From: Falciphora oryzae
Taxonomy: Eukaryota; Ascomycota; Sordariomycetes; Magnaporthales; Magnaporthaceae
Direction of reading: 5' to 3'
DNA length: 64,000 nucleotides
NCBI GenBank assembly: GCA_000733355.1
Contig: JNVV01000005.1
Span: 1,454,335 to 1,518,334 of the forward strand
Below are positions 1 to 64,000 of the stretch, in pieces. The notes below the pieces were generated by a model that searched no databases, was not told the DNA's origin, and saw only the letters and a list, made by a program, of their open reading frames with translations. Position numbers and translations under genes: made by a program. Position 1 is the stretch's first letter. Every line of letters begins with the position of its first letter.

Positions 1-18
1 CTTTTTCGACTTTTAGCT

Positions 19-247
19 TTAGATAGTGTCCGGAGCACCCTCCATCACCATTTTCACGGCCTGATTGGCGGTCACGGATCCAAAGTTCCGTGCTGGGCGT
101 GTGCAGTTACGCGCCTCAACCACCGCATCCAGCATTGCCAGCTGGCTGCCGGTTCGTAATGCCTTCGGTTCGCCCGAGGGGAGAATGGCAGGTTTTAAAA
201 CAGAAGTACCGTGTTGCGGTAATTCACACCCCGTGCTACTCAGGTTA
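19..247 (-). pseudogene. Possible 3' terminal exon of an unidentified gene (or remnant)
   Basis: Read on the minus strand, a 75-codon open segment runs from a good 3' splice site (pyrimidine stretch then CCGCAG at 248-253) to a TAA at 19-21. The last residues include a Thr-Ala-Asn-Gln-Ala-Val run near the end, loosely like the C-terminus of Gfo/Idh-type oxidoreductases, but this is only an impression. No matching upstream exon was found in the next 1.5 kb, so it may be a gene remnant or chance frame. I could not identify it. Confidence 0.25.
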
Positions 248-1857
248 CTGCGGGTAAAAATTCACCCGACCAACTTCTATTCACTTGGATGCTGGATCAT
301 CGTGGCAGAGTGACAGGTGCCACACATCTGCACTTTGGTCCTAAGCAGGGGCAATTTTTTTTGTCCCTTTTCCCCCGGCCTGGTCCCACCCTCCGTCGAA
401 ACGGGCGAACCAAGACCGCGAAAGGCCAGGCCGACAGCCGTGGCGGGCTTTTTGGAAGACCGCACGGCCGGTCCGGGAAATCGGGGTCGGGATCCAAGAC
501 CACCAGCAAGCGCCTGGGCTAACGCAATTAGGTACCCAAGGAGAATGATTCTACCGTAGCTCTGTAGGTAGGTAGGCAGGCAGGTAGGTACCTAGGTGGT
601 GTGGTCTAGAGCCGAGTCTCGCCCGTGTGCATAAGGCGGGCACGTCTGAAGACGTGTGGCCGGGCCAGCTGGCGGGCCTCCAGAATAGATTCCAGGCCCA
701 GGACCCCACATCCAGCGCATCCTGCTGAGTACGAGGCAAGTTCGCCGCGAGGACATGGATCTCGGCAGCGGGTGCCCGCGCGGCAGGCACCCAGCACAAA
801 AACAGAGGTGGTTCGGCGGGAAAAAAAAAAGATCAGATCTTTTCGTATTTCTATTTTCTAGGTGATGTGGCACGTGTAGGGATGACGATCATCCGAGCCT
901 GCTGGGATTGGCCGCCAGAGTGCCAAGATGCCAGCCCTTCCGGACATTGTCTGCGCACCATTACAATAGATGGGCCGAGGAGGCTATCCATTCACAGCAG
1001 TTTGGCGCTGCCCAATACCTTTCCGGGCCGCTCAGTTGGCAAATGGGAGGCCGGCATGGCACCTCCTGCCCGCAGGGGACGGGTGCAATCAGAGGTGCCT
1101 CAGTGTTGCTTGTCTCGCCAGTGCCATGCTCCGTCAATCTGTTCCGGTCTCCGGGCGCATTCATGACAGCCCCCTAGCCAGCCGTCCGCTCTATTTCCTC
1201 ACCGGTCCTTGCATGCTCCGCACCCGCCGAACATCCATCAAGATACAAACATTTGACGTACACCACCGCTGCAGCTCTGCCGCTCCTACTGCAAAAACAA
1301 TACTTGCTCCTCAGGAGCTTTCCCAAGGCCATGAATTCTTACTCTCCGTGCGCAGGCGCATTGGAACTCGTGCCATGTCCAATGGGTGCCCGTTGACTGC
1401 TACTGCGCGCCGGAACGATTGGTCTGTCACAGCGTGGAGGGGAGACGGCGGGAATGTCGACCCGATGGCACATGGCTCTCGGGCGGCCAGCAGTACAAGC
1501 CAAGTTTCTTGGAATCGTTTTTCAAGGGCTGTTTTTCTCTCCAAAAGCCTACTCCTGTCTTTCTTATCCGCTCTCGTTTTTAGGTATAAAGACGGACCCC
1601 CTCCCCTCGAAGACCATCTACCACGGTCACCATGTCCCAACCTGTCTTCTATCTCACTCGCCATCTTTCATACAAAAAGCAAGCCCGCCTTCCCTAAAAA
1701 TACACACCTCTCGGTTCTAAACCCCATCCTCCTACTTTTTTTTTTTTTTTTTTTTTTTTTATAAAAAAAAAAGCATCCTCTCTACCTCAAGCCCCGTCCT
1801 CCTCCTTTTCCGGACACCATACCCCTCTATTCCTCCTGCCGTCAAGCAGCCTTGGCC
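248..1857. other. Intergenic, no supported gene
   Basis: Many short overlapping frames on both strands, none with recognisable domains. A run of 25 T lies at 1736-1760. The last 200 bases are pyrimidine-rich and resemble the region upstream of the paralogous gene at 6002, so they probably belong to the promoter and leader of the gene at 1858. Confidence 0.6.
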
Positions 1858-2223
1858 ATGTCGGACAATAGCAGCGTCCAGGTCACCTGGCAGAACGTCC
1901 CCAGGGACCGGGACGACCAGAGCTGGCAAGGCGCGCAGGCGTTAGCCAACACTGCCGCTGCTGGCGCTGGCGCTGGCGCCGGCCCCATGGACCGCTGGCT
2001 CGCCGAGTCAAGCCGCTCCTCGCCCTACAACACCATCCGCCAGGTGCGGCAGCAGGGACACAGCACCTCGGGGGCCGCTGCCCCCGCGCCTTCAACCAAC
2101 AACGCCACGTCCGGCTCGGCCAGGGCTAGTTGGACCAACCCAAATCCCTTCAGGCGGGTATATCGATTGCTGGCGAGCCGAGAACACGTTGTAGCAGATA
2201 CGCCCAAAAAGAGGCAGATCTAG
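1858..2223 (+). CDS. Small hydrophilic protein, paralog of the gene at 6002 (copy 1)
   Basis: A 121-residue protein without introns, no signal peptide or membrane segment. The start is the ATG at 1858, which aligns with the paralog's ATG. Shared blocks with the copy at 6002 are a TWQ-x-VPR block near the N-terminus, a WQ-x-AQ block, a short Ala/Gly spacer, a DRWLAESSRSSPYNTI core (residues about 42-57), QVRQ-GHS, and a PAPSTN-ATSGS tail. This copy has only a short AGAGAG spacer. After the shared tail it continues for about 33 more residues because the paralog's stop codon (CAG TAG) is represented here by GCTAGT, out of frame. The C-terminal extension is therefore probably secondary. Function unknown; I do not recognise the family. 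Coding status rests on paralog conservation. Confidence 0.6.
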   Translation: MSDNSSVQVTWQNVPRDRDDQSWQGAQALANTAAAGAGAGAGPMDRWLAESSRSSPYNTIRQVRQQGHSTSGAAAPAPSTNNATSGSARASWTNPNPFRRVYRLLASREHVVADTPKKRQI

Positions 2224-5200
2224 GCTTCGTGAGCGAGACTGCGCTTTGACAGCCAGCCCTTCTCGGCGGCGGAATGATGGCCAACATGTCATTGTCGGGT
2301 CGAACATTAGGGGTTGCTCAGAGCTTCCGACGCGCGACTGTCCTCCCCCAGATCTGGGATAGGCTTGGTGCTGCGTCAGACTCTCCCGTTCTCGCCTTGG
2401 AGGAAACCAAAAGTGAGAAAACGCCAACCACTCGGATCCGCGCAGCACCGCATCTAGTGCGAGCCGGCCTGCCGGCTTGGTTGACGTTGGTGGCATTGCC
2501 AATGTGCACGGGCCTGAAAAGGCTTTGACCAGCCCGTGCTCAGCCAACGGCAGCGACCGACTGACAGGAAGTAAGCGGGTCCTCCCTGCCCTCGGCTCGT
2601 CTCTCAGCTTCCCGAGGCCTTCTGGAAGTGTGTTCGCGCTCGTCGTTTCGATGGGGGCGGCGCCACGTTTGGGGAGCGGTGCGTAGCACACAGGCACGTG
2701 TGAAAAGACAATCGGACCCGCTGCCAGCCCTCGCCAATCACCACACCAACAGGAGGCTAGAGAGCTGGCACGAAACAAGGAACATCGGTGCGCTCCCCGG
2801 TCGAAACCTGGGCAAGTCGTTCCCTAACCGTGCTTACCAATCGTTAGGTCGTTCCGCCCGCCCCGCTAGAACGAGTTGGAGATTAAGGCGATGCTCGGAA
2901 CTCCTGCAATCGTTGACCGTGCGAGCGCTCTCCGACAGGTGGGGGGTGCTGCAGAGCCTCCCATGGTTAAAACGAGGAAGCTGTACTTTGCAGGCATAAT
3001 CGGACCAAACAAAAGGTACCGACCACGCCGCTGGGCAGATAGCAACACCTAAGTGGATGCAGCTGGGAAACAATGCAGTATCCCCTGGACAGATCGCTTC
3101 TTCCGTGTTTTAATGTTTTGCTCCTATAGCATGCACATCATGACATCAAAGTCCAGCGTGTGCTCCTTTTTTGTTAGGGTTATTTGTTTTCTTTTTGTGA
3201 GCTGCGCGCCCGCTGAATAAACCGCGCGTGTATGTCTGTCCTAGGGCTCGAGGTGGTTGCACGTCGGTCGGCGTTACCTTTGCGTTTTTCGTCCTTCCTT
3301 TTTTTTTTTTTTTTTTTTTCTTCCTCGCTTGTTCTCCTCGGCCTTGTCAGGTTTGTTGGGAGTCACGTGGGGAGAAGATGTGCACATCAGATACCTAGTA
3401 CGGTACACTTGTGTTGAGCCTGGGGAAACCCCGAAGCAAATACGATCCCGTTGCATTTCTCTTGGCAATCACATGGAGAAAAACACACTCTGCACAGCAC
3501 ATTAGCAGCCCTGAAGAAGCACTGAGGCTCAGAGGGTGCGCCAGGTTTACGGGGGGGCCACAGGATTGAGGAGAATGTGGACCGGGTAAATTTCTGCTTG
3601 GCGAGCAACCCCAGTCATCTCCTTTGCGGTCACGCGACGTGACGTAAGGATGACGGCCAGGACGAGATCTCTCTGGGTTGGAGATCGAGGGATGCTGTGA
3701 ATTCCCAAAATCTCAGTTGGGCCACCCACGCAGTGGCTTTTTTTTTTTTTTTTTTTTTTTTTCTGCCGGAAATAGGAGTCCACCTAGTCCTCCGCTAATT
3801 AAGGCGCGGGCACGTTGCGTGCGCACCACGCCAACAAATGGGGCTGGTCCGCCGCCAGAGGGACGAGGCGTACGTTGTTGGCGCTCAACTCTTCTTTCCT
3901 TCGCTGGGTTCGCGTTAGCACGCCTCTTACCCCTGGGCGATGTGACGTGGATGTGGGAGTGCCTTTTTTTTTCTTTTTTTTTTTCTCACTTTTTGCTTTT
4001 CTTCTTCTCTTCTTTTATAAAGCTTAGGTCAAGGGCTTTCGTCGGGGACCTCGTTTGGAAATAGAGGTTATCACTTGCCATGCCTGTTGTCGATTGAGTA
4101 ACAGAAAGCGGGAGGGAGGAAGGCCGCAAGCAAAAAAAATCGTCTCAGAAAATAGAGTTCCTGAAAATGGACGCTAAGAACAAAAACGGACGTCGGAAAC
4201 AGGAAAGAAGGCATGAGCAGAGGGGGGGTGAAGGAAAAAAAAGAAACCATCCTGCAGAGTGTGTTGCTGGCTGCCGTAGTCACTCATTATCCGAGGTTCT
4301 AACAGTATTTACCAGCTTTTCAAAATGTGGCTTTCCCCCTCTGTCGCTAGCATTGCTAACGGCGGCCGCTACGCTGTAGCCTCGGGCTTGCTCCTGGCTA
4401 ACGGAAGCCGGCGACGAGTTTTAACCATAAATCCAGTGGCAGGGAAGGCTGGCCGAAGCTTGCATCGCTGGCCACCTCACCCATCAGGATTGGGCGCTTT
4501 TCTGTGTTGGATGTGCCAACGATTATTGGGTGACCAGTGACTGTATGGGGAAGCCCGCACCATCGACTCACGGCGTGACCATTGAGGGAGGGCTGCTCGA
4601 CGGCTGTTAGGCCCCCGGGCACCTGGCGCTGTTTCCCAGGCCGCTTGAATCCGTGCAGGTCGCCCGTCTGATGGAGCGCCGGGCGGGCAGGCTTCTTGCA
4701 TTTCTTCTGGCTGGCACTCTGGTGCTGCCTTTGGGAAGGAGGGTGTGATCGGGGTTTTTTTTTTTTTTTTTCCCCTTTTTGTCTGCCGTCTTCTCCGGGA
4801 TACGACGGCTGGGGAACGACAAGGGCCCCCCGGCTCAGGTGGCCTGGTGCTGCGCCTTGGCTCGCGTGCCAGGCGGGTTAATAACCCCCCTGTTGCCTCA
4901 AGCGCACTGAACAGAGACCAGGAGCGAAGGGGGGGCCATGTCTCAAGCCCACCTTGACGCGCATGTCCAGCGCGCCACACAGCTTCCACCGCACCTCCTG
5001 TGTGTGTGTCCATGAACTTTACACCGGTCAACGCTGGGTGGCCCCTCCTTCAGCAGCGCCACCTCCCACGTCCAAGGACTTTGGAGCTCGCAGATCGGTC
5101 CGTCCCAGCACAGCACTCAACTGCGTAGCAGCATCGTGTGGTAACTTCTGATCCTTAGGAGGGTATTACAAGCGAGCCGAATTTTTTTTTCATCATCTTT

Positions 5201-6001
5201 TTTTTCCCCCTTTATTTTCCCTCTTCTTTTCGCGGTGCAATCGGATCCTAATTCGAGGTTTGCGCGGAATCGGCGACTGCGTGACCGCTTGATATACCGC
5301 AGACGCGTGTAACTGCTGCTGTCTCCTGGAGATGCATATTATCCCGGATGTGTGGCTGCATGGGCAAGCGAGGGAAATACGCCCGTCCAATCGCGGCCAG
5401 GGGGTGCCAGGCGCGCTCTCCCCTGCTAGGGTCCAATTCGCTTCACCCCGCCGGCTTCGATGTGGAATAAGACTCGGCAAGTACTCGAGACATCAGGCTT
5501 TCAAGCGACAAGCTGCGTCTGGTGACGACAGAGTCGACTTTTAGAGACTTCTCACCAATTTCTGATTCTCACTCGCGGTGTTTAGGACTGGGCTGGGGTA
5601 TTGAAACTTGTGTGTACAACCAAATCGGCACCGGTTCCCCCCGTCGCCCTCGGCGCGCCTTGTGTCTACGTCAAGTCGCTTGCATCATTTCGAAGCCTGG
5701 TCCGCCGGCGTATCTCCCATCTGTCGAAGCTGTCATTTACTCCCACAGCGACCAGTAACACACGCCATATTCGGAATTCTCACCAAGCTGCGTCTTTCCT
5801 GTCCCCTTTCTTTCTTTTAAATATCGGCCCCCCATCCACCGAACATCGACGACCAACATGCCGCAACCCATCCTCCACCGCCCATCGTCTCTCCTACCAA
5901 AAGCAAGCTGTCTTCCCTGAACACACACTTTTCTTTACATCGGGTCCCATCCCTCTCCTTCTCCAGACACCATCCCCTCCCGCTATCAACCAGCCTCAGT
6001 C
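2224..6001. other. Intergenic, poly-T tracts, no supported gene
   Basis: No convincing gene. Poly-T runs on the plus strand occur at 3299-3319 (21 T), 3738-3762 (25 T) and 4755-4771 (17 T), plus several interrupted T-rich stretches near 3963 and 5181. The minus-strand open frame over 2092-2778 is rejected as a shadow. From about 5865 the sequence resembles the region upstream of the gene at 1858 and is probably the leader of the gene at 6002. Confidence 0.55.
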
Positions 6002-6337
6002 ATGTCGGGCAAGGGCGGCACCTGGCAGGACGTCCCCCGGAGCTGGGGCACTCTGACCTGGCAAGACGCGCAGGTTGCTGCTGGTGCTGCTGGCGCTGCT
6101 GGTGCTGCTGGCGCTGCTGGTGCTGCTGGCGCTGCTGGTGCTGCTGGCGCTGCTGGTGCTGCTGGCGCTGCTGGTGCTGGTGCTCCCGCCAACCCCATAG
6201 ACCGCTGGCTCGCCGAGTCGAGTCGTTCCTCTCCATACAACACCATCGGCCAGGTGCGCCAGGGCCACAGCGTTTCCTGTGCCCCTCCCCCTGCCCCGTC
6301 CACCAACCACGCCACGTCTGGCTCGACCGGGCAGTAG
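6002..6337 (+). CDS. Small hydrophilic protein with Gly-Ala-Ala repeat, paralog of the gene at 1858 (copy 2)
   Basis: A 111-residue protein without introns. It shares with the copy at 1858 the TWQ-x-VPR and TWQ-x-AQ blocks, the DRWLAESSRSSPYNTI core, QVRQGHS and the PAPSTN-ATSGS tail, where it ends. Between the second block and the core lies a (Gly-Ala-Ala)10 run encoded by an 18-bp minisatellite at 6083-6172. The sister copy has only a few Ala/Gly residues there, so the spacer length is free to vary while both flanks are conserved. No signal peptide, no known domain. Function not recognised. Conservation of flanking blocks and start supports a real gene. Confidence 0.65.
   Translation: MSGKGGTWQDVPRSWGTLTWQDAQVAAGAAGAAGAAGAAGAAGAAGAAGAAGAAGAAGAGAPANPIDRWLAESSRSSPYNTIGQVRQGHSVSCAPPPAPSTNHATSGSTGQ
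6083..6172 (+). repeat. Coding minisatellite, 5 x 18 bp (Gly-Ala-Ala)10
   Basis: Five perfect tandem copies of GGTGCTGCTGGCGCTGCT inside the gene at 6002. The unit alternates GGT and GGC glycine codons, showing that the 18-bp unit, not the 9-bp codon triplet, was amplified. Confidence 0.95.
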
Positions 6338-6750
6338 CCCACCTGCCCCCACAGGTGCACGGCAACACACAGCGTGTGTGTGTGTGTGTGTGTGTGTGCC
6401 CAAGCCAGGGGCCTGTCGTCCTGCACGGCCACATGGGAGCGCGCATGTCGCCATACCAAGCTGTACGCAACGATCCTCGACCAAGGTAACCCTTCCTCCC
6501 CTCGCCCGATCTACCCTTGAGGGCATCAACTCCTTGCCAAGCAAAAGGTGCTCGTGAAACCTTCCCGGGCTCGAGCTGACATGACCGGGTACGTGGTATC
6601 CTTCCAGTGATACAAGAATACGAACGCAAGACACAAGCCCTCGCGGGTGTAACGAACAAGAAGAACGGCCATGCATCCCGTCATACACGAGCGGATGCAA
6701 GGCTCCAAAAGGGGCGCGACAACAGCACACGAGCAACAGCACACGAACAC

Positions 6751-6790
<40 letters not shown>

Positions 6791-7377
6791 CTTTTTTCTT
6801 CTTTAGTGTCGGAAAGGATTCTTTTTGGCGTAATTATGAAGCGGGCGTGGGAAAGCTAGAGGTTTCATTTTTGGGTAGTAAAAAATGATAGTTCGGAACG
6901 GAGGGGAGGGCAATAGGTAACGGATGGAAAAAGGGCTGGCGGCAAGGGACGGCGGCGGAGCGGGGCAAAGGGGTGATCATGATCCTCTTGGATGAGCGCT
7001 ACGCTTCTCTGCTTCTATTCGTCCCGCCGCCTGGCATGGGACTTTGAATTAAACCAAATTAGCCGTTGTTGTTTAACGGTGCCAACAAGTGATCGGTGTC
7101 ATCCGCAAAAAGGCGCCCATGTCTGCTAATGTGGATGCTTGTGTCATTCGTGGAACGTCGCTCGTTGCCATGCGCTGCGTGTGAGGAACGGAGCACGAAG
7201 ACAGCTTCCCGCAGCGTCAGCAGGCCTCGCGTCGCATTTTGCCTCCTTGACCGAGACGAGCTGCGAGCGTGTCGGGGAGATAGCGGTCGATCGAGTTCAT
7301 GACAAACAGGGGCGTATCAAATGAGGCCGACTTGCAAGGCCGTAGTCCAAGTGACGCCGATGTCACCTACCCAATCC
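6338..7377. other. Intergenic, long poly-T
   Basis: Contains the (GT)n repeat and an uninterrupted 31-base T run at 6760-6790 with further T-rich sequence on both sides. No supported gene. Confidence 0.6.
6374..6398 (+). repeat. (GT)n microsatellite
   Basis: An uninterrupted GT dinucleotide run of about 25 bases just 3' of the stop codon of the gene at 6002. Confidence 0.95.
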
Positions 7378-9162
7378 TCACGAGAACCCAAGGTTGAGCG
7401 TGTAGTTGAGCGGCGACCTGCCGGTGATGTACACCTGCTGGCCTTGGACGACGAGGTTCCCGTTGTGCCAGCTGTACTGCTCGCCCGCGGCGCCGGCATT
7501 GATAAGGCCGGCGCCGTTGCCGCTCCCAAACGTGATGGTGTCCTCGCCGACCCTGTATGTCCCCTGACCCTCGACGAGGTGGAAGGTGCCGTCCTCTAGC
7601 TTCTGAACGCCCGACAGCTCGCCGCCCTGCCGGAACGTGAGCTCGAGCGTCATATCGACGTCCTCCTCGCCGGCGACCACAAAGTTGAGGTCGTAGCCGG
7701 CCGCGGTGGGCGAGATGCGCACGTCCGTCTTGAGGTCGCGCGTATGCGCGGGGCGGTTCTCGAAATCCAGCGCGGCGTAGAACCGGCCGTCGACGGACCG
7801 CGACATGGCGTAAACGCCGTCTGGGCGGCGATGGTCGACGGGGATGGGGTGATAGTAGGGGATCTTGAGCTCGTTGTCGAGGCGCACCGCCCCGTTGTCG
7901 TACGCGAGCCCGTTGGACCGGAAATGGCCCATGGAGAAGAACTCGGGCGCCAGACGGACGGCCTCGAGCACGGCACGGCCGTTCCAGGCGCGGAACAGCG
8001 TCGGGTTCGTCGACAGGCCGGAGCCGAACCGGTTGAAGAAGGGCGTTTCCTTGCCGTCGGCGTACCAGTCGGAACCGCCAAAGGCCGCCGCCACTAGCTT
8101 GCCGCGGCGCGCACGGAAGAGGCCCGACGCCTTGTAGTGCTTATCGAAGTCGAGAAACGCCTTCTCCTCTGCCGGGAGGGCCGCAGCGAGCTCGGGACGC
8201 TCGAGGAGGTCGCCAAGGAAGTCGCCGAGCTCGGCGGCGAAGAGACGCTCGATCAGACGGGCCATGGCGGCGAAGCGCCCGTTCTTATCGAGAAGCGCCA
8301 ACTCGCGGAACTGGACGTAGTAGTCCTTGAGGACCTGGCGCTGGTTTTGATCCTGCCGGCGAGAGTGAGTGGTCTCAACCTCGCCACCCACAGGCTCAGC
8401 GTGTTCGATAACGAGCTCGAGGTTCTTTCGAATGTGCCGGACAAGTTCCGGGCGGTTCAGGAGATGCGCGACTGCCAGTAGCGACGGGTTGGCCACGTTG
8501 GAGTAATAGATAGTGCTACGCTCCGAGTAAATGCCGTCCTCGTCAATGTCGATACCCTCGGCAAGCCAGTCGTCGATGCGGGAGATGTAGCTGTTGTTGC
8601 CCGTAGCGTGGGTGATGCGCGCTAGGGCGGAACAGAGCTTCCAGCGGTGATTCGGGGTGTGCATGCCGCCGTGGGCAAGACCTGGGCCGGCCTTGGCCAT
8701 CAGTGCGCGGATGGTTTCGGCAACTTTCTTGCTCCCGGCGTGGTTATCGGCTTCCAGCATGGTGACCATAACCCCAAAGTCCTCGATCAAAAAGCCCGTG
8801 TCTGGCGGGGAGTGGCGGTTCCCGACGGTGAATGTGCCATCGGCATGCTGGCGCTCCGTGAGGGTCGCGAGCATGTCCTCTGCGTGGGCCAGCAGAGTCT
8901 CGTTATGGTAATAACTAGACTGGTCCCAAACAAACGGTGTTACCAGTCGCCGGACTTGTCGGGCGAGGCTACGGGGAGAACCGCGCAGGGAGGCTGCCTT
9001 CCCCTCGATGGAAGGCTGAACTTGGGCATCTGCGGCCTTGGTGAGGATCGACAGGCTGGTGGCATCGGTGCCGGGTGCTGTTGCCTGTGGTAGGCCCGCG
9101 GCGATGGCCGAATAGGCAAGTAGCACAACGCCCAGAGCGGGAAAGCGGCGACGGCTCATCAT
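7378..9162 (-). CDS. Secreted polysaccharide lyase-like enzyme, (alpha/alpha) toroid type
   Basis: A single-exon 594-residue protein. The start is the first ATG of an ATG-ATG pair at 9162; the frame upstream opens only with TTG. Residues 1-23 form a signal peptide (Arg-rich start, hydrophobic core, Ala-Gly cleavage region), so it is secreted. Residues about 60-340 are helical with repeated Leu/Ala spacing and carry a conserved-looking N-H-R-W segment at 171-174 and a tyrosine pair at 219-220, followed by a T-T-H-S-R-R segment near 267. This is the layout of lyases with a helical toroid carrying Asn/His/Tyr active-site residues. The C-terminal third is beta-rich, ending with an Asn-Leu-Gly-Phe strand. 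Compared with known folds, heparinase II/III-like or rhamnose-glucuronate-type lyases are the closest thought, but the substrate is not determined. Upstream at about 9267-9274 the minus strand has a TATAAGAG box. Confidence 0.75.
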   Translation of the reverse strand: MMSRRRFPALGVVLLAYSAIAAGLPQATAPGTDATSLSILTKAADAQVQPSIEGKAASLRGSPRSLARQVRRLVTPFVWDQSSYYHNETLLAHAEDMLATLTERQHADGTFTVGNRHSPPDTGFLIEDFGVMVTMLEADNHAGSKKVAETIRALMAKAGPGLAHGGMHTPNHRWKLCSALARITHATGNNSYISRIDDWLAEGIDIDEDGIYSERSTIYYSNVANPSLLAVAHLLNRPELVRHIRKNLELVIEHAEPVGGEVETTHSRRQDQNQRQVLKDYYVQFRELALLDKNGRFAAMARLIERLFAAELGDFLGDLLERPELAAALPAEEKAFLDFDKHYKASGLFRARRGKLVAAAFGGSDWYADGKETPFFNRFGSGLSTNPTLFRAWNGRAVLEAVRLAPEFFSMGHFRSNGLAYDNGAVRLDNELKIPYYHPIPVDHRRPDGVYAMSRSVDGRFYAALDFENRPAHTRDLKTDVRISPTAAGYDLNFVVAGEEDVDMTLELTFRQGGELSGVQKLEDGTFHLVEGQGTYRVGEDTITFGSGNGAGLINAGAAGEQYSWHNGNLVVQGQQVYITGRSPLNYTLNLGFS

Positions 9163-10554
9163 GTCTCCTCGCGGGCTCAGTCGCAAAGACTAGAATGATT
9201 ATGCTGGTGACCTCCGTGGTTAAGCCTGAAAAGGCATGCGCAGCCAGGCGGATGCTTCGTGACCACGCACTCTTATAGATCCATGACAAGGTGAAGAGCC
9301 CCATTTTCATCTCGCGTCGGTGAATTTCATCCACCACTGAGTTGCGACCTCCCAGAAGAGGCAGTTGCTTCTTCATGCCAAGGCCATACTGGCGGAACTG
9401 TTTTCGGCATGGCTGCCGATTGGTAGGGGTGGCCGTTGTTGACAGCAAGGGATGTCGTGGTCATGGTGTGTCGTCTGGCATCGTACCCCAGGAAAATACA
9501 ACGGTAGCCGAGGTTGAAAATGAGGGGGTGGGTCGTGGGGAAGACCGCATGGGCCTGCCAAGCAAACAGACGGCGTTTGGTCCGAATCGAGGCTCAGGAG
9601 CGATCTCCACACGCGGCCACTGGGGGGTTGCTTTGCCGTCTGCCAATAAGGCGCCATGAGCAAAGCAAACGGCGATCCGGCACATTCTCCGTCCAACGGC
9701 TCGAAAATACCACGTGCCGCGTGGGCCCACACGTCCCAGGAACCAGAGGATTGGCTCTGGCAATGGAAATCGAGGCAGCCTTCATCTGATGATGGGCTCG
9801 GGAGTTCGGGACGCTTGGGCCATCGGTTCTGGTCGACTCGAGGTGATGCGTTCGCATCGCAGCCGGCGATCCGAACCGAGCCGCATGATCGATCACCTGG
9901 ATATTTAAACATTAGCCCTAGCCGTGTTGAGAGGAGCAAAGGCGTGTTTCGTCAGGACCAGGGACGGGGCGTAAGCCTTGGTTAGACAGTCGGTAGAGGA
10001 ACATCCCCCAAAGTCGTGGCGAATTCATGACAGGAGACAAACGGCAGGACCAGTTACCGCGTCGGGGCTTGATCCAAACCGAGATTCACATTGCGCAGTG
10101 TGTTCGCCAAAGCGGTAGAAAAATCGGGGCATAAGAATCGCGAGCAGGAACTGGCTACGCCATTGTTCAACATGGGGTCTGCTCCCAGCAACGGGGGCCA
10201 GCCGTTCTGTCACATCGGTTTAGGAAGATCAAAGGCAGCAGGGTCATTCATGAAAACAAGTTGAATTAGAGTACATTATCGGGTAGTCCAGATCTGTGTG
10301 TTGTCTAAAGTCAGCAATTTGTCTGTGCTCTCAAGCCTGGGGAAGCAAAAGAACAGTTGAACGTGATAGATCAGCCCGAGTGTTGATATCATCGGAGCGC
10401 CAGAGGCGCTCTTCAGATACTATCTTAGCATAAATAAAAGGAAAACATCATATCGAAGAGGCGCTGGTAGAGACCAAGTACCATCGTTTTTGCCGGAACG
10501 TCAAGACGCGCAGGAAAAGCCAAGCATGTTACTCACTAGGAAAAGAAAACGCGC
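9163..10554. other. Intergenic between two minus-strand genes
   Basis: Holds the promoter of the lyase-like gene (TATA-like box near 9270 on the minus strand) and the 3' flank of the Svp26-like gene. The minus-strand frames at 9373-9939 have no domain and are not supported. Confidence 0.5.
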
Positions 10555-11427
10555 TTAAAACCGATTCTCCGGTCTCTTCCAGCCTGCCATCGCGCCAACC
10601 TCGGCAATCGCCGCTCTGACGTTGTCGACCACAGCCTTGGCCATGCCCTGGCCCCGTCTCTTGGCCGTCTCTCCGGCGCCGCCGGGCGAAAGCGGAGAGG
10701 GGCCGCCGAGCTGGGGCGTCTCGCTCCCCATTGTGGGTAGGACATTGTCGCTCGCCGAAAGGCTGATGAAGAGCGCGAATGGCACGAACCAGACGCAGAG
10801 TCCAAAGTAGGACGCGATCTCGGTGAAGGTCGGGACGCCCTGGGGGTGGTCGTAGTACGACGTCATGTTCCTGTAGGCCTGCTGTTGGCGGTGCGAGAAG
10901 TGCCTGAACCAGACGTAGTGGTTGACGAGCACCAACACTATAGAGGAGAAGACCGCACTCAGTGTCTGCGCGCGTCGCACAAGCCGCATGGCGAGGTATA
11001 TGCTGTGCGAGCCCCTCGCCGTCCGTCTGGCTGGGGCACGGGCGGGACCTACCACATGAGAGAAGGAACAGGGGGTCCGCAAGCTTGACAAAGGGAAACC
11101 TCCGCATGTTCCCCAGGTACACAAAGTGTGAAAAGATCCCCAGCAGCGTCAGGCTAAATGGGAATCCATCGGCGATGCAGAGCAGGAGCTGGAGGCCCAT
11201 GATGGAGTATATCAGTTTCGTGAGGAATCGTTTCGCGATGACGGTGTGTTCTTCGACGACCTCGCTAAGGTAATAGAGTCCGGAAGCTTTGAGAAGAGTC
11301 GCATCAACAGTTAGCCAGCTGCAAGGCGCGTCGGGAGACGGTTTCGAGGAGCCGCACCAATAGAGAGTGTGAGGAAGCAGAACCCCAGGATAGACCCGAG
11401 GTACCCGACGAGCGGTAGAATCCACAT
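10555..11427 (-). CDS. SVP26: ER/Golgi membrane cargo adaptor of the Svp26/Erv26 (TEX261) family
   Basis: Three exons on the minus strand: 11427-11358, 11286-11053 and 10937-10555, giving 228 residues. Splice sites are G|GTGCGG...AAAG|CT (71-bp intron) and G|GTAGGT...CTATAG|TG (115 bp). The protein begins MWILPLVGYLGS and has four hydrophobic segments. The signature stretches are GLYYLSE-VEEHTV near residue 26, HFVYLGNMRRFPFVKL-DP in the middle, and VNHYVWFRHF plus SYFGLCVWFVPF further on. These are typical of the family that escorts type II membrane glycosyltransferases and phosphatase precursors into COPII vesicles. The tail after residue about 175 is polar, Pro/Gly-rich and cytosolic. Length fits the family. 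Gene symbol follows the yeast homolog. Confidence 0.9.
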
Positions 11428-11878
11428 CTTGGTCGATCGACGCGCCGGCGGGCGGCAGGGAATAGAATTAGGCGGTTGACGATAGTCGCATGCTGATGGC
11501 TGCCGTTGTTTTGCAGTCCAGCGAGGATAAATATCAAGAAGAGAGCTGGTGGTGACGTGTCGAGTTTGCCCCTTTCGAAAGTGTTCGGAGTCCGTCCAAG
11601 CTCATGGTGGAGCGGTGGCATGCGGTTGGTCTGTGCTCAACACGCATGTGTGGAGGGGCAAAGCGTTTCTTTGTGCCGCTGCCACCACACCGCCTTTTTT
11701 TTGTCCCCTGAGCGAAACTTTTGGCAGGGCAAATCGCCGGCTCCCACACAAAAAGCACCGCGCCAGCGACGACAAGCCATTGAGACCCTTCTGCAGGGCT
11801 GAAGCTGTCGCCGACCGAGCCACGGTATTCTAGACACCTGCATAGAGCTGCCCTACACCAGACGCCCCCAGATCAGCC
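11428..11878. promoter_or_regulatory. Shared divergent promoter region (Svp26-like gene and BUD23)
   Basis: The minus-strand Svp26-like gene and the plus-strand BUD23 start 451 bp apart and point away from each other, so their promoters must lie here. No clear TATA box was seen. Bidirectional regulation is an inference from spacing only. Confidence 0.5.
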
Positions 11879-12783
11879 ATGTCCCGGCCCGAGGATACGC
11901 TGTAAGGCTGCCAATTTCCCCGCCATACCCAGCCCCCGCCTCGACTAACACCGAGACCAGCGCGGCCGACGTCCACTACGATGACAACGAGGCGCGGAAA
12001 TACACGACGAGCTCGCGCATCCAAAACATTCAGGCTACCATGACCCGGCGCGCCCTCGAGCTGCTCGAGCTGACGTCGCCGAGCCTGATCCTCGACGTCG
12101 GCTGCGGCAGCGGCCTTTCGGGCGAGATGCTGACGGCTGAGCTCCCCGAGGACGGCGGGCCGCACACGTGGATCGGCATGGACGTGAGCCCGTCGATGCT
12201 GGACGTGGCGCTGCAGCGCGACGTCGAGGGCGACCTGATGCTGGCCGACATCGGGCAGGGGGTTCCGTTCCGCGCCGGTACCTTCGACGCCGCCATCAGC
12301 ATCAGCGCCATCCAGTGGCTGTGCAACGCCGAGAGCAGCGACACGTCGCCGCAGGGCCGCCTGTCACGCTTCTTCAACGGGCTCTACGCCTCGCTGCGCC
12401 GCGGCGGCCGTGCCGTCTGCCAGTTCTACCCCAAGAACGACACGCAACGCGACATGATCGCCGGCGCAGCAAAGCGCGCCGGCTTCGGGGCCGGTCTGCT
12501 CGAGGACGACCCAGACACCAAGAACAAGAAGGTCTACCTGGTGCTCACGGTCGGCGGCAGCGCGGCGGATGGTAGTGGCGGCGACATCACCGACGTGGTC
12601 AAGGGCATGGACAACGTCGACGTCATGGACGTCGCCAGGAGGAATCAGAAGTCTGGGAGGGGGGAGATGAAGAAGGGCAGTAAGGCTTGGATCATGAAGA
12701 AAAAGGATCAGATGGAGCGCAAGGGCAAGGTGGTAAAGGCGAGCTCCAAATACACCGGCAGGAAACGGCGCCCAGCATTTTAA
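11879..12783 (+). CDS. BUD23: 18S rRNA (guanine-N7) methyltransferase Bud23
   Basis: Two exons, 11879-11901 and 11961-12783, encode 281 residues. The 59-bp intron has GTAAGG at the donor, a CTAAC branch point and CCAG at the acceptor. The joined N-terminus reads MSRPED then the Tyr-Asp-Asp-Asn-Glu-Ala-Arg-Lys-Tyr segment expected for Bud23. The SAM-binding motif I is DVGCGSG (53-59), followed by GMDVSPSML and the ADIGQGVPF and SISAIQWLCN segments. The C-terminal 60 residues are strongly basic, matching the WBS-type methyltransferase C-terminal domain. Known role of the family: methylation of a guanine in 18S rRNA and export/maturation of the 40S subunit, acting with the small adaptor Trm112. 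Length is close to the yeast protein. Confidence 0.95.
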
Positions 12784-14443
12784 GAAAAGGGGTCGGGTTG
12801 TTGCATCTGAGTTTCTGTCGCCGGTGGTTCCGCGCCCGGCATAACGATTTGCATTGCACGGCGTCTGGGGTCTTTAGGGTTTGGGTGGGGAAATAACTAG
12901 CGATTTCTTTCCTGACATGCCTTTGCTCCCGTGAACGTCCCAGATGCCGTCCTGTCGGGAGCCCTTTGTCACTTTGGCCTATCACGGGCCCATCGTACAG
13001 AAATACCACGCCTTCTGGGTGACAACCCGGCCAAACCTGCTTGACCTCTGAGCCAGTATTTGCGGTACAAGGACCTGTAGTGGCTGTAAGGAGCGGACAT
13101 CTGGGGATGTCAACTTGCGCTCGCAGCCAAAGATGTCGCACAGGGGCTGCCTTATACAGATAAGCCCAAGGGTGGCCATTCACAAACTTTGGTCTGATGT
13201 CTCAGATGGCCCGATTTCCTTCGAAGTCCACCCGCCCAGCCCACACAAGAACGCCAGTTCGTGCACGGGTGTGCGGGTCCATGTGCTGGTGTCTAGCGAG
13301 AGTCGGATGAGGACCTGCGGCAGGAACAAATACTAAATGTCGCATTTCACCAGCGAGATGTAGATTCACATCGCTGCAAGAGAGATGCTCAGGGGTGTGA
13401 TGGGGTGGCGAGCTCTGCCCTCTGGCCGCATGAAAACTGTCGGGTAATAGTTAGGCAAGAGGTCTGCCGCCGAGAAAACGCCGGTATTTGGGAACACGGG
13501 AACGATCCCGAGCTACACTACAGCCATGTTCTTTCTGCTAGGTGCCATATCTCCAGCACACACAGCCCGCATGCCCAATATGTATCCAATCTTCCAAAGT
13601 TCTAGTCTACTGCTTTGGCCGAGTCCCCACCAGCTAATTAATGCTCGGACCCCCAAGAGCGCCGTCCCAGAAAGTCGACTTGGCGGATCTCGGGTTCGGC
13701 TGGGCCCAATATTGGGAACACTGACGGGTTTCTCGCCACCGTCCAGCCTCCATCGTGACATCCTTTGACCTGCAAACCAGAGATCTGTACGAGTCCATGG
13801 CATCGCAGGTCCAGATACCAGGCGATCTGCCAGCCCTCGGCGAAGCCCCAGGCGGGCTGTCAAGCAGCTTCGTAGGCATCCTGGTCTTTATAAGTGGCAA
13901 AAACACGATACTTCTTGGCGTTAAGTGGGTTCCATCTCTTTGTATTTTCCCCGCCAGCGGCGCCTTGGAGCAGCACACGAGCCGCCTGGCATCCCCAGTA
14001 CCTATTTTTCGTGCCCTCCACTTTGAACTACATCCAAACGTGAAGCAGGTAGGCACACATTTTGCCGGCGGAAAGATTGCCATTTTTTTTCTTTTTCTAA
14101 AAGCAGTATACCGCCAGAAAAAACCTGGAGCCTGTACTAATTCATCTATACCCCTTGTCTTCCAACGCTATGAAAAAATATGGCGGATGCTCTGATGCCT
14201 GCGGATAGAAAAGAAAAAGGCTCAAGCTCCCCAGCACAAACATATCGCCAATATAAAAGAGCAAAAATGACAAAAAAAAAAAAAAAGAACGCGTAATCGA
14301 CTTGCTAGCTCCGGGTTCTGTGTCAGGGAACGGTACTTACTTGCGTTGCGGCCGCAGAGAAAGTCGTGAGCGAGTTTGACTGAGGGTATCGGGGGTTCGA
14401 CTGACCTAGTGGCTGCAGGGTTTAGTCGTTAGCGCCGAAAATC
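12784..14443. other. Intergenic, no supported gene
   Basis: 3' flank of BUD23 followed by sequence with only short, domain-free frames on both strands. A short A-rich run is present at about 14273-14286. Nothing else stands out. Confidence 0.5.
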
Positions 14444-14541
14444 CGCAACCTGGAGAGGATTCGAACTGTTAGCCTCTTGAACCCCCTCTTTTAAAGGGGG
14501 AGAGCTAGCAAGCCGATCTCCTGACCGTTGGGCCATTCGCG
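14444..14541 (-). tRNA. Type II tRNA-like gene, isotype unresolved (Ser/Leu-like)
   Basis: On the minus strand the 5' end CGCGAAT can pair with the 3' GGTTGCG (14450-14444) apart from one mismatch and two wobbles. TGGCCCAACGG fits the RNA polymerase III A box (TRGCNNARYGG) and AGTTCGAATCC fits the B box except its first base. A T4 stretch follows within a few bases of the 3' end, as a Pol III terminator. Between the boxes is a strong hairpin CCCCCT/AGGGGG, which would be the long variable arm of a Ser or Leu tRNA. The anticodon arm and the T stem do not fold cleanly: AGAGG/CCTCT pair only across a 14-base loop, suggesting a 7-base insertion, an intron or decay. It may therefore be a tRNA-derived pseudogene. 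Confidence 0.45.
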
Positions 14542-15941
14542 TTTTTGTTATGTTGAAGCACGACGCACCGGACCTCCCCCATGGAGCCTGGAGCTGCAGG
14601 AAAGGAGAGGAAGGGCGTGGTAGAGGAGGGAAGACTGGAGCAGAGAGGGCGGCGGAGGAGGCCAGGGAAGATGGCTGAGGGCCCGCGCCTGGCGGGAGCA
14701 GGTCCTGTCACCAGACTGGGCAGAGGCGGCAGGGGACTGAGGCCATATCTAGCCACGTTGTCCAGCCTAAGCTGCTGGGGCCTGTAGGAGGAGGGCTAGA
14801 GGCCCTGGGATGCAGCCACGCTTCCTTTACTTGGTGGTTGGGCACCCTGTTGGACCCCTCCTGCTCTGTGCCCGCGACAGCCCCTCGTGTGCAGCTGTTG
14901 AAGGCATCGCAGCTCCACTCTCTTGATGCCAGGCCTGAGCTGAATTTTTCGACATTTCCGTGCCATACCTCCTACACGGGCCACTATCAACCGCACCCGA
15001 TATCTTGATGCTATTCACGCGTCGCAAATTTGCCGCACCACATATCAACAACCGGCCCTCGACACATTTCGCTGTCTAAAAAGCAGCTAGCACCTCTCAA
15101 CCCTGGCATACAAAAGCAGCCAGAACATCTGCGTTTAGGTAAGCTCCAGGTATCAAGCGCGTTAAATTTAGGAACAACCCTGCGGCCAACCCTAGCCGCC
15201 CCAAGTGGATTCTCAAGCGTTACCATCCTGACGTGATGATGGTCACTCCCTGTGACCTCCAGATCAACGCGCCATGGGCTCTCAAGAGCGAAGGGGATCA
15301 CGGTGACAAGAAGTATTGGAGCAGGCTCACGGCCTCGAACATGGCCATCCTCCAGACGTTGTGCGGGATCTTGGGCCCACAGAAGTTATAGCACGCATTG
15401 ATGGTAGGAGTGTTACTCCTGTAGGCTCGGAGATCTCCCAAAGGAAAGAACAAAGATCTATAGATCTGGAAAGGTGTCTGTATTGATGCATGATGGGGAA
15501 GGAATCTAGTTACAGGAAGGGGATCGAAGATCCCCTTTTGTAGGCTCGTGGGAGCGCACGGCCCGTGGGCCGCAGGCCCACGAGGCGTGGAGATGCACGC
15601 GCTGCTAACGTAATCCAACACGCATCATCTGTATGCTCTGGTGCTTCTAGAACGGTATCACTCAGTTACTTTTGCCTACGCGTCGTGCCTTGTCGTCTCA
15701 GGACCGCAGGTCAGGAAACAAGAGCGTGAATTGTGCTAACCAAAAGCCCCAGCAAAAACAAAACAGAAAAAAAAGCAGGCCGAGACGAATCCCATATCTC
15801 TACAACTCCATCCGTAAAACCAGGATCTGCCCGGACCAGAAACCCCGAAATCGCTTCCATATCCCAAATCCAATTCCTTATCATGGCCTGCCCGAGCAAC
15901 TCCTGGGGCAAGGAGATGCAAGCGGCGAGCAGTTTGTCCTC
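14542..15941. other. Intergenic, no supported gene
   Basis: Frames here lack domains, and splice-compatible coding pieces were not found. Confidence 0.5.
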
Positions 15942-16451
15942 CTACTCAGCCTCCTCGTCAAAGGCAGCCTCGTCGGCCTCCTCGTCGAAGGCAGCATCCT
16001 CGTCAGCCGCCTCGTCGAAGGCGTGCTCATCAGCCTCCTCGAAAGCAGCCTCGTCAAAAGCAGCCTCGTCGGCCTCCTCATCGGCGGCCACGTCGCGCTT
16101 GCACGGCCGGCCGGCCACGCACGCCGTCCCCTTCTTGAGGGCCGCCTCGGCCTTGGGGTCCCTGCCGGGACGCACCAGCACAACGCGGGCGCGGAGCTCG
16201 GCGTTCTCGGCTCCGACGTCGCGCTTGACGGCACCGCCCGGGGCAGGCTTCCTAGGCTTGGGGGGACCCGCCTTGGCCCTAGCCATGCAGTCGAGGCCCG
16301 GGAGACATCCGACCATATACCACGGCTTGGAGGCGGACTCGCGGGCATGGAGTTCGGTGGGCGGTGCTTGCGAGGTAGGCAGAGCGGCGACCTGGCTGGC
16401 GAGCGCGACTGCTAGGGCGGCCTTGGCGACGGTGGAGGTGGTGAAGTGCAT
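15942..16451 (-). CDS. Secreted kexin-type peptide precursor with two C-x2-G-x2-C units and acidic repeat tail
   Basis: A 169-residue single-exon protein. I chose the ATG at 16451 because it starts a clean signal peptide (residues 1-24, MHFTTSTVAKAALAVALASQ then Ala-Ala-Leu-Pro); the open frame upstream encodes only Phe-rich leader-like sequence. The mature part holds two small cysteine units with identical spacing, C49-L-P-G-L-D-C55 and C111-V-A-G-R-P-C117. Lys-Arg sites follow at 76-77 and 118-119 and Lys-Lys at 106-107, as in precursors cut by Kex2-type proteases. The last 50 residues are an imperfect repeat of Asp-Glu-Glu-Ala-Asp-Glu-Ala-Ala-Phe. The organisation resembles alpha-type pheromone precursors of ascomycetes, whose peptide has a C-x3-G-x2-C core, but the spacing differs by one residue. 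Function is not proven. Confidence 0.6.
   Translation of the reverse strand: MHFTTSTVAKAALAVALASQVAALPTSQAPPTELHARESASKPWYMVGCLPGLDCMARAKAGPPKPRKPAPGGAVKRDVGAENAELRARVVLVRPGRDPKAEAALKKGTACVAGRPCKRDVAADEEADEAAFDEAAFEEADEHAFDEAADEDAAFDEEADEAAFDEEAE
15945..16075 (-). repeat. Imperfect coding repeat, acidic Asp/Glu/Ala/Phe units
   Basis: Plus-strand units of the type TCGTCGAAGGCAGCC/TCGTCGGCCTCC recur about every 15-30 bases. They encode the acidic tail of the secreted precursor on the minus strand. Confidence 0.7.
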
Positions 16452-16618
16452 CTTGGAAGGATTAGGAGGGAAAATCAGGAAAAAAGAAAAAGCAAAACCC
16501 GAACAAAAAAAAGGACAAAAGGAAAAGAGACAAAGGAAATTGTGGATTGAAAGAAAAAACACCGGGTGGTGATGGAAGGAAAGGAAGCGGGTGAATATCA
16601 TTGGGGTGGATGGTAGAC

Positions 16619-16626
16619 ATTTATAC
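16619..16626 (-). promoter_or_regulatory. TATA-like box upstream of the secreted precursor gene
   Basis: GTATAAAT on the minus strand, about 170 bp upstream of the ATG at 16451. The transcribed leader would be long and pyrimidine-rich, ending in TTCCAAG just before the ATG. Confidence 0.4.
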
Positions 16627-19600
16627 TGGCTCGGCCTTCGCTCGTCTCCGGCGACACCCTACTCTGGTCCTATTACTGACGGCACCCATAGACGCGATCG
16701 GGATAGTCCAGGCCACAGTAGAAACAGGAAACATCGCTGCACGGATGCACGAGCAACCACGGTCGAACTCCAGGTCGGCATGAAATCTGGAACGATTCAG
16801 GGTCGTCTGGCGTCGATCAATGGGGCCCGGCTATTTTTGGCGCCGCATCAACCCGCGACACCCAAAAGAGGAAATTCAAGCAAGGGCATCCGAAGCTAAA
16901 AGGACACGCCAAGACCTCCATCGTCGCCAAATGATGTTTGTGGGTGGCAGCTCGGTTTAAATAGCAGCAATGCTACACGTGCCATCTGGATGAGGATAGC
17001 GGAGAACAAACCAGAACCCACGGCGACGAAGTTACGCAGTCGCAACAGGCCGCAGACCCCAGCCCTGTCGACAACTTGCAGGAAATGCTTTCTAGGCTCG
17101 CCTCGATCAGTCTTGTGCCTCGACCTTCCTTTGCGCCTTTGTCTAACTCTCCCACCGCCCGCTCGCAGCCCAAGACCCAGCCGTCCAATGTTGATATGGC
17201 AGAGATTCGGATGAACCATTGCCGGCGCAAGTTCTCCTGAATGTTATCGGCAACGCCATCAAGTTTACTTTAGAATCAGCCGCCTCTCGTTCGCCAACGG
17301 AGACCTTATTACGACTCCTGCTCAAGGCGGGAGCCCGTAGACAAATCGTTGGCAGGTAAGGAAGCCAACGACAGCAATGGTGTGATTCCCTTTCTGGCGT
17401 CCTACCCCAAGCTGATATCGCTTCGGGTCCTGTCGCTGACTACATGGACTTTCTCGCCCGCTAGGCCCTGAGCTGAGCTTCCTGCCAACCTGACGGATTG
17501 AGGATGAGGCGCCTTCATCTGTTTCACCCGCCCAAGACCAGCTCTTCTTCCCTCGACGAATACTCCTCTTCCAGCCCGGCTTGTCAGTATTAGCGAGAGC
17601 GGAGAGCTGTCGAGGTGTTCTTGTATATTCTCTGCGTCGAGCTCCGACTCTTCCTCCCTACCCTCTGCACGGACGACTTCTTGGGCGCCCGCCTCCCGAC
17701 CGTCCCGAAGCAAACCAGGAGGATGGCGGTGCACTCCAGGCCAGCCATCCCAAGCCCAGACACGACGGGAAGGTGGAACCCCTTATTTGCCCGCTTCACT
17801 TCACCACCGCCGTCACCTCCACCATGCCACCACCCTGACCTCTCGTGAAGAAGCCTGGCTGTAGCTGACAAAGCTGGAGGAGGAAGCTCGCAGGAAGGAA
17901 CCTAGTGGCAACCGTCCACGGAGGCGTTATCAAGACGGTTTGAGCCGAGACTACCTTCCCCCCCGCCCTACACGTCAGGCGCCAGCAGGAATGTGTGGGT
18001 GCACTGCCCTCCTACTTGCCAGCATCCCCCGCCGAGGCCTCGAAGCCTGGATTTCGGGTCAGTGTGCCAACGAGACCGAGGCGGTGGAGACACCCCGAGC
18101 AAGGCGAGCAGGGCGAGCAGCCAAGAAGCTCGACAAGGGCGAGGCAAAAGGTCGGGCCTTCGGCAGATAGTGCAAGGCCGACGAGGCGCGAGGGGAGTGG
18201 GCCCCCATGCTCTGGGAGATATTCTGGAGTGGCGCAAGTGCCGTTTCCTCGCGCACAACCTCTGGGATATCTAGGAGATTGGCTCTGGCTGCTAGTGCTT
18301 CTGCTGGGGCTGTTCACCTGGTCGGCCAAGCCGTAGCACGCTGTCTGGCTTGGCGGCCACGGAATGGTGGCGTCCTAGAGGAGGTCTTCCGGCTTACCAG
18401 GGGCGCCAGAACAAGCAGAGCTGACGCTCAAGAATAGAAGGGTGGCCTTGCTATGGCTGCTTCCCCGTTACGTCCGGCCCATTCAGCTTCGAGCCGGCCG
18501 CTCTGCTTGGGAACCCAACCAGCTGCTGTGTGGGAGGGGGACCAGGGCACTGGATTAGGTTGCTCCTATCACTTACTCTCTAGTTCCCAGCCCGGCGTTC
18601 TGTCATGGTCATCAAGGCTTGTACAGACCTCCGATCTATCGCCTCTATTCTGACGGAAATGCCTGTTCGAGCGCCATTTCACCACTCAAGCCCAGCGTGG
18701 TGTTGGCGCACCTGGGCACCTGGCGGCCGGGGCCCCCAAATACATCGGCGGTCTTACTAAGACCTTGAGCGCGGTAGCTCGCGGTAGAACGTTCCTCGCT
18801 TGGGCTGCTCGTAGCGGGCTTTCAGGGTCGCATATCGATAGCTGTAAGCGGTAGAGACCGGCCCTGGAGGCACGGTGAGGCACGCAGGCTCCTGGGACCC
18901 CGGAGCAAGACTCCGTGTACAGTAGGTAAGGGAAGATCACGATACTCCAAGATGGCATAAAACCGCCCCAAAGCAGCCAATGTACCCGCTGCAAGTGGCC
19001 AATTCGCGACATGTGCTCTCGGTTTATTTCTACGGCCCCTGCTATGGACATGTTTCCGGCGCCATCGGAGGGACTGGAGGGCGAAGCCTCTGCCCCGACG
19101 GCATCTTCTTGAGCCCTGGAAAGATCTGCCGCCTGCTACCACAGCCCTCCTATCCCTACGAGTTCTGCCCCTCCTTGGAGTGTCCGCGGAAATCGGACGC
19201 TTGACTGCCTACCCACATTCTGGCACAGCCGCACCAAAGAGTGGCTTGCCTCCGGGGGGAGCGACGGAATCTTCATGTACTAAGTTATCGGGGACATCGG
19301 CCCAGGCAAAATGCAACTAGGCAGCTATCTGGTGGCATGAGAGTACCTAGAGTTGAGGCAGTGGTAGTTCTCTGCGCTTCTGGAGTGGCGATGGCTTCTC
19401 GGAAGTGCTGCCGAGGTGCCTGCCTCAGCTGATAGGCGGGGTGGGGATGGCGGGCTGGGCTTTGCCTCGAAGCTTGCGTTCGATCCTCCTATTGCCCGGA
19501 CTGGCTGCATTGCCATCGTTTCTTCGTCTCATCTCCGCCTGTTACGTTTACACTGGGAAGGCACTACGTTCTCCTGCCTCGGCGGGCCGACCGCAAGCCA

Positions 19601-20548
19601 AGCCTCTCTAGGCTGAGCTGCCTGGGGTCCAGAAGACATGCCAGCTAGAGTCGCGAGCTGCCGCAGGCATGTGAATGTCGGTGCCTGGCGACGATGAAAT
19701 GCTGCCCGTGTTCATGTGTCTCTCGGATCACTCCTCATAGATGTAGCCTGCCTTCCGGTTCATAGCCTATGCCTCGCTGCTACGCTATCGTGGAAGGATC
19801 CGCGCTCATTCCGCGTGGTCACGTAGGCATTGACATGGAAGGCGGGGCGTGGTTACGCCTTAGAACCATGGGTATTTCTGCTGGGTGTTAGGCAGACGAG
19901 GTTGCGCTGTCTTCGAGTGGCCTGGCGGGCCATGGACTGTGCTCTGCTGGGCCTAGAGGCACGGGTGGCTGCCCGCGACTGAAGTGTGGATCTGTTGGCC
20001 TACCGGTAGGGGCAAAGGAAGGCCCATCAAGGCACAGGAACCAGAACACGTCATCCAGCACCCCCCAGCCATCTCTGTTCGCCTGCCGCTTCCTTGCTAT
20101 CGGGGGGTCTCCTCCGCGGCCATTGTGGCGTGTGCACTCCAGATCGGGCAGGAGGTTCCCTCATCTGAGCGCCCGTGTCCTTGAGGCACCAAGTAGAGGC
20201 CAGGCTACAGGATGTACTTCTTCATGCTCCCTGCTCCAGGCTGGTACCTCCTGGGCATCGACCCACACGGAAGCACTGCCGCGTGTCTGCTACCGCGGGA
20301 GATGCCTGGGTCTCCTAGTCCTGCCAGTGCCCCCGCTTATCTCCGCTTCCCCTGCTGCTGTTCCCGAGCCCTTCCTCTGCTGGTCCTCGGTGCTTCACTG
20401 TTACCTGGCGGCTGACGTGGCCGTTTCCGGCCTGGAGCGCTCTCTCTGGTCCTCAAGCTGCCCTGCCGGCATATTTTGAACCCATCCACTCCCCCGTCCA
20501 TCGTCTCCAAACTTGAACTCTCTCCCATCATCGGTCGCCATTCCATTT

Positions 20549-20570
20549 TATTGAGTATCCCTACTCAATA
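20549..20570. repeat. Perfect 9-bp palindrome with 4-base loop
   Basis: TATTGAGTA at 20549-20557 is followed by TCCC and then by TACTCAATA at 20562-20570, an exact inverted repeat. It could form a stem-loop or mark an insertion footprint. Confidence 0.8.
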
Positions 20571-20627
20571 TCCTTTTTCGACAACCTTCTTCTCTCCACC
20601 AACACAACCAAACTTTCTCTTTTTCCT

Positions 20628-20776
20628 CCTGGGGGCGGGGCCCTAACGGTGACCCCAACAAGAACTCACCCGCCCCCGGGAGGGCCTCAATTTGAGCTTC
20701 TGCTTCCTTCCTCAACTTCTGTTTTTCCCCTGGGGGCGGGGCCCAATGGTGACCCGAACAAGAACCCGCCCCCGGG
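20628..20776 (+). repeat. Two direct repeat units, each a GC-rich inverted repeat
   Basis: Unit 1 (20628-20680) and unit 2 (20729-20776) share the order CCTGGGGGCGGGGCCC, a GGTGACCC core, AACAAGAAC and CCCGCCCCCGGG. In each unit the first and last 12 bases are complementary at 11 of 12 positions, so each can fold into a long GC hairpin with a loop of about 25-28 bases. Confidence 0.8.
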
Positions 20777-22481
20777 GGGATATCAGCCTCTGCCGCCCGG
20801 CCCGTTGCCCTTCGAGTCTGCCTTCCCGGCCTGCGTCTCCAGCCAGTCTGCCTCCCAAGCCTGCCTCCCAGGCCTGCCAGCCCCTCCAGCAAGCCTTTTC
20901 AGTCTGCCGCTCAAGCCTGCTTCCCGGACACGCCTCCCAAGGTTGCATCTCCACCCGCTTGCCACACTGTGTTCCACCGGGTAGTCTCAGCCTGCTCCCC
21001 GGCTCGGGCACCATCCGGCGACTCCTCCGCCCGCTCCGCTTGAGGCATCCTCGCTATATGGGCCGGGACGCTGCTTCAACCTTGACCTTCCCCTGTCTGC
21101 TGTCGTCCGAGCTTTGGTAAGTTCGAGTCCTCATATCCAAAGAAGAAGACTTCCGTTCGTCTAGCTAACCTTTACGTATCTGCGTACGATCGAGGTCCAT
21201 CTTCTCCACGCGCTGCCTCTCGGCATCGACATTATGGCGACATCGAGTCCTCGCCAACAATAGCAGCACACACCAGTCGACCATGCCATGCCTTCACCTC
21301 GTCTCCACGGTTCCGAGTGCCTAAAAGCCCCGTTTCGCCACCCGTGTCGACCAGATGACATTGCGTCACATTCAGAGACAATCGGCCCTCTATCTTCTGG
21401 GTACATTCTTGGCCACTCCCATTCCCACGTGGTTCACACAAAGCCTCAGCTGACAGCATCGTGCCGGCACGAGGTCTGGGGCAGCAGAGGGCAGCTTCAG
21501 TGTCGAGCGGCAGTGTTCTTGGTGTGGCTTCGGTTTCGTAATAGGTCTACACACAGAAACAGCTTGGTGCTGGTAGTGTTGTATGCATTTTGACCCTGCC
21601 GAGGCACCGAGTAGGGATCAGAGAATTTGCGAGGATCTTGCGGGTTTCTTCTGTTCTTTCCTCCGATTTTCCGGCTGTTCTTTCGAGCTGTTCTTTCAAC
21701 TTTACCTAGGTAGCTGTCTTGTTTTTTTTTCTGGTGCGCCATCGCGTTTCCCGGAGAGGAATGGACTTGATCTGCATGCGTCAGGGAACTGGATATGGAT
21801 GTTTGGCAAGCAGGGCGAGGGGGTTCGCGAGAAGCAATGATAGCGGTGGACTGTTGCAGCCTGGCAGACGATAGCCACCAGTATTCCCGGCGGGTCGATG
21901 TTTAGGGAGTTTTTCAACCCACTCTCCCAGGCGCCCTCGGTCTTTGGCTGTCCATATTCCGGCTGGCAGCTTTGCAATAGTCGGCGTTTCCCCACTGCGC
22001 GCTGCTCTCCTTGCTTGGTTTGGACTTTGTGATCTCATTTGTTGCTCGATACCACACTGTTCCATTTATCCATTCGCATAGTCTGTTCAGGCTTAAAAAA
22101 CCACTTTGCCGGGCTTGTAGCCTCCATCGACCAGTTAGCCTTCTAAGATCCCATCTCGGATGCCCTTTCCCTCATGGAGCGTAGCTTGTGCGTGGTGGTT
22201 TGGTACTGTATGCCGACTTTCTTCTAGGCGCGGATGCCTACCAGATCCTCGCAAAGAATCAGACCGGGACGACGTTGCCTCCCCGAAAAGAAAGTCAGGT
22301 CTCGGGAGATTTGATGGTCCCTCATAGCGTAGTAGGGGTCAGGGTTCGGAAAAAAGTCAGTCAGTCAAGTCATCACCTTGACTGTGACTGACTTAAAAAG
22401 TCAGGGCCGTGACTTTGACTTTCGGTGACTGACTTGTGACTGACTTTAATGACTTAAAAAGTCACCAAAAAGTCATTTGTT

Positions 22482-22483
22482 AA

Positions 22484-22542
<59 letters not shown>
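22482..22542 (+). repeat. (AATA)n microsatellite abutting an assembly gap
   Basis: About 60 bases of uninterrupted AATA repeat, running directly into 21 N at 22543-22563. The true length is unknown. Confidence 0.95.
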
Positions 22543-22563
22543 NNNNNNNNNNNNNNNNNNNNN
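22543..22563. other. Assembly gap (21 N)
   Basis: Twenty-one undetermined bases inside the hAT-like element, probably caused by the adjacent microsatellite. Confidence 1.
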
Positions 22564-23178
22564 GGCAAAATCGAAAAAACTAGCAACCAAAACGGAACCC
22601 GTCAGGCTTTTAGGAGCTTTGAGCAAAACAACTGTCCTTATATATGCGCCCGCACGAAGGGCGGTATATAAAACCTTTACAATCAAGCTATTAAAGGGGG
22701 TAACAATAGAAAATCTCGTTCCAGAGGGGGATAATAATTCAAAGGGGGTTACTTTCGAAAACCCTGCTGAAAAAGGCACTATTCCAACTAGTGTTTTCAC
22801 CCCCGTTAGCGAATTTGAAAGCGAAATGGAAATCGATTCTCTACCAAATCAACTGCCTGCGGGGACTTTAAAAGCTCCGCTACCTACCCTGCAATACAGG
22901 CCCCCTAAGCCTGTTCAAACCACTATACGGCCCCCTAAAAAGCCTACAGTTTCAATGCCCCCGATACGTAAAATATTAGTACCTATAGTGGATAAGGAAG
23001 TGCGTGTTAGCGATACCCTCGCTAATGCTTTGGGGAAGGTATTACCTGAACTAGACCTAATGGAAATCGACGATTTCGTTCACTATATCTGCTATAAGGC
23101 AAAACAGGCTGTTAAAAAGAAAAAGCCTGCTAAAAACGGCGAACCCAATTCCTATAAAAAGGCTTTAAAAAGCCCCTA
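22564..23178 (+). pseudogene. Captured Ty1/copia pol fragment inside the hAT-like element
   Basis: The segment encodes, in one open frame on the plus strand, the region between integrase and reverse transcriptase of a copia polyprotein. It corresponds to the minus-strand segment at about 34960-35585 in copia B, with clear residue-by-residue agreement and scattered substitutions. Shared landmarks are VYKTFTIKLLKGV, LVPEGDNN, FENPAEKGTIPT, VDKEVRVSD and KPAKNGEPNSYKKALK. The match stops where copia B runs on towards its RT domain. The frame stays open for more than 200 codons up to a stop at 23213-23215, without the nonsense codons seen in the full elements. Confidence 0.85.
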
Positions 23179-23794
23179 TATATATAAATTTATTTACCCT
23201 TTTCGACTTTTATAAGCCATAGGGAGGATCTGCTAATCTAGGTAATATTGGGATAAAAACCGTGCCTCCGGTGTTATAACCGTTTAATAAGGTCGGGTAA
23301 AAAGGTCCCGTCGAGCTACTAGCAAGTCCTCTTCGTGTGTTTGAGCAGGACCGTATATAAAAAGCAGATATAGTTTTTACTCCCAGGCTCCGGAGCGGGG
23401 CGACACGCACCCGAGGACGAGTTTAAGGGTTTTTACATGTAAATACTACATAGTAAAGGCACCGAGGTCTTTTACGGATATAGCAAACGTATAAATATAT
23501 ATAAATAGTAAATAAATAAACTTAACTAATTGTATTTTTATCAGCATTTTTATTAGCCTTTTTAATAAAAAAAAACCTTTTTTTATATGCATATTTTATA
23601 CGAAATTTATGCAAATTTATGCATTAAATGACTTTTTGGTGACTTTTTAAGTCATTTAAGTCAGTCACAAGTCATTTACAAAAAGTCAAAGTCAAGTCAC
23701 CATAGTGACTTTGACTGACTTGACTAAAAAAGTCATGACTTTGACTTATGACTTTTGACTTTTTTCCGAACCCTGGTAGGGGTCCCGTCGGTAA

Positions 23795-24693
23795 TTATTG
23801 CGCGTCGAAGCCAGCATTGGGCAACCGGGCAGGGTTGCTGCCATCACCGGCTTGTGCAGGTGTGGGCTCAGAACCGAAGAGCTCTATAGAGGCACGAAAC
23901 TGCTCGGGCGTCGGTGGACACAATGCAAAGGAGCCGGTCAGTCGCGCGTCGTGTAGATACATGGCTCTGCACTATGGACCAGGGAATAGTTAGAGCTGTC
24001 TAGCCTCGGACAAGACGCAGACAGGAACAGGATAGGTAGTCACTGATGGAAAGACTCACATCCAGGCCTGACTCCCTCGGTTGAAGAGCACGACTCCGTC
24101 GAAGGTCATGGCCTCTGCCCAGTATCCAACTACATCTGCTTCGCCGTCAGGGTACTGGCTGACGGCCGTGTAATTCCTGTGGCGAAAGGGCACTATCGGT
24201 AGTGCTGCCCTGTGCGTGAATTTACCGTTTTGCATCTCAGCCTGTGGCTCCACTGCGTACCAGTCCTTGTGCAGCTGGTGCTTCTGCGCCCAGGTGTTGA
24301 GCTTGTCCAGGTGGACAGCGACGGCATGGCAGGCGACGACAGTCATTTCGATGAGCCTCGGATCGAAGTCAGGGGACCCAACCGTGGTCGCCCGGAAAGC
24401 TTCCAGGAGCGGCAGGCGGAACAGAAGCTGTCTGGGGCCTAGGTCCTCCCTGAACGTCTTGAGTTTTTCCAGGGCGCTGTCGCGGATGGTCGTGTGGTTC
24501 AGCTCACAAAGGTGATGTGTCCACGTGGGGGCTCGAATTTTCTCAACGTGTCGATTGTAGGGAGGCCGTCTAGGGTCTGCACGTAGGTGAGTTCCGCGGC
24601 ATCTGTTGCGAGCACATTGCCCACGGCGCGGGCGGGGTGGACCAAGTGGTCTCGGTGAAGAACACTGGCGGCGCTTGGGGTAGATTCTGCCAT
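23795..24693 (-). CDS. Unidentified three-exon gene (possible frameshift at exon 1/2 joint)
   Basis: Proposed exons on the minus strand are 24693-24508, 24457-24060 and 23966-23795, total 251 residues. The last intron is well supported: GTGAGT donor, CTAAC branch point, GTGCAG acceptor, phases matching. The first junction is less sure. A GTGAGC donor and CTCAAG acceptor give a 50-bp phase-0 intron, but the 'intron' is itself open in the downstream frame and codes plausible sequence, so a single-base frameshift is the alternative. The protein is soluble, with no signal peptide; blocks include ELTYVQTLDG, FRLPLLEAFRATTV, MTVVACHAVAVHLDKLNTWA and VVGYWAEAMTFDGVVLFNRG. I do not recognise the family. 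The hAT-like element lies just 3' of the stop codon. Confidence 0.55.
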
Positions 24694-25612
24694 CTTCTTC
24701 GCCGCGGTTGCGAGGTTCAGAACGATGCGGAGCGGGACAATAGGCAGGGCACCGCGGGGAGGTCATAAAAATGTCATAAAATGGCCCGTTCGAGGGTGAT
24801 GTAGTTTGAGGGAATGTCGTCACCCAGGCAGTGGACCACGCTGAACGAGGGCAAACACTGTTCTGCCTGACGAGGGCAGCATCCGGCATTCGATGCCATT
24901 CTGGCCCTTTCTGAGGTATTACGCGTTGGACGCAGATGCCGGCCTGTCTGCAATCCAGCCAGGAAGGGAGGTCGATGCGGGCAGGGTTTGATGCTCGTCC
25001 TTGTTTAGGGGAGAAGGATATTTTTGGCACATTTTTGCCATCTCTCGCCTTGCATACAGGTAATTGATACATTGGTGCACAGAGTCATAGCTCACCCTCG
25101 ATATCACCTGTCCGTGACTCTCGTGATCAATCATTTCTTCTACCACCCGTTTTTGCTGTCTGGCCGACAATCATGGCCCCATCCCGCAGATCTGCTCTAG
25201 TCTCGTTATGCTGTGCTTGACTCCATTGCGGCGACAGTCCGGGTTGGACCTTACCGGTCTCTGTGACACCCGCGAGCGAAGATCGGAACACGCGAACTGC
25301 TGGTATACCAAATGGTAATTATTGCCCAATCTGATACCCGGATTCCGAACAAGGACAAGACATTGAGGCTGAGCTGTATCAATCTGTTCCAGCGGTTCGG
25401 GTGGGCTGCAGAGACAGACGGGATGCCAGGCACACGGCGTCTGGCGCAATTAAATGCGAGCGACGTATCCGTTCGAAGCAAGGTGCTGAACTACATCGAC
25501 CGGCGCGCTCGTTCCCGATCTCAACCGTCCCGTTCCACGTCGCATTCCGCGGCCGGGGATACGGGCAAGCCAATCAAAGACCACACAACATGGGGACTGT
25601 GGGACTGTACTT
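24694..25612. other. Intergenic, no supported gene
   Basis: Frames at 24919-25170 and 25171-25449 (minus) are short and domain-free. The segment ends at the GTTTC target site of the transposon stack. Confidence 0.45.
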
Positions 25613-25617
25613 GTTTC

Positions 25618-25789
25618 TGTTGCACAGCGTAACGAGAATGAATTGATCTGATTGGGTTGATTGATTAATCTGTCTGTCCGATGATGCGGCATATCCCCCT
25701 AGACCGATATCCCGCAAATTTTGCTTGCACCGCGTCCTGCCCAACACGTCCGTGCACCTAACTAATTAAAACCTGCACCGCGTACAATA
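25618..25789 (-). repeat. Copia A 3' LTR (172 bp)
   Basis: Aligns without gaps to the copy at 48272-48443. By eye there are 12 differences, all transitions. Its last bases GTACAATA correspond to GTGCAACA in the other copy. Confidence 0.9.
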
Positions 25790-28700
25790 CACCCCCTTAA
25801 GGATTGCCCTTTCGGCGATTCCTGCCTTCAAATCCCGGTAGGGGATAAAATCAGGCCTTCCAAAGTCACGTAATAATCGTCATTGGGAAGGCAAAATCTG
25901 TATCGGCCGCTTCCGTAAGGGCCTTTAGCCCGGCCTCACCCCCTAAAAATGCGTTTTCTCTCTCTTCCAAATCGATCTCCGTCTTTTCTACCAGCGAAAT
26001 TTGCAAAAAAACGTTAACAAATCCCAACTGTTATAAAAATCCCTCCCATTTTGCCTTAGTAAAGGGTTTGGTTAACCCATCCGCCAATTGGGAATCCGTT
26101 AGGACGTATTCGACAGTTACCATACCGGTTTGTACTTTTTATCGTACTTAACAATTGTATATATCGACGTGCTTAAACCGAAAGTTTAAACGGGCTTTTC
26201 CCGGCGTAAGCATTCGGATTATCGACGTATTGTTACACAAAATCCGGGTAATTTAGGATTTTAAAGTAATAAGTTTTAGCTTTTTAGGTATTAAAGGGGA
26301 TAGCTTTTATAGGAATCGGTTAATAAAAATGCCCTTTTTTGCGTTTTAAAAAACGGCCAGGAGCTCCGTTTCGCACGTAAACGTAGCCATTATAAGCTGC
26401 TTATTGGCTTTCCAACCGACGATCCCTTTATAAAGCTTTACCACGTATCCTTATGAATTAGCCCGGTCGAATTTGTTATTTCCGTACGAAGCGTTTATAT
26501 ATACCACCAAGCCCTTTTTACTACCAAACGATAGCCCGAAATTCCGGCTACCAAATAGGTAATGCAATATTTAATTAGCTGCTTCGTAATGGGTTAAAAA
26601 AAGGTTAGTATTAAAACGGTTTAATCGTAATACATTAAAAGCGATATCCGGCCGGGCTGTAACTATAACATATAAAAGCGAGCCTATTTTACGCTAATAC
26701 CTTTTTATTTCGTTTGCCGATACCCGCATTTCCGTTAGGATTAACTTTACGGCCGTTATAGGAATAGCCGGAAACGGAAAAAGGGCCGCGGAATCGGCTA
26801 ACTTAAAGATTTTATCGATATAACTAGCTTAAAAAAAATATATCCGCTTTTTTTATTTTTCTTTTAGGATTTGCATTTTTAAAAACCATTGTAATAGGTG
26901 GCCGCCGGTTATTTTATACTTTTATTTAAAACCTTAAACAGTTTATATAGCGGATTCGCGCTAATTTTGAGGAAAAACAACCAAGAAATCGTCCACGTAA
27001 ACCAGAATTATCACCTAATTTTTAACGAAAATATACGGTTCGTTTTTTAAAACTTAAAAGCCGAATTTTTACAACCTACCGCCCAAATTTTGTTACCAAA
27101 GTAAAAAAAACTCGCGCAAACCATATAACGCTTTTTTAAAGCGATAAATTTTGCCGTTTTTTCGGAATCCATTCGGCATCTTTATATATACTGTCTTTTT
27201 AAAAGGTGCGTAAACGAAAGCGTTAATAACATCGTATTAAAGGATTTCCCAATCGTATTTTGCTACAAGCGCTAATATAATTTTAAAAAAATGCGCAACA
27301 AAAGTAAACGCGTAAATTATCTTTTCCGATGCGATTTATTGCTAATTTCCCCGAATAACAAAACGTGCTTTGCATTTTTAAAATTTCCCGTATTTATCGA
27401 ACTTATACACAAATACCCATATGCAATCGAGCAACTATTACTTATTTTTTTCCACTTTATTTACTACGTCCCACGAACGTATTTTATAGTAACTCCTTAT
27501 ATAAGCTCGCTATATTTCTTAATAAAGGCGTTCTAATAGGTAATTATCTAACTGCCACTAGTTTTTTAATAGATTAGGGGCGTCGCGTCGGTGCAAACGG
27601 CCCCGCAATACCCGCTTAAAAATCTTTTCGTTCGATAATATTTATAGCAGCTGGTTTAGGTGCTGTAAACGCCCTGTCCGTGCTTTACGCGCCATTAACG
27701 CTTTGGTTTTTAAACGCCCGTCCACTTTGCCCGCACCCCCTAAAACCCGGCCCGCTTTAAAGGCTGCTATCCATTTTTAGGGTGCCGTTTTAGCCAAAGT
27801 TACCCGGGTCCTTAACACCCCCTTAGGCATAATTAAAGCGGCAAACGCGCTAAAAAAATGGACTAAAGTATTATTAGAACTCGGATAGGCTTATTTGGTT
27901 TAATTAGCTAAAAGGTAATTAGTTTTTAACGCGTTATTACAATCCTAACCCCCTTAAATATATTTTATAAGGGCCCACGTTTGGGTATTTCGTTTCAACC
28001 CTACTTTTAATTTTAAATTTACCCATTACATTCCGGTAGCGTTTAGCTTTATAAGCTGGTTTTCCGGTTCGGGATTTAAACTTAAAATTAAATTCATTTT
28101 TCCATTTGCATCCACAAATGTATTTTAAAAACGTATAACAATTTTTTCCGATATTAAAGCAACTTTTTAAAACGTACTTTTGGTATAGTTTTCGGGCTTT
28201 CTGGAATAAAAATTGGATTCGTCAAACAATACGTTTTTAACGCGTACAACCTTTTTTAACCTAAACGCCTAAACCCTATACATGTTAACAAAATCGTATC
28301 CAACTAAAAAGCTGATTATTACTTTCGAATTGGTTTTATTTTCCATTTTCCTTATAAGCCTTTTTGCCGTAGTTAAAACGTAAACCTTGCAACCGTAAGC
28401 GCGTAAATGCGTTTAACGCGGTTATTTCGCGGCCGTTGCATATCCATCCCGGTTCGTTAAATAACTTATAAAACGCTCGTATAAAGATTGCTAATTAAAC
28501 TTTTATACCGGCAGTTTATTATGCAAATACGTAATTGCGGAAACTGCTTCGGTTTAAAAGTTTCGGGGAAAATTTGCGTATAGTAACATAACGCGCGCCT
28601 TTTTAACTAGCAAACCTCCTATGCGTTTGGCGGCGCCGTTTTAAGCTTAGGTATACGGTACGGAAGGTTTAAGCTTAATTCCGTCTTTTTTAAGGCCCTC

Positions 28701-29216
28701 CTCCCAAAATTTAATAATAAACTCGTTATCGGAGCGGATTCGTTTAATTTTTATTCCATAAAAATTATATAACAAAGCCCTAAAGTTTTTATAGCACCGC
28801 TAAAACTCGCTTATTAACTTTTCCATAAAAAAGTAGGTCCAAATATACCCGCTTCAATCGTCGTAAAAGTATATCCAGTATTTAAAGCCCTATAAATCTT
28901 TTCGAAAATATCTATAATCCACCGAAATAAAATTTCCAAGCTTTATTTAACTTTTTCCGGGCATTCGATTTATAACCTGTTTTATTTTAGCACAAACGCA
29001 CGCTTCGCATTTGGCTATTGGAGGACTTTTTAACCTAAGTCCGGCTGTACCCTAAATCGCCCTCGCAAGCACGTTAGGCCCCGGGTAGCCGAACCGGAAA
29101 TGCTAAAAAGTCCCGTCCTTTAGGGGACTTTAACGGTAATGCCGAAAATTTTACTATTTTGCCGGTGGATCGTTAGGTTATTTATCCGCTACTAAAGCGT
29201 TTTAATCTTTCCTTTA
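25790..29216 (-). pseudogene. Copia A pol remnant: integrase, reverse transcriptase, RNase H (RIP-degraded)
   Basis: No long open frame survives, but conserved copia features can be read between stops on the minus strand. The integrase C-terminal/GKG-like part lies around 28200-28900, including an Asp-Gly-Tyr-type GYD-x-V-x-M-Y-R-V segment and VI-x-x-R-x-V-x-FDE. The catalytic YVDD of reverse transcriptase is near 26985-27005. The RNase H end is close to the polypurine tract. Almost all breaks are TAA or TAG codons where Trp, Gln or Arg is expected. The part before 29216 is continued beyond the pogo insertion at 31078. Confidence 0.8.
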
Positions 29217-31079
29217 ACGTGGTTCACCACCGAGTGGGCCAAACCACCGAGTGGGCCACGCCACCCCGACCTCCGGTCAATCGACGCGCATGCCAACCCA
29301 ATAACGCCAGGAATCCATTCAAACTACTTAGAACTGTATATATCGGACATTTCTACTTTTTCCTAACAGGTGCGCGCATTATATCCGGTTTTGCCGTAGG
29401 TGCTACATCGCCGACGAATCGTCGTCGCCCTCCTTTCCTAACCCCTATGGTCGCGCATTTTTTGCTATAGTTATACATCCAGCTTTTGCTGGTCCAGAAC
29501 ATTTCGTACCTCGTCGATGGTAAATGACCCTCTAAATCGGACACGTGTTTTTTTGGCCCTCCGGCGTTTGTTTAGTGCTTCGTTCGCCCTTTGTAGCTTA
29601 AAGCACTTTTCCTCCAAAAGGTTGACCCGATGCATGATTGCCTTTGCCCTTTTCGCAAATTGGTTTACAACCGCTAGCATGGATGTCGGAAAGCTGCTTT
29701 GGTAATTGGAAATCCGAGTTTTGATGTATTCGGATTGCGAAGTTGCTTCTTTAGCTGTCCGGGGCGTTTTGGAAGTCCAAGGCTCGGGGTTGTTTAGGGG
29801 CGTCTTCGGGGGGGTTGGAATCCGTAGCTTTACATCCAGCTTTTTTAAAACCGAATCCGGGTTGAAAGGAGTAAGGCCAGCCCCTCGGAAGCCTTTTTGG
29901 ATGTTTTTTTTAGTTATAAAGTTAAAAAATGCCGCTTTAAACGCCGAAAGGAACTCGATTTTGGTTACGTGGCTAACGTGTAGCCTTATTAGGTTTTCGA
30001 TTTGTCGACCGTACGCCCGCTTTATTAGGCCGAAGCATCCGACGTTAAGCGGCTAAAAGAAGTGAAACGAATGCAAAAGCATGCAAAGCGTAATAATGTT
30101 GTGTTTTTAGCAATAAAGTTCGAAATCCGTCGAGTGGTGGCTTTCGTAGCCGTCCAGCACTAACAAACGATAGGACCCCGTGGAACGAGTTGCAATATGT
30201 TTGTCGAAATGCCGGATCTATTCCAAACCGAGCTCGTTCGTAGTTCACCTATTAGCGCTTGTTGCGATAACCCAATTGCGTGGAAGGTCGGTTTCCGAGT
30301 ACTAATTAGCTAGGTGGTATTGCCCCTTAACGATAATGAAAGGAAGGACCGCCTAACCGTAACAATTGACCTTTTAAATAACTATAGCCCATTCCCGGTT
30401 GCCAGGCTGAACCAGCTTTGCTTTGCCTCGCCCTTCAAATGTTGTAATGACCATAACGGCCGCAATTATGCTCATAAGGAAGCCGGTTTCGTCGAAATTA
30501 TAGATATCGTCATCCTGGATGCCATATTTGGCTACAGTGTTCCGTACAAGGTCGAACCACGCAAAAACGAGCTTGGGATCTTCGCATTTGGCCCTTTGGT
30601 AATCGTACTTTCGAATCCAACGCGTGCCGAGCTCCGGGCGGCGTTTGACGAACCTCGCGACCTAGTTGGTCCTGACGGTGTTCGCGTCGCGTTCGGCGAG
30701 CAGTCGGTTGGCCATATCTTCAACACCAGAAGGCCGGGGAGGGAATGCTCGAAAATCCAGCTCGAATATGTACTTAACAAGCGCCTCCTCTTCGGATTCC
30801 GTTAATTTCTGGCAATTGGGTATGTTGTCGCGTCGAGCAGGTTGGCCGCGCTTCCGACGCGCTAAAGTCGATCGCGCGACCGAATAGATTTTTGCAGCTT
30901 CCCGCATGCTTAATTTCGGGTTGGATTGCAAAGCATGGAGGGCAAGGATTACCCGGCTTTCGTCGTTTTCCATTGACATTGTTGTGGGTGAAGGAATTGG
31001 TTGTGAAAGAAGAAGTGTCGCGTTGTCGCGTGTCGTGGCCCACTCGGTGGTGTGGTCCACTCGGTGGTGAACCACGTTA
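29215..31079 (-). mobile_element. pogo/Fot1-like Tc1-mariner DNA transposon, inserted in copia A
   Basis: The element is 29217-31077 (1861 bp), flanked by TA on each side. Terminal inverted repeats are about 45 bp and start ACGTGGTTCACCACCGAG; each end contains the ACCACCGAGTGG unit twice in tandem. Size, TA duplication and the CENPB-type transposase place it in the pogo/Fot1 group. Confidence 0.9.
29471..30979 (-). pseudogene. pogo/Fot1-like transposase, inactivated by in-frame stops
   Basis: One frame of 502 codons from ATG 30979 to TAA 29471 with no frameshift but several internal stops, first at 30662. The N-terminus has a Psq-like helix-turn-helix (ALQSNPKLSMREAAKIY, STLARR) followed by a CENPB-type helix-turn-helix (LTESEEEALVKYI). 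The DDE catalytic core is visible: YNFDETGF for the first Asp and LLVLDGYESHHS for the second. The third position, normally Pro-Leu-Asp-Val-Gly-Cys-Phe, reads Asn instead of Asp (about 30035-30055). The stops sit where Trp or Gln is expected, as RIP makes from TGG and CAG/CAA. A coiled, basic C-terminal tail ends near 29471. Confidence 0.85.
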
Positions 31080-32300
31080 ACTTTTTATAATATAGTTATA
31101 TTCGATAACGAATTGGTTATATTTGTTAAAAATAACAACGAAAAGCTAATCGTCGCTATTTTTAAACGTAAATGGGTTCCGTTTTATATCCCATTATTAG
31201 CTTTTCCGCATTAGGCATACGAAAAAAACCACGTTATAAGCGAACTTTTTAATTAAAACCACATTGCGTAACCGGATTTAGCTTAATTTAAACCCCGTTA
31301 AAGTTACTAAAGTTACTTTTCCGTAATTAATAATTTAAAGCTTTTTTAATCTTATTTGTACGTAATTTCTGGCCGTAGCGTACCGAAAATTCCGGAACCG
31401 GTTTAGGTCGTTAAAAATATAGATAGTAGCCCCGGAATCGAAAATCGTAAACCGGTGGAATAGGTAATCGCTTACGTTAAAAACAGCGCGGTAGGTTATT
31501 TCGTATATTGTAATCGTTAAAGCGTTTAATACGACTCCCATTCGTCGAATTAGTTAATTTTTAGCTTTAACTTCCTTTATATGGTTCGTTTAAAGCATTA
31601 CCCGTTCGTTTTTTTTTGTTTTCCTTTTTAATGTTCCCGGCGTATTTTTTTAATAAAAGCATTTAACTTTTTGTTTTTTTTGCGTTTGTATTCAATAAAC
31701 TATTGTATAGGTTTTAACGGTATCTACCAATCCGGCGCAAGCTTTTTTAGGATATAAAAGCACTTTTCCGCTTTATGCTTATTTTAGCTACATACGCGGC
31801 AAACGGCTTTTGGGGGTAAATCGGATATCCCTTTTCGGTATACTTTTCGGGAGTTTGATTTGGCCTTAGGAATTCGATTACCGGATTTGGACACCGGTAG
31901 GCTTTGTTTCCGCGGTCGCTTGCGGGCAACCGTTTCGGTATTATCGTCGGAAAGTGATTCGCTCCTTTTTTTTTAGCTTTTTTGGGCCCGGATCCCGTAG
32001 TACCCCCTAAATCGGTAGCTACGAACCTTACCCCTTTAACGCTTTTCAGCTTAACGATAAGCATATCCTCCGTACCCATTTCGTACCGAATCTTTTTTGC
32101 AATATCTAAATGCTTTAAAAGCCCGCGTTTAATGCTATCCTAATGGTTTTTGCGTGCTTATAAAGCCCAAAACCTATAGTATTCGCTTACAGCTTTAATA
32201 ATTGCAAAGAACCAAATTAAAGGCGTAGTAGCTTTTGTAATTTCGGTTTGGGTTCCGTCCTTTATAACTTGTTCGAATTTTTTAATCCATTTATTAATAT
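31078..32300 (-). pseudogene. Copia A gag-protease remnant
   Basis: Minus-strand frame 31335-31541 contains the aspartic protease motif FDSGAT followed by IFNDL-x-RF, typical of fungal copia. Frame 31747-32079 is a Lys/Pro-rich stretch upstream of it, probably the gag C-terminal region. Stops interrupt both. Continues across copia B at 47607. Confidence 0.7.
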
Positions 32301-32916
32301 TGGGAGGTCAAATCGGGGATTTGCAGCGCAGTCACAGTGGCCAGCAGGGTCTCGGTTAGTTGGATTGGGCCCTGACAGGCGCTATAAATAGCGCTGTCGG
32401 GGCCCCAAGCTTAGTGGGTGGAACAGGCTTGTATTGCAAGTGAGGGGCGCCAACAATCGCTTCCCTCATATACCCACCGACATCGATCCCGCGGGTTCTC
32501 CACCGTGGGGGCTTCCGGTGCCGCAAGCGATTTTCCGAAAAATTATTTGTATGGGATTTCCAAAAAATCGACCCACGGCCACCAAACCCATCTCCGCGTT
32601 GGGCCTCCAATTCTGACTTGTGCAAATTGACTCCTGACCAATTCTGTGTAGGGTAGATGTGCAGGGTAGGCGAGTCAGTGCGACCCACAACGGCTGACTT
32701 GGGTGCTTAGGCATCCTACAGGGGCTACAGGCCACCTTCAGGCTTTCAGTAAGCGCTATAAATGCTGTAAGCCACCCCCGGGTACGCTATAAGCCCTGCC
32801 CGCTACTCCTGTGCACAACCCCACAACAGTACAGGGTAGATAATCTAATAAAAGTAGTACATGGTAGGTTGGGCCTATGCACCCAACCTAAGCTAAATAC
32901 ATTAGTTCTTTTAACA
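32301..32916 (-). repeat. Copia B 3' LTR (616 bp)
   Basis: Matches 37950-38094 plus 47130-47606 with mostly transitions and a one-base indel. A TATA-containing palindrome, GCGCTATAAATAGCGC, lies at about 32380-32396 and could serve as the LTR promoter in either direction. Confidence 0.9.
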
Positions 32917-33059
32917 CCCCCTCTCTTTAATTATTTGCTTGCAAAAAAGGAAAAGGCTAATTACGGGATAAAAGAAATAAGGGTTGTAAAGAAAATTTTC
33001 TGTGCAGTAACCAGCACTGATTGACAAAAAGCCTAACCAAAAAGCACTAAGGAAAAAAC

Positions 33060-36000
33060 TTAAGCTGGGGTTTGTAGGCCCATTAGCTTTAAAAAAGCCT
33101 TGTGTTTTGGAGGGGTTAAAGGCTTAGTCAACCCATTAGCGGGCATATTCTTGGTATCGATGTACTGTGTCACACGGAAGAACCCGTGGACTTAACTAGT
33201 CGGCATCACGAGTCGGCCTTACGGAGGTTCGGAGACCCGCATAGGCGGTCAACGGCCCCAAGGCCAAGCGGTGAAGGTTGGAAGGCAGTGTGAATCATGT
33301 ACTCGATACTTCGCACGGATCACAAAGGGTTTATATAAACCCTGCCATCTCCTATGTCTTCCACGAGAGATTCCTTCTTCCTCAAGCATCTCTTGAGCCC
33401 ATAGAAAGATTATCTGCAATCTAGAGATTCTTTCTCCAAGCCGTCTTTAACCCCTTGTTACATACTGTATCGTAATTGTTTTAGCGCTAACTTCCTCCCT
33501 AACGAAATGGAACTTTAGCAGGGTATGTTTAGTCCTTGCATGCATGGTAGGGTTGTGCGCATTTCCGATAGAACCAGTGTTATCGCTAAAAATAGCAATA
33601 AGTCCGTTAATAGGGCTTTGCAGCTCTGTAAACAGGTACCTTAACCACTTCGCCTTTCGAAGGGTTTCCGCTAAAGCATCAGTTTCAGCCTCAACAGTGC
33701 TAAGGGCTATAGTGCTGGCCCTTTTGCACTTCCAACTAATAGGACCACCTGCTAGGCAAAATAAATAGCCATAAGTTGATTTTGAAGTGGATTTATCCCC
33801 CGCATAGTCGCTATCGCTAAAACCAACTAATTTTAACAAGTTACCTACAACTTGTGCATGTATAGGACTTGTTGTTTTCCCTAGGTGCCCGTAGCAGATA
33901 GTTGTTTAACGGGTTGTACCTAAGTACCTAAATAGGTTCTTTGCAGCATTTATATGCGTGTTGGTAAGCGCTGTAAGGTGGCGTGAAATCCACTAAACAG
34001 TAAAACCGACATCCGGGCGGGTTAAAAGCATCAAATACATAACGGTCCCTATAATCCTCTGTAGCAATTTAACTTCGGCAAAGGTTACAGGCGATCCGCC
34101 AGTATCGTTTAGCACACCCGGTTGTAAAAAGATACTTATACTTCGAAAATCTTGCAACCCGAAGGCTACTAGCATTTCATCGATGTACTGGCTCTAGTGG
34201 ATCCAAAGAAGCCTTTTAGGCCTATCCCTTATGATTTAAACACCCAAAAAATAGGTGGCAGGCCTACGGTCTTCTAATGCATACACTTTATTTAACGACT
34301 TTTTCAGGGCTTGGATATATTTAAAATTAGGCCCAATTAACAAGCAATCGTCCACAAAGGTGATAATAAAGTGCTTTATTTTTGCATTGAAGTAAACCGC
34401 TGGATTAGAAACAAAAGGCATAAAACCTTCCTTTTTAAATAGGGTTTTTAGCTTGTTCTGCCATTCACGGGGTCCCTGTTTCAAACCATATAGTGCCCTT
34501 TTCAGCAGGATCACCTGTTCTTTTAAAGATTTAAAGCCAAAATGCTTAGCGAGCTTTTTGATTTCGGGGGTTGCAGTAGCTAACCACTCTTTAAAGCCTT
34601 TTGGAATACTAAGGTATAGCTCCACGTTAAGGTCACTGTTTAAAAATGCCCCAATAAAATCGATTTGTTCGATCTCCCAATCTTTTGCTGCAGCAAAGGC
34701 CAGCAAAATACGCCAGGTAGGCGGTATACTAATAGAGGCAAAGGTTTCGATAAAATCCAAGCCTTCTATTTGCAAAAAACCCCTAGCAACCAGCCTGGCT
34801 TTATATTTTAGGGGGCGATTTTTTTTATTTTTTTTAAGCTTAAAAACCGGTCGACAGGTTATTAATCTCCGCCCTTTAGGTAGTTTAGCTTTTGGCAGGA
34901 AGTTAAAAGTTCTAGCGCGTAAAAGTTGCTCGAATTCTAACCTTAAGGCAATTAACTAATATTTATTATAGGAGCTTTTTAAAGCCTTTTTATAGGAATT
35001 GGGTTCGCCGTTTTTAGCAGGCTTTTTCTTTTTAACAGCCTGTTTTGCTTTATAGCAAATATAGTAAACGAAATCGTCGACTTCCATTAGGTCTGGTTCA
35101 GGTAATGCCTTCCCCAAAGCATCAGCGAAGGTATCGCTAACACGCACTTCCTTATCCACTATAGGTACCGGTATTTTACGTATCGGGGGCACTAAAACTG
35201 TAGGCTTTTTAGGGGGCCGTACAGTGGCTTGAATAGGCTTAGGGGGCCTATATTGCAGGGTAGGTAGCAAAGCTTTTAAAGTTTCCGCAAGCAGTTGATT
35301 TGGTAGAGAATCGATTTCCACTTCGCTTTCAAATTTACTAACGGGGGTGAAAACATTAGTTGGAATAGTGCCTTTTTCAGCAGGGTTTTCGAAAGTAACC
35401 CCTTTTAAATTATTATCCCCCTCTGGAACGAGATTTTCTACTGTTACCCCCTTTAATAGCTTGATTGTAAAGGTTTTATATACCGCCCTTCGTGCAAGCG
35501 CATATACAAAGACAATTGTTTTGCTCAAAGCTCCGAAAAGCCTAACGGGTTCCGTTCTGGTTGCTAGTTTCTTCGATTTTGCCCTATGTTCCAAGGGTAT
35601 TAATACTTCCGCATGGGTACCAATTACCCTATAATGGCCTAAATTAGGCCTATGAAAAAATCCGGGTTCTACTTCGTTATAAAACTTTTGGTAGGGGCAA
35701 AGCTCCCTATTAGTAACTGCAGTAGCGTTTACTAGTTCAACTACGGCAGGTAGGATATAACACCACAAATAAAACGGCAGGCCTGCCGCAGTAATCGTAG
35801 CCCTAAGCCTGTCTAAAATCACCCTTACAAAGCGTTCTAACAGGCCATTTTGCCCGTGGTTATAGGGGTTTAACGTTTTAAACGCAGCGCCTTTTTTATT
35901 AAGCCAATCTTTTAGCGCCAAATTAACCTCCCTACCACCATTAAAAAATAACCTTAAGGGATAGCGCCCGTAGTTTGCTTTTAAGCTCTTAAAAAAGGAT

Positions 36001-37949
36001 TTTATAGCTGTGTACACTACTGGGCCGTGCTTACTGGATAGCTGGAAGGTCCACCTATATTTTGATTTTCAATTAATAAGCAGAAGGATTACTGGCTTTC
36101 TATTATGTAGCGTTAGGGATAAAGTAACAGTACCCCCTTCGATAAAATCTAAAACGTTATCCGGTAAAGGCAACGGGCCTTTTTTAGTTCTCCATACTGC
36201 TACAGTTTTGGCACAAATTGCGCATTGCAGCCTTTAAACTTTATTAAAGTTAAAGAAACCTGCAGTTATTTTAGCAGTCTTTTTTAGCAACGCCAACCCC
36301 AAATGCCCTAATCGGCGGTGCCAAAACAGCGCTTTTAGGGCCAAATCTTCATCACACCCTTTTACAACGTCCCCCTCTGCATTTACCCATCCGTCAACTA
36401 ACTTTTGGAAGCCTTTAGGGGTAATATCGATATAAGGGGCCGCCTGTACCTTACCTACTAGGGGAGACTCGGGCAACGGATCTTTTGCATAGGAAGTCCC
36501 CTTTTTTAGTAAAGTAACGTCCTCTGGAATAGGCTTTTTAATGGATTTGTTTAGTGGCTTGCCGAGCTTACGGGGCTTAACTACACGGGAGTTTTTAGGG
36601 CTTTTTGCACTAAATTTAGGCTTGGTTTTAGTGGCCCCTTGTTCCAATTTTTTCTTTTGGTTTAAGGTAGCCTTACCTTTGGTATAGGGTAGCTTTTCCG
36701 TTTAATCCGTATTTTTTTTTAAATCAGAATCGAAACGAGCATATTCCTCCTGATTTATAAGGGGAACGTTGTTAAATTTAACGCTAATTACGGGAGTCAC
36801 CCGCTGTAAAGCATGGCTAAAATTTGTGCTATAGTGAAATCCTTTGCGTACATTGGGCAAAATATACCCTTTAACGTTAAAAAAAAAACCGTTATTAACG
36901 GGATCCAAAACGCCTCAGCGTTTATAATTGGAGTTAAATAGCTTGTGTTTAACAAGAACACCGCCTAACTTATAGTAACGAAGACCACTAATAATATTAA
37001 TATCGAATTCGGGGATAAACAATACATTTTTTAGTGTTATTACTTCGAAAACATTAGGGTTTGTAAAGCATTTCACTGGTATTTTAACAGTGCCTATGCT
37101 TTTAGTGGTTACGGGGCCGCCACCCGTTATAATCTCCTTTTTAGTTTTAGTACTAAAATTAGAGAAAAGCTCCTTAAAGTTAAAGATGTGATTTGTGCTA
37201 CTTGTGTCGTATAGAATAGGGGCTTTTAAAGCCTTTTTAGCGTTATTTACAGATTTACAGCGCGTGCACTGCATTGCCGCCGGTAAATCAAAGGTAGTTG
37301 AAGCCTTTAAATCGGATTTAGGATCCGAAAAGTCACTGTTATTTGATACGTCCAATAACCCCAAGTCCACAATTCCGCTACTAGCGTTACTTTCCGAAAA
37401 CCTTATAGAAGGGTTTTTAGCGCCAACACCCCCTGAAAGGAGATTGTAACTTAGCGCTACAAAGGAAGTTCCTTTTTTATCGGAGGACTTGTTACCGTCT
37501 TTTCTCTTCTTTTTGGATTTGTCAGATCCAGAGGAGCCATTTTGGCTTTTAGGCTCATTTTTAGCCTTTTTGCCATTCCTTTTAGCGGCTTTCTTCTTTT
37601 TCTTTTTTCCTTTGCCTTTAGTATTAGTACCCTTTTCGCCTTTTGGCTTTTTTTGCGATTAAGCCTTATGGCTAGCAGCCTGTTTGTGGGCTGTAGAGAT
37701 TGGATTATAGGTTTTAGCAATTAAATCAGCTATTAGGTATTGCAAATTAATGCCTTCGGTAAACTGCCCTAAAGCAGTAGCACTACGAATAGTACTCCGA
37801 AGCCTTTCAGCCCACTGGGGAAAAGACCCCTCTATGGCCTTTAGGTATTGATTTTTGATATTAACAGCAGCTAATTGCATTTGACTATTCCGGAGCCGAA
37901 CTAGCAGTAAATTGAAGTAGGAATTAAACTCGCTAATACCTATTAAAAT
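33060..37949 (-). pseudogene. Copia B gag-pol polyprotein, disrupted
   Basis: Order on the minus strand: partial gag (37949-37660), Lys-rich linker, protease with DTSSTNHIFNF (about 37190), pre-integrase WHRRLGHLGL (about 36320), integrase (36240-35000) with long linker, reverse transcriptase (34775 to about 34200, IEQIDFIGAFLN and catalytic FVDD near 34345), RNase H (33839-33463, SDSDYAGDKSTSKSTYG). The true end, with K-N-M-P-A-N-G-L-T-K-P-L before a TAA at 33060, appears only when the solo LTR at 33168-33462 is disregarded. Nonsense codons separate several blocks. Much less AT-shifted than copia A. Confidence 0.9.
33163..33467. mobile_element. Solo LTR with 5-bp target duplication, inside copia B RNase H
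   Basis: A 295-bp unit at 33168-33462 begins TGTCACACGG and ends CCTTGTTACA, flanked by TACTG at 33163-33167 and 33463-33467. It shares no sequence with the other LTRs in the window, so it comes from a third LTR family that has otherwise recombined out. TATATAAACCC near 33332 may be its TATA box. Confidence 0.9.
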
Positions 37950-38094
37950 TGGGAGGTCAAATCGGGGATTTGCAGCGCAGTCACAGTGGCCAGCAGGGTC
38001 TCGGTTAGTTGGATTGGGCCCTGACAGGCGCTATAAATAGCGCTGTCGGGGCCCCAAGCTTAGTGGGTGGAACAGGCTTGTATTGCAGGTGAGG
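37950..38094 (-). repeat. Copia B 5' LTR, first part
   Basis: Matches the first 145 bases of 32301-32916. Interrupted at TGAGG by the chromovirus; the rest resumes at 47130. Confidence 0.95.
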
Positions 38095-38371
38095 TGTTAC
38101 GGGGTAAGCCGAAGGCCTGTACGAGGTGATCACGATAATACTAGACGGTAATCCGGGGGTAGAAGTCCTATATTGCTATAGGGTAGATACGACAACTTCA
38201 GCTTGGTTGTAGCAATCGCCGGATTGCCTCAACCAAGCCGCCTAAGTAGCGCGGCCCCCTGGGCCTCGTTGCGTGCCTGGGTGCCTCAGGCCTCCACAGG
38301 GCACAGCCCCACCAGGGAGGCTGAGACCCTCCTTTGTGGCGGCCCTTTTTATCGCGACGGGCCTTCTTACA
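38095..38371 (-). repeat. Chromovirus 3' LTR (277 bp)
   Basis: Nearly identical to 46853-47129; the three differences seen are T here for C there, in the last 50 bases. Confidence 0.95.
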
Positions 38372-39010
38372 CTATCCCCCCTCTAGGGCGCTGACGTCTC
38401 GGCAGCGCCTACTGGTAGGGATGTAGTGGTACCTTTCCTAAACAGCTTCGGTTTGCTGTTTTTGGGGTTGGGTTATCGGTGGAAGTGGCAATTCGATCTG
38501 AGGTGTCGAGTTGGGCGTGGTGTGAGTTTTGAATAGCCTTACTTTTGGGGCTGCAGCGAGTCCCCAGTGATTTCCGGTGGGGCTCGGGCGACGGCAGGTG
38601 CGGGGGTCCGGTGGGTCCCGGCCACGGCGGCGGCAGGTGCAGCTGGCCCGGTGGGTATCTAATTCCCTTCCGGCCCGGCGACCTTCCACCTTTTCCTTTC
38701 CTTAACAACAACAACTTTTCAACTTGTTGTTGTTCTACCCAACCTGCCTCTCTTGCCTTGGCTCGCGCCTGGGCTTACGCGAACGCTCTAGTCTGCTTGC
38801 TCGTTTGCATCAGTCCTGCGTTCGCGCTCCTCTCTTCCCTGCTCTTTGGCGCTCGCGCAGCCGAACGTCCACTCGATTTGCGCCTGGAGCTCTCGTTTTC
38901 CTTTCTGTCAGGCGCTCGCTTCCGACCGCGCGCTCATTCGTGCGTCCTACTCGTTCTCGTCCCCTCCTCCAGCACGCTCGTCTCGGGCGTGGGCTAACCT
39001 TCTTCAGGCC
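38372..39010 (+). promoter_or_regulatory. Internal chromovirus region upstream of the antisense gene
   Basis: About 640 bp between the 3' LTR and the antisense ATG with no pol sequence. It must hold the antisense gene's promoter and leader, unless transcription starts in the LTR. The bases from 38700 contain a CAACAACAACTTTTC / TTGTTGTTGTT inverted pair; the rest is pyrimidine-rich. No TATA box seen. Confidence 0.4.
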
Positions 39011-40126
39011 ATGTTTTACGATTACGAGGATAACGCCGCCGTCCGGCGTCAGCTTTTCGGTCTCGCCGACAACGAGCAAGCGGTGGTCCGGAACCTGTCT
39101 GCGGCTCCGAACGTGCGCGCGCGCGTTCATTTCCGACCCTCCATTCCTTTTCCTGGGGTGGCTCCGGTTTGGCCTTATTCGACTCCTCAGCTGCCCGCAT
39201 ATCCCGCTGAACTCTTTCGGAGGTTGCACGACCTTACGGATCTTTCCGACGATAAGCAGCTGCTCGCTCTTCGGCTCCTTGCCGAAGAGGACCGTCGCCA
39301 GGTGACGGTCGTGCCGATTGCCGGTCCGCTCGACTTCCACGATAACCGGCGTCTATTCCCTTGCGGGAACTGCTACGTTGCCGACCTTTTCCGGGGCGGC
39401 GAGTATAACGAGCATGACTTGGTGTGTGCTGTCGGTCTCCTCGAGGCGGGTCGTTGCTATTAGTGTGCTTGGCGCGGCTGGGTCTATCGTCCCTTGTAAG
39501 TTCCTTTTCCGATCCGACGTTGTTATGCTCCCGGCTTATATGAACTTTTTAGGCCTCGCGAGTACCCGTTCAGCGTGGACCGCACCCTGTTGGAAGCAGC
39601 CTGGTGGGTGCGTGGCGGGCTGCCCTCTCCGGCCATTGGAATTTTGCGCTTCCGGGCCGTTTACAACCTGCTCCTATAGGAGAATCTGCATGGATCCTCC
39701 GTTACTACCCACCCCGACGCTCGTCGTGGTTTGCTGTTTTCGGCTGTCGACGGGGGACGGACTCCTGCGAACGTGGCGGTTTTGACCCCAATGCATCCCG
39801 ACCAGCTGGTGTTCCTTTGGGAGCTGACGCACTCGTTTTATTTCCTCCCGACTCCTCGCGACTTGCTGGTATCCATCCGGTACGAGCGCATCGCCGGCGG
39901 TTACTGGAGCTTCGTCGAACGTCCGCATGTGCACATTCGGATCCCTTCTTTTCGCGAGCTCGGCCTGGTCAACGCGCGTTTGGCCGATTTAGGTCAGCCT
40001 GTCCTCCGGAACCGTGCTTCGGTGATGATTCACGTAAATCATGCCAATCGCCCTTTGCGTTTCTTCGACTTCGAGCAAGCCGGGGCCGCTCATCGGATCC
40101 GTCTTTTAGGCCCTGCAGGTCCCTAG
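39011..40126 (+). pseudogene. Additional antisense gene of the chromovirus, two exons, two nonsense codons
   Basis: Runs opposite to gag-pol and converges with its 3' end. Exon 1 is 39011-39495, exon 2 is 39553-40126; the 57-bp intron has GTAAGT at the donor and TTTTTAG at the acceptor, and the joined frame is 352 codons. It opens at ATG 39011 (context GCCATG). In-frame TAG codons at 39461 and 39677 are each one transition from Trp (TGG) or Gln (CAG), which fits RIP. Both halves look like genuine protein: LADNEQAVVRNL, LRLLAEEDRRQVTVVP and GPLDFHDNRRLFPCGNCY in exon 1, PMHPDQLVFLWELTHSFYF and RNRASVMIHVNHANRPLRFF in exon 2. No domain, signal peptide or membrane segment recognised. Function unknown. 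Confidence 0.65.
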
Positions 40127-40382
40127 GGTGAAATCTCCGACGCCGGTTTCGTAAGCGATGGTACGACGGAGGAGGAAGCAGAGGATTGGCTCGAGCACGT
40201 CGCTTCGCTGCTCGATTCCACCGGGTAAAGGATAGTGCAAATGGAAGGCGGGCTCTTGGTTGGTAAAGGAGTCGCAAACCCTGGTTGACGTTGCTTTTCC
40301 CTTTCCTTTCGGGCTTATTTTGTTGGGTCTTTTGGCAATCTCCTTTCCTTTGGGCCTGGGATAGGGTTATCCCATTTGCGGT

Positions 40383-43300
40383 GCGTTTTGCGTTTCCTTT
40401 TCAAATAGGCGTTAACCAGTTTGCGTAAGTTTTCCAAATGCTTTTTTGGTTCCTACGTGTTGTATTCCACCGGCTATCCTATCCATTTAACCAGGAAAGA
40501 TCGGGATCCTTCCTGCTTACGCATGTCGATAACGTCCTCCATTTCCCACTCCTCCGTCTCCTTTTCCAATTTTGGGAGAGCAAAGTTGGGGGGTTACGGA
40601 CGGGAATCGTCCCACGGTTCCAGCAACGTTACGGAAAAAACGTTATGCAAGCGGCTGTATTTGTCCGGCAGTTGCACTTCGTATGCTAAACTGCCAACCC
40701 TTTTTATAATAGGTACTCGGATGTAAGTAGGTGCCAGCTTGCGGGTCCCTGTTTTGAACCGGAAGTTCCTTGTGGATAGGCCGACGATTTGTTTTTTTTA
40801 GTACTTTTGAGGTTGTTTCCGTTGGTTGTAGTACCGGCGTTGGGCTTTCATAGTACGAGCATGGTTGGTCCGTATGTCGGTTCGGATCTTGCGGATATGG
40901 TGCAACCGCTCCAGTACTTTTTGGACTTTGGTTTGCTTTGGGTCGATTACGATTTTATATATGCGAGGGTTAAACCTATACAGTGTTTTAAAGGGACTGA
41001 CGCTAATGGTTTCGTGCTTGGCGTTGTTGTACGCAAATTCGGCCTTATGCAACATTGCTGCCCAACCGTACTTTTTTCGGTTAATGGACGTCCGTAAGTA
41101 ATGCGTTAGTGTTTGGTGGGTGCGCTCTGTTTGGCTATCGGTTTGAGGATGGAACGCCGTGGATAGCCGTCGGGCTGAGTGCAAAGCTTTTCGGTACTCC
41201 GCCTAGAAGTGGCTTGTTAGCAGCGAATTTTTGTCGCTAACGATACCTTCCGGGGTGCCGAACTGGCATTTAACGTACTGCTACAGCATTTGGGCCAGCA
41301 TAAGCGCCGAGATGGTTTTGCGCACTGGGATGAATTTGGCGTATTTGGTAAAGCGGTTAATTACCACAAGCACGGCATTATACGTTTGTCCTGTGGAAGT
41401 TGGGCATTCGGGTAGCCCTGTAATAAAGTCCAGGCTAATCTTTTGGAATGGATGCTCCGGCAATGGGAGCGGTTGCAGTTCGCTATAGGGTTTATGTTTG
41501 GGCACTTTAGCTCCTTGGCATGCCTGGCACGATTTAACGTAGGCTACGATGTCCTTGTCCAGGTTCTCCCAGTGGAACTTGCGTTTAATAAGTTCTACTG
41601 TTTTGTGAATTCCGAAATGTCCGGCCCGGGGGTCGTCGTGGTGCTAAGCCATGATCTGGGCTTTTAACGCTTTTTGGGCAGGTACTACTAAGCGTCCCCG
41701 GAAGTACAAAACTCCGTCTTCGTTTATATGGTATCTTTTGTGGGTGGTTCGGCCTTTCCTAGCCTTATCGCCTCTTTGGGCGGCATCGCTCCTTCCGGCG
41801 GCATTACGTTTGGGCGCGGTATCGCTTCCTTTAGCGGCATCGTTTCCAGCGGCATCGCCTTCCCTGGCGGCATCGCGGCTTTGCGCGGTATCGCCTCCTT
41901 TGGCGGCATCGCGTTTCCGCGCGGCATCGCTTCTAGCGGCATCGCCTTCTTCGGCGGCATCGCGTTTCCGCGCGGCATCGTTTCCAGCGGCATCGCGTCT
42001 TTGCGCGGCATCGCCTTCTTCGGCGGCATCGCTTTTAGCGGCATCGCGTCTTTGCGCGGCATCGTGTCTTTGCACGGCATCATGTTTTTGCATGGCATCG
42101 CTTTTTGCGGCATCGCGTCTCTGCGCGGCATCGTGTCTTTGCACGGCATTATATCTTTGCATGGCATCGCTTCTTGCGGTATCGCGTCTTTGCGCGGCAT
42201 CGTATCTTTGCACGGCATCATATCTCTGTATGGCATCGCTTCCAGCGGCATCGCTTCCTGCGGCATCGCGTCTCTGCGCGGTATTGCCTTTCTAGGCGGC
42301 CACGCTTGTCCTAGCGGGCTGATCTCTCTGGATCCCGGCGCTGTCCTTTACCAAAGCACGTAATGCGACAATTTTTTGGTCCTGCGTTTGCAACCGCTTA
42401 ACCAATTGGTATGTTGCTCGGCCTGGTTTATCGGCCCTGGCCGTTTCGTCCTTTATTAGTTCGATAATGACAGGGCGAGGGAGCAGTTGGTTATAAATAA
42501 CGCTTTTAGCTCCAAGCTCCTTTGCTAGCAGTTCTTTTTCTGCCCGGGGCTGAGCCGTCGCGGACCTTTTTGGGTTACCTTTTGGGCCAGGCTTTGCCTG
42601 CCACTCTCGTTTTTTATTGCGAGTAAGGGCTGCGATAGGGATTTGTATGGCCATTTGCAGCCCAGGCCGTAAAGACTGGTTATTTTCGGCGACCTCCGAA
42701 CGTGCCCGTTTTAGGCGAGGCCTTAACGGCATTTGTTTTTCGTCCTTCCCTTCCATAAGGGCATCGATTCGGGTAAAATAGTTTAAAGGGTCGACGCTAT
42801 GACTATTCCTTTTTAAGCGGGCGCGTTGCCTCTTTTTTGGGTCGCGAACCCGAGTCGGAATCTTTTTTGCAGCTTGCATATATTGCTTTACGATATTTGG
42901 ACAATTCTTTTGGATCGTTAGTGTAGCTATTTGTTAGGTTAATTTAGCTGGCAGGTGCGGCAACAAGTTCAGTTTGGCCGCAAAGGACGGGACGACGTCC
43001 TCGTATGTGATCTCTCCCCCTATATAATCTGGCCTCCTGGATAGACCGTCGGCGGGGTTGGTTTTGCCTGCTTTATGTTTAATATTAAAGTTAAACTGCG
43101 ACAGCCTGTACACCCAGCGTGCCAACCTCCCGCGGAGGTTTTTCGCGGGTGTTTGGATTACTCCCTTTAGGGCTTGGTGGTCCGTTAGTATTGTAAATAC
43201 TTTGGAAGCTCCTTCCAAGTATTGGCGCCAGTGTTCCAACGATTCGATAATCGCTAGTAGCTCCTGCTGGCCCGTGGCCCATTTCTGTTCCGCGTCGGTC

Positions 43301-46300
43301 AGTTTGCGGGAATAGAAAGCCACGGGGTGCCACCTGCCATCCGTTAGTTGCGATAGGATGCTAGAAATGGCTTTGGTAGAAGCGTCTGTTTCCACTCGTG
43401 TTTTTTTAGTTGGATCCCAATGCTTTAAAATGGTGGCGTTCCCGAAAGCCTTTTTAAGTCTTTCGAATGCCCTAGCTGCCGACTGCGGCCAGTCGAACAT
43501 CCCCTTTTTTTTGCCGTTTTGACTGCCTTTAAGCAGCTCGGTTATGGGTGCTACTACGCGCGAGTAGCCGGGAATGAATTTGCGGTAAAAGTTGGCGAAG
43601 CCTAGGAACATTTGGATGTCCCTGTAGAACTCGGGTGGTTGCTATTCCTGGATAGCTTTTGTGCGATTGGGGTCCATGGAAATGCCTTCCTTGGAAACCC
43701 GGAAGCCCAGGAACTCGACGTGGTTTTGGAAAAACTCGCATTTGGATTGCTTTGCATATAGCTCGTGTAACCGGAGTCGCTCCAAGATTTGCTTTACATG
43801 CATTTCGTGCTCCTTTTCGGTTTGGGAAAACATAATGATGTTGTCGAGATACACCACGCAGATGTGGTCTATTAGCCTTGCTAGCGCCCTATGCATGTAG
43901 GCTTGGAACGTTGACGGGGCGTTGGTTAATCCGAAAGGTATAATAGTGTATTCGAACAGCCCGTATTTGGTGCGGAAGGCTGTTTTCTATTGGTTTTGCT
44001 TTTTGATCCGGATGCGATGGTATGCGTCCTTTAAATCCAGTTTGGAAAACCACCTCGCTTTTGCCAGTTTGTCCATTAAGTTAGAGATAAGCGGCAAGGG
44101 ATATCGGTTTTTGCGAGTGATTCGGTTAAGGGCGCGGTAGTTAACGCATAAGCGCAGCGTACCGTCCTTTTTGGGGACGAACAACACAAGGGAGCCTGCG
44201 TCGGCCTCGGAAGGGTTAACTCTTCCCAAAGCCAGGTTCTTTTGGAGATATTCCTTTAACGCTGTTGCTTGTTTTTCCGAGGTTGGGTACAGGGCGCCTA
44301 CTGGGGGTTTGGTCCCTTCCTTTAACTCGATAGCATGTTCCGCTCCTTCCAGCAGTGGAAGTGCTTTGGCCCGTCGGTTCGAAAATACGTTGGTATAGGC
44401 TTGGAGGCGCGGGTCGAGGGGTTCGGCCAGCTTTTTTTCGTCCTTATTATTAAGTGAGGGGACCGTGGGCTCGTGTGCATTGAGCTGGTGATGCGTTGCT
44501 GTAATATGCCCGATAACGGCCTTTGTTAGCTGCATTTGGTATGCTGGCGAGCCCGAAGCAACGGCGGCCGCCCAATTATTTGGGTTAGGGACGCGTGTCG
44601 TCCTAAACTTCTAGGACTGGTCGGCGTTAAATAGGTTAATGCCTTTTTAGGCCATCGTGGGATGCCTAATAAGGATATCTAATGCGTCCGCACTCCTGCG
44701 GATGGCGTAAAACAGCGCGGTAATGGTTCGCTTTTGGCCCTTCCGATTTTGGGCTTTTAAAGTGATGTAATGGGCCCTATAACATTTAATGGGTGCGCTT
44801 TGGATTCCGATAAGCTCGGGGATCGGCTCGGAGGCCGCGGGAAGTTTGAACTTCCTAATGAACCTGTGGCTTACTATATTCGCTGCGGCGCTTGTGTCCA
44901 GGTCTATTAGCACCTTGATTTGTCGTTTTGTCGTTTGGACGTTTATGCCCGTCCTAAAGGAACGGCCATGGCCTTTTATGTTGAGGATGTTAAAGCCGCG
45001 AGGGTAGGGGTCGTTTAGCGGCTGTCCTCGTTTCCCGACTTATTGTTATACTTTGTTTGGGAATGATGACGGTCGTTTCGAGCTGGGGCATGCTCGTTTT
45101 CGCCGCTGCCGTCACTCCTACGGTCGTAATCGAATTCGTCGTTTTCGGGGTACTGGGCGTCGATTGCTTTTACCTTTTTAGGTTTGGCAGGGCAGTTAGC
45201 GGCCTAATGACCCGTTTTTCCACAATTGTGGCATGTCCCGGGCTTCGGTCCCGTGTGGTTTGTTCGCTTGGCTTTGCCGTCGTAGCTCGATGGCTTTTTT
45301 GTTTGGGGCGTGCTGGATTTGGGGAACCGATGGTCTCCCGACCTCTTTTCATAACGGCGGGAGTCCTGCCGTTTGGAGTCGAAACGGCGCGAGTCATTAC
45401 GGCCGTTAGGCCGGCGGTCATTTTGCCGGTTAGGCCGTCCTTTTCGTCCGTCCCTTTTTTGGGAATGGTATCCCGAGGGGCGTTGGTTCCTGTAAGGCTT
45501 TTGGGACTGGCGATGCTCGAACGTTTTGCCGGAAGGCTTGCCTTTTTTAACAGCCCATTTCCTTTCGGCTGCGTTGGCAACGTCCCTGGGGGTGTCCCAG
45601 TTGGTTTGCGCGTCGGCTACCAGCTCATCCTGTAACCAATTTTGCAAGTGGAAGGAAAACTTTTTCGATAGGCGAGATAGCTGCTGAGGGTCTGTCCACG
45701 AGGTTTTAGGTTCAATTTTTTATGCTAATATTTGCCATTTGGTGAGGAACGACACCGGGGATTTTTAATGACCTTGGTGTAGCTGTTTGTGGCTGATTTA
45801 GCTATGGTGGATTTGGATGGTCGGGTCGACTCGTCCCTTTTCGAAGTAGTCGACGAAGTCCTTCCATAGCCACTGATGGGACTCGGCCGAACCATACAAT
45901 CTTTCGGCGTGAGTCCTCCAGTTGGCGGCTACTTCGTGGTGTAGCGAGGGCATTGCCCAAGTTATTTGCACCCAGTCGGGGGCGCCATCGTATAGCGCAT
46001 TCCCTTTTTTAATGCCTTGGACCCAGTTCCTCACCTCCGAAGGGGTGGCGTTGGCCTTAAGAGTATTAACGCTATATTTCGGGGGTTTGTTGTAACGCGG
46101 TGTAGGGGCGTGATTTCGGGATTTGGATGACAGGATCTTTCGAAGAAGTTCCATCATTTGGGCCGTGCTTCCGTCGCGGTGTTCCCTTGTAGGGCGGCGG
46201 TCGTCCGGTCCGGGGGATTCGGAGCGTCGAATTGGAGCGCGCGATTGGTCCGACCTTGTGCGGTACGTGTGATGAGAAAATCGTGAGTTGCGGGAAGTGT

Positions 46301-46370
46301 CCTTGGATCCGTGGTTGGAAGGGCTACGGGATCGGGGTTCGTCGCGCTTTGGAGATCGGGCTCCTCGCAT
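40383..46370 (-). pseudogene. Chromovirus gag-pol polyprotein, disrupted
   Basis: Blocks in order on the minus strand: gag from 46370, with an Arg/Ser-rich start and the CCHC knuckle CHNCGKTGH then Ala-Ala-Asn-Cys near 45210; protease with LIDLDTSAAANIVS (44913); reverse transcriptase (44535-43642) with KLDLKDAYHRIRI and the catalytic box reading YLDN where YLDD is expected; RNase H (43611-42934) with ETDASTKAISSIL; a repeat-rich linker (42266-41740); integrase with the H-H-C-C zinc finger (41640-41510), LDFITGLPECP and FHPQTDSQTERTHQ; and a chromodomain around 40560-40440 (SFLVKWIG, EPKKHL). Several TAG/TGA stops replace Trp or Gln. A chromodomain places it among chromoviruses. Confidence 0.9.
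41740..42300 (-). repeat. Coding tandem repeat (15/18-bp units) between RNase H and integrase
   Basis: The plus strand repeats GGCATCG every 15 or 18 bases for more than 500 bp. On the minus strand, in the integrase frame, the units read Asp-Ala-Ala-x-(Arg/Lys)-(Arg/Ser), for example DAAQRR and DAAKS. It lengthens the linker before the integrase zinc finger and is highly charged. Confidence 0.85.
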
Positions 46371-46852
46371 CGTTAACTCCTTTTGTCGGTGTTTCTGATA
46401 CCGTCCTTCCCTATGCTCGGGTTTCGGGGGACCGTATTTTTTGCGCGGGGGCTCCTCTTTGCGACGACCAACGAGGTTACGTCGGTCCTCGTGTACGTGA
46501 TCGACGTTTTCTTCGGAATCGGGGTCGTGGGTGAGGGCGGAGGCCCGACTAGCGGGTCGGGTTCGCTCTTGCGAGTGGCGGCTGACGCGATCCAGGAGGT
46601 CGCGGAGGGCGCCGCTGCCCCCTTCCTGTATGAGGTCTCGTAGGTCCTGCTCGAGTTGGTTGGACGCGGTTTCGGCGGGCGGGGGTGCCGGCTTACGACG
46701 TGCCGTTTGTGAGCGCGTTGTAGGCCTTATTGCCGTCGTCGCCGGAGGGCGTGACCCCGTCGGGGCTGGCTTTCCGGGTGTCGCGTCCGATTGACCGTTT
46801 TGGATTATGGTGATCGGCTCGTACTCCCAAAAAGGGTGTAGAAGCTGAAGAA

Positions 46853-47129
46853 TGTTACGGGGTAAGCCGAAGGCCTGTACGAGGTGATCACGATAATACT
46901 AGACGGTAATCCGGGGGTAGAAGTCCTATATTGCTATAGGGTAGATACGACAACTTCAGCTTGGTTGTAGCAATCGCCGGATTGCCTCAACCAAGCCGCC
47001 TAAGTAGCGCGGCCCCCTGGGCCTCGTTGCGTGCCTGGGTGCCTCAGGCCTCCACAGGGCACAGCCCCACCAGGGAGGCTGAGACCCTCCTCTGTGGCGG
47101 CCCTCTCTATCGCGACGGGCCTTCTTACA
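46853..47129 (-). repeat. Chromovirus 5' LTR (277 bp)
   Basis: Pairs with 38095-38371. The internal side continues TTCTTCAGCTTCTACACC on the minus strand, where the primer-binding site should lie; I did not assign the tRNA. Confidence 0.95.
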
Positions 47130-47606
47130 TGAGGGGCGCCAACAATCGCTTCCCTCATATACCCACCGACATCGATCCCGCGGGTTCTCCGCCGTGGGGG
47201 CTTCCGGTGCCGCGAGCGATTTTCCGAAAAATTATTTTGTGTGGGATTTCCAAAAAATCGACCCACGGCCACCAAACCCATCTCCGCGTTGGGCCTCCAA
47301 TTCTGACTTGTGCAAATTGACTCCTGACCAATTCTGTGCAGAGTAGATGTGCAGGGTAGGCGAGTCAGTGCGACCCACAACGGCTGACTTGGGTGCTTAG
47401 GCATCCTACAGGGGCTACAGGCTACCTTCAGGCTTTCGGTAAGCGCTGTAGATGCTGTAAGCCACCCCCGGGTACGCTATAAGCCCTGCCCGCTACTCCT
47501 GTGCACAACCCCACAACAGTACAGGGTAGATAATCTAATAAGAGTAGTACATGGTAGGTTGGGCCTATGCACCCAACCTAAGCTAAATACATTAGTTCTT
47601 TTAACA
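47130..47606 (-). repeat. Copia B 5' LTR, second part
   Basis: Continues the LTR begun at 37950; matches 32440-32916 with a few transitions and one inserted T. Confidence 0.95.
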
Positions 47607-48271
47607 CCATTTAATTATATTTTTAAAATTCCTCGGTCCTCGCATAACCTTTTTATATGCGGCTTTCGCCGTTTTTTAATTTTCGAAAAAATAAAATTCC
47701 CCGTATTTTTGGAAATTAATATAGCTTTTTTGGATAGCGACCCTTATATACCCGTTTTTTAAAGCAAAATGCCTATTTTTTAGGGTCTCGCAAACCGTTT
47801 AATCCATCCATTTGTAAATGCTTTATGCGTTTTTATATCCCTCCTTATATATATGTAAGGCATATTAATAACTAGCCATTTTTTTTTAAAAAAGCACACC
47901 CAAAAAATCGAACATAATTTCGGAAACGTTTTTTGGGTTCGAAGGATCGGCCGGGACCTCCGTAAACGTCGAAAGAATAGAGTTCGTATTTTTTAACCGT
48001 GTGTTTCTTTTTAAAAAAGGACTTTGGGGGGGGCTTTTTGGCTTATTTGCGAAATTTTCGGAAGCGAATGGAATTAAGGCCACTTTTCCTCGCCCAAAAC
48101 GAAAAGCGTTAGGCTAAAGGAATCGATTTTCCGTAGGAAAGCCGTATTCCATCCCTTCCAACCGGTATAGTCCTTAAGGGTTGGGCCGTATTCGGTAGTA
48201 GCCATTTTTGGTATCGTTAGACGCTGCTAATTTGCGCGGTAAACTGGACAACGCAAATGAAACTTTTAATC
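47607..48271 (-). pseudogene. Copia A gag-side remnant
   Basis: AT-rich sequence directly inside the copia A 5' LTR. Short minus-strand pieces such as 48083-47886 (LIPFASENFANKP...) suggest a decayed gag. It rejoins the block at 32300 once copia B is disregarded. Confidence 0.6.
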
Positions 48272-48443
48272 TATTGCATAGCGTAACGAAAATGAATTGA
48301 TTTGATTGGGTTAATTGATTGATCTGTCTGTCCGATGATGCGGCATGTCCCCCTGGACCGATATCCCGCAAATTTTGCCTGCACCGCGTCCTGCCCAACA
48401 CGTCCGTGCACCTGACTAATTAAAACCTGCACCGCGTGCAACA
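48272..48443 (-). repeat. Copia A 5' LTR (172 bp)
   Basis: Same length as 25618-25789 with no gaps. It ends GTGCAACA followed by the GTTTC target duplication at 48444-48448. Confidence 0.9.
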
Positions 48444-48448
48444 GTTTC

Positions 48449-49176
48449 GATCGATTTGCACCCATGGCATTCTCACATGCGAGATGCGGTCAAGGGCAAA
48501 TTCCCGCGCCAAAGAAGAACATTTTTGCCGTGTTTTTGCGGGCAGCGGCGTCGATGCTTCTCCATCGTTCGAGCGGGGCGATGCGGGGAGATTCAGGGGC
48601 CCCCTGGGGTTCGGCATCATTCGCCCCGTCGGCAATGGCAGACGCTGTTGTCATTTTGCGGGGGAAGCGATGGGGGCAAATCTCTGTCTCGGTGAATGGA
48701 CCACAATGTGTTTATTGCCGTGCCTGCAGTGAGGCTGCCGGAGAGGAGTCTCATCGGCCCGCAGGGTGGCCAGAAGACCGTCTTGGACTCATGGTGGTCG
48801 AGCCATCCGCAGAACTGCAGAGGGATTTTCCTACCGCACCGTTTCCCCTCCTTGGCGCACCAGCGGAACCGGGCTACCAGGGCATGACAGTTGGCCCAAT
48901 GGAACCGAATGCCTATACGCTAGCGCATGTATGGATGGCATGGATGGCGAGATGATGGAGATCACCCAATATTGGCCCAATACAACCCTGCTGGCCCGCC
49001 TCCACAGTTCGCTGGCTGGCTAGAATCATAGGAAGCAACCATGGGTACATAAGAGCCGGGTGCCGTCCTATTGTTGGCCTTGAGATGGGATGATAGTTCC
49101 CTCCATCACCCCCCTGGTTCTCGCTTTCCGGCAAGATCCTTGGAGGCAAGCTGGTCCCTCTCGGCCGCTAAGCAAG
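48449..49176. other. Intergenic, upstream of feruloyl esterase gene
   Basis: Original host sequence resuming after the transposon stack. No supported gene; the last 150 bases probably hold the promoter of the esterase, with TACATAAGAG near 49045 as a weak TATA candidate. Confidence 0.45.
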
Positions 49177-50769
49177 ATGAAGACCTCCCCTCTCTCCTGG
49201 TTGGCGACAGCCGCGCCCCTCCTGGCGGCGGTGCGGTGCGAGACCTCATTTAGCGAGAAGTGCGCCGCCTTTGCCAGCAAGATCTCCCTGCCCAACACCA
49301 CCGTCTGGTTCACCGAAGCCGTCGCGGCGGGCACGAACCTCACCTTCCCCTACAGCCCTCCCGACTGCGGCCCGCCGTCCCAAGTTGCGCCAGCTGAAGT
49401 CTGCCGCGTTTCCCTGCTCCGGGAGACGTCGGCCCGCTCCAACGTCAGCTACGAGGTGTGGCTGCCGTCCAACTGGACCGGCGACCGATTCCTGAGCGCC
49501 GGCAATGGAGGCCTCGGTGGCTGCATCGGATACAGTGACCTGGCCTATGCCACCTCCAGGGGCTTCGCTGCCGTTGGTGGAAACAATGGTCACAACGGCA
49601 CTGGGGGAGCCGCCTTTGCCTACGACAAGGGCGTCATCGAGGACTTCTCCTGGCGCTCCGTCCATGGCGGTGTTATGCTTGGGAAGCAGCTCGTTGCCGA
49701 CTTCTACGGCCGCCCGCACGCCAAGAGCTACTACCTTGGCTGTTCCACTGGCGGCCGGCAGGGGTTCAAGATGGCCCAGGATTTCCCCGAGGACTTTGAC
49801 GGCATTGTCGCCGGTGCTCCCGCCTTCGCCTTCAACAACCTGTCGTCTTGGTCTGGCTACTTCTACACGGTCGCCGGCCGTCCGGGCTCGCCCGAGTTCC
49901 TGAGCTTCGACCAGTGGGGCGCAGTGCACGCCGACATCATCGCCACCTGCGACGCCCTCGACGGGGCGGCCGACGGCATCCTCGAGGACCCGGACCGGTG
50001 CTTCTACCGCCCGGAGAGCCTCATCTGCGGCTCGCCCCGGGCTAACCCCGCGACGTGCCTGACGGGCCCGCAGGCCGAGACGGTGCGCAAGGTGTTCAGT
50101 CCCATGTACGGCCTGAGCGGCAACCTCGTGTACCCGCAGCTGCAGTACGGCGCCGACTTCCCGGCCTTTGCGGGCATCTACCTGACGGGCCAGCCGTTCC
50201 CGCTCTCGGGCGACTGGTTCCGGTACGTGACGTACCACGGAACCAACGTCACCTTCGACCCGGCGCTACTGGGGCCGCGCGACTACGAGGCTAACGAGGC
50301 GGCCGACTTCACGGGCATCTCGACGTGGAAGGGCGACCTGTCGGCCGTGCGTGACCGCGGCGCAAAGGTCCTGCACTACCACGGCCTGCAGGACCCGCTC
50401 ATCACGAGCACCAACAGCGCGCGCTACTACAACCACGTCGCGCGCACCATGAGTGCCAGCCCCAGCGAGCTGGACAAGTTCTACCGCTACTTCCGCGTCT
50501 CGGGGCTGGCGCACTGCAACGGCGGCACCGGCGCGGGTGTGATTGGCAACGCCGCAGGCGCGAGCCTGGACCCGGACGAGAACGTGCTGTCGGCCCTGGT
50601 GCGCTGGGTCGAGGAGGGCGTCGCGCCCGACACCATCACGGGCAGCGCCGTCGTCAATGGAGCCGTGGACTACAAGCGCAGGCACTGCAGGTACCCCCTG
50701 CGCAACACGTTCAAGGGCGGCGCTGGAGGGGACGCCAAGAACCCGGACAACTGGTCGTGCGAGCTGTAA
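49177..50769 (+). CDS. faeB: Secreted feruloyl esterase B-type enzyme (tannase family)
   Basis: A single-exon 530-residue protein. I chose the ATG at 49177 because it begins a signal peptide (MKTSPLSWLATAAPLLAA, cleavage about residue 20). The family's CS-D-HC catalytic arrangement is complete: G-C189-S190-T-G-G nucleophile, D406 in GLQDPLI, and H446-C447 in LAHCNGGTG, where the two cysteines would form the disulfide that joins Ser and His. A calcium-binding-like loop DALDGAADGILEDPDRC lies at 259-275. NxT/NxS glycosylation sites are frequent. Known role of the family: release of ferulic and related acids from plant cell wall polysaccharides, or tannin ester hydrolysis. Which substrate is favoured cannot be read here. 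It is the first host gene after the transposon stack. Confidence 0.9.
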   Translation: MKTSPLSWLATAAPLLAAVRCETSFSEKCAAFASKISLPNTTVWFTEAVAAGTNLTFPYSPPDCGPPSQVAPAEVCRVSLLRETSARSNVSYEVWLPSNWTGDRFLSAGNGGLGGCIGYSDLAYATSRGFAAVGGNNGHNGTGGAAFAYDKGVIEDFSWRSVHGGVMLGKQLVADFYGRPHAKSYYLGCSTGGRQGFKMAQDFPEDFDGIVAGAPAFAFNNLSSWSGYFYTVAGRPGSPEFLSFDQWGAVHADIIATCDALDGAADGILEDPDRCFYRPESLICGSPRANPATCLTGPQAETVRKVFSPMYGLSGNLVYPQLQYGADFPAFAGIYLTGQPFPLSGDWFRYVTYHGTNVTFDPALLGPRDYEANEAADFTGISTWKGDLSAVRDRGAKVLHYHGLQDPLITSTNSARYYNHVARTMSASPSELDKFYRYFRVSGLAHCNGGTGAGVIGNAAGASLDPDENVLSALVRWVEEGVAPDTITGSAVVNGAVDYKRRHCRYPLRNTFKGGAGGDAKNPDNWSCEL

Positions 50770-52325
50770 AAGCGTGGCATTCGATGCTTGGTGTGGCAGT
50801 GCTTGTCGTAAGAGTTGGACAAGCGGCCTGTACCAAACGCACACACGCCACTGGAGATGCAGGCAGGACAAACGAGAGACAATAATAAAACTAAATAATG
50901 ATACCTCGTCTTCCTTGCCGTATAGACTTGTCGCTTGCATGTCACGGACCACCGTTGAGAAGGCTCTGCGGCCCAAAATACGCAGGTAAGAAGGACATTG
51001 AATGGATACTTCATGATAGCCCGGGCGCTGCTGTGTATTCAGCTCTTTCTGGAGGTTTCTAGGAGCCTACCAACGCGGGCTGCCCGCGCCAACAAAGCCT
51101 TCTACAAGAACGCAGAAGGCCACTGGGGCGTAGTCCTTCCGTGCCAGAGAGCCGCGCATGCTCAGCATTCGCCAGTCAGCCTTCGACGTCCGGATCCGTC
51201 AACCTCGGCGGCCCATCATAAAAACATCCTGTCGCGCTGGAGTGGATCCCAGCCCCAGCCGTGCAGCCAGCACCTACGGCAGTCACGGTCCTCTGCGCGT
51301 CTTGCTTGTCTGGACCCTGCTTCAGCCGGGCGAGCGCAGTCTGCTGCAAACCAACTTCAAAGTTCATGCCATCTGCTTCTTGGGGCTAGTATCCTTGACT
51401 TCTCTGGATCACAGTTGCCTCGTAGGTAGCCACGGGATGCGTGCTGTCATTTACTTTTCTGGATAACCTATTCGGGCACGCAGCAGTGCTTGCCCACCAT
51501 TGGCGGACGGCCCAAACGTTCCGTCACTGCTCTCCTGTCCCACCGTACTTTCCAGGCAACGCGGGGCAAGCAAATCACGTCTCTCTAGAGGAAGAGTGCC
51601 AGCCCACAGTAGATAGGTACCTAGTATTGTCCAGGCGCCGGGCCTTCCAGGCAACGCTGCCTTCTGACTGAGAGAGACCAGCCACGCCCCGGGCAGAGAT
51701 CCGCATCCACTCTCTCGGCCTAACGGTAGAAGCTTGAGCAGGCAGGCGCAGCCTCCAGGTGGCCGGGATACATGTGAGCCCTCTCAGAACCGGGTGGAAG
51801 CGAGAGGGCCAAGGCAAGGGCTCCATCGCGCTCTGCAGCCTGGGCCACTTGGCCCCAGCTCACCTTCCCGTGCCCCTCGCTGGGCTTGCGTTGCAGGGCA
51901 GCACGATCTTCAGTAACGTCGTGCCTTCCTCCCAGGCTCTCCTTCAGCCACGGAGAACGCCGCGTCTGGTCCAGGCTGCTGCCAGCTGTAGATAAGTGGT
52001 CTGATCCGCCGAGCCCTGGGAGCCAACCAGAGGCGCTCGATCTCTTCCATGGAGGTCTATTCACGCCTATCTCCCTCCTGGATATCCACAGGGCGTTCGT
52101 GCTGGCCAACCAGGTGCCTCTCAACGGAGCATCCGTCCCGTCTGCCGCGCGTTTCTAATCTCTCAGTAGTGAGAGGCCCCAAGGCACTGTGACTCCTCGG
52201 CCAGGGAAGACCAGGGTCTGCGCTCTGGAAACTGTGGGGCTCTGCCAGCTCTCTGGCGTATATAATCCTCGTCTCCCCTCCCTCCCCCTCCAACTTTCTC
52301 TTCCTCTTCTTTTTTTCTTCAAGCC

Positions 52326-52359
52326 GGACTTCCTGGGGTCGCGAGACCTCAGGAAGTCC
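52326..52359. repeat. Long hairpin, 10 + 4 bp stem
   Basis: GGACTTCCTG at the left and CAGGAAGTCC at the right are exact complements. Inside, after one G/T mismatch, GGTC and GACC pair around a GCGA loop. Confidence 0.85.
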
Positions 52360-52372
52360 CGTCGCCGCCGGA

Positions 52373-52422
52373 GTGCGGTTTAGGTTTTTAAACCGATGGT
52401 GCGGTTTAGGTTTTTAAACCGA
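52373..52422 (+). repeat. Tandem duplicate of a palindromic 24-mer
   Basis: Identical 24-base units at 52373-52396 and 52399-52422, each containing the inverted repeat CGGTTTA...TAAACCG. It begins 14 bp after the hairpin at 52326. Confidence 0.85.
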
Positions 52423-54578
52423 GACTTGTGGTAGGCATCCTCTCTTCCTCCCTCCACACCTTCACTCTCCAGAGCCCGACTCCCATTGTTGTTCCCTCTT
52501 CTCACGCCTTTGCCTTGTGTGTGCTAGCTTGACAACCAGGCCTGCGACGCGGCCGCGGCTGCGGACACCGCGGCCAATGCAGACAGCCCCATGAGGTGGC
52601 CGTCGTCGAGGACAACGCATGATCGCAAGGTTAGTCCAATCGTGATCCAACCGCCCGGACGTTAGCTGCCTTTGGTGTTCTGACTTTCTCACTGTCGATG
52701 TCGCAGGTCGTCAACTGCTTGTGCGCGGGTGCCGGCCGAATCCTTCTGTCTACCTACCGACCTACCATTCTTCGACTTCACCGTCTCTCGCCTGGCTCGT
52801 CTCCTGCCCTTGTCTGATACCCAAGAATACTACCGCTCCGGTTCCGTCTGCTGGACTGACAGGTTGGTCACACTTCTCACTTTTCCCTTCCTTGCACATC
52901 ATTCCATCCCATCCACAGGTCTTCTCTTCCTAACTGGTCTGCACTCTCCACAATTACTTGCTTCACAATGCTGACACTTCTGGCTGCCCACAGCAATTCT
53001 ACTCTTGTCTCCGACGCGGTTCCCCTACAGGGTGGTTTCAGAACACTTGGCAGCCCTGCAATGCAGTCCATCGATACGGATCTTCGTGGAGGAGTTTGGG
53101 AGCTTGGATGTTGATGGAGATCGTTGGCGGGCATGGTTAAGGATGGAATATTGATTTTCCCACTTGGTGTTATACTGGCTCCTCCGAGCGTAGCTGGGTT
53201 CTTCCACCACCGTCTCTTTACCGACTTCGGTGCTATCAGCCATCAAGCCAACGGCTAAACCCACGTCACGAACCCTGATGTTCTCTTCTGATGTCTCTTC
53301 TGTGCTAGGTGTCCTTCCCTGTCCTCGCTCCACCAGTATTCCCCGGGCTGTCTGTGCAGAGCTGAGTCCAAGACTGAGGTGGAATAGGTCTGAGCTATCA
53401 GAACACCATTAATTGCCCCAGAATGCCTTGAAAAGTTCATCGAGCCAGGCTCCTTCCTTTGTAAAAGAATTGGCTGATATAGTGGACTCTCGCCTGTGCA
53501 CAGTCAAAGCAGATGGCCAAAATATTCCACAGACCAGGTTTATCTTTCCAACTGCAGACGAGCGAGGGCTCTACGATGATCTGACATCCCAATTGTGGAG
53601 CTCAGCCCTACTCCAGAGCCACGAAGCTCTGTCCACGAGCAACATCCTCAAGAATAGGAGCACAGGCGCTCTAGCACTTATACTAGCCACAGAAGGCCCA
53701 CCGCAGCAATAGGCGTGCAAGGGCACATGATTTACCGGCCAACATGGAATTCAAAGGGCAAAATGCAAGATTCTCATGTAGATCTCGTACCAAGTCCAAA
53801 CAGGACGCAGTATCTTCTTTAATGCATCGGGGATCTCTCAAACGCAACTCAGCATCTCAGAGCATACTCCGGATCGGTTCATGTGGTGTAGTCCCGGCAA
53901 ATCAGCACCCGAGTGGATTTTGGGGCATTCCCTTTGGAATGGGAGGCCGGCCTGAGATGGGGTGCCCCTCCTATCCCCTGCGGCTATTCCCTGAGGCAGG
54001 TGGGCTGACCTCGTTCCTTCCGTTTGTGACGCAACAGCCTCGTCTTTTTGCACCTGACTGGGCAGCTAAAAGAGATGACACGGCCTCTGCCTAGCAGAAT
54101 CACCTGCAGGACGAAAAGCTCTTCTTTCCACCCTCGAGATTCGTGCCTCGCTCGCCCTCCGCGTCTCTCATGGCACAACCCATCGTCTTGCAACATTCAC
54201 GCCTCCACGAGTCGTTTACTCGGTCCCCTGAGCATTACGACACAGCTTGATGCACCGCATACTCTCCCTAGTCTTTCAGAGGATCCTCGCCGCCGTTTTC
54301 TTCCTTTCTTCTCTGCGATTTTCCTTGTTCCAGTTCTTGTTGTCGATCTTCCTCCTGGATTTTCCAAGCTTCTTTTCCTGGACCTCGTTCCGGCTATCCT
54401 CAACAAGTCTTGCTCGTCGTGAAACCGTCGGCTAGAGAGGAAAAGGAGATAGGCCTTCCGTCGGGGGTCTTATCATCGTCTTCCAGACCATTTGCCTAAG
54501 TCGACGAAGTACACACCGCGTCTCAAATTTCGTTCTTCCGTCAAGATTTCACATCTCGGGCCCTTTGCTCCCATCGGG

Positions 54579-57500
54579 ATGTCATCCAGCCAGTCCGGTA
54601 ATGACATGACGCCTCCCATGGACATTCCTGTCAGTGGGCGCAGCGCCCCGATCGATATCCCATATCCCCCGGCTTCACAGTCTACCTCCAGGGGCGAGAC
54701 TCGGAGAGGCCGACCGAGAGTCATCCGCACTTTCACAGACAGCTCCAACGACGGCAGCACCGACAGCGAAGAGGCTTCGAAAGACTTGCCAAGCGCACAC
54801 GACTTCTTCACTGCCCGGATTAATGCCCCTCCCCCCAACGGACACTCACTCAGTCGCGGATCTTCTCCTCCCCGGCCGCACTACCGTACCCGCCCCAACA
54901 TCACAGCGCGTCCGTCCCCGCCTGTCAGGCTTGAGCTCGACGGACCCGTCACCAACGCCAGGAGCCATTCCAGAGCTGCCACCTCGTTCGCCGGCTATGA
55001 GGGACGAACCATCATCTGCGCGGTCAGCGAGGGTCGTGGAGTCAGCCCTCCAGTCGGCATTGCCATCGTCGATATCGAGCTCGGCCAAGCCACCATGTGC
55101 CAGATCTCGGACACCCAGTGCTACGTCCATACTATCCACAAGATACGAGTGCATGAGCCAAGCCATATTCTCGTCATCTCTAGCACCCCATTTCCTCTTC
55201 AGAGATCGGTCCTGCGCGGTGTGCTCGAAGAGGAGATGGTCGGAGCCGAGATAGTGCCTCTGCCCAGAAGATACTGGTCTGAGACCACAGGCCTCGCCTA
55301 CATCCAAGACCTGGCTTTTCGGGAGGACATCGACGCCCTGAAAGTGTCTGTTTCCGGAAACTTCTTTGCTGTCTCTTCCCTTGCAGCGGTAAGTTGACCA
55401 GCGCTCTACCAATTCAGTCCATACCGATATTTGCCGAGTCTATAAAGCCCCTGTTTTTATTTGTACGTTCTGGGGACTGTCAGAGATCTAATCATACTCC
55501 CACAGGCTTTCAAATATGTCGAGAGTGAAGCCAAAGTCAAGGTCGCATCTCACAGCATGGCCATCCAGTATGAGCCGGCGGACGACTCGATGATGATCGA
55601 CGTTTCCTCGATCCACGGCTTGGAGCTTCTGCAGAACGCACAGAGTGTTCGATCGAAGAACTCACTGTTTGGACTTCTCAACCACACACTGACCCCGATG
55701 GGAGCCCGCCACCTCAGGAGCTCTATTCTGCAGCCGTCTACCAAGAGAGAGGTCATCATTCCCAGGCAGATGGCGATTCAGGAGCTCTCCAACATGCAGG
55801 ATCTGTTTTACGATGTTCGAAATGGTATGCTCCCATCAATTTTCCTATCCGCTGTTGTACTTGTCTAACTCGAACTTTTCTTCCCGCGACAGCCCTTAAG
55901 CAGCTTCCCGACATCGACAAGGTCGTCTCCCAGGTAGGTTTCCGGACCTTCTTGCCTTTATCAATAACCATGCCTGACCGCCCTGTGGGATCACATACTG
56001 ACCTTCTCCCTCATAGCTCATCTACATCAGCCCGGAGCAAGACGGCTTTGCCATGACTCAAGAGCACAAGAGTATGATCAACTGCATTTTGCAGATCAAG
56101 CAGTTTGTTAGTACGGTTCCTGCTCTCTATGAGGCTCTGGCTTCCGCGAGGTGTGATGTCTTGGTCAAGGCCCAGGAGCAGTGCCGCCCCGAGATCACGC
56201 AGAAAGTGCTTGATATCATCACCAAGCACGTCGACAAAGATGCGCAGTTCTCCAGGACACCTCTGGACCGCAGATACCAGACTATCTACGCAATCAGGGT
56301 AAGGGCCATACACTGGCATTCCTGAATGCCGCTTCCCGTCATCGTGGTCGGCCGTGGAGCTAATCAGGGGCACTCCCGAAGGCCGGTGTCGACCCCATGC
56401 TTGACTTGGCCCGCAAAGCGTTCGCAGAGCGGCAGAAGAATGTGTACAAATACGTCAGCGAGTTCAATAGTAAGCAGCTTCGCCTCTTGCACGGATCTCC
56501 CTCAAAGTATCCTTTGGTCAAGGCCTGACATACACTGTCCACTAGCCGAGCACAACTTTTCCAGCGAGATCAAGTTCGACAACACCCGTAGCTTCTATCT
56601 TCGATTCCATGACAATGACTACACGGAAACCGCTTCCGCATACCCTGGTCTCCTCATCAACGTCGTCAATAAGAGAAGCTATTGGGAGTGTCAGACCATC
56701 ACGCTTCAACAATTCAACGCAGACATGAAAGCGGCCGAGGACGAGACCTTGATCAGGGGCGTGGAGGCAATCCGTATCCTTGCTCGCGAACTCCGCACTC
56801 AGATCCCAGCTCTGACCCGCCTTTGCCAAGCCGTCGGATACCTGGATATGCTGTCGAGCTTGGCCCATGTTGTCACCGTCAACGACTATTGTCGACCAGA
56901 TATCTCGACGGCAATGGCACTGAAAAAGGCCCGGCATCCGGTTGTTGAGAATGCAAGTCCAGCTGTCTTTATAATCGGCGAACCCTAAAGCCCCACCCTA
57001 ATCCCCCTTTATGGATGCGACTTCTAACCTGTTCTTGCTGTCGCTTTGCCAGTGCGTCGACGACTTTGTTGCCAACGACTACTACTCCTCGGCCCAGTAC
57101 TCCTTCCAGGTTCTGACAGGAGCCAACATGAGCGGCAAGAGCACGTTCATCAAGACCGCGGCCGTGATCCAGATCATGGCACAGATTGGCAGCTTCGTGC
57201 CGGCCCAGACCGCCTCCATCCCCATCATGAAGAAGGTCTTCACCCGCATGATCAAGGACGACTGCATCGAGGAGAATGTGTCGGCCTTCTCCAAGGAGAT
57301 GAAGGAGATGTCGTTCATCCTCCGGTATGTGAAAGCCCCTGGCATCGCCCAGACCCTACGATCCATCGGTACACTAACAGATAACAGCAACGCCGACAAC
57401 AAGAGCCTGGTGATCGTCGACGAGCTGGGGCGTGGCACCAGCACCCGGGACGGACTCAGCATGGCGATCGCGATGGCGGAGGGCCTGATGGAGACAGGGG

Positions 57501-58112
57501 CGCGCGTCTTCTTTGCCACGCACTTCCACGAGCTGGGTCAGTACATTCGTACTAGACAGTGACTACAACGACCAATTTATCCTTGTAAAAAGCATTCTTG
57601 TATTAATACTAATTGTTTACGTGCCATTAGCCGATATCATGCAAGGGATGCCGCGTGTGGTCAACCAGCACCTCCAAACGGAGGTGCGGACCGTCGGCGA
57701 CGGTGAGGCCGCGAGGACGGAGCTCAAAATGCTCCACACTGTCGCCGGCGGTCCGGTCGCCCAGGGCGACTATGGTCTACAGCTGGCCAAGGCTGTGGGC
57801 TGCTCCAAGCTGTTCCTGGCCCAGGCCCAGGCCGCCGCCGACAAGTTTCGGGCGGAGGCCGAGGCGCGGGCCCTAGCTAGCGGAGGGGACGCGGCCCTCC
57901 AACGACGGGCCCTTGTGGGCAATTTGAAGGAGCTCCTCCTTCAACTCGGCGCCGACGACTCGTCCTGTGCCCTCCTTAAGGGGGTGCAGGACGAGTTCGT
58001 CGAGAGGATGGACGCGGTCGGCAGCGGCGACGACGACGACGACGACGATGACGATGACGATGATGACGATGACGATGATGAGGAGATGGAACTGGGCGAG
58101 AGCCCCATGTAG
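54579..58112 (+). CDS. MSH4: Meiotic MutS homolog MSH4
   Basis: Nine exons: 54579-55388, 55506-55824, 55893-55933, 56017-56298, 56382-56469, 56546-56952, 57053-57324, 57388-57536 and 57631-58112; 949 residues, all phases fit. The first 160 residues are a low-complexity extension rich in Ser/Pro/Arg. MutS connector, lever and clamp regions follow, then the ATPase: Walker A GANMSGKST, Walker B VIVDELGRGTS, and ATHFHEL. The mismatch-recognition domain of MSH2/MSH6-type proteins is absent, and FVANDYYSS and KKARHPVVEN are MSH4-like. Known role: with MSH5, stabilises Holliday junction and single-end invasion intermediates to promote crossovers. Intron 6 is a GC-AG intron (GCAAGT donor at 56953). 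The C-terminus has 17 consecutive Asp, then EEMELGESPM. The exon 1 start at 54579 is the first ATG; the open frame extends upstream only from TTG. Confidence 0.92.
58027..58080 (+). repeat. Coding GAC/GAT repeat (poly-Asp)
   Basis: Seventeen consecutive Asp codons mixing GAC and GAT near the end of MSH4. Such a run may vary in length between strains. Confidence 0.9.
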
Positions 58113-59707
58113 ATTTTTTCTCCCTCTTTTTTCTTTTTTCTTTTTTTTGTTCTTCAATTGAAAAACCGAAGTGTACCTGGAAGAATCTATCGATAAAATC
58201 GTGACCCACCGAGCCATGTAATGTGACGAGGCCAACATTCCAGCGGGAGAGGGAAATGTGGGAGCCGCGAAGCACTATACATACACTGAGATGTGTTAGT
58301 CGTGATGGGCCTGCACCCAAGTGTCTGCCTACCAGCCAGAACTTTTCGCAAATAGAAATGCCACGACGTGCTTCCAAGAACCGGAGGTAAGGTGGGTGAT
58401 GTGGGAGTTCGAGTTGAGAAAACCGGGCTAGACGGGCTGCAGGTGTCGTGCTGTCGCGATACCCACCGGGCCACCCCCAGCACTGTGTAGGGGACCAAAT
58501 CTCGATGGCAGCCACCCTGAAGGCGATCAAGATCGGGCATTGGCTAGCGAAGTTGTGTTCTCCCACTGCTAGCAATGCCATGGGGATCAGGGACCATGCA
58601 TTGCCTAGGTGCGGGCTTTTTTTTTTTTTTTTTGTTCCACCGGGCTTGAGCCGGCCACGACTCACAGACTAGCGCGAGGGATACGCCCCAGGCCCCCCTT
58701 TGCTTCCGGTAGTGCTGGCTGGCGGTAGCGGCGGTGGGCTGGGGCACTTTGAGCCGCTATGCGATCCCCACTCTGGAAGCAACTACCGAGGAGGAGGCAG
58801 GGACGGACTTGGGGGACTGGCACATGATGGGAGGTGGTGCGTAGTAGGCAGGTGGTAGGGTATGCTAAGGGTTCTTAAGGGACGTATCGACGTCTCCCCG
58901 GGGACAAAAGCTGAGGCACCCGGTTTACGAGCCACTGGCTGTGTCCCGCCCAAGTGCCGATGTGTTGGGTGCTCCGGATGGGCCCATATCTTCGGTTGGC
59001 AGCTCGTATCGGAGGACCCCGAAAGACAAACAGGACTAGAACCGGGATGGGTGATGTGGCCAAGGGTATGGTCTAGCTATGACAGAACCTGGGGGACGGG
59101 AGGCTCCAGTCGTGCTTCTACAGAGTAAGAGATGTAACAGAAAGGTCTATGTACGCGTAGCAGCGGAGATGGGAGGCCATCAGTCCTGGAAAATCAGGAG
59201 TAATTCGGCCTAGCTAGAACTGCTTCTTCCTAGCCTAGCTTAGTAGAAATTGGCTACAGCAAAGGCACAACGTCATCTCTAGCTCAAACATGGGATGGGC
59301 AGATGTAGCAGCTTGTGTGGGGGAGGACTCCGCCGCATTGACGTTCTGCAGCCATCTTGCCTGCAGCTCCATCTCCGCAGCCCGGGATGATGCCTCTCGT
59401 GCCCGGCCAAGCTCAGAGCTTCCTCTTCGGCCGACGGCCAGCTTTGTTTTTATTAGCTTCCAGCCTTTCCGTTCATCTTGGCGGCACCCTGTATGTACAC
59501 TCCGTCCGTGCCTCGACAATCCGTCTTTTGTGCCTTCATTCTCTCCTATTCTATTGTCCATACTCTGACTCGATTAGCTTCCAGCTTGCACCATTTCCAG
59601 ACGAAAACGCGGCCAGCTAGCGGAAGAAAGCTAATGCACAGCGATCTGCCCCCAGACGCACGCTAGAGTAGTCCGTCCGTGCATCAAGCTTTTCCCCTGC
59701 CTCCAGC
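58113..59707. other. Intergenic between MSH4 and the RGS-LOV gene
   Basis: 3' flank of MSH4, a 15-base T run near 58618, then gene-free DNA leading to the RGS-LOV promoter and a pyrimidine-rich leader from about 59500. No other gene supported. Confidence 0.5.
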
Positions 59708-62700
59708 ATGTCCGACATAGACAAAGAGCCGCTCGGCCACCACGCGACGCTAGACGAGCTTAACCCGGACGAGGAGCTGCTGAGGCAGATCCTGCCCCAG
59801 GGCGCCATCAGAGCACTAAGATTGCACATAGCCGAGGAGGACGACGAGCTAGCCCTGAGGAGCGCCCCCGCCGGCAGCGCCATGGCCACGAAGACCTCGC
59901 GCCAGGCGTCCGGGAGGGCAGCGCGGGGGATCGAGGAGCTGTCGCACGCCATGGGCGAGGACGACCGCCACCGCCGCCACCAACACCAGCAGGCGCGCCA
60001 GCAGCACCGCCAGCATGGACCCCCTCCTCGCGCGGGGGTGGCGCACATGGACAAGAGCAGCGACAGCAGCTATGCCGGTCAGGGAAGGACGAAGAACAGG
60101 TTGGCAACAAGGCCGCGAGGTGAGGACACTGTCAGTAGCAGCCCCGCCCACGTCCGTCATCGCCAGGAGGCCGTCGCCAACGAACAAGGCCTGCCGCCCC
60201 TTCTCCCTATCGGACTGGCGGCAGCCCACGGAAAGTCTGCTGCACGGCTATCGAGGCAGGTGGTGCAGAAATCCGACGGCAGCATCGCAGTCCCGCGCAG
60301 GAACTCGTCGTCGCGCCCCAACCAGCAGGCCGAGAGGTCGGGGAGCCCGGGTCCTTCCAAGCCTCGACCGAGAGACGACACGGGCGGCGGCCCGTGGGAG
60401 GATCCGCCGACGAGAGAAGAGATCGAGTCGGCCAAGAGAATCTTGCAGAGGCTCATCATGGACGGCGGCGGTGGTGGTAGCGCGGGAGCTCGAGGAGGGT
60501 CGAAGCAGCCGCAGCGATGGGACCAGGAGCAGGAGCCGGCGGAGCAGGAGGCTATCACCCGCACGGTCGCCACGCCTCCGCCCATCCAGCGACCGCGACG
60601 CATGATAAGAGACGACAGTGATGGCGAGGACGACGGAGAGGACGGCCATGGAGTACAGATCGACGAAAATTACCAGGCTACACATATGGATGAGAATCAC
60701 CATGCTGTATACTCCGGAAGCCGTGCTGGGGACACGGCGGGCCACGGACACGCCCACCCCGTGGGCGATGATGAGCTCGTCGAGCTGAAGGATCTAATGG
60801 AAGCTGGCCGGCCAGGGGGAGCCTCGCTCACGATCCAGGGCATGGGAGAGTCGAGCCACGAGCCACGGACTCCCGTCCTCGACCCCCTGCGCCTCTACTC
60901 TGACGCCGCGCCCGCTCCCCTGATCCCGGATGACCGCCCCTACTCCGCACACGACTTCAGGAGCTTCGACGGCGACAGTGTCGACGACGACGACGCCTCG
61001 GGAGCGGACCATGAGCACCACCACCAAGACGACTACGGTCCCGCGCACCACGCCTCGAACGAACACAGGCGCGGGTCCTCCAACGACTACGGCGTCCCGT
61101 CGATCGCCCAGCACCCGTCAGCGGTGGCAGGTGGCGGCCAAGAGTCTTTCGACTACCGCCACCAGAGCCAGCCTCCCTCACCGCAGCAGGATCGCGCCCT
61201 GCGCCAGAAGTTCAGCCGGGAACCGCCCCCGCGTCTGGCCTCGCTGCGATTCGGCGCCTCCAAGTCGAAGCGCAGCGGCGTCACTGCGGGAACGGGAGGC
61301 TCTCGGATGCTGGACTTCTTCAGGCCCAGCCTCTTCCAGGCCGTGCTCCATAACCCGACGACAGCGCGCCAGCTGCACAAGTACTGCGAGAGCCGGCTCT
61401 GTGGCGAGAATACCGAGTTTCTGCAGCATGTGAGTTCTCCTTCTCTTGCCTGCGTCGTGGCCTTGACGCTCTATCCCTCTTTTTTGGATATCTGCACTCT
61501 GGCAAGCGAGAGTGTCAGTGGCTAACGTATAGCACTTCCTTTCCACCCTCGGCAGGTCGACCTGTACCACGCCAAGCTCAGCGAGATCGTCACCACGCTC
61601 ACGGCCATCCACGAGTCGTACGTTTCCGAGACGTCGCCGAAGCAGGTCAACCTGCAGAGCTTCGTCATCAGCCAGCTCCACAGGGACATGCGGGCGATGG
61701 TGTCCAAGACGCTGCCCTCGATGGAGGCGCTGTTCATGAATGCCCAGGAGAGCGTCGAGGAGCTCGTCTACTCGGACGTGTACCCGGGCTTCGTGCGTCA
61801 CCAGCTCGCCCTGAGCGCCGCTCGCGCCCTGGCCGAGGATAGGTCCAGGTACCAGGGCCTGGGTGATTGCTTCTGTCTCACAGACCCAGGGTATGTTGCT
61901 TCTTCCCGCACCCCGGGGCTTGTTCCGCTTTCATCTGTCCCCCAGAGCTCTGGTGCCAGTCCCCAACCGCAGAGTCTTCCCCGAATACAAGCCTTGCTCT
62001 GATGAAAGGGCTTAGGCACTGACACCGTTTTCTGCCTCCACGACACAGAAAACCAGAGAATCCCATCGTATGGGCTTCCGATGGCTTCGTCGGTGTTACG
62101 GGATACACGAGGGCGGACATCATCCCACGCAACTGCCGCTTCCTCCAGGGGCAGCAAACCGACCCTGACGCCGTGAAGCGACTCGGTACTGCCATCAGGG
62201 AGCGTAAGGAGACGGTGGAGCTGCTCCTCAACTACAAGAAGAACAAGGAGTCGTTCTGGAACCTGCTATACTGCGGTTAGTATCTTCGTGTCCTTGCTTC
62301 CTTGTTTCTCCCTCCGCCAGCCTGGCCTCAAAGGAGGATAACGGAACTGATAGACTATTATTCCCTCAAACAGCTCCCCTATACGACGAAGCCGGCGGCC
62401 TCGCCTTCTTCGTCGGCGGCCAAGTCAACTGCTCAACCACGATCCACAGCAGCGCCGACGTCATGCGCGTCCTGTCCATGTCTGCCGAGGACGACTACGC
62501 CAAGCAGATGAAGGAGAAGGAGAGGCAGGAGCAAGAGCGGCCCCGTACCCAGGCGGGGATGACGGCAGCAGAAGGCCAGAGCCCTGCCAGCAACGGCTCC
62601 GTTCGCAAAAGCAAAAGCGGTTCGACGCGACGCACGCTGCTGAAGGCTTTGGGTGTGCGAATCAGTAGCAGTACCAACCGTGCGGCCACGGCTACGCCTA

Positions 62701-63338
62701 CGGAGGTGAACAAGCCGCTCCCTGTCATCGAGAGCGCCGAGGCTGGCATGGAGCAGGAGGTGCTGGGGCGCATGGAAGGGCAGGAGCTGGAGGAGCAGAA
62801 GAAGGAGTTCTATACTGCGTACTCGAAGGTAAGCAGTCGTCCCCTGGCTACGCTAGATTGTCATCCTCCCTCCCCCGTCCTCAGGATACGGCGCCTCATC
62901 CACTAGACCGCCTCACGCTAACGGTTTGCCGCCCTACAACAGTACATCGTCGTCGACAGCGACTTCATCATCCGCTTCTACTCGGCCGGCATCACGCAGA
63001 TGCTGCACCCAGCCAACAACACGGACGGCACCATCGTCGGCACCGACGTGTTCACTTTCCTCAAGCGCAACGGCCTGTCTCAGCAAGCCGAGCAGCAGCA
63101 GCAGCGCGGCCACGCCGTCGCCAACACCGCCAGGGGGCCGTCGCCCGACTACAAGGGCAGAGTCAAGGCCGCAGTCGTGGGGCAGGGAAACCCGATCAGC
63201 ATCGAGGTGCGCATGCAGACAAGGCGCAGCGCGGCGTTCCGGGGCGACGAGAGGTTTGCGGCGCACTGGACGCCGCTCAAGGACGATACTGGTAAGGTCG
63301 GCTGGGTTGTGCTGACGCTGGGGAATATGATGATGTGA
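59708..63338 (+). CDS. RGS-LOV-PAS protein (putative blue-light-regulated G-protein signalling regulator)
   Basis: Five exons: 59708-61429, 61556-61890, 62049-62275, 62374-62828 and 62943-63338; 1044 residues, phases consistent, introns 98-158 bp. Residues 1-530 are a disordered, His/Gln/Ser/Asp-rich region. The RGS domain begins near M534 (MLDFFRPSLFQAVLHN...) and continues over exon 2. A LOV domain follows at about 686-790: DGFVGVTGYTRADII, then NCRFLQG with the flavin-adduct cysteine at C715, LLNYKKNKESFWNLL and FFVGGQVNCS. A basic Ser/Thr-rich linker leads to a second PAS-like domain (exon 5, YIVVDSDFIIRFYSAG...). RGS-LOV proteins are known fungal photoreceptors; the RGS part is expected to act on G-alpha subunits and the LOV part to bind flavin. 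Membrane recruitment by light is inferred from the family. The start at 59708 is the first ATG. Confidence 0.9.
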
Positions 63339-64000
63339 GGAAAATGGGTTGCTAGCTGTGAGCAAGGAGGTGGTTACTGGTCATCTAGGGCGACTGCCCG
63401 AAAGTCTAATGTCTCTGTCTCATCTGCCTGTTTTCCTGCCATATCCGTCTCTCTTTTGTAGAACCCTGTTTTCCGTTCCATGTAATGATAGCCTTCTGAA
63501 AAAGCTCGGGGAAGGAACTATGGAAATGAAGTCCAGAGAAAAGGATCCCTGAAACAAAAAGGAAATATGAAGACTTGGAGGAATTAAACCCGGAAAAGAA
63601 ACTCTGACACGAAAACTTTGGAAACCGAAGATATCATCCCCGCGACAGTGATGCTGCTGGTCGGGTAGAGCCTGAAGATACCACGCCAACTACTGTGCCA
63701 AGTCGTTCCGCCCGCCCCCAGACGTAAACCAGCTTTATAGTATCGTAGGTCTTCTTCGGCTGGTTCCTGATCCAGCTTGCTGAAGGTGTCAGAAAGGCTG
63801 CGTCTAACCAACCACGTCTGAGTACGCCGAACTGGTCTTGATTAAGGAGATGCCGCCCAGTCTATCTCGCAACGTCTTTTCCAGCTCGGGTTCTCGATCT
63901 TGTGGTGGTGACTGAAGATAGGAATTGTGTCTTCTTGAGGCCTTTGCCCTGAATAGGAGTGACGGTCTCTTCACGACGCTTCAGGACGACATGGGCCCGT
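63339..64000. other. Intergenic to window end, no supported gene
   Basis: The minus-strand frame at 63584-63811 and others are short and without domains. The 3' end of the next gene may lie outside the window. Confidence 0.4.

Follow-up and report, generated by a model that had tools for sequence, protein, structure and literature searches.

The Ty3/gypsy chromovirus described here carries an accessory gene that is antisense to gag-pol and probably belongs to an exchangeable, U3-containing 3′ module, and the intron of this gene was probably lost, by way of an mRNA, in a second version of the module. The element lies in the window, that is, the whole 64,000-nucleotide stretch of Falciphora oryzae DNA under analysis. 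The module of the window and its close copies is referred to as version A, and the divergent one as version B. An intron-bearing antisense accessory gene in a fungal chromovirus had already been proposed in the initial annotation, and the proposal is supported by the presence of the gene at 22 of 22 pol ends, by divergent homologues and by the constraint between versions A and B.

Overall structure of the element

The element spans 38095-47129 on the minus strand, with the target-site duplication (TSD) TGAGG on both sides. Its two LTRs differ by three transitions and no transversions. Reverse transcriptase, RNase H, integrase and chromodomain are present in gypsy order, as in Ty3/gypsy chromoviruses, with the chromodomain being read through two stops; the open piece of the chromodomain alone is below the Pfam cut-off. 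The open piece in the gag region gave zero matches in the Pfam search. Between RNase H and integrase, pol contains a degenerate tandem repeat (41747-42307) with spacings mostly of 18 bp and all multiples of 3, and this repeat has a different length in the version B locus L049.

Table 1. Features of the gypsy element and its antisense gene (window coordinates).
Feature	Position	Strand	Basis
Antisense gene, exon 1 (codons 1-161 and 2 nt of 162)	39011-39495	+	frame and ATG; 51% identity to P0001 residues 3-174
Intron, 57 bp, GTAAGT..TTTTTAG	39496-39552	+	frame; aligned copies
Antisense gene, exon 2, to the stop common to 21/21 aligned copies	39553-40228	+	alignment of copies
Cysteine-rich core, CxxC-x17-C-x9-CxxC (codons 118-152)	39362-39466	+	five Cys common to window, P0001 and P0002
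Acidic C-terminal tail	40127-40225	+	translation
5′ flank of the antisense gene, within the exchanged module	38372-39010	+	transversions 11-25% per 150 bp vs L049 (38395-38994)
3′ LTR	38095-38371	-	LTR pair, 277 bp
5′ LTR	46853-47129	-	LTR pair, 277 bp
TSD TGAGG, left copy	38090-38094	.	flank of the gypsy element
TSD TGAGG, right copy	47130-47134	.	flank of the gypsy element
Chromodomain, pol end	about 40396-40548 (C5:1494730-1494882)	-	PF00385, E 2.1e-8, read through 2 stops
Tf2-1-like SH3 domain of pol	40597-40797	-	PF24626, E 3.2e-12
Integrase zinc-binding domain	41284-41643	-	PF17921, E 1e-17
RNase H	42937-43641	-	PF17917, E 1.2e-34
Reverse transcriptase, two open pieces	43645-44610	-	PF00078, E 5.5e-22 and 7.8e-10
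Gag region	45801-46898	-	position only; 366-residue open piece

The antisense frame and its product

With the pol domains on the minus strand, the gene on the plus strand is antisense to gag-pol. The two-exon frame and its 57-bp intron stand as initially annotated, but the length of 352 codons does not: the codon at 40124-40126, where the frame had been ended, is a stop in 11 of the 21 aligned copies (the window and 20 further fetched loci), among them the window, but encodes an amino acid in the other 10, whereas codon 387 (40226-40228) is a stop in all 21 and the frame therefore has 386 codons. The window copy is interrupted by three in-frame stops (codons 151, 204 and 353) rather than by the two first counted. 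Nor does the frame fill the space between pol and the 3′ LTR, since 639 bp between this LTR and the ATG are outside it; this region presumably comprises the promoter and leader of the antisense gene. The intron is 56-57 bp long in 20 of the 21 copies, and L028 has an 840-bp insertion there. Its GT is intact in 14 of 21 copies and its AG in 9 of 21, the others having RIP-type changes.

Three protein searches, one of which scored only the best 7997 candidates by shared words, return the same two homologues, with E-values down to 7e-97. P0001 of Gaeumannomyces hyphopodioides (458 aa) is 49% identical across 99% of the query, whereas P0002 of G. tritici (467 aa) reaches 38% across 76% of it; the two, although from one genus, are ~34% identical to each other. 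The cysteine-rich core is the best-conserved part, followed by the motifs RGWxxRPLPRExPF and ENxxGSSxTTHPxAR, and P0001 has an acidic tail at its C-terminus like that of the window frame. Among the 21 copies, the five core cysteines are kept in 16, 21, 9, 17 and 14, respectively, and are otherwise tyrosines. The predicted protein would be ~386 residues long and would combine the cysteine-rich core with the acidic tail.

Zn2Cys6 fungal zinc clusters are defined by six cysteines in a standard spacing. Membership of this family was considered and rejected, because there is no Pfam Zn_clus match, the second spacing is 17 residues, and the sixth cysteine of P0001 and P0002 is replaced by a tyrosine (codon 159) in all 21 version A copies. 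In agreement with the initial annotation, in which no domain was recognised, neither the window protein (at E up to 1; TRP28 likewise without a match) nor P0001 and P0002 (at E up to 10) hit any Pfam family. A PDB sequence search gave nothing credible, and AlphaFold with three sequences yielded a pLDDT of 34 in both predictions. As its likeliest role, put forward tentatively, the protein may bind nucleic acids and regulate expression or transposition of the element that carries it; the cysteine core, acidic tail and closeness to U3 would speak for this.

The openness of the antisense frame alone is weak evidence for coding, as two or fewer stops occurred by chance in 4.9% of 5000 simulations under a second-order Markov model of the region. 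The case for coding is made by the homologues and by the codon-position test described below. A frame that is open by chance in GC-rich noncoding DNA would agree with this p of ~0.05, but its probability is negligible in view of homologues at such E-values, codon-position constraint and an intron site common to the divergent relic L050.

Copies in the genome and their decay

A DNA search of the genome with 39011-40126 gave at least 28 matches, the window counted in; all genome match counts given here are lower bounds. Compared with the window over these 1116 bp, the 20 fetched copies have 70-250 transitions and 3-8 transversions; of the 21, the window copy is the richest in G+C. To judge from these sequences, the version A copies are one family decayed by RIP-type mutation. 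C-to-T changes on the plus strand number 325 at 39 CpA sites and 664 at 92 CpT sites, and are less frequent per site at CpC (290 at 104 sites) and CpG (245 at 135 sites), with 404 changes in the opposite direction; the window copy, L019 and L028 are omitted from this count. The within-family dN/dS that had been suggested as a selection test was discarded for lack of power, because the copies differ almost only by RIP-type transitions, and constraint was found against version B only. The other check suggested, for further copies, turned out in favour of the gene, which is not lacking in them, though each of the 21 has 2 to 15 in-frame stops and none is free of stops.

A search with the pol end likewise gave at least 28 matches, 22 of which start at the pol end (one of those only 88 bp long). 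Among the matches listed, the antisense gene is on the expected side of pol in all 22; it is version A in 21, once across a 6.9-kb gap, and version B in one. At C99 a chassis swap was suspected from a different pol after the antisense gene, but the matching pol resumes 6.9 kb on, so the swap was rejected and a nested insertion fits. The intervening segment (L061:1379-2986) is another gypsy pol that separates the antisense gene from the pol belonging to it, apparently as a nested insertion. In L012 the match runs out at 40314, and the next 3 kb contain no matching pol.

Constraint on the antisense protein

Version B was found at three loci, L049 (C51), L051 (C40) and L052 (C33), which in exon 1 differ by 1.2-2.6% transversions among themselves and by ~15% from the window. 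RIP makes no transversions. Between the window and L049, transversions at codon positions 1, 2 and 3 number 49, 55 and 97 (p 4e-5), and between the window and L051 they number 19, 18 and 38 (p 0.006). Fourfold sites are changed more often than second positions, at 70/221 (32%) versus 55/382 (14%) for L049 (p 8e-7) and 29/95 versus 18/166 for L051 (p 1e-4), with constraint ratios of 0.45 and 0.36, respectively. Codon periodicity is absent for L052 (95/95/111, p 0.43), which is strongly decayed and was compared over a longer, poorly aligned stretch, and the upstream flank used as a control is not clearly flat (28/28/42, p 0.14). The antisense protein is under moderate constraint, and it is this comparison with version B, together with the two Gaeumannomyces proteins, that argues for the frame being coding.

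It might also be supposed that the active product is antisense RNA and not protein, with the double-stranded RNA formed with genomic RNA feeding silencing. The antisense unit does lie inside the genomic RNA, and a similar route is discussed for plant elements in the accessible part of one account (PMC7264820); nevertheless, constraint on a protein frame would not be expected if RNA alone mattered, which makes this explanation quite improbable.

Proposed exchange of the 3′ module

A comparison of the window element with the C51 element gives 34 transversions in 3838 sites (~1%) of the gag-pol segments (40345-40700 and 42320-45805), versus 332 in 1884 sites (~18%) of 38395-40344, and the jump near 40345 is abrupt. 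The same holds for C40, with 19/1378 transversions in gag and 9/789 in pol versus 73/485 in the antisense exon. At third positions, the pol of C51 and the gag pieces of C40 together have 15/923 transversions and the antisense gene 97/382 (p 3e-40). Since the third positions of gag-pol are also nearly unchanged, purifying selection cannot account for the contrast.

The C51 element was inserted as a unit, as it has the TSD GTTTT, its own LTRs are 0 transversions apart, and both share the same 17 transversions relative to the window LTR, all lying outside the 59-base stretch at the U5 terminus. What is divergent between versions A and B is thus the stretch from the pol end to the 3′ LTR plus U3, but not the 59 bp at the U5 end. 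Among the three version B loci, only C51 is seen with both LTRs and gag-pol, and it carries insertions.

Accessory genes are often fast-evolving, and the 3′ region is less constrained than pol. One could therefore argue that there was no exchange and that the 3′ region merely evolves faster than gag-pol. However, the fourfold sites of the antisense gene (70/221) far exceed the third positions of gag-pol (15/923) in transversions and the divergence shifts abruptly near 40345, so that faster evolution is a very improbable explanation. The combination of a shared U5 end and gag-pol with a different U3 and cassette fits the outcome of one template switch near the pol end. In minus-strand synthesis, U3 would be copied first, then the cassette and then pol; the antisense gene and U3 would accordingly form a 3′ module that reverse transcriptase passes between lineages by switching templates near the pol end. 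Within this module, the antisense gene would be read against gag-pol from its own region adjoining the 3′ LTR; it ends tail to tail with pol.

A bolder idea, which we regard as rather doubtful, is that U3 and the antisense gene are a matched control module: the protein would recognise its own U3 or leader and set the activity of the lineage, and swaps of the whole module onto successful gag-pol chassis would create compatibility groups like phage immunity regions. If this is true, the intronless version B is a fossil record of an antisense mRNA made, spliced and reverse-transcribed. The mosaic L054, in which an A-like antisense gene is joined to a different U3 and leader (an alternative alignment across an insertion gives 7.0%), indicates that the module is not always swapped whole and speaks against strict matching of gene and U3.

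History of the intron

The intron is missing exactly at the exon junction in L049 and L052. The relic L050, by contrast, has a canonical 50-bp intron in the same position and phase as the window intron. In exon 2, the transversion distances of L050 to A and B are 0.256 and 0.246, versus 0.186 between A and B; L050 is therefore outside both by distance, and a single loss in B is the simplest history. Because of the antisense orientation, splicing of the genomic RNA cannot remove the intron, and this would be why it survives transposition. Its precise loss in version B suggests that an antisense mRNA was expressed, spliced, reverse-transcribed and copied back into an element.

Two further loci were not counted as evidence on the intron. 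L051 was rejected because its exon 1 runs into gag precisely where the intron would be, at a junction marked by a short shared sequence; the locus is scrambled over L051:3100-6895, where an LTR fragment is followed by pol, antisense exon 1 and gag in turn. In L053, the intron site is occupied by 60 inserted nucleotides that lack clean splice sites.

L050 (L050:4560-5130) could be the remnant of a host gene. It is a broken relic whose only gene-length match in the genome is itself (two other matches are 133 and 65 bp), and relatives of the element's pol are absent within about 10 kb of it. These facts, together with the canonical intron at the same site, would agree with an origin of the gene by capture from the host, in which L050 is a remnant of the host family and versions A and B are separate captures. 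Against this, L050 is broken, A and B share place and orientation, and P0001 and P0002, at ~34% identity within one genus, are unlike an orthologous host gene. The odds are slightly lowered further by the other single-copy relic, L053 (L053:4234-5206), which is very divergent and in which the antisense gene lies beside 85 bp that match pol at its chromodomain end; L053 is hence an element remnant, and the arrangement holds in the most divergent relative found. On balance, host capture is unlikely, and an accessory gene of the element with a single intron loss in version B is the reading we prefer.

Comparison with known antisense genes

Antisense accessory genes have been described in LTR elements before but are unexplained. 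The initial comparison with the plant element Grande is fair as to kind, but a fungal precedent exists, namely brtn, an additional antisense gene of the Boty-like Ty3/gypsy elements of Botrytis cinerea (Zhao et al. 2011, Virology 417:248, as cited in PMC8365987, PMC7264820 and PMC4227169). According to the accessible parts of these accounts, the gag-pol of Boty has a chromodomain (PMC4227169) and brtn sits between pol and the 3′ LTR, antisense to gag-pol (PMC7264820), so that a fungal gypsy element with a chromodomain and an extra antisense gene in this place is common to both systems. Different from the gene described here, neither an intron nor an exchange of brtn is mentioned in those parts (PMC8365987, PMC7264820, PMC4227169), and Botrytis proteins are absent from the hits of the three protein searches with the window protein. 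A Monilinia transcript is also described as resembling BRTN (PMC5987419).

The plant aORF-3R genes, such as gene23 of Grande and those of RIRE2 and of Retand with TRP28, are likewise antisense between pol and the 3′ LTR, occur in most copies and have been suggested to be regulatory, as far as the available portions of PMC7264820 and PMC11963269 go. Their hosts are plants, and Retand is described there as a non-chromovirus (PMC7264820, PMC11963269), while TRP28 is among the Pfam families that the window protein does not match. Conservation of the protein, a criterion for aORF-3R, is found here too, with moderate constraint overall and none in L052. HBZ, the antisense gene of HTLV-1 (PMC11963269), may be compared by analogy only, as an antisense gene in a reverse-transcribing element.

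The kind of gene, an antisense accessory gene comparable to brtn, is already known; a literature search, with subscription papers mostly beyond reach, brought up neither this protein nor a comparable loss of an intron or exchange of such a gene. Here the DNA alone makes it possible to trace constraint on coding, the history of splicing and the passage of the gene between lineages of elements. Should intact relatives confirm them, joint exchange of the gene and U3 would suggest that the two are regulatory partners, and the loss of the intron would testify to an antisense mRNA that was made, spliced and reverse-transcribed.

Surroundings of the element

A minus-strand copia element (32292-38094 plus 47130-47608) carries the gypsy insertion within one of its ~630-bp LTRs. 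Pieces of the copia region at 34953-35583 and 22564-23196, both in the window, form an inverted pair with 93% identity. The 1.9-kb segment at 29214-31080 is probably a DNA transposon relic: its inverted ends of 51 bp are 94% alike, and the broken frames between them look transposase-like by eye. In the whole genome, all 150 of the chromodomain candidates scored (the best 150 of 287) match, and on this sequence evidence the genome seems to be rich in chromodomain retroelements.
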